NCBI GenBank assembly: GCA_017619255.1
Contig: JAFZSS010000100.1
Coordinates: forward strand, 1-25,892
Length of the DNA stretch: 25,892 nucleotides
Source: Muribaculaceae bacterium
Lineage (GTDB): Bacteria; Bacteroidota; Bacteroidia; Bacteroidales; Muribaculaceae
Reading direction: 5' to 3'
Each line of letters starts with the position of its first letter. Position 1 is the first letter of the stretch. The translations under genes and the position numbers were made by a program. The notes below the pieces were generated by a model. The model was not told the origin of the DNA, searched no databases, and saw only the letters and a program-made list of their open reading frames with translations. Shown in pieces: positions 1 to 25,892 of the stretch.

Positions 1-1309
1 TCCACTCAAACAGCGGGAAGTCCACAATCCACAGGCACTCAAACTTGTTCTTGTCCCTCAGGCCCAGGCGCTCGCCCATTTCCAGACGCAGGGTGCACAG
101 CTGCACGCGTGTCTTGTTGACGTTGTCACCGCTCATGATGAGCACGAGGTCGCCGTCGTTGGCACCAATCTTCTCCTTGAGCTGCTGCCATACTGCGGGC
201 TCATAGAACTTGTCGATGCTGCTCTTGACAGTGCCGTCCTCGTTGAACTTGACATACACCAGTCCCTTGGCACCCACCTGCGGACGCTTCACAAACTCTA
301 CCAGCCCGTCAAGCTCCTTGCGCGAGTAGCTTGCACAACCGGGAGCGCAGATGGCGCCAATGTAGTTGGCCTCGTTGAACACGGGGAAGGTACCCGTGCC
401 CTTGAGCACATCATCTACCTCGACGAAGGTCATGCCGAAGCGGCGGTCGGGCTTGTCACTGCCATACAGGCGCATGGCGTCATGCCAGGTCATCTGCTCC
501 AGTTTCTCGGGCAGGTCCACATTGCGCACCTGCTTGAACAGGTGACGGGCCAAGCCCTCAAACACCTCGAGCACATCCTCCTGGTCCACAAAGCTCATCT
601 CGCAGTCAATCTGTGTGAACTCGGGCTGACGGTCGGCTCGCAGGTCCTCGTCACGGAAACACTTTGCAATCTGGAAGTAGCGGTCAAAGCCGGCTACCAT
701 CAGCAGCTGCTTGAGCGTCTGCGGGCTTTGGGGCAGGGCGTAGAATTGGCCCGGATTCATGCGCGAGGGGACGATGAAGTCGCGTGCGCCCTCGGGTGTG
801 GACCCGATCAGGATGGGAGTCTCGACCTCAAGGAAGCCCTTGTCATCGAGATAGTTGCGGATGAGGATGGCCATATCGTGACGCAGCTCCAGATTCTTGC
901 GCACGGCGTTGCGGCGCAGGTCCAGATAGCGGTATTTCATTCTCAGGTCGTCACCGCCGTCGGTGTTGTCCTCGATGGTGAACGGTGGGGTGATGCTCTC
1001 GCTCAGGATATTCAGTTTGCTGGCGATGATCTCGATGTCGCCGGTCGGGATGTTGGCGTTCTTGCTCGAACGCTCGGCCACAGTTCCCTCTACCTGGATG
1101 ACATATTCACGACCCAGATGGTTGGCCTGCTCACACAGTGCAGCGTCCACCTCATTGTTAAACACGATTTGAGTAATGCCGTAGCGGTCACGCAGGTCCA
1201 CAAAGGTCATGCCGCCCATCTTGCGGGTGCGCTGAACCCAGCCTGCCAGAGTCACGACTTCGCCCACATTAGCAAGACGAAGTTCGCCGTTTGTCTTGGT
1301 TCTATACAT
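1..1309 (-). CDS. aspS: Aspartyl-tRNA synthetase, C-terminus cut by window edge
   Basis: Class II aminoacyl-tRNA synthetase that charges tRNA-Asp with aspartate in the cytoplasm. Translation from the ATG at 1309 gives about 436 residues and stays open to the window edge. An N-terminal OB-fold anticodon-binding domain (about residues 1-105, starting [16 protein letters not shown]) comes first. The class II core follows with the segment [18 protein letters not shown] (about residues 218-235), the motif 2 signature of AspRS. The bacterial insertion domain then begins and the last visible residues are [11 protein letters not shown]. Bacterial AspRS is usually near 585-590 residues, so about 150 residues including motif 3 lie outside. 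A tRNA-Asp gene lies 410 nt upstream, on the same strand but as a separate unit. Identification is firm. Confidence 0.97.
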
Positions 1310-1366
1310 TTCTCTTTACTTGTATTATAGTTGGTTGGTTCTATGCTTAAATGTCGTTTTAACTCA

Positions 1367-1374
1367 CAAAGTTA
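1367..1374 (-). promoter_or_regulatory. Candidate -7 box of aspS promoter
   Basis: Read on the minus strand the sequence is TAACTTTG, matching the Bacteroidetes -7 consensus TAnnTTTG. It lies 57 nt upstream of the aspS ATG, giving a leader of roughly 50 nt. No good TTG stands 19-21 nt further upstream, so the -33 element is weak. Confidence 0.5.
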
Positions 1375-1436
1375 CTACATTCTCGCAACAAATGACTCAT
1401 CCCTAAGTAAAAAATGATAAAATCACATCAATTGTA

Positions 1437-1466
1437 TTGCGGTTTTTGAAAAAAGGTGTACCTTTG
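1437..1466 (+). promoter_or_regulatory. Promoter of tRNA-Pro
   Basis: TTG at 1437-1439, a 19-nt spacer and TACCTTTG at 1459-1466 match the Bacteroidetes -33/-7 promoter consensus. Transcription would start near 1473, about 15 nt before the mature tRNA 5' end. Confidence 0.75.
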
Positions 1467-1487
1467 CACCGCTTTTAACGAGAGCAT

Positions 1488-1562
1488 CGGGGTGTAGCGC
1501 AGTCCGGTTAGCGCGCCTGCTTTGGGAGCAGGAGGTCCCTGGTTCGAATCCAGGTACCCCGA
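1488..1562 (+). tRNA. tRNA-Pro(TGG)
   Basis: A 75-nt cloverleaf. The acceptor arms 1488-1494 and 1555-1561 pair over 7 bp (last pair G-T), with A1562 as discriminator. The anticodon stem 1516-1520/1528-1532 encloses a 7-nt loop with anticodon TGG at 1523-1525, which decodes CCN proline codons. The TTCGAAT T-loop is present. CCA is not encoded, so it must be added after transcription. The gene sits between divergent aspS and convergent tRNA-Asp and has its own promoter. Confidence 0.97.
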
Positions 1563-1591
1563 CAAAACGAATCACACACATTTTTTGACAA

Positions 1592-1631
1592 CAACGGGAA
1601 CAAGTCATTGTTGGAGGACTTGTTCCCGTTG
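1592..1631 (+). terminator. Perfect 15-bp hairpin behind tRNA-Pro, probable terminator
   Basis: Arms 1592-1606 and 1617-1631 are exact reverse complements with a 10-nt loop. The hairpin starts 30 nt after tRNA-Pro. No T-run follows on the plus strand (CTGGTTCTT comes next), so it is either a U-poor terminator or a 3' processing and stability element. Confidence 0.6.
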
Positions 1632-1680
1632 CTGGTTCTTGGCCGTTGTGGTCACCATGCCCCGTTTTAAGTGTATAACC

Positions 1681-1716
1681 AAAAACAAACGAGAGATATC
1701 CTTGCGGACATCTCCC
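1681..1716 (-). terminator. Rho-independent terminator of tRNA-Asp
   Basis: The hairpin arms are 1706-1716 and 1691-1701 with loop 1702-1705, just after the tRNA-Asp 3' end. Two positions that are A/C mismatches on the plus strand become U-G wobbles in the minus-strand RNA, so the stem is fully paired only in that RNA. A T-rich tail (GTTTGTTTTT on the minus strand, 1690-1681) follows directly. Confidence 0.8.
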
Positions 1717-1719
1717 GTG

Positions 1720-1793
1720 CGGTGTGTACGTGACTCGAACACGCGACCCCCTGCGTGACAGGCAGGTATTCTAACCAACTGAACTAACACACC
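1720..1793 (-). tRNA. tRNA-Asp(GTC)
   Basis: A 74-nt cloverleaf on the minus strand. The acceptor stem 1793-1787/1727-1721 has seven perfect pairs and the discriminator is G1720, the base AspRS expects. The anticodon stem 1766-1762/1754-1750 encloses a 7-nt loop with anticodon GTC at 1759-1757. CCA is not encoded. The gene has its own promoter and a terminator, so it is a single-gene unit downstream of the long minus-strand operon. Confidence 0.97.
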
Positions 1794-1821
1794 ATGTGAC
1801 ATTTCTGGCGAAATGCGACTG

Positions 1822-1854
1822 CAAAGATACAGCAAATGTTTTTAAAGTAGCAAA
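1822..1854 (-). promoter_or_regulatory. Promoter of tRNA-Asp
   Basis: On the minus strand TTTG (1854-1851), a 21-nt spacer and TATCTTTG (1829-1822) fit the Bacteroidetes promoter consensus. The start would be near 1815, about 20 nt before the mature tRNA. Confidence 0.7.
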
Positions 1855-1915
1855 TAATTTGTCAGTTTTTTAATTCCTACTGATGATTTTTTGCAAAATG
1901 TCGGCATCAAGCCTC

Positions 1916-3208
1916 CTATTTTTTCTCTTCCTCGCCATTGATGACATCCACGCGGATGAGTTCGATGCGTGCAGCTGTCTTACGCTCGATGGTGAACTGG
2001 TAAGGGGGTAGCTCCAGCACCTCTCCCACATTGGGGATGGCTTCGTTCTCGGCCAGCAGGTAGCCTGCTAATGTTTGGTAATCGTCGCTCTCGGGGATGT
2101 CGAGATGGAACCGCTCGTTGATTTCCTCGATTTCCATGCGTCCCGAGAATTCATAGCTATTCTCATTCAACTGCCTTGCCGTGAGGCGGTTGCGGTCGTG
2201 CTCGTCCTCGATTTCTCCAAAGATTTCCTCTACCAGGTCCTCGAGGGTTACCATGCCGCTGGTGCCTCCAAACTCGTCGATGACGATGGCCATGGAGCGT
2301 TTCTCGTCCATGAGTTGCTGCATCATCTTGCGTGCGAGCAGCGTCTCGGGTGCGTACACGACAGGCTTGAGTCTTGTTTTCCAATCCACATCGGTGACAA
2401 AAAGTTCACTCACCTGGATAAAGCCGATGACATCGTCGATGTTCTCTTTATATACCACAATCTTGGACAAGCCGGAACGGGTGAAGAGTTTCACGAGATC
2501 ATCGCGCGTGGTGTCCTCAATATCGACGGCGACAATCTCGTTGCGCGGTACCATGCAGTCACGCAGTCGGGTGTCGCTGAAGTCAAGTGCATTCTCAAAG
2601 ATCTTTACCTCTCGTTCGACGGTTTTGTTCTCATCCTCGCGTTTGTCAATATTCTCCTGCAGGTAGGCATCGAGTTCATCTACGGTGAGCAGTCTCACGC
2701 GTGTGGAGTCGATCTTGATGCCAAAGAGTTTCATGAGCGTGGCTGACAGCCACTCGGTAAAGCGCGAGATGGGATACAGCACACAATAGATCATGAACAG
2801 GGGTATGGACGATGTGCGTAGCGAGGCGTTGGGATTGATACGGAAAATACTCTTGGGAATGAATTCGCCGAAGATGAGGATAATCAGTGTGGCGATAAGA
2901 GTCTGCACGAGCAGCAGTAATGCCTCGTTGCTAATCCACTGCTCCAGAGGCTTGGCAAGCAGGACTGCCATGGCCATCGAGTAAACGATATTGGCGATAT
3001 TGTTGCCGATGAGGAGGGTGGAGATGAACATCTCACGGTTACGGTAATAAATGTTGAGGATGCGGTTGATGATTCCGCCGCGTGCCATCTCAATTTCGGC
3101 CCGCACCTTGTTGGAACTGACAAAAGCGATCTCCAGGCCCGAGAAAAATGCCGAGCACAGCAGCGCAATGAGCGCGATAATCAGTGATGTTGTAGTGTCA
3201 ATTTGCAC
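1916..3208 (-). CDS. CNNM/CorC-type membrane protein (DUF21, CBS pair, CorC_HlyC domain)
   Basis: Inner-membrane protein of 430 residues from the family annotated as hemolysin, CorC or, in gliding Bacteroidetes, GldE-like, and linked to divalent cation (Mg2+ or Co2+) homeostasis. Residues 1-160 form the hydrophobic DUF21/CNNM domain with segments near 7-28, 62-85, 97-114 and 132-152. Residues about 215-325 are a CBS pair, starting at RDCMVPRNEIVAVDI. The family hallmark VIDEFGGTSGMVTLEDLVEE is at 309-328, and the CorC_HlyC transporter-associated domain fills the C-terminus. The start is GTG at 3208: an in-frame TAG lies three codons upstream and the next Met (residue 41) would remove the first helix. 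It is the last gene of the operon, 43 nt after lptC. The true substrate is unknown. Confidence 0.9.
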   Translation of the reverse strand: MQIDTTTSLIIALIALLCSAFFSGLEIAFVSSNKVRAEIEMARGGIINRILNIYYRNREMFISTLLIGNNIANIVYSMAMAVLLAKPLEQWISNEALLLLVQTLIATLIILIFGEFIPKSIFRINPNASLRTSSIPLFMIYCVLYPISRFTEWLSATLMKLFGIKIDSTRVRLLTVDELDAYLQENIDKREDENKTVEREVKIFENALDFSDTRLRDCMVPRNEIVAVDIEDTTRDDLVKLFTRSGLSKIVVYKENIDDVIGFIQVSELFVTDVDWKTRLKPVVYAPETLLARKMMQQLMDEKRSMAIVIDEFGGTSGMVTLEDLVEEIFGEIEDEHDRNRLTARQLNENSYEFSGRMEIEEINERFHLDIPESDDYQTLAGYLLAENEAIPNVGEVLELPPYQFTIERKTAARIELIRVDVINGEEEKK

Positions 3209-3251
3209 AATACTCTATCTTTAAACCGCTTGTTGGCGGTGTGATGGATGT

Positions 3252-3860
3252 CTATTCCACTGTCATGGGCGCGGCGTTGCCGCTGTTAGGATGCGGCATG
3301 CGGCGCTCGTCGATGGGGAAGATGGCCTCGACCTGGCGCAATTGGTAGGTCGTGAGGCGCTCGTTGGATTCATAGCCGTAGCCCTCGATGACGCGCCCTT
3401 GTTTCTCGATATGTATAAAGGCGTCACTGTACAAGCGGTGTAACTGCTGGTCCCAGATAAGCTGGTCGGTGAGCACCAAATCGTTGGAGACATTGGTCAT
3501 GCGCACATTTCCGGTCAGGGTCCACAGGTTTTTCACCTTGTCGAAATAGGCTGAGTCACACCTGATGGTGGTGACGGTGTTATAGTTGTTGTCCAGCTCT
3601 TCACAGGTGACCCCTTGTGGAAAAGTCCAATGTGGTGTTTTGGCTTCCTCGAACATATTCCACTGCTTGGCGGCGATGCGGTAGCGCGTATGCCCCGAGT
3701 CACTGATGATCGTCTGCACATCGGCGGTTGTCATGGTGGGCACCAGTTCTGGGTCGGTAGGATGACTGACCACATTAGTACCCTCGTCTTTACAGCCCGC
3801 CAGGGATGTCAAGGACATCAATGCTACAATCAGTAATGCTATGTGCAGGAGACCTTTCAC
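3252..3860 (-). CDS. lptC: LptC-like LPS transport lipoprotein
   Basis: Periplasmic component of lipopolysaccharide transport (202 residues). In the Lpt pathway LptC passes LPS from the LptBFG transporter to LptA. The N-terminus is a lipoprotein signal (LTSLAGC, lipidated Cys23), as is common for Bacteroidetes LptC in place of the transmembrane anchor of E. coli. Residues about 35-185 resemble the LptC/OstA beta-jellyroll with the run FDKVKNLWTLTGNVRMTNV. The start is GTG at 3860, only 3 nt after the stop of the preceding beta-barrel gene, which implies translational coupling. No in-frame ATG keeps the signal peptide. No lptA, lptD or lptB lies in the window. Confidence 0.85.
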   Translation of the reverse strand: MKGLLHIALLIVALMSLTSLAGCKDEGTNVVSHPTDPELVPTMTTADVQTIISDSGHTRYRIAAKQWNMFEEAKTPHWTFPQGVTCEELDNNYNTVTTIRCDSAYFDKVKNLWTLTGNVRMTNVSNDLVLTDQLIWDQQLHRLYSDAFIHIEKQGRVIEGYGYESNERLTTYQLRQVEAIFPIDERRMPHPNSGNAAPMTVE

Positions 3861-3863
3861 CCG

Positions 3864-5102
3864 TTAGCGTATGCGGCTCTTCCAGAACCACAGTTCGTTG
3901 AAGTTCACGCCCAGCGTGATGTTGAAGTAGTTCTCGGTGATGAGTTGGATGGGGCTGGTGGTGCGGTGTCGCCACTCCAATCCCAGATTGACGGTGGTCT
4001 TGCCGCTGGGAGCGGGAAGTCCCACGCCGAGGCTCGCGCCATAATCACGCACATTATTGCCGTTGTAATTCATGTAGTCATGATTATAGAATGCACCGGC
4101 GCGGAATGACATGGCTCCGAAGTAACTGCCTCGCTTGTTGGGCGTATATTGCAATCCGGCGGCAATTTTCCAGCGGTCATCAAACTTCATTGACTGTGAT
4201 TCAAAGCCGATGATGGGCTGATATTTGGCTTCACTCCATTTCTGGTAGGTATAGTCGGCCTCGATGGTGAGTTTACGGTTAATGTTGTAGCTCAATCCCA
4301 TGCCTATGGATGCCGGCTGCTCATAATTGCCTTTCATCTTGGTGAAACCGATGGTGTCGACATCGTTGTCTTGGCTGTCAAAACTGGTGCCCCATGCTTC
4401 ACCATGGAACGATTTCTTGGGCTGGAAGGTGGCGCCCACGGTGAGCAGGTCCCGTCCTTTCATCATGGGCAGGCTGTACTGGACACCGAACTGGGCATTC
4501 CAGTCACGGATTCTCATATTGCGAGTGAAATAGCCCGCCGAGCTGGAAGTGATGAGTGTGGTGTTGGAAGTGGTGCCGAAGAGGTAAGCGAAGTTCAGTC
4601 CGACATTAAGGTGCTTGACGGGCTGGTAACCGACGCCGAGGAATAGCTGGTTGAAACCGCCATTGCCGCTACGCATCTCGCTGCCGCCGTCAATGTCGCC
4701 ACCATAGGAATAACCCACCGATGAGTAGGGCAATAGACCGAATGCCGCTCCGAGCCCCTTGGTGATTCTGAAGTGGCCGGTCAGATAATCCAGGCCACCG
4801 CTGAAGTTGTAGCCCGTGTTGCCGTTTTCCTTGCTCCACAGGTTGGTCAGGTCCACGCCGACATCCCAGAGAAAGGTGAGCGAGTCCACATCGGCATAGG
4901 AGGCGGGATTCATCGCGTTGATGATGCGTCCGCCTTTCATGGCATATCCCACGCCTCCCATCGAGCGCTGAATGCTCGACACATTGTCGGTGAGCATGCC
5001 ATAGCCCATCTTGGAGTAAGGTGTGGTCACGGTTTGTGCCGTCGCCGTTCCCCATCCCAAGGTCACGGCCAGCAATAATGTTATGTTCCTAAAGAGTTTC
5101 AT
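3864..5102 (-). CDS. Outer-membrane beta-barrel protein (FadL/OmpP1-like)
   Basis: Predicted outer-membrane beta-barrel of 412 residues. A signal peptide (about 1-23, ending TATAQ) leads into TVTTPYSKMGYGML, an N-terminus typical of Bacteroidetes FadL-like proteins. The segment MKGGRIINAMNPASYADVDS (about 55-74) resembles the NPA motif of FadL/OmpP1. The rest alternates hydrophobic and polar residues as in beta-strands, with many aromatics and glycines, and ends in a basic tail (SRIR). The start overlaps the end of coaX by 14 nt and the stop is 3 nt before lptC, so all three are translated together. The substrate is not evident; a role in lipid or hydrophobic compound transport is inferred from family and the LptC neighbour. 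Confidence 0.8.
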   Translation of the reverse strand: MKLFRNITLLLAVTLGWGTATAQTVTTPYSKMGYGMLTDNVSSIQRSMGGVGYAMKGGRIINAMNPASYADVDSLTFLWDVGVDLTNLWSKENGNTGYNFSGGLDYLTGHFRITKGLGAAFGLLPYSSVGYSYGGDIDGGSEMRSGNGGFNQLFLGVGYQPVKHLNVGLNFAYLFGTTSNTTLITSSSAGYFTRNMRIRDWNAQFGVQYSLPMMKGRDLLTVGATFQPKKSFHGEAWGTSFDSQDNDVDTIGFTKMKGNYEQPASIGMGLSYNINRKLTIEADYTYQKWSEAKYQPIIGFESQSMKFDDRWKIAAGLQYTPNKRGSYFGAMSFRAGAFYNHDYMNYNGNNVRDYGASLGVGLPAPSGKTTVNLGLEWRHRTTSPIQLITENYFNITLGVNFNELWFWKSRIR

Positions 5103-5853
5103 TTGCTTGGTTATATAAATAGATGCGGTTGAGGCCTTCAGCCGCTAAGTTTTCATAATAAATGACATCTTTGTCACCAAGATGGCTTTGCAGCAGTTTG
5201 CCGTCTCCGCCGGTGATGAAGACCGTCAGGTTAGGGTGGGAGAGTTTGATGTCGGCGATGTAGCTTCTGATTTCGCCCAGTATCCCGAGCATCACGCCGC
5301 TGCGTATAGCAGTGAGCGTGTCATATCCCACAACGGGTGTGTCGCCGTCGGCTTGCACAAGAGGCAGGCGTCCCGTGTGCTCATGGAGTGACTTGAAGCG
5401 CAGTGTCATGCCGGGTGCTATGTTGCCGCCGACGAAGCATCCTCGTGCTGTCACCAGGTCATAGGTGATGGCTGTGCCGGCATCGATGATCAACACATCA
5501 TTATCCTCGTCAAGTCGTTGCGAGATGCTCCATGCCCCCACGGCGGTCGCAATTCGGTCCCGGCCCAGTGTCATCGGGGTGCGGTAGCCCAGGGTGATGG
5601 GCATGGGCGTGTCATGGCTGAGGTACATTACATTGCGGCACCGTTGCTCTGCAAGCGTCTCGATGCGCTGGCTGGCAGCGCTTGATGCCGTGCTGCACAC
5701 GATGGCGGTCTCGGGCTTATATGTACTGATAAAGCGTTCCAGCAGCCTGGTGTCACGCCGCACGAATCGTGTGGTCGCCACGATTTGGTTGCCGATAAAA
5801 AACGCCACCTTAACCGAGGTGTTCCCGTTGTCTATGGTCAGATTGCCTATCAT
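5089..5853 (-). CDS. coaX: Type III pantothenate kinase
   Basis: Phosphorylates pantothenate with ATP, the first committed step of coenzyme A synthesis, in the cytoplasm. CoaX belongs to the actin/Hsp70/sugar-kinase fold. The ATG at 5853 gives 254 residues starting MIGNLTIDNGNTSVKV, where DNGNT is the phosphate 1 loop at the usual extreme N-terminus. GYRTPMTLGRDRIATAVGAW, DAGTAITYDLV (phosphate 2), GGNIAPGM and ITGGDGKLL (adenosine-side loop) follow in family order. An in-frame start at 5943 would add 30 residues, overlap the preceding gene and place extra sequence before the phosphate loop, so I reject it. The end overlaps the beta-barrel gene by 14 nt. Confidence 0.92.
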   Translation of the reverse strand: MIGNLTIDNGNTSVKVAFFIGNQIVATTRFVRRDTRLLERFISTYKPETAIVCSTASSAASQRIETLAEQRCRNVMYLSHDTPMPITLGYRTPMTLGRDRIATAVGAWSISQRLDEDNDVLIIDAGTAITYDLVTARGCFVGGNIAPGMTLRFKSLHEHTGRLPLVQADGDTPVVGYDTLTAIRSGVMLGILGEIRSYIADIKLSHPNLTVFITGGDGKLLQSHLGDKDVIYYENLAAEGLNRIYLYNQANETL

Positions 5854-5861
5854 CAAAAGCG

Positions 5862-5891
5862 CAAAATTAGTCAAACTGTCTGTAACTGCAA
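5862..5891 (-). promoter_or_regulatory. Internal promoter before coaX
   Basis: On the minus strand TTG (5891-5889), exactly 19 nt, then TAATTTTG (5869-5862) is a full match to the Bacteroidetes promoter consensus. The predicted start, near 5857, lies only a few nt before the coaX ATG at 5853, so the message would be nearly leaderless. Confidence 0.6.
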
Positions 5892-5911
5892 AAAATACCC
5901 GCGACTTGAGG

Positions 5912-6286
5912 TCATTTTTCGTTTTTCTTAACTTCCTTGTCAATCATCCATGAGGCGTATATTTGAAGAACGAGGCCTGCCAGCAGGAAGGCAATCCAGT
6001 TCTTGGACATGTCAGGGATAAACATCACGGCGGCGCTGGCACAATAGAGCAAGCCGCTGAAGATGAGAATGCGGTGCAAGCGCTTGACACGCAGAGAGCC
6101 ATCGTTGTCGTAACCGAGCAGTCGTGCAGCCAGCACGATGAATGCTCCAGCGGCATAGGTCCAGCACATCGATTCTTTGCCCTCAAGGTGATGGAGGAAC
6201 AAGGGCAGCACTGCCATAACGAGCATCAGCAACAAGCCCAGGAGAACCAGCAGGTTGGCTATTGATATTCTTTTTTCTTTTGTCAT
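5912..6286 (-). CDS. Small four-helix membrane protein of unknown function
   Basis: A 124-residue hydrophobic protein with segments near 10-31, 42-60, 72-90 and 97-114, and charged ends (MTKEKR and KEVKKNEK). I recognise no catalytic motif. It lies 10 nt after the ftsB-like gene and 58 nt before coaX, in the same orientation. That position suggests an envelope role, but this is context only. The start is an ATG at 6286 and no better internal start is evident. Confidence 0.75.
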   Translation of the reverse strand: MTKEKRISIANLLVLLGLLLMLVMAVLPLFLHHLEGKESMCWTYAAGAFIVLAARLLGYDNDGSLRVKRLHRILIFSGLLYCASAAVMFIPDMSKNWIAFLLAGLVLQIYASWMIDKEVKKNEK

Positions 6287-6296
6287 AATCGGTTAT

Positions 6297-6605
6297 TTAG
6301 GGAATGTCTGTGATATATACTTCCTCGTTGGTGCGCTTCATGCCGTATTGCTCGCGCACGAGACGCTCCAGTGACTCATTGTCGGTCTTGAGTTGTCTGA
6401 CCTTGGCGTCATAGGCTGCCGCCGAGTCCTGGTTGTTCTTGATTTGGCTCTTGAGTTCATTGATTTGTGAACGGAATTTACTGGTCATCATGTAGTTGTT
6501 GTCGCCAAAGAATGCGAGCGTGATGACAAAGGCGATGACGAGGACAAGCGGAATGTTGAGCCATCGCGGAATCCACTTGGGTCGTTGAAATTTGAAAGGT
6601 GCCAT
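6297..6605 (-). CDS. FtsB/DivIC-type septum formation initiator
   Basis: Bitopic division protein of 102 residues. A short cytoplasmic N-terminus rich in Lys/Arg/Pro leads to one transmembrane helix (about 17-34) and a periplasmic coiled coil (about 40-85) with heptad leucines and isoleucines. The family end motif LERLVREQYGMKRTNEEVYI is at 79-98. FtsB/DivIC proteins form a complex with FtsL and FtsQ/DivIB that activates septal peptidoglycan synthesis. The gene follows trmD after an 87-nt gap filled by a heptamer tract and precedes the small membrane protein by 10 nt. Confidence 0.88.
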   Translation of the reverse strand: MAPFKFQRPKWIPRWLNIPLVLVIAFVITLAFFGDNNYMMTSKFRSQINELKSQIKNNQDSAAAYDAKVRQLKTDNESLERLVREQYGMKRTNEEVYITDIP

Positions 6606-6692
6606 ATTCTAGTCAGTTTTAAGTTGTGAGTCTTAAGTTTATAGAGAATAGAGAATAGATAACAGAGAATAGACATATGGAGAAAAGATCTC
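6606..6692 (-). repeat. Degenerate CT-phased heptamer array between trmD and ftsB-like gene
   Basis: Read on the minus strand, positions 6672 down to 6610 split into nine consecutive heptamers that all begin with CT (for example CTATTCT, three times, then CTTAAGA, CTCACAA and CTGACTA). One more (CTTTTCT, 6687-6681) stands upstream after an 8-nt unit. The array ends 4 nt before the ftsB-like ATG. It fills almost the whole gap and contains no promoter consensus. Confidence 0.8.
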
Positions 6693-7379
6693 TTATACTT
6701 CTTTGTCTTTGAGTAGGTTAGGACGCAGGCGCCGGGTTCGCTCGAGTGACATCTGCATTTTCCATTCAGCGATTTTGGCTTGGTGTCCGCTCAAGAGGAT
6801 TTCGGGCACATGCCAGCCGTTGAATACCTCGGGGCGTGTATAGACAGGGGCTTCGATAAGCCCATCCTGGAAAGAGTCGCTCAAGGCGCTCTGTTCGTCG
6901 CCGATGGCTCCCGGCAACAGCCTGACGACCGCGTCGGCAATGACTGCGGCGGGGAGTTCCCCTCCAGTGAGGACATAGTCACCAATGGTGATTTCCCGTG
7001 TGATGAGGTGCTCACGGATGCGATAGTCCACGCCTTTGTAATGACCGCACAGGATCATGATGTTTTCCTTGAGTGACAAGGCATTGGCCATGGGCTGGTC
7101 GAGTTGCTCGCCGTCGGGCGAGGTAAAGATGATTTCATCATAATCTCGCTGGCTCTTAAGTTCTTCCATGCAACGCCACACGGGCTCGATCTGCATGACC
7201 ATGCCAGCCTCGCCGCCGAAGGGGTAGTCATCGACTTTGCGATGCTTACGCAGGCTCCAGTCCCTGAGGTTATGGACATGTATTTCCACGAGGCCCTTGT
7301 CTTGTGCGCGTTGCAGAATCGAGGTATGCAACGGTGACTCGAGCGCATCGGGCATGACGGTGAGGATATCTATACGCAT
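6693..7379 (-). CDS. trmD: tRNA (guanine-37-N1)-methyltransferase
   Basis: SAM-dependent enzyme that makes m1G37 next to the anticodon, including in proline tRNAs, and prevents +1 frameshifting. Full length at 228 residues. Family signatures are visible: [10 protein letters not shown] at the start, [11 protein letters not shown] at 53-63, and the trefoil-knot SAM site with [10 protein letters not shown] (111-120) and [13 protein letters not shown] (132-144). The ATG at 7379 is 6 nt after the stop of the phosphoesterase, so the two are probably co-transcribed. Ribosomal partners usual for trmD in other phyla (rpsP, rimM, rplS) are absent here. Confidence 0.97.
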
Positions 7380-7385
7380 AGTAGT

Positions 7386-9215
7386 CTATATCTTGAGTAT
7401 TAAGTCAATAATCATGTTCACATCGGCAATGTTGAGCTCTCCATCAGCGTTGGCATCGGCGAGAAGGGAAGAGCAGGGTTGTGATGCAGCCCCCAAGAGG
7501 ATGTTGATGAGGGCGTTGGCATCAGCGATGTTGACCTCGCCGTCGCTATTCACATCACCAGGCAATAGCGTGATTTCCTTGCCTTCCATGTCGATGTTGT
7601 AGCCGTGGGGACGCGAGATGCGCTGTATGTGGATATTGCCGAAGTTATCGACCACACGCACCGTAACAGGCTTGGTCGCCGTGGCGGCTTTGGCCTTGAA
7701 GAGGTGTGTGCTGTTGGTCGTGGTATAATAAGTACTGTAATAGCCGGCGGTGGCGTAACGGGGAACATCATAGGCGAGGGTGTGGAAAGGATCCTCGGTA
7801 TAGACGCGTTGGCACGGGAGGATGCTGTCACCCTCACTGATGGTGACTTGCCAGCCGGGACTGAAGGCGTATACATTGACCATGACCACATTATCCTCAA
7901 TGTTGCCATAGTTCACCCTTGACGGGTACTCATTGAGGATATCACGCATGGTGCTGTTGTTGAGGTAGAAGTCGCGCACGGTGTTCATGTCATAGAGGCG
8001 CATCTGGCTGTCTCCCTCATGGATGGGTTGGAAGACCCACTGCAGGCTCGTGCCGTTGACGGACCAACGCAGGTAACCGGCGGGGCTGCCGTCCTGACAG
8101 ATATGGTGGTCGGTCATGATTGCGCTTTGCCATAAGGAACCGCACACGGCGGTGATGTTGTGCTCGGTCACATGGGGAAAGGCCGAGGGCTCTGCGGTGT
8201 AGTTGCAGTGGTTGTGGCCGCTGACGATGTGTACCTGGTCATACTGGTTGAGCAGGTTGCACAAGGTGTAGGAATTGTCGAGTCTGGCGCTGTAGTTGAA
8301 ATTGGCGTTGATGCTCCAGGCGGGGATATGAAGGCACACCACCAATGGGGTACTGTGGCCCACGAGCGCCAAGTCCTTACGCAACCATTGTATCTGCTCA
8401 TCGGTGATGGCTCCTCGGTAGTTGCGGCTGCCGGCAACACCTTCGCTGTAAGTCTCGCCATCATAGGCGATGTTCAAGTACACGATATCGTCGAGCACCA
8501 CATAGTGCACCTTGCCCAGATTGAAACTGTAGTAGTTGGGGCACACGATGTCGCGCCAAGCCTCCACAGCTTCCTCATCGGTGTTGTCGCCGGCAGGAAT
8601 GCTGGGGTCGTGGTCGTGGTTGCCGATAACGGGCCACATCGTCATGGGGTAATTGAAGTGTTTCATGTCGGCCATGAAATCACTCAGGTTATAGTTGTTC
8701 TGAGTCCAGAAAACATCCCATGTGAGGTCCCCGAGCAGGACGGAGTAGATGGCACCGCCGTCGGCACGCGTCACCTCGTCATTCAGGCAGGCGATGAGGC
8801 CTTTCTTAAAGTAGGCGCGGTCACTGCTGCGTCGCGCCAGGTGAGTGTCGGCGCCAAAGATGACCGTGTGTCGGTCATTATCCACTCGCCGCAATGTGAA
8901 TTCGTGAACCTCGTTGACATTGACATCACGGGAATACAACGGTGCCCAGAACTGGGGGTTGAATCCATCGGCCAGCATGGGCTCATAGCCCCCTGGCAGG
9001 GTGTAGAAGACATAGCCGTTTTTCTTGGCACTGGTCATCGCATAATGACCGCCGGCATCGGTCTGGACAACTTCATAGCCGTCGCTCACGGCAATACCTG
9101 CCACCCCCTGGCCGTCGCAGGTGATGGTGCCGCTCACATTGTGGGCCGCACTCATCGTTGTTCCCGCGAGCACAAGCGTCAGCAGTGTAACAGATATGGC
9201 CTGTATTGTCTTCAT
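7386..9215 (-). CDS. Secreted calcineurin-like phosphoesterase with C-terminal dockerin
   Basis: Exported metallophosphatase of 609 residues. A signal peptide (about 1-24) precedes a carboxypeptidase-regulatory-like beta domain (about 25-110) matching the N-terminal domain of gut Bacteroidetes metallophosphatases. The catalytic calcineurin domain carries all five metal motifs: D123xH125, GD163, GNHD (198-201), H296 and GHNH (333-336). A C-terminal beta domain (about 390-545) follows, then a dockerin type I module (about 551-609) with two calcium-binding loops, GDVNSDGEVNIADANALI and DANADGELNIADVNMII. No cohesin scaffold gene is adjacent. The substrate is unknown; a phosphodiester or phosphomonoester outside the cytoplasm is likely. 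The gene is linked by 5-6 nt gaps to DUF4491 and trmD, an odd setting for a secreted enzyme. Confidence 0.9.
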   Translation of the reverse strand: MKTIQAISVTLLTLVLAGTTMSAAHNVSGTITCDGQGVAGIAVSDGYEVVQTDAGGHYAMTSAKKNGYVFYTLPGGYEPMLADGFNPQFWAPLYSRDVNVNEVHEFTLRRVDNDRHTVIFGADTHLARRSSDRAYFKKGLIACLNDEVTRADGGAIYSVLLGDLTWDVFWTQNNYNLSDFMADMKHFNYPMTMWPVIGNHDHDPSIPAGDNTDEEAVEAWRDIVCPNYYSFNLGKVHYVVLDDIVYLNIAYDGETYSEGVAGSRNYRGAITDEQIQWLRKDLALVGHSTPLVVCLHIPAWSINANFNYSARLDNSYTLCNLLNQYDQVHIVSGHNHCNYTAEPSAFPHVTEHNITAVCGSLWQSAIMTDHHICQDGSPAGYLRWSVNGTSLQWVFQPIHEGDSQMRLYDMNTVRDFYLNNSTMRDILNEYPSRVNYGNIEDNVVMVNVYAFSPGWQVTISEGDSILPCQRVYTEDPFHTLAYDVPRYATAGYYSTYYTTTNSTHLFKAKAATATKPVTVRVVDNFGNIHIQRISRPHGYNIDMEGKEITLLPGDVNSDGEVNIADANALINILLGAASQPCSSLLADANADGELNIADVNMIIDLILKI

Positions 9216-9241
9216 AGTCCCTAGTCCTTAGTCCCTAGTTC
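9214..9241 (-). repeat. Four-copy heptamer repeat across a gene junction
   Basis: On the minus strand 9241-9214 is four heptamers of pattern RRACTAN (GAACTAG, GGACTAA, GGACTAG, GGACTAT). The tract encodes the last residues of the DUF4491 protein (ELGTKD), supplies its TAG stop at 9223-9221 and ends inside the ATG of the phosphoesterase. Confidence 0.8.
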
Positions 9242-9586
9242 ATAATTGTCGAGAAATTTCTCACTCTTTTCGTCCCAGGGATAGGTGCGGCGGGGGTTGC
9301 GCGGAAACCAGCCCTTGTGTACACGCTCCTGCTGTTCACCCATTTCCTTGATGCCCCAAAAGCACGAAAACGCTCCTACACCCATTAACGCGGAAAACAA
9401 CACACTGTCCACCAGCAGCGAGCCGATGCACAGGATGATGCCAGCAACCAGAAAAACCCACTTGAAGGGCTGGCCCCAGTGGTACTCTCCTTTGATGACA
9501 ATGGGATGGCATAAGCCGATAATCAAGAATGAGCAAAGACCCAGCACGAGACCTTGCAGATGGTATGTCGCCAGAAAGTCGATCAT
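9221..9586 (-). CDS. DUF4491 family membrane protein
   Basis: Bacteroidetes-restricted membrane protein of unknown function. I place the start at ATG 9586 (121 residues, MIDFLATYHLQGLVLG) because family members begin with a short polar head and then the first helix. An in-frame ATG at 9631 would add 15 residues but lies inside a stable hairpin. There are three hydrophobic segments, about 10-28, 40-58 and 60-78. The conserved motifs are GLCHPIVIKGEYHWG and, after the last helix, QQERVHKGWFPRNPRR. The C-terminus is encoded by the heptamer tract shared with the next gene. It is the first gene of the minus-strand operon. Confidence 0.85.
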   Translation of the reverse strand: MIDFLATYHLQGLVLGLCSFLIIGLCHPIVIKGEYHWGQPFKWVFLVAGIILCIGSLLVDSVLFSALMGVGAFSCFWGIKEMGEQQERVHKGWFPRNPRRTYPWDEKSEKFLDNYELGTKD

Positions 9587-9716
9587 TTCTCCAGTTATGA
9601 AATTGAGTGTACTCGATAATGCCTCAGCCATTGAAAACTGGTCTTCAATGGCCTTCAGCCAACATAAGTTTTGCCGCAGATCATGAGCATTACATGCCCA
9701 TGTGAAAAATGTTCCG

Positions 9717-9724
9717 CAAAATTA
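9717..9724 (-). promoter_or_regulatory. -7 box for the DUF4491-trmD-coaX-lptC operon
   Basis: TAATTTTG on the minus strand matches TAnnTTTG; the start would be near 9710. A clear -33 TTG is missing at 19-21 nt. The leader to the ATG at 9586 would be about 125 nt. Confidence 0.55.
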
Positions 9725-9828
9725 CTATTTTTACCCGAAAGGTTGATATGAATTATGCTTAAATAGTGTTATCAAAGAACTAAACATTTTTTAACATGGG
9801 TTTTGTTTTCCAGTGGTTGAAAAAGCAG

Positions 9829-9836
9829 TAATTTTG
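9829..9836 (+). promoter_or_regulatory. -7 box for the six-gene tubulin/actin-like cluster
   Basis: TAATTTTG on the plus strand matches TAnnTTTG, with a T-rich stretch at the -33 distance. The start would be near 9843, giving a leader of about 45 nt to the lipoprotein ATG. I find no other TAnnTTTG box in the gaps of the following five genes. Confidence 0.6.
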
Positions 9837-9887
9837 CTATTTAATGGGATGTTGTTCCCTTAAGAGAAGAAAAAGAAAACAACGATA

Positions 9888-11339
9888 ATGAGAGAAATCA
9901 GACGATTACCCGCTTTGCTGTTGTGCTGCGTGCTGCTGGCAGGACTGTTCTCGTGCGGCGGACGCGGCAGTTTGGATAAGGCCGTGCGCAAGGTGCTGGT
10001 GAGCGGTGACACGACGCGTGCCGCCTATGACTCACTGTGCTCGATAGTGACTGCCAACCCTGGCAAGTTCGGTGACCTGTTGACTGCCGAAGGCAAGGTT
10101 GACCACAAGAAAATGTATGATTACATTGAGGGCATCGCATCGAGCCTTCGTCCGCCCATGCATTGGGACACGCGGCCCTACGGCGGTGTAGAGGACCTGT
10201 CGCTGACGGTCTATTTCGAGCGCAGTGGCTCGATGGTCCCTTATGACCAGCGCGGCGGTGGCGGCCAGTTGAAAAAAGCCGTAAACGACCTTATCAACCA
10301 TTTTCCCGCGACCAGCAAGGTCGATATCAACATCGTGAATGACGGCATCTATCCCTACCAGCACTCGGTCGATGAGTTCCTGCAGGACCGCGACATCTAC
10401 CAGAGCACGGCAGGGATAGGCGATGCGAGCTATACTGATTTCCAGCTGATTTTCAACAAGATTCTGGAGGCACAACGCCCCGGCAATGTCAGTGTGCTGG
10501 TGAGCGACCTGATTTACTCGCCCAAGGACACCCATGGGGTGAGTCTGGACAAGATTTTCAACGAGGAGAACAGTTTGGCGACCCGCGTGTTTGCCAAGTA
10601 TAAGGGCAAGAGTGTGGTGGTGCAGCAGCTGATGGGTGACTTCAATGGCAAGTATTATCCCTATGACGGAGTCCCCTTTGACTACAAGGGTCAACGCCCG
10701 TTCTACTTGATCATTATCGCTGATGCAGACGCGATGGATTTGCTGGCTCAGGACAAGCGCTACAGCGGCGTGCTTGACGCACCTGGGGTGCGCAACAGTT
10801 ATCGCTTCAACCAGGGTGCTGCCCAGGTAGCGTGTGATGTGCTGCCGGAGTGGAAGGATAATGCGGGACGATTCCGTGCCAAGCACGGCGAGGAAATCGT
10901 GCTGACCAATTGCAAGGGTGACCGCGAGACCGGCAAGTTGTGTTTCACCATCGCTGTGGACTTGAGCGGTTTGCTCAAGGACAATGCCCTGTTGACTGAT
11001 GTGGCCAATTATGATGTCAAGAGCATTGACGGTTACACAATGAGCATTCAACCGGTGGACCAGGGTATGATTACCGCCAACAATAGGTCTTATCTCGAAG
11101 GGAAGACCCACTTGCTGACATTCACCGGTGACCTGAAGAGTCCGCGTGACGAGGTGCGTGTCTCGCTGCGTAACGAGCTGCCTGCATGGGTGCGCCAGTC
11201 CTCGAGCGTCAACGACACCAGTGCCGACGGCTCATTTGCTACGACGACTTTAGGCCTGGAACAGCTGCTGGGTGGCATGTTTGATGCTATGAGGGGCGGC
11301 AACAACTTGTTTGAATTGACTATCCGACTCCAACAATAA
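9888..11339 (+). CDS. Periplasmic lipoprotein with von Willebrand factor A-like domain
   Basis: A 483-residue lipoprotein and first gene of the cluster. The signal peptide ends in lipobox LFSC (Cys23) followed by GGRG, with no acidic surface-export signal, so it probably faces the periplasm. Residues about 100-280 look like a vWA fold: the strand LSLTVYFERSGSM carries a MIDAS-like E111-x-S113-x-S115, with T183 in DASYTDF and D207 in the strand VSVLVSDLIYSP. The usual first Asp of DxSxS is Glu here, so metal binding is plausible but atypical. Residues 330-480 are a second, beta-rich region. vWA domains mediate metal-dependent protein contacts; the partner is unknown. Cluster context suggests a periplasmic sensor or tether. 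I do not recognise a named family. Confidence 0.75.
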   Translation: MREIRRLPALLLCCVLLAGLFSCGGRGSLDKAVRKVLVSGDTTRAAYDSLCSIVTANPGKFGDLLTAEGKVDHKKMYDYIEGIASSLRPPMHWDTRPYGGVEDLSLTVYFERSGSMVPYDQRGGGGQLKKAVNDLINHFPATSKVDINIVNDGIYPYQHSVDEFLQDRDIYQSTAGIGDASYTDFQLIFNKILEAQRPGNVSVLVSDLIYSPKDTHGVSLDKIFNEENSLATRVFAKYKGKSVVVQQLMGDFNGKYYPYDGVPFDYKGQRPFYLIIIADADAMDLLAQDKRYSGVLDAPGVRNSYRFNQGAAQVACDVLPEWKDNAGRFRAKHGEEIVLTNCKGDRETGKLCFTIAVDLSGLLKDNALLTDVANYDVKSIDGYTMSIQPVDQGMITANNRSYLEGKTHLLTFTGDLKSPRDEVRVSLRNELPAWVRQSSSVNDTSADGSFATTTLGLEQLLGGMFDAMRGGNNLFELTIRLQQ

Positions 11340-11373
11340 CCTGACCTTTGAACTCTAAACTCAAAACTGATTA
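11340..11373 (+). repeat. CT-phased heptamer array before the membrane-protein gene
   Basis: From 11346 to 11373 there are four consecutive heptamers starting with CT (CTTTGAA, CTCTAAA, then two more) that abut the ATG at 11374 exactly. The array fills the whole gap after the lipoprotein stop except 6 nt. Confidence 0.75.
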
Positions 11374-11829
11374 ATGAAACATATTGGATTTTTGATTACG
11401 GGAATTGTGGTGACCGTGTTGTTCTTTATTTTGAGCTGCGGTTTTGATTACAACATTTATGAGTGGATGTACACCTCTCAGGGTTTCAGCGACTCGATGA
11501 TGAATCTGAATGTCTATCCCGTGATTGCCGCCATCACCATCATCGTGGCATGGGGTGGCGCTGCCATCTATTACTATGCCATCAACTCGGTGAAGTTTGA
11601 CCGCTGGTATCACTGGCTGGCAGTGATGGCAGCGGTGGCGGTGTTGTCACCCGTCATCTGCTACCTCTACAACGACTCGGTGTTTTCAGACAGTGGCTTG
11701 GCCTATGCCGGCCAGGCGATGAGGTTTGAGATGGTAACGGTTTTGTTTGCGGCTGTGCTCTTTATCATCGCATCCTACTCGATACGGTGGTGGAGCAGCA
11801 ACTGCCGTCACACGCCCATACCGCAATAA
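11374..11829 (+). CDS. Four-helix membrane protein of unknown function
   Basis: A 151-residue inner-membrane protein with hydrophobic segments near 5-25, 48-70, 81-101 and 119-139, and a polar tail WWSSNCRHTPIPQ. Between helices 1 and 2 lies a short, probably periplasmic loop rich in Tyr and Met (DYNIYEWMYTSQGFSD). I see no enzymatic motif. It lies between the vWA lipoprotein and the tubulin-like gene, separated from each by heptamer tracts of 34 and 75 nt. It may anchor the cytoplasmic NTPases or the lipoprotein at the membrane, which is inference from context only. Confidence 0.7.
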   Translation: MKHIGFLITGIVVTVLFFILSCGFDYNIYEWMYTSQGFSDSMMNLNVYPVIAAITIIVAWGGAAIYYYAINSVKFDRWYHWLAVMAAVAVLSPVICYLYNDSVFSDSGLAYAGQAMRFEMVTVLFAAVLFIIASYSIRWWSSNCRHTPIPQ

Positions 11830-11904
11830 AAGTTAGAAATGAGAAATTTGAAGTTAGGAGTTTGTTGCTAACAGCGAAAGCCTAACAGCGAAAAGCTAAA
11901 AAAT
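11830..11904 (+). repeat. Two heptamer arrays before the tubulin-like gene
   Basis: The 75-nt gap divides without remainder. Five heptamers ending in G run from 11830 to 11864 (AAGTTAG twice, AAATGAG, AAATTTG, GAGTTTG). TTG follows, then five heptamers from 11868 to 11902 containing the direct repeat CTAACAGCGAAA at 11868-11879 and 11882-11893 (14-nt period). Two bases remain before the ATG. No promoter box is seen. Confidence 0.8.
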
Positions 11905-13428
11905 ATGAGACTATTTCTATTTGCTATCGGAGGCACCGGGTCAAGGGTGTTGAAGTCGCTGCTGATGTTGTCAGCGGCGGGAGTGCGCCCCCTTGACGAG
12001 GACGGAAAGCCTGTCAAGGACTTGGAGATTGTGCCCGTGATCATCGACCCGCACAAGGCCAACGAGGACCTGAAGCGCACCGAAGCGATGCTGATTGATT
12101 ACCGTGAGATCAGGAAAAAGCTGTACGGCACTGATCCCAACGCGGATGGATTCTTTGCCAACCGCATCGTCACCCTGCGTGAAATTATGAGCAACAGCAG
12201 CGTGACCTTGAACGATACATTTATCTTTAACCTGGGTGCGGTGGAGAATGCCAAATTCCGCGAGTTCATCGGCTATGACACGATGAACGAGGCCAACCAG
12301 GCGTTGACATCGTTGTTGTTTGCCAACTACCAGTTGGAGAACAAGATGAACATCGGCTTTGTGGGCAGTCCCAACATCGGCAGCGTGGCGCTGAACGAGA
12401 TTAAGGACAGCAACGAGTTCAAGGCGTTCAGCAACATCTTCCGCCAGGGCGACCGCATCTTCTTCATCAGTTCTATCTTTGGCGGAACGGGTGCCGCCGG
12501 CTTCCCCATCATGGTCAAGAACATCCGCCAGGCCGCCAACCTCGAGGGCATTGAGAACCGCGACGCGTTGAGCCGCGCTCCCATCGGCGGACTCACGGTA
12601 CTGCCATATTTCACCCTTGAGGGCAATAAGCACGACCAGCGCATTGCCACCAGCGATTTCATCGTGAAGACGCAGAGCGCGCTCTATTATTACAAGAACA
12701 CGCTCACGGGTGACAACGACAGTAATGTGAACAGCATCTACTATCTGGGCGACAAGGTGCGCAGCAAGCCCTATCTATATGACCCGGGTGAGCACGGACA
12801 GCGCAACAACGCCCATCTGATTGAGCTCATCGGTGCATTGGCTCCGCTCAACTTTGCGGGTGTGCCGGATAGCAAGTTGTTTGATGCCGACGGATATCCC
12901 ATGCCTACCACGGCCTATGAGTACGCCCTTGCCAAGGACGACCTGACACTCAATTTCCTGTCGTTGGGCCACCGCACGCGTGAGCTGATTTATGAGCCCA
13001 TGAGCAAATTCCATCTGCTGTTCCTGTTCCTGACGACAGGCCTGAAGGATATTATCGGGCAGGGCTTCACCGAGGATGAACCGAAAATCAAGAGCGATTT
13101 CCTAGCCTCGCAGTTCTACCGCACGCTGGTGGACCAGTTCATGCTGGCCTATGCGCAGTGGCTCACTGAGATGCACGACAATATGCGTAGCGTGGCCTTG
13201 TTCAGGCCTGGCGAAATTGACATGAGCCATGTCATCGAGGGCGTGAATGTGAAGAAGGCGCTGTTCGGCCACAAGAAGGTGGACAACGATGTGTTCAAAT
13301 CCGAGATGAACAAGTTGAGCAAGGACGCCACCATCTATAGCGACCGCACGGTGGAATTCAAATTGCTGGACTTGTTCAACAAGGCGGCACACAAGGTTTT
13401 CACCGAACGCTACGAAAATATCAACTGA
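11905..13428 (+). CDS. Tubulin/FtsZ-like GTPase (Tubulin_2-type)
   Basis: Cytoplasmic protein of 507 residues. The N-terminus MRLFLFAIGGTGSRVLKSLL has the Rossmann-like strand and glycine loop of tubulin/FtsZ proteins, with GGTGS at 9-13. A second glycine loop, SSIFGGTGAAGFP (about 189-201), matches the tubulin signature GGTG(S/T)G that binds GTP phosphates, with Ala in place of the usual Ser/Thr. The preceding strand DRIFFISS fits the fold order. The protein is longer than FtsZ (about 380-400 residues) and has no FtsZ C-terminal peptide, so it is not the division FtsZ. The best fit is the tubulin-like family seen in multi-gene clusters with vWA proteins. GTP binding and filament formation are inferred. 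The next gene encodes an actin/Hsp70-fold ATPase. Confidence 0.8.
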   Translation: MRLFLFAIGGTGSRVLKSLLMLSAAGVRPLDEDGKPVKDLEIVPVIIDPHKANEDLKRTEAMLIDYREIRKKLYGTDPNADGFFANRIVTLREIMSNSSVTLNDTFIFNLGAVENAKFREFIGYDTMNEANQALTSLLFANYQLENKMNIGFVGSPNIGSVALNEIKDSNEFKAFSNIFRQGDRIFFISSIFGGTGAAGFPIMVKNIRQAANLEGIENRDALSRAPIGGLTVLPYFTLEGNKHDQRIATSDFIVKTQSALYYYKNTLTGDNDSNVNSIYYLGDKVRSKPYLYDPGEHGQRNNAHLIELIGALAPLNFAGVPDSKLFDADGYPMPTTAYEYALAKDDLTLNFLSLGHRTRELIYEPMSKFHLLFLFLTTGLKDIIGQGFTEDEPKIKSDFLASQFYRTLVDQFMLAYAQWLTEMHDNMRSVALFRPGEIDMSHVIEGVNVKKALFGHKKVDNDVFKSEMNKLSKDATIYSDRTVEFKLLDLFNKAAHKVFTERYENIN

Positions 13429-13430
13429 TG

Positions 13431-13464
13431 ATAGCCACTATAGTTACCTATAGCCACTATAGTT
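13431..13464 (+). repeat. Direct repeat of 15 nt in the tubulin-like/ATPase gap
   Basis: ATAGCCACTATAGTT occurs at 13431-13445 and 13450-13464 (19-nt period), immediately after the stop at 13428. The palindrome CTATAG recurs three times within the tract. Unlike the other junction tracts the period is not 7. It lies 22 nt before the ATG at 13487. Confidence 0.75.
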
Positions 13465-13486
13465 TTTAGAAGATAAGACAGACAAA

Positions 13487-16400
13487 ATGAGCGACATACT
13501 ATCCTATAGCAATAACACCAACAAGAACGGCGAGGAGGACTGGATCGGGCATGCCCCATACAGTGACGATGACATTGCGCGCATCAAGGACCCCGACGGC
13601 GGCTTAAGCGAGAATCCGCGCACTGCAATTCCCAGTCCGTTGGCTCAGTTAGACCTGGTGAAGAACGCCTTCAAGCAGCTGGCCAATGACCAGTTGCGCG
13701 GTGCCCGTATGAACGAACGATTGGTGTCCAACGCTTTGGATGTGGCACAATTGTTCTTTGACTACGAGAACCACAAGGACTACCTGCGCATCATCCGTTG
13801 GAACCGTGAGGAGAATATCGAGCAACTGAAGGCCAATCCGCAGCATCGCTTGTACGGCGAAACGCTGGACCTGTTCCTGCGCAGCGACAAAGTCTATAAT
13901 TTCGATTTGCTCAAGGACTGGTACATCATCATGTGGGACCGCAAGGTGCTGGGCGGCACATCACCGGCATCCATCGTCATGGCAGCGCCTGCCGTGGGTG
14001 TGATTGATGCCATCAAGGTGGAGCAGGGTGTGAGCCTGTTTGGCGAGACACGCCACCTGTGGCAACGCGACGAGGATTTTGTTTATTACTTCTACTTGTT
14101 GATGAACGCATATCCCGCCTTGCGTCTGCATTGCGGCGAGGTATATGCTTACATGCAGAAGAATCTGGAACCTCTGCGCAAGAACCGTCCTGCGCTTTAT
14201 AGCCGCCTTACCGCTGTCATTCCCAACCTGGATGCCCTTGACGAGGGCCGCGCCAGTGTTGTGCTGGAGCAGTTGGAACACAGCTATGACCCCTTCGGTG
14301 GCGGTATTGATGTGAGTGTGCTGGGTGCCCGTTTTTACCATAAGCGTGTGCTCGATATCCGCACCGCTGCCAGCGAGAGCGATTTCGTCATCACCCCGAC
14401 GATGCCCCAAGACAAACAGGAATTGCCATTGGTACTGGTCAACGGATTCAACGGCAGTGTGGAGCGTTTCCGCTATATCGACAAGGAGTGGGACAGCGCT
14501 ACCCAGGTTTATGGCGGGGGTCTCCCCTTGAGCGACCGCAAGCTGCCCGACACATCGATTCAATACCCGTTTGTCACGACCGATGATTTCCTGACCGATA
14601 CTCTCGTGCGCCTGGACAGTGGCTGCGTGATTGACACAGACCACTTCTTTGACGGCAACCTCAAGCCGCGCACGCCGCAGCCCACCTGTGGTTACCTGCT
14701 GCCCTTAAAGCCGTTGCTTTTCACCTATTTTGATACCGATTACCTCAAGGGCACCATCGCCGGGCGTCATGTGATGGACATCGAGGAGTTTGCTGACGGC
14801 AGTGTAATGGTCACCCTGCGCATTCGCGTTAAGAAGGGGGAGAACCGCTATATTGAGTTGTCGCGCAAGTATTTCCCCATCAATGACCATACTTGGACCT
14901 TTGACGAGCGCCGCGGCACGGGCCGTGTCGTGGGCGCCACATTGTCCACCTCGGTGTTCCCGTTTATCAAGACCGATGCCAACGATGACTACACCGTGCA
15001 GCTGTTCACCATGATTGAGAGTGGTGGCGCGACTTTGCGATTCTATAAGAACGGCATCAAGACCGAGGGGCTGAATGTGCGCGACGCCATCCGTTCTCAC
15101 TCGGGTTACAGCACCACCTATTATGATGTTGACGGTTCATTTGACTATATGGAAGTCAGTGTGCAGAACCATTTGGGCCGCTCGTCAGGTGTGATTATAC
15201 CGCAATGGAAGCCCTATGCCCCCAGTGCCAAAGAACTTATCTTTGCCGTGGATTTCGGCACGACCAACACCCATATCGAGTGGGCCGAGCGTGGCCAGCC
15301 CTCACGGCCGTTCACCTTTGATTACGGCTCCCAGCAGGTGCTTGTCGCCTCGTTGCACAAGCCTCGCTCACTGGAATATGCCGAGCAGGTGCAGCGCGTC
15401 GAGTTCTTGCCCCGCGAGATTGATAATGTCTACGGTTTTCCCTTGCGCTCCACGCTGGCCCGCAACGAGAACAGCGGCATGGGGAGTAACCTCTTCAGCG
15501 ATGTGAACATCCCGTTCCTGTATGAGCGCCGTTATTTCCATGGCTATGAGGTGACGACCAACCTCAAATGGAAAGGTGACGCCGAACTGGCCAAGGCTTT
15601 CCTTCGTGAACTCACTTTGCTGATCAAGGCCAAGGCACTGCTGGAGAATGCCGATTTGCGCCGCACCGAGGTTGTCTACTTCTATCCCGTTAGCATGGGT
15701 GGTGCCGATCGTGATTCTCTGGAACGCACCTGGAGTGAGTTGTTCAATACCTATATTGGTGCCGACAGTGACCACTTGCGTTCTTATCCCGAGAGCCTCG
15801 CACCTGCCTTTTACTACAGCGGTGCTGAGGTGGCAGGCAGCAGTTATGTGTCAATCGACATTGGCGGTGGCACCTGCGACACTGTCATTTATCAGCCGAC
15901 GAATGACCGCATGAGCAGCGAGCCTGTGGCCATTTCATCGTTCCGGTTTGCAGGCAATGCCCTTTTTGGCGACGGTTTCACCGACAAGGATGCCGACAAC
16001 AACCCGCTGCTCCAGCATTACACCCGCTACTTCAAACAGCTCATCGAGAACGACAAGGGCAACAATATCGCTTACTTGGGCAGTATCCTGGGCGACATCA
16101 TGGCTCAGAAACGCAGCGAGGATATCAACGCCTTCCTTTTCTCAATTGAGAATGTCGAGGAGTTGCGCACCCTGCGAGAGATTGACCGTAACCTGTACAG
16201 TTACAATGCCCTGCTGCGTAACGACAGCCAGCGTCGCCTGGTCTTCATGTACTTCTACTCGGCCATCATCTACTATATTGCCCAGGCCATGAAACAACGA
16301 GGCTACGAGATGCCCAAGCAGATTTACTTCTCGGGCACGGGCAGTAAGATTCTGAACATATTAGGGTCGCACAGCCGCATCAACATGCTCACCCAGACCA

Positions 16401-16930
16401 TCATCGAGCGTGTCTATGACCGGCAATACACCGAGTCATTTGAAATCAAGCAGGAGGTGGAATGTCCCAAGCAGATCACCTGCCGTGGCGGTATCAAACT
16501 CGAGAACAAGCGCCTTGAGGGCCAGGCCGATGTGTCGCGCTACAATGCCGTCAATGTGAAGCGTATGCGCTACTGCTGCTCAATGCTGGGCGATGATGAA
16601 CTCACCATGGCCCAAGTCGAGTCTGTTGAGGTGCGTGACCGTCTGGTAGAGAAAGTCAAGGAGTTCAACCAGTTCTTTGTTGACCTGTGTGACGCGACCA
16701 TCAAGGATGAATTCGGCATTGAGAACAATGTGCTGAGGCTCTTTGAAAGTGTGCTTAACGATAATCTGGCCAACTACCTCACCGCGGGTATCAACACCTT
16801 CCTCAAGGGCCGCTACAACGCCGTTGATGTGGTAGAGGATGTGCCGTTCTTCTATCCCGTCATCGGAGTGATCAGGCACAATCTGCTCAAGAATCTGCGT
16901 AACGATGTCATCAGCAAGTTTAACCAATAA
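13487..16930 (+). CDS. Giant protein with Hsp70/actin-like ATPase domain
   Basis: Cytoplasmic protein of 1147 residues with no signal peptide or membrane helix. Residues 1-about 270 are mainly helical and about 270-580 are beta-rich; I recognise neither. From about 585 an ASKHA ATPase domain is clear: FAVDFGTTNTHIEW (phosphate 1, D589), a connecting region, VSIDIGGGTCDTVIY (phosphate 2, D791, GGGT 793-796) and IYFSGTGSKILNIL (adenosine loop, G950-G952). The closing region (about 1000-1147) holds a Cys pair (ECPKQITC) and a helical end. Chaperone DnaK would begin with the ATPase, so this is not DnaK. SrfB-like virulence proteins are a possible relative, since they are also large and ASKHA-like. 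ATP-driven polymerisation or remodelling of the neighbouring tubulin-like protein is inference. Confidence 0.8.
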   Translation: MSDILSYSNNTNKNGEEDWIGHAPYSDDDIARIKDPDGGLSENPRTAIPSPLAQLDLVKNAFKQLANDQLRGARMNERLVSNALDVAQLFFDYENHKDYLRIIRWNREENIEQLKANPQHRLYGETLDLFLRSDKVYNFDLLKDWYIIMWDRKVLGGTSPASIVMAAPAVGVIDAIKVEQGVSLFGETRHLWQRDEDFVYYFYLLMNAYPALRLHCGEVYAYMQKNLEPLRKNRPALYSRLTAVIPNLDALDEGRASVVLEQLEHSYDPFGGGIDVSVLGARFYHKRVLDIRTAASESDFVITPTMPQDKQELPLVLVNGFNGSVERFRYIDKEWDSATQVYGGGLPLSDRKLPDTSIQYPFVTTDDFLTDTLVRLDSGCVIDTDHFFDGNLKPRTPQPTCGYLLPLKPLLFTYFDTDYLKGTIAGRHVMDIEEFADGSVMVTLRIRVKKGENRYIELSRKYFPINDHTWTFDERRGTGRVVGATLSTSVFPFIKTDANDDYTVQLFTMIESGGATLRFYKNGIKTEGLNVRDAIRSHSGYSTTYYDVDGSFDYMEVSVQNHLGRSSGVIIPQWKPYAPSAKELIFAVDFGTTNTHIEWAERGQPSRPFTFDYGSQQVLVASLHKPRSLEYAEQVQRVEFLPREIDNVYGFPLRSTLARNENSGMGSNLFSDVNIPFLYERRYFHGYEVTTNLKWKGDAELAKAFLRELTLLIKAKALLENADLRRTEVVYFYPVSMGGADRDSLERTWSELFNTYIGADSDHLRSYPESLAPAFYYSGAEVAGSSYVSIDIGGGTCDTVIYQPTNDRMSSEPVAISSFRFAGNALFGDGFTDKDADNNPLLQHYTRYFKQLIENDKGNNIAYLGSILGDIMAQKRSEDINAFLFSIENVEELRTLREIDRNLYSYNALLRNDSQRRLVFMYFYSAIIYYIAQAMKQRGYEMPKQIYFSGTGSKILNILGSHSRINMLTQTIIERVYDRQYTESFEIKQEVECPKQITCRGGIKLENKRLEGQADVSRYNAVNVKRMRYCCSMLGDDELTMAQVESVEVRDRLVEKVKEFNQFFVDLCDATIKDEFGIENNVLRLFESVLNDNLANYLTAGINTFLKGRYNAVDVVEDVPFFYPVIGVIRHNLLKNLRNDVISKFNQ

Positions 16931-16948
16931 CCATAATACGCTTTAATT

Positions 16949-18145
16949 ATGAAACGAATTACTTTACTCATGGCAGCAATCGTCTGCCTCGCAATCTCGG
17001 TAATGGCCGAGGTGAACGAAGACCAGACCCTGTCCCCTGAACTCTGGAAACAGGGTGTGGCTACATGTGCCCACTACACCGCCCATGGCCGTGGTTTCGG
17101 TAAGAAGATTGAGGAAATCCACAGGCAGTTCCCGCAGGGCTATACCCTGGATAACCTCAATGAGGTCTATAGCAAGCAAGGACGCCGTTGGGAGAGCATC
17201 TACAATGAGTTCAAGGCCAAGGAGAACACTGGTGGCACCATCAAGGACCTTGAGGCACTCGTGACGCCCCAGATTTGGAAGCTCGCAGAGCCCGAGATTA
17301 ACAACTTCATTGAAACGCCCCCGGTGTTTACTGTAGACTCGCCGGCACAACCCGCCGAGCAGCAGACCGATGGCCAGCAAGTCGATGGCGAGCAGAACCA
17401 GGCTCAAGCCGGTGATGCCGCTGCACAGCCCGCCAAGGTTGAGGGCCAGGGATTTACCTGCCCTGCCAACCTGCCCTTGTGGTTAGGCATCCTCGGTTCA
17501 CTGCTGGGCTTGTGGGCATTGCTCACCGCTCTGAGCAACCGCGGCAAAATTAAGGAATTGCGTCGCACCTTCGCTCGCGAACTTGAACGCACCAATGCCA
17601 ACCTTCAGGAGTTCTCAACCGATGCGGCTGACCAGATGAAGGCCTTGTCGATCCGTCTTACAGGAAAGTCGCTGCGTGACAGGGAAGAAATCTCTTACAT
17701 TGATCCTGTCGAGGAACCGGTAATGGAAGAAGAGGAAATGCCCGCTGAGCCTGTTGAGGAGGAAATCAATCCTGTTGAGCCCGTCCAGGAAGAGCAGGAA
17801 GAGGTCGTTGAAGAGGAAGAAGGCGAAGTCATGAACTTGTTCATGAGCCGTCCCGACGAGAATGACGACTTTACTCGCGTTAGCGACACCTTTGAGCCTG
17901 GAAATTCTATCTATGTGCTTACCACTTTTGACGGCACGCATGGCACATTTGAAATCATCGATAAGCCTGAAGTACACCGTTTTGCCTTGATGATGCCTGC
18001 CGAGAACCTGATCCGCGCTTGCTCCGGCAATGCCATTCAGATTCCCAGCGGCACTCGCATTGTCACTGATCGTGCCGGTGAGGCCGAATTCATCGACGGC
18101 CGCTGGCATGTTGTGGTAAAAGCCATCATCCACTACGAGGGATAA
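16949..18145 (+). CDS. Bitopic membrane protein with periplasmic domain, acidic linker and cytoplasmic domain
   Basis: A 398-residue protein I do not recognise. The signal peptide (1-20, ISVMA/EVNE) leads to a helical periplasmic domain (about 21-110), then a Gln/Ala-rich linker (130-168). One transmembrane helix, LPLWLGILGSLLGLWALLTA (175-194), is followed by basic residues (NRGKIKELRRTFARELER) and a short coiled coil to about 235. Residues about 252-294 are a Glu/Pro/Val-rich linker with repeats such as PVEEPV and AEPVEEE. A compact C-terminal domain (about 295-398) ends with VTDRAGEAEFIDGRWHVVVK. By the positive-inside rule the C-terminal half is cytoplasmic, so the protein could link the cytoplasmic NTPases to the periplasm. 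It starts 18 nt after the ATPase gene. Confidence 0.72.
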   Translation: MKRITLLMAAIVCLAISVMAEVNEDQTLSPELWKQGVATCAHYTAHGRGFGKKIEEIHRQFPQGYTLDNLNEVYSKQGRRWESIYNEFKAKENTGGTIKDLEALVTPQIWKLAEPEINNFIETPPVFTVDSPAQPAEQQTDGQQVDGEQNQAQAGDAAAQPAKVEGQGFTCPANLPLWLGILGSLLGLWALLTALSNRGKIKELRRTFARELERTNANLQEFSTDAADQMKALSIRLTGKSLRDREEISYIDPVEEPVMEEEEMPAEPVEEEINPVEPVQEEQEEVVEEEEGEVMNLFMSRPDENDDFTRVSDTFEPGNSIYVLTTFDGTHGTFEIIDKPEVHRFALMMPAENLIRACSGNAIQIPSGTRIVTDRAGEAEFIDGRWHVVVKAIIHYEG

Positions 18146-18154
18146 ATTTTTGAG

Positions 18155-18242
18155 CTACTAGCCTTTAGCTGTTAGCTTTTAGTAGGTTTACCGTACCTGC
18201 CAACAGCTAACAGCTAATTGCTGATAGCTAATATCTGAAAGT
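18155..18242 (+). repeat. Two heptamer arrays forming a long inverted repeat
   Basis: Four heptamers of form CNNNTAG fill 18155-18182 and six more, mostly starting CT, fill 18200-18241, ending 1 nt before the next ATG. Arms 18165-18177 and 18205-18217 are exact 13-nt reverse complements, so the RNA can fold into a stem whose 27-nt loop covers the non-heptameric middle. No T-run follows, so this is not a standard terminator. It may modulate the zinc-ribbon gene downstream. Confidence 0.75.
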
Positions 18243-18674
18243 ATGCGCTGGACCTGCCCCAAATGCGGTAAAAAACTTGAGATCAGCAACAAGCAACTCA
18301 TCGACCGTGATGGATTGATTGTCTGCCCGCAGTGCCTGCTGCAGGCCCGTCAGCCGTTGCCCAAGTCCAGCAGCGCTGACGAACCGCCAGCCTACGAAGC
18401 CAAACAGGGTCCAACGCCGCCAGAGCGCAAACGCACTGCCACGCCACCACCTTATAAATCTCGCATGAAGTCATCAACCACATCATCAAGCAATAGCGCA
18501 ACAAGTAATGTCAGCGTTGCCCCGAGAAAGACTGTAGGCAAAAAGAAGTCCAGGAAGAAAGGGAAGAACGACGGCATGAGTGCGTGGGGTTGCTTAGCCC
18601 GCACTGTCATTATCACCCTGTTGCTGTTTGCTGCCTATGTTTTCTTTGGCCTCCTTCTTGATGCGCTCCAATAG
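18243..18674 (+). CDS. Zinc-ribbon protein with C-terminal membrane anchor
   Basis: A 143-residue protein starting MRWTCPKCGKKLEIS. Cysteines C5, C8, C28 and C31 form two CPxC knuckles of a zinc ribbon. Residues 40-110 are a Pro/Ser/Thr/Lys-rich, probably disordered linker with a very basic stretch (VGKKKSRKKGKND). The C-terminal helix ARTVIITLLLFAAYVFFGLL (about 119-138) would anchor it with the ribbon in the cytoplasm. Such proteins often serve as adaptors. It is the last gene of the cluster, separated by a 97-nt gap containing a 13-bp hairpin. No function is assigned. Confidence 0.72.
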   Translation: MRWTCPKCGKKLEISNKQLIDRDGLIVCPQCLLQARQPLPKSSSADEPPAYEAKQGPTPPERKRTATPPPYKSRMKSSTTSSSNSATSNVSVAPRKTVGKKKSRKKGKNDGMSAWGCLARTVIITLLLFAAYVFFGLLLDALQ

Positions 18675-18783
18675 AGCAGATACGCCCCATTTCATCGACT
18701 TTTTAACCTCTGGTCTCTTGATTCTTCTTCTGGTGAAAAACAAAAAAAATCGTTAAATCCGATGTTGTCCATTAAAAAATGCG

Positions 18784-18791
18784 TACATTTG
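18784..18791 (+). promoter_or_regulatory. -7 box of the first LRR-dockerin gene
   Basis: TACATTTG matches TAnnTTTG, and the start would be near 18798, 38 nt before the ATG at 18836. The -33 region is weak: a TTG stands 16 nt upstream. The 18675-18780 gap has an A-rich stretch but no clear terminator hairpin for the cluster. Confidence 0.55.
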
Positions 18792-18835
18792 CAGGTTAAA
18801 ACACCGGAATAATCATTACAACAAGACAATACAAG

Positions 18836-20932
18836 ATGCGTAAATTGTTTTTCTTGCTGCTTCTTGCAGCACTCACGACAATGACCAGCTTGGCGTTGAA
18901 TGTCAACAACACTGCGGGCCAGCTTTCGCGCTTAGTCGGCGACAACACCTCTGTGACCTCGTTGGTGGTCAGCGGTACGATGGACGCCCGTGACTTCCAG
19001 TTCATTACCGAATCGATGGATGAGTTGAGTACATTGGACTTAAGCCAGGTTACCATTGTTCCCTTTAACCAGGGCATGGCGCTCTATGGCACAGTTACCA
19101 ACTATCTGGGCAACACGATTCCTCGGACAGCCTTTTTCGGCAAGAAACTGTCGTCGGTGACACTTCCCGCCAATCTGGAGACCGTTGGTTATGCGGCTTT
19201 TGCGGGTTGCGACCAGTTGCGCAGCATCACGCTGCCGGCTACGGTGAGCATGATTGAGGACTATGCCTTTGCCGGAGCTGGTCTGACGAGTGTGCAGATT
19301 CCCCAGACGGTCATCTATATGGGAAAAGGCGTGTTCTCGCGTTGTGAGTCGCTGGAGAATGTAGTGGTCAACTCCTTCACGGTTGGCGACTTTGCTTTCT
19401 TGGGCGACATCAGCTTGAACCAAGTGAAAATCGGCAGCAATGTGAACTACATCCTCAGGGGTGCGTTCAACGGTTGCAAGGCGTTGACGACCATTGACAT
19501 GAGTGAGGCAGCCAATTTGGTACGCATCGACGAGGAGGCTTTCATCAACTCTGGTTTGCAGAACATCGACATCACCAACATGAATATTGGCACTGTCGGT
19601 GACTGGGCTTTTGCCCAAACCCGCCTTTCTTCGCTCCACCTGTCTGATGGCATGACCATCTTGGGCGAGGGAGCGTTGGCTCACAATCCGCAGCTCACTA
19701 CCGTGGTACTTCCCGGCCTGAGCATGAACGAGCCCCCCGTGCACCCTGCTCCAAGACTGACATCGGCTCCTCATCGCACCATTGAGCATATCAGTGATTA
19801 CACCTTTGCTGGTGACGGTCAACTCAATGCCGGTGATTTGCTCAAGCAAGATGTTACCCACATCGGTAACTATGCTTTCTATAATGCCAGCGCAACCATC
19901 GACACGATGCGTTTGCCCTCGACAATCGTTTACCTGGGTGACTATGCCATGGCAGGCATGACGGGTATGCAGACCCTCAAGACCGACGCTGTTGCGGTTC
20001 CCGCTTTGGGCGAGAATGTATGGGCCGGTGTGGATCAGGAGTCTGTGCCCCTGTTCACCCCCAATGATGAGAGTACCGAGCTTTATAAGGCAGCCGACCA
20101 GTGGATGAACTTCTACTTCAAGACAATTGTGGATTACATCCTCGGTGATGTGAATGATGACGGCTGCGTGGATATCAGTGATGCTACCGCCTTGATCAAT
20201 TATCTGCTCTCGGGATCAGGTGATATCAATGTACTGGCTGCAGACATGAACGGTGACGGCTGTATTGACATCAGTGATGCTACCTCCTTGATCAATTACC
20301 TGCTTAACGGTCGCTCCTCGATGTCGCTGCAGCGTATGCGTGCCATGATTGAGTCGCTGTATGCCAACACGGCCGACATGCTTGGTATTCAGTCATTCTC
20401 CCTGCGCCCCACCGAGACCCGCACCGTAGATGTCGCATTGACCAATGATGAACACATCTACACGGCTATGCAGTTCGATGTTGTTCTGCCTCAAGGTGTG
20501 AAACTTCTGGATATCGAGGGCGTGGACCGTGGCATCAGGCATAACTACTATATCCTCCAGCATGAGGCTCAAGAGAATGTCTATTCTGTGATTGGCGTCT
20601 CGATGGAGATGGCCGCGTTCAACGGTAATGAGGGTCATGTCATGAGCTTGACAATTGCTGCCGATGACGACTTCAAAGCCAACAATGCCGTCGTTCAGCT
20701 CACCAATGTGCTGCTCGTCTCGACAGAGCAAGAGGTCTATAACTCAAGCGATGTCATGACCAAGGTGAGCGAGGCCTCTGGCGTTGAGCAAGTGCTTGCA
20801 GGCAAGCAGATTGTGAATGTGCGTTACATCAATGTCGCTGGACAGGAAAGCGAGACTCCGTTCAATGGTGTGAACATCGTGGTCACCACCTATGATGATG
20901 GCACCGTGACAACAGCCAAGGTCGTCAAGTAA
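18836..20932 (+). CDS. Secreted BspA-like LRR protein with dockerin, cohesin-like domain and sorting-type tail
   Basis: Exported protein of 698 residues. The signal peptide is about 1-20. Residues about 85-415 are BspA/LRR_5-type repeats (for example LPANLETVGYAAFAGCDQL), typical of surface adhesins. A dockerin type I module lies at about 436-495, with calcium loops starting at D438 and D470. A beta-sandwich at about 525-645 (TRTVDVALTNDEHIYTAMQF, then DVVLPQGVKLL) resembles a cohesin. The last 40 residues (YINVAGQESETPFNGVNIVV to KVVK) look like the C-terminal tail of type IX-secreted Bacteroidales proteins. It has its own promoter, is followed by a hairpin terminator, and has a paralogue next door. 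The binding target is unknown. Confidence 0.85.
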   Translation: MRKLFFLLLLAALTTMTSLALNVNNTAGQLSRLVGDNTSVTSLVVSGTMDARDFQFITESMDELSTLDLSQVTIVPFNQGMALYGTVTNYLGNTIPRTAFFGKKLSSVTLPANLETVGYAAFAGCDQLRSITLPATVSMIEDYAFAGAGLTSVQIPQTVIYMGKGVFSRCESLENVVVNSFTVGDFAFLGDISLNQVKIGSNVNYILRGAFNGCKALTTIDMSEAANLVRIDEEAFINSGLQNIDITNMNIGTVGDWAFAQTRLSSLHLSDGMTILGEGALAHNPQLTTVVLPGLSMNEPPVHPAPRLTSAPHRTIEHISDYTFAGDGQLNAGDLLKQDVTHIGNYAFYNASATIDTMRLPSTIVYLGDYAMAGMTGMQTLKTDAVAVPALGENVWAGVDQESVPLFTPNDESTELYKAADQWMNFYFKTIVDYILGDVNDDGCVDISDATALINYLLSGSGDINVLAADMNGDGCIDISDATSLINYLLNGRSSMSLQRMRAMIESLYANTADMLGIQSFSLRPTETRTVDVALTNDEHIYTAMQFDVVLPQGVKLLDIEGVDRGIRHNYYILQHEAQENVYSVIGVSMEMAAFNGNEGHVMSLTIAADDDFKANNAVVQLTNVLLVSTEQEVYNSSDVMTKVSEASGVEQVLAGKQIVNVRYINVAGQESETPFNGVNIVVTTYDDGTVTTAKVVK

Positions 20933-20960
20933 CGATACCATACAACTCATTGAAGCTTAA

Positions 20961-20998
20961 AACACGAGCCGCTGCCCAACCGGGTGGCGGCTCGTGTT
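20961..20998 (+). terminator. Hairpin terminator after the first LRR gene
   Basis: Arms 20961-20972 and 20987-20998 are perfect 12-nt complements rich in GC, with a further CCC/GGG pairing possible in the loop. The hairpin sits 28 nt after the stop. A T-run is lacking, although terminators with little U are seen in Bacteroidetes. Confidence 0.7.
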
Positions 20999-21100
20999 AT
21001 GTCTATCGCCAATCCTTTGCATTGGTGATACCGTGTGAAGCCCAAAAACCGCGAAAACGCATTTTTTCCGAAAAAAACGCAGTGTTTTTTGAAAATAGAC

Positions 21101-21108
21101 TATCTTTG
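21101..21108 (+). promoter_or_regulatory. -7 box of the second LRR gene and downstream trmB-mrp
   Basis: TATCTTTG matches TAnnTTTG; the start would be near 21115, 27 nt before the ATG at 21142. Short A/T inverted repeats (21072-21078 with 21084-21090) sit just upstream where the -33 element should be. Confidence 0.6.
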
Positions 21109-21141
21109 CATGTTTAACACAATCGCTTTAGGCTTACAACT

Positions 21142-23130
21142 ATGAGACATATCATCACATTGGCTGTTATCGCAATCTGTGCATTGCAGGTTCAAGCCAT
21201 CGTCGTCAATAATACTGCCGGCAAGCTGTCGGAACAAATAACTGACATGAATGTCACTGACTTGACAGTGACAGGCACGATGAATGCCGAGGACTTTTAT
21301 TTTATCTCAGGCAACCTGCATGAACTGACCATGCTGGATATCGCTGCCGTGAGCGTTGAACCTTGCTCCAGCGCAAAGCGTCATTATCTGCGGCATAGTT
21401 TTGCCGCGGGCGAGATTCCTGTTTGTGCCTTTGCCGACATGAAGTTGGCTAGCGTGGTGCTGCCATCAAGTGCCACGGTTATCGATGAGGGCGCTTTTGC
21501 AGGCTGCTCGCAGTTGACGAGTGTCACTTTCCCCACAGAGCTCGACATCATCGGCAATTATGCTTTCGCTGGCTGTACCTCGTTGACGGCAATGACCCTG
21601 CCTGCAAGCGTGACCGCTGTGGGCGACGGTGCCTTTATGCGTTGCTCATCGCTCGAGAGCTTGAAGGTGCAGTCCCCGGGACAGCTGCAGACCCTGGGTG
21701 AGGCAGCGTTGATGGACTGCCCCCTGTTGACCGATATTGTGTTGGGTAATGGGCTGCTTGCCACGGGTGAGCGCCTTTTGGCGGGTAGTGGCGTCACGGC
21801 TCTGGACCTCACTACCAGCACGAAATTAGCTAAATTGGGTGATTGGATGATGGTCCAGACTCCCGTAACCAGCGCTAAATTGCCTGCGAGCATGACGAGC
21901 ATGGGCAGTGGCGCCTTCCTTTATGCGAAGGACTTGACCAGCCTCACGATGGGTGATAAAGTGAGTGAATTCGGCGACTATGCCATGGCTGGGACGGGCC
22001 TCACAGGCAGTATTGAGTTAAATGGTCTGACAAAGTTGGGTGATTATGCGTTGTATAATGCTTCAAGCCTGTCAGAGGTGACACTGTCCGCGTCTACCAC
22101 CTGGCTGGGCGACTCGGCCATGGCCGGAATGACAGGGTTGGAGGCGCTCTCTTGCCGTGCTACCCAGGTACCTGACTTGGGCGAGAATGTATGGGCCGGC
22201 GTCGACCAGCAATCTATTCCGTTGACGGTGCCCGCTTCCTCGGTTGATCTGTACAAGGAGGCTGAACAGTGGAAAGAGTTCTTCTTTGAGGAACAGCCCT
22301 CGTGGTTGCGTGGTGATGTGAATAATGATGGTGAGGTCAACATTGCCGACATCAACCTGCTCATCGACATCATCCTGGGCGGACAAGCCGACGAGGCGAC
22401 CATGCGCCGTGCCGATGTTAATCAAGACGGTGAGGTGGGTATTGCCGATATCAACGCTGTGGTGGATATTATCCTCACACCAAGTAGCCATGCTCCTGCA
22501 ACGGTAAATACCGATGACATGTTACGCCTCGATGACCTGGCTATTATGCCGGGCGAGGAACGCTCTGTGGCCATCAAGCTGGAGAATGCCGATGCCTATA
22601 GTGCTTTGCAGTTTGATGTAATTCTGCCGCAGGGACTTACGCTCATCAACGATGGCGTGGCTGTTGGCGCTAGTGCCAAGGGTCATACTTCTGAGGCCCG
22701 CGACATCGATGCCGTCACCACCCGAACGGTGGTTTACTCGATGCGCAAGCGCCAGTTTGACGGTGAGGGCAACGCGGTCATCACCTTGACGGTGAGCGCC
22801 GATGCAACACTTGAGACCGATGGCCTGATTACATTGAGCAACATTGTGCTTTCCGGTGACGACAACAAGGCTTATTATGCCGCTGATTATACCGCTCGCG
22901 TGACCAACAACACGGGCATTGAGGACTTGACGGCCAACATGGACCGCGTCTGGGCCGAGGGTCACAACCTGTGCATCGAAACGCGCAACATCTGCAATGC
23001 CCGTCTGGTAGCCATCAATGGCGAGGCCCGCCAGGTAACACTCGACGAGGGTGTCAACCGCTACATGCTCGAGCCGGGCTTCTATGTGGTCGTTGTTAAC
23101 AACAAGAGCTACAAGATTGTAATCAAGTAA
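21142..23130 (+). CDS. Secreted BspA-like LRR protein with dockerin, cohesin-like domain and type IX-like tail (paralogue)
   Basis: Exported protein of 662 residues with the architecture of its upstream neighbour. A signal peptide (1-19, ending LQVQA) comes first, then VVNNTAGKLSEQITD, which aligns with the neighbour's VNNTAGQLSRLVGD. BspA/LRR_5 repeats run from about 90 to 370. A dockerin (about 390-450) has loops DVNNDGEVNIAD and DVNQDGEVGIAD. A cohesin-like beta-sandwich (about 462-580) contains SVAIKLENADAYSALQFDVI. The last 35 residues, ending YVVVVNNKSYKIVIK, fit a type A sorting domain of type IX secretion better than the paralogue's tail does. The two genes are an old tandem duplication, clearly diverged. 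The stop is only 9 nt before trmB. Confidence 0.85.
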   Translation: MRHIITLAVIAICALQVQAIVVNNTAGKLSEQITDMNVTDLTVTGTMNAEDFYFISGNLHELTMLDIAAVSVEPCSSAKRHYLRHSFAAGEIPVCAFADMKLASVVLPSSATVIDEGAFAGCSQLTSVTFPTELDIIGNYAFAGCTSLTAMTLPASVTAVGDGAFMRCSSLESLKVQSPGQLQTLGEAALMDCPLLTDIVLGNGLLATGERLLAGSGVTALDLTTSTKLAKLGDWMMVQTPVTSAKLPASMTSMGSGAFLYAKDLTSLTMGDKVSEFGDYAMAGTGLTGSIELNGLTKLGDYALYNASSLSEVTLSASTTWLGDSAMAGMTGLEALSCRATQVPDLGENVWAGVDQQSIPLTVPASSVDLYKEAEQWKEFFFEEQPSWLRGDVNNDGEVNIADINLLIDIILGGQADEATMRRADVNQDGEVGIADINAVVDIILTPSSHAPATVNTDDMLRLDDLAIMPGEERSVAIKLENADAYSALQFDVILPQGLTLINDGVAVGASAKGHTSEARDIDAVTTRTVVYSMRKRQFDGEGNAVITLTVSADATLETDGLITLSNIVLSGDDNKAYYAADYTARVTNNTGIEDLTANMDRVWAEGHNLCIETRNICNARLVAINGEARQVTLDEGVNRYMLEPGFYVVVVNNKSYKIVIK

Positions 23131-23139
23131 GCTGACAAT

Positions 23140-23922
23140 ATGGGAAAGAATAAGCTCAAGAAATTTGCCGACATGGAACGCATGCAGTGTGTGTTCCAGT
23201 TCCCCTTTGCGGTGGTGAAGCAAGAGGGCGGTTGCCCCATGCGCGGCAAGTGGAATGAGCTGTATTTCAACAACGACAATCCCATCGTGCTGGAGCTGGG
23301 TTGCGGCAAGGGAGAGTATGCCGTGGGCTTGGCTCAGCGTTTTCCTGGCAAGAACTACATCGGCGTGGACATCAAGGGCGCACGCATGTGGACAGGAGCC
23401 AAGATGGCTACCGAGCAAGGCTTGCCTAATGTGGCCTTTCTGCGCACGAGCATTGAGCTGATTGACAATATGTTTGCTCCCGATGAGGTATCCGAGATAT
23501 GGATTACCTTCCCCGATCCGCAGATGAAGAAGGTGAACAAGCGGCTGACCTCGACGCGTTTCCTTGATAACTACCGTAACATCCTGAAGGACGGGGGGCT
23601 CGTTCATTTGAAGACCGACAGCCCGTTCCTCTACACCTATACCCATGCTCTCGTCGAGGAGAACCATCTCCCCGTCGAGGCCGACACCGATGACCTGTAT
23701 GCCAGCGGACTGGCCGATGACATCTTGGACATCAAGACCCACTATGAGATGCAGTGGCTGCAGCGCGGCTTGACCATCAAGTACATCCGTTTTGCCCTGC
23801 CTCATGGCGTGGAACTCATCGAACCCGACATCGAGATCGAGCCCGACACTTACCGCAGCTACAACCGTGGCTACATCCAGATGCCGCAACTCATGAAAGG
23901 TGAGGAATTAACTAACAACTAA
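23140..23922 (+). CDS. trmB: tRNA (guanine-46-N7)-methyltransferase
   Basis: SAM-dependent enzyme that makes m7G46 in the tRNA variable loop (260 residues). Rossmann motif I is [16 protein letters not shown] (50-65) and the next acidic strand is [11 protein letters not shown]. The catalytic/tRNA segment [20 protein letters not shown] (122-141) replaces the Trp and His of the E. coli form FPDPW.K..H by Gln and Asn, as I recall for Bacteroidetes members. The start is 9 nt after the LRR gene, so it probably shares that transcript. The final residues (EELTNN) and the stop are encoded where the following heptamer tract begins. Confidence 0.94.
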
Positions 23923-23946
23923 GGACTAAAAAACTAGAAACTAAAT
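23912..23946 (+). repeat. CT-phased heptamer array between trmB and mrp
   Basis: Units start with CTA at 23912, 23919, 23926, 23934 and 23941, so the spacing is 7, 7, 8 and 7 nt. Words are CTAACAA, CTAAGGA, CTAAAAAA and CTAGAAA. The first copies overlap the last codons and stop of trmB and the last abuts the mrp ATG. Confidence 0.75.
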
Positions 23947-25053
23947 ATGACAATTTATCCAAATCTGGTACTGGATGCCCTGCGCACCGTGCGTTATCCC
24001 GGAACGGGAAAGGACATCGTGGACATGGGCATGGTGAACGACGATATGCGCATCGACGGTAACCGCGTGAGTTTCTCGTTGACCTTTGAAAAACCCACCG
24101 ACCCGTTCATCAAGAGCGTGGTCAAGGCTGCCGAGGCCGCCATTCTGGCCCATGTGGGCAGTGATGTTGATATCAAGGGGAACATCGGGGTGAAAACCCG
24201 TCAGGAGAACCCCGTGCGCAAAATAGAGAATCCGTTGCCCGGCGTGAAGAATATCATCGCTATCAGCTCCGGCAAGGGCGGTGTGGGCAAATCGACTGTT
24301 GCCTGCAACCTGGCAGTGGCATTGGCCATGCAGGGCTACCGCGTGGGCCTGCTGGATGCCGACATCTTCGGCCCCTCGATGCCCAAAATGTTCGGTGCCG
24401 AGCAGGAGCAGCTCTATATGCATGAGGTTGACGGCAAGAATCTGATCATCCCTCTCGAGAAATATGGCGTGAAGATGCTCTCCATCGGCTTCCTTGTGGA
24501 CAAGGACAAGGCGGTGCTGTGGCGTGGAGCGATGGCCAGCAATGCCCTGAGGCAGCTTATCACCGAGGCCGACTGGGGCGAGTTGGACTATTTCCTCATC
24601 GATATGCCGCCGGGCACCAGCGACATTCACTTGACCCTGGTGCAGACGCTCGCCGTCACGGGTGCCATCGTGGTGACCACCCCTCAGGAGGTGGCACTGG
24701 CCGACGCTCGCAAGGGCATCAGCATGTTCATGGGTGAGCATGTGGGCGTTCCGGTGCTGGGCATCGTTGAGAATATGTCGTGGTTCACACCAGCCAGCCA
24801 CCCCGATGAGCAGTACTTCATCTTTGGCAAGGACGGCGGCAAACAGCTCGCCGAGAAGCTGGATGTGGAGCTGCTGGGTCAGATTCCGTTGGTGGCAGGC
24901 ATCTGCAAGGGCAGTGACGACGGTCTGCCCGTGGTGAGGATGAATGATGTGAGCGGAGTCGCCTTCAAGCATCTCGCCACCCGCGTCGTCGAGGCAGTGG
25001 ACAAGCGCAATGAGACGCTGCCCCCAACCGAAGTTGTGCAAACCCATTTGTGA
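23947..25053 (+). CDS. Mrp/ApbC-type Fe-S cluster carrier ATPase
   Basis: P-loop ATPase of the Mrp/NBP35 family (368 residues), which carries or inserts iron-sulfur clusters in the cytoplasm. Residues 1-90 are a DUF59/MIP18-like domain. The deviant Walker A SSGKGGVGKST is at 107-117, DADIFGPSMPKMFG at 137-150 and a Walker B-type LIDMPPGTSD near 218-227. The CxxC pair that binds the cluster in E. coli-type members is absent: the stretch after VENMSWF reads TPASHPDEQYFIFGKDGG and has no cysteine, an arrangement I associate with Bacteroidetes homologues. It follows trmB after a 24-nt heptamer gap. Confidence 0.93.
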   Translation: MTIYPNLVLDALRTVRYPGTGKDIVDMGMVNDDMRIDGNRVSFSLTFEKPTDPFIKSVVKAAEAAILAHVGSDVDIKGNIGVKTRQENPVRKIENPLPGVKNIIAISSGKGGVGKSTVACNLAVALAMQGYRVGLLDADIFGPSMPKMFGAEQEQLYMHEVDGKNLIIPLEKYGVKMLSIGFLVDKDKAVLWRGAMASNALRQLITEADWGELDYFLIDMPPGTSDIHLTLVQTLAVTGAIVVTTPQEVALADARKGISMFMGEHVGVPVLGIVENMSWFTPASHPDEQYFIFGKDGGKQLAEKLDVELLGQIPLVAGICKGSDDGLPVVRMNDVSGVAFKHLATRVVEAVDKRNETLPPTEVVQTHL

Positions 25054-25097
25054 TAGAGAATATATTGTTATTTGTATTACAATAAAATTTACTGATT

Positions 25098-25892
25098 ATG
25101 AAAAAGATTATCGCAATGCTGGCTGTAGCAGCAATGTTGCTCACCAGCTGTGGCTCGGTTCCCATCACGGGTCGCAAACAGTTGAATCTCGTCAGTGACC
25201 AAGAGGTGCTGGCGGCAAGTCTCCAGCAGTATGCTAGCTTTATGCAGACGGCTGCCATTTCAACTAATAAGACCAAGAGTGCACAGGTTACCCGCGTGGG
25301 ACAGCGCATAGCTGCTGCTACCGAGGCTTACCTGTCGGCTGTAGGTTTGCAGGATGAATTACAGAATTACGCTTGGGAGTTCAACTTGGTGCAGAGTGAT
25401 GAGGTCAACGCTTGGTGTATGCCTGGCGGTAAGATCGTCGTCTATGAGGGCATCATGAATCTTGTGAGCAGTGACGATGAGTTGGCTGTGGTGATTGGCC
25501 ACGAGGTGGCTCACGCTGTCGCTAAACACAGCAACGAGCGCATGAGTCAGCAGGTACTCGCCGAGTATGGTGCAGCCGCTGTCGGCATCTTCACAAGTGG
25601 CAAGAGCGCTGCCACCCAGCAGATTGCACAGCAGGTTTATGGCCTGGGCGCTCAGTACGGTGTGATGCAGCCCTTCTCGCGCAAGCATGAGAGCGAGGCC
25701 GACAAAATGGGTCTTGTGCTGATGACCATCGCCGGCTACAACCCCGATGTGGCTGTGACATTCTGGCAGAAGATGGCTGCCACCACAACCCAGGAGCCGC
25801 CCGAGTTCATGAGCTCGCACCCGAGCCATGCCACCCGCATCTCCGACATCCAGAAATGGCTGCCCGAGGTGAAGAAACAGTACGGCGGAGCA
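25098..25892 (+). CDS. M48-family zinc metalloprotease lipoprotein, C-terminus at window edge
   Basis: Periplasmic lipoprotein protease of the M48 (Ste24/LoiP/BepA-like) family. The lipobox LLTSC gives Cys18, followed by GSVPITGRKQLNLVS, the usual N-terminal motif of these lipoproteins. The zinc site is GHEVAH (H135, E136, H139), with third ligand E198 in KHESEADKMG. The segment AWCMPGGKIVVYEGIM (105-120) is the conserved substrate-side strand. SSHPSHATRISDIQKWLPE (about 239-257) is the typical C-terminal motif. 265 codons are visible and the frame is open at the edge, but homologues end soon after this motif, so little is missing. Such proteases act in outer-membrane protein quality control. 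The gap to mrp is 44 nt. Confidence 0.93.
   Translation, partial: MKKIIAMLAVAAMLLTSCGSVPITGRKQLNLVSDQEVLAASLQQYASFMQTAAISTNKTKSAQVTRVGQRIAAATEAYLSAVGLQDELQNYAWEFNLVQSDEVNAWCMPGGKIVVYEGIMNLVSSDDELAVVIGHEVAHAVAKHSNERMSQQVLAEYGAAAVGIFTSGKSAATQQIAQQVYGLGAQYGVMQPFSRKHESEADKMGLVLMTIAGYNPDVAVTFWQKMAATTTQEPPEFMSSHPSHATRISDIQKWLPEVKKQYGGA

Follow-up and report, generated by a model that had tools for sequence, protein, structure and literature searches.

What does a gene cluster do that pairs a tubulin-like GTPase with an actin/Hsp70-like ATPase, and do its genes belong together at all? To our knowledge, tubulin- and actin-superfamily proteins seldom form one conserved unit. The question is raised by a locus in the window, that is, the whole stretch of 25,892 nucleotides analysed here, whose genus is apparently Sodaliphilus. 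It had been proposed that six plus-strand genes lie here behind one visible promoter box and encode a machine in which the two NTPases are coupled through membrane proteins to a periplasmic sensor. All six open reading frames were confirmed in position and strand, and the features are as follows.

9829..9836, + strand: TAATTTTG, possible Bacteroidota -7 box, 5' of gene A
9888..11339, + strand: gene A, vWA-type lipoprotein, 483 aa, with a MIDAS-like ERSGSM and a later D207
11374..11829, + strand: gene B, small membrane protein, 151 aa, with about four helices
11905..13428, + strand: gene C, putative divergent FtsZ/tubulin-superfamily protein, 507 aa
13487..16930, + strand: gene D, 1147 aa, an N-terminal region of about 580 residues of no recognised kind plus a predicted ASKHA (MreB/FtsA/Hsp70-type) domain
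16949..18145, + strand: gene E, bitopic protein, 398 aa
18243..18674, + strand: gene F, 143 aa, zinc ribbon, tail-anchored

The intergenic gaps within the cluster (9888–18674) measure 18–97 bases. The promoter box held up in part: TAATTTTG, which we take to be a Bacteroidota -7 box, is present at 9829–9836, but TANNTTTG is not rarer than chance (15 copies in the window against 8.5 expected), so a promoter element of the cluster at TAATTTTG is plausible at most. The neighbours of the cluster in the window are housekeeping genes (TrmD, CoaX, LptC, TrmB and Mrp) and BspA-LRR/dockerin proteins; they were rejected as members of the system on account of these identities and because the flanks vary among relatives. 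Pfam and NCBIfam give no above-cut-off match for any of the six proteins, and PADLOC gives no match at E up to 1 for proteins A–E.

The tubulin-like identity of C holds by motif and, weakly, by profile. The T1 and T4 glycine-rich nucleotide loops, a trait of FtsZl1/Tubulin_2 proteins, are present in C, whose glycine loops read GGTGS (9–13) and FGGTGAAG (192–199); in 16 diverse aligned sequences including that of the window, G9, G10, G12 and F192–G196 are invariant, T11 and A197 nearly invariant, and S13, A198 and G199 variable. Against PF13809, with a gathering score of 27, the window's protein reaches 13.5 bits and its relatives in L136, L131 and L178 reach 21.5, 18.8 and 19.0 bits, respectively; the relative P0099 is assigned PF13809 in precomputed annotation, and that of L136 matches PF00091 at 1.5e-5, under the curated cut-off. 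Of the 33 matches of the C profile to the PDB at E up to 10, 31 are FtsZ/tubulin chains, the best E being 0.019. A profile-profile comparison with three FtsZ proteins aligned the correct loop with a score of 21.2, which proves nothing, since the controls score close to it (13.3, 19.5 and 15.4 when column-shuffled, and 17.5 for D). C may thus be described as a divergent member of the FtsZ/tubulin superfamily, predicted to share its fold. Ordinary FtsZ is kept in all 14 genus genomes tested (FtsZ_C above cut-off), so that C would be an extra tubulin, and its candidacy as an FtsZ replacement was rejected. When the diverse C alignment was searched against proteins, the best 120 matches were again near relatives only, at least 60% identical, and the window's C has no match in the phage collection.

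Gene D carries all three ASKHA nucleotide loops, as had been claimed, and the confirmation again comes from motif and, weakly, from profile. The phosphate-1, phosphate-2 and adenosine motifs are all present, the loops reading DFGTTN (589–594), DIGGGTCD (791–798) and SGTGSK (949–954); they are invariant in 38 aligned sequences except for C797, while D589, G591, N594, D791, G793, G794, D798 and G950 are invariant even in 15 very diverse sequences. The best profile matches are MreB (1.3e-4) and then DnaK (0.0048), and in a cyanobacterial relative the match is to FtsA (4.8e-5, short of the Pfam cut-off). D is like the MreB/FtsA/Hsp70 ATPases in its loops and probably in its fold, but it differs from them in adding about 580 N-terminal residues, which are conserved with the ASKHA domain, and in being too distant for every curated family cut-off. 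Neither C nor D contains a hydrophobic helix by hydropathy.

The remaining proteins are predicted from hydropathy to lie in or across the envelope, which supports the earlier view that the cluster spans periplasm to cytoplasm. Protein A has one N-terminal hydrophobic segment, located before SC. In its MIDAS region, where DxSxS is expected, the window has ExSGS and some relatives have DxSGS, with a later invariant Asp; S113 and D207 are invariant in 24 aligned sequences and S115 is found in at least 90% of them. Among these 24, Pfam finds the vWA model in one and vWA-TerF-like in one, both weakly, and a short profile match (E 5.5e-5) connects A to a protein of L168 that Pfam calls VWA. Protein B has hydrophobic segments near 4–28, 41–65, 81–99 and 115–133. 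Protein E runs from an N-terminal signal-like segment (4–22) through a presumed periplasmic region, one TM helix (177–195) and an acidic linker (23 D/E within 55 residues) to a conserved C-terminal domain. Protein F has a zinc ribbon, CPKC...CPQC, that matches Zn_ribbon_4 in Pfam at 22.9 bits (cut-off 30.3), and a C-terminal TM segment at 121–139; its middle appears basic and of low complexity by eye.

Whether these genes form a unit was examined in the best 80 of 171 confirmed related loci, 12 of which were dropped for too little flank. The A-B-C-D order is kept in 67 of the 68 loci with room. A strict test of six-gene order was failed by 16 of the 68; ten of these failures are longest-ORF starts overlapping the preceding gene by more than 60 bases, and the other six trace to a gene that was not detected (F missing in L045, L061, L069 and L081, E in L055, and all of D, E and F in L059). 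In L059, the exception to the A-B-C-D order, C is followed by proteins that look RHS-like by eye. Purifying selection was compared in 39 of the 80 loci, the closest relatives, with 26–39 usable per gene: median dN/dS over all genes is 0.044–0.170, C (0.056) and D (0.044) being under the strongest selection and the envelope parts under weaker (0.109–0.170).

The co-occurrence of C and D in other genomes had been set in advance as one test that could refute the original prediction, and the prediction survived it. When the threshold for C is put at E below 1e-30, a value chosen once the results were known, and that for D at E up to 0.001, both genes pick out an identical set of genomes: 20 of the 119 from the family and 9 of the 247 from the order. 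With C at E up to 0.001, the counts are 27 of 119 and 14 of 247, against 20 and 9 for D; an iterated profile places D beside C in all seven weak-C family genomes and does not find it there in two of the five weak-C order genomes (G496 and G497). Among 44 distant loci, D directly follows C in 40; in L140, L150 and L151 C lacks D though the contig continues, and L146 is cut by the contig end. Evolutionary distances of C correlate with those of D at r = 0.973 (n = 36), with those of A at 0.840 (n = 23) and with those of B at 0.815 (n = 24), and poorly with those of E (r = 0.337, n = 18). A cyanobacterial plasmid carries recognisable A, C, D and E, again in this order. That unrelated conserved genes should lie together by chance was rejected as vanishingly improbable on the kept A-B-C-D order, the joint occurrence of strong C and D matches and this plasmid copy. 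A–D are a conserved operon-like unit within which C and D travel together, and the downstream modules depend on the lineage.

In the window's genus the cluster is a core trait. C is present in 100 of 101 genomes and D in 100 of 101, with 48 of 48 among the good genomes, and the sole genome without C is also without D. The window has no ZorA/ZorB ion-motor pair of the kind described below for relatives, and a hidden partner elsewhere in the genus was rejected: six of seven same-genus genomes drawn have no ZorB match (the window's own genome, 58% complete, and five cluster carriers, 95–98% complete), and the seventh, G361, has one on another contig, not beside C. The genus form would thus be a motor-less core trait with the zinc-ribbon protein F. 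Core status makes envelope maintenance or shape under stress likelier there than optional defence, and envelope maintenance or cell shape under stress is the most likely role of the cluster in this genus. A constitutive machine for shape and growth, in which C and D would be a membrane-attached scaffold that fixes the width or length of the cell without reliance on FtsZ or MreB, also fits a core and strongly conserved trait, and L,D-transpeptidases occur among the accessory genes of relatives. S. pleomorphus, a cultured species, is described as irregular rods of up to 50 um that become shorter and thicker with age (PMC7738495); this is however the morphology of one strain, in which carriage of the cluster is presumed, and proves nothing. 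Patchy carriage in other groups is ill-suited to a shape function, and we regard a constitutive role as quite unlikely.

Outside the window's subtype, a ZorA/ZorB-type ion-motor pair continues the cluster in 10 of the 44 distant loci; the other 34 show no complete pair, some because contigs end. The ZorA of these relatives carries hydrophobic stretches N-terminally and midway along its length, together with a long tail; the ZorB combines a TM segment with an OmpA-like end and a membrane Asp that is invariant in 10 of 10 (the L143 row taken from an inner start). PADLOC on three pairs recovered ZorB in all three (2.7e-12 to 1e-16) and ZorA in two (3.3e-7 and 1.7e-11); the ZorA-like protein of L136 matched ZorA only at 0.028 and LeoBC better, at 6.2e-8. 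With Pfam, neither of two ZorA-like proteins scanned was detected, and the one ZorB examined matched below cut-off. The ZorAB label requires at least six changes on the C tree and likewise on the D tree, of which well-supported branches force three and six, respectively. The motor also occurs apart from this system: 5 of the 11 strong ZorB matches from the order set belong to genomes in which C has no match. Pfam was also run on 46 hand-picked accessory proteins, comprising 42 of 78 non-motor rows (one labelled E-like) and four from L162 and L166, which are contig ends with ZorB and no C in view; it found trypsin in seven, aspartyl protease in five, SNase in three, YkuD (L,D-transpeptidases) in two and DO-GTPase1 in one. 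By eye, the four L162 and L166 proteins account for two aspartyl proteases and two nucleases among these.

These modules bear on whether the cluster is a working anti-phage or conflict system, the genus included, in which A would sense an infection-disturbed envelope, D would release C and an effector would stop the infection, this effector being ZorAB or hydrolases in relatives. The motor beside the core, the varied proteases and nucleases, the DO-GTPase1 match, copies on a plasmid or beside phage genes, a TerD-linked sister subtype and patchy occurrence outside the genus are all in its favour. Such a role remains doubtful, since the cluster, unlike a patchy defence island, is near-universal in the genus and has housekeeping genes around it in the window, while A–E have no PADLOC match and no effector is recognised among the six genes.

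We favour, at a probability of roughly 0.45 and hence tentatively, a reading of the cluster as the genes for an NTP-gated assembly system that spans the envelope, descends from conflict or stress-response systems and is now core to the genus. This ancestry is read from a resemblance: the system varies, occurs patchily and is sometimes carried by a plasmid or found next to phage genes. Lipoprotein A would read the envelope state through its vWA domain, B and E would carry the signal across the inner membrane, D would act as an Hsp70/actin-type ATPase switch that loads or releases C, and C would form a GTP-dependent assembly on the cytoplasmic face; the order of signalling among A, B/E, D and C is a guess. 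In relatives, the output would pass through exchangeable modules such as proteases, nucleases and L,D-transpeptidases, with a ZorAB-type ion-driven motor gripping peptidoglycan as one of them. A bolder version, which we consider unlikely, holds that a ZorAB-type rotary motor works on a tubulin-like plus actin/Hsp70-like scaffold under a periplasmic vWA sensor, for immunity or envelope repair, and that one gut genus lost the motor and kept the scaffold as core. Bacteroidota and at least one cyanobacterial plasmid share the conserved C-D unit, to which some relatives add a motor module familiar from phage defence. Should C, D and the periplasmic sensor be physically coupled as proposed, the cluster would make a testable case of two cytoskeletal-fold NTPases cooperating at the envelope, give ZorAB motors a further kind of partner, and exemplify a variable conflict-type system turned genus core trait. 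The original reading as a machine is supported in part, namely in the conservation of the genes as a unit, in the two NTPase identities as graded above and in the predicted spread from periplasm to cytoplasm; it had missed the published relatives, the variable downstream genes, ZorAB in 10 of 44 loci and the genus core form.

Relatives of the system have been published; none of the texts consulted reports this C-D unit with a ZorAB motor. FtsZl1 (Tubulin_2, PF13809)-vWA operons were described by Makarova and Koonin in 2010 (PMC2875224). As in the window, a divergent FtsZ-like protein there has a vWA protein and several membrane proteins as neighbours, and the host genomes also have ordinary FtsZ; the vWA partner is present here as gene A by its MIDAS-like motifs, with weak Pfam support. 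Some of those operons also include OmpA-type peptidoglycan-binding proteins, and most FtsZl1 members have a helical C-terminal domain in addition to an extended coiled coil. They differ in featuring P-loop GTPases and protein kinases, whereas no P-loop GTPase model matches among the six cluster proteins in Pfam and C, at 507 aa, falls under the PF13809 cut-off. The main text of PMC2875224 is without the words 'Hsp70', 'ASKHA', 'MotA', 'MotB', 'TolQ' and 'ExbB' and has 'actin' six times, as general remarks. Membrane remodelling was proposed for these operons (PMC2875224), and remodelling or vesicle formation by the present cluster would draw on the same set of partners. We judge it very unlikely, as the accessory Pfam matches listed (25 of 30 families) include no coat, remodelling or lipid enzyme and the association with ZorAB and proteases suggests the wall and periplasm rather than vesicles.

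GTPase-centred conflict systems (GAP1-N2 and others) with tubulin, HSP70 and vWA proteins were reported by Kaur et al. in 2020 (PMC7159879). They share with our cluster these three components near the membrane, variable partners and a reading as NTP-dependent assemblies, and one class, in which GTPases occur together with an HSP70 protein and homologues of tubulin, is a precedent for pairing both folds. They differ in being centred on TRAFAC GTPases and GAP1, genes not found among the six here; in the main text of PMC7159879 'MotA' does not occur and the lone 'ZorA' match is an author's name. Zorya, finally, is built on a 5:2 ZorA/ZorB motor (PMC11890865), next to which ZorC/ZorD or ZorE effectors are expected, and a motor pair of this type accompanies some relatives of the cluster; the window differs in being without the motor, which in the present system is one exchangeable module.

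The cluster consists of six successive plus-strand genes separated by gaps of 18–97 bases, and three further genes lie near it:

9888–18674, plus strand: six genes encoding a vWA-type lipoprotein (A), a small membrane protein (B), a putative divergent FtsZ/tubulin-superfamily protein (C), a 1147-residue putative ASKHA-domain protein (D), a bitopic protein (E) and a zinc-ribbon tail-anchored protein (F)
7386–9215, 18836–20932 and 21142–23130: three dockerin-bearing proteins, one a metallophosphoesterase and the other two with BspA-type leucine-rich repeats

None of the six proteins is named above cut-off in the curated libraries, where F has a sub-threshold zinc-ribbon match, and the best evidence that C may be of tubulin type comes from its relatives. 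In the related locus L136, residues 3–198 of C align with Pfam Tubulin at 1.5e-5, and C matches Tubulin_2 at 1.6e-4, both under the curated cut-off, and with a C profile built from 16 sequences, 31 of the 33 chains of solved structures matched at E ≤ 10 are FtsZ/tubulin (best E 0.019); these values are each weak and agree with the conserved glycine loops. A D profile (15 sequences) matches MreB at 1.3e-4 and DnaK at 0.0048, cyanobacterial D matches FtsA at 4.8e-5, under cut-off, and for the N-terminal 580 residues of D no relative was found outside D's own family. From sequence, a tubulin fold is predicted for C and an ASKHA fold for D, and the parts of the unit appear to be supported at the superfamily level. 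The descriptions of the six proteins in the original prediction are each supported singly by motifs, hydropathy and alignments, and its promoter box, not distinctive within the window, is the one weak item.

The expectation that the tubulin-like and ATPase genes occur together elsewhere is borne out. At E ≤ 0.001, C was found in 27 and D in 20 of 119 Muribaculaceae genomes, and in 14 and 9 of 247 genomes of the order; with strong C matches drawn at 1e-30, a line chosen post hoc with the results already in view, the strong-C genomes are exactly the genomes with D (20 in the family, 9 in the order). Among 345 genomes of the phylum searched for C alone, 8 carry it. In gene maps of 44 distant loci, D immediately follows C in 40; of the remainder, L146 ends at the contig edge, and L140, L150 and L151 are without D. 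A or a diverged A lies upstream in 33/44 loci (a fragment in L119), and B or a diverged B in 36/44. The unit is real and conserved. In three loci of the window's own subtype (L044, L048 and L059), additional DNA separates C from D; in L059, long proteins that are RHS-like by eye follow C, and no D was seen within 10 kb.

The trees of C and D (42 rows each) both divide into two deep groups, with a long-branched cyanobacterial row of unsure placement. The first group has A-B-C-D-E followed by variable genes, while in the second, diverged A and B, where found, precede C and D. TerD-type proteins lie downstream in five second-group loci (L131, L132, L133, L135 and L159), each preceded by a protein resembling a small Hsp70 by eye; the one TerD protein tested against Pfam, from L131, matched at 1e-42, and the one small-Hsp70-like protein scanned matched no Pfam family. 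Among 46 hand-picked accessory proteins, Pfam returned trypsin (7), aspartyl protease (5), SNase (3), L,D-transpeptidase (2) and a double-GTPase model (1).

A complete ZorA/ZorB-type pair (ZorAB), the ion-driven motor known from the anti-phage system Zorya, lies downstream in 10/44 loci, every one in the first group. In L119 and L161 (G425:C319 and C360), D is fragmented over two contigs, with E and then a ZorAB-type pair after the last piece; in L119 the start of D is ~41 kb from the middle part, which sits at the contig end. We infer that these pieces belong together as an eleventh case. The ZorAB label requires at least 6 changes on the C tree and likewise on the D tree, which implies repeated gain or loss of the motor. 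L121 and L122 matched just the tail-and-helix part of a ZorA-like protein and lack both the motor part and ZorB; this looks like a tail left behind after loss of the motor, although coiled coils can match by composition. Within the family, 6/119 genomes, all C-positive, encode a ZorB-like protein of this type; in four it adjoins the cluster, and in a fifth (G425) it is on the contig where D ends. Within the order, 27/247 genomes encode one at E ≤ 0.001 and 11 below 1e-40; of these 11, 4 adjoin the cluster and 5 come from genomes in which C had no match. In L167, ZorAB accompanies a 1652-residue protein and an SNF2 helicase with DrmD as best match, and in L168 (8646–15636) the pair is directly adjoined by kinase, PP2C and vWA genes, which we take to be a TerY-P-like set. 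These contexts, with the strong ZorB matches in genomes without C, suggest that the motor is common to several signalling systems. In L164 (6317–9921), the pair adjoins a 459-residue protein that is ADP-ribosylglycohydrolase-like by eye.

The cluster is also found on replicons that may be mobile. On a Picosynechococcus plasmid, profiles recognise A, C and D followed by a pair of E-like proteins, in order, and the B position is taken by a hydrophobic protein of 170 residues that gave no match; a Prevotella replicon with the cluster is listed as a plasmid, yet is 1.77 Mb. In IMG/VR, 5 of 46 pattern matches encode a C relative, and on one of these five contigs, a possible prophage, A–E are next to genes for a DNA methyltransferase and a phage-type tail protein; the window's own C had no match in the phage collection. 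The cluster is read here, with a probability of about 0.45, as an envelope-sensing, NTP-gated assembly system of conflict ancestry; that it is itself engaged in active defence is rather unlikely.

In the window's genus, C and D are each present in 100/101 genomes and together in 48/48 genomes that are ≥90% complete and ≤5% contaminated; the single genome with neither has a completeness of 74%. Sodaliphilus is the probable identity of the genus: two named loci, L050 and L057 (Candidatus Sodaliphilus), share match coordinates with genomes G705 and G704, respectively. In a quick D tree, the window, the second-type copy of G361 and Prevotella sp. oral taxon 299 fall into one group (SH-aLRT 100), and a zinc-ribbon-type protein follows E in all three (F-profile match in L116, CxxC by eye in L177), so the zinc-ribbon subtype seems to be a motor-less branch. 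G361, a genome of the same genus, carries L116 (G361:C14) as a second copy of the cluster; there D-like genes form a tandem pair whose second member has ~900 residues, and a similar tandem is present in G723:C81. FtsZ_C is present in 14/14 genus genomes tested, including the window's own. S. pleomorphus is described in PMC7738495 as irregular rods of up to 50 µm in length, a morphology that is no more than suggestive. Shape control is improbable as the function of the cluster.

Among the functions considered, membrane remodelling is the least probable. The closest published relatives of the unit are the FtsZl1-vWA operons (PMC2875224) and the tubulin/HSP70 GTPase systems (PMC7159879). The latter source describes a class in which GTPase systems are joined by tubulin homologues and by an HSP70 protein, and the pairing of the two folds is therefore not unprecedented; the GTPase core that belongs to those systems was not found in this cluster. 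A unit of tubulin-like and ASKHA proteins with a ZorAB motor was not found in the literature as covered by titles and abstract openings, a scope mostly outside subscription journals. Three features seem to be new: C and D form a tight unit that has no GTPase core, the ZorAB module recurs, and a motor-less form has become fixed throughout the genus.
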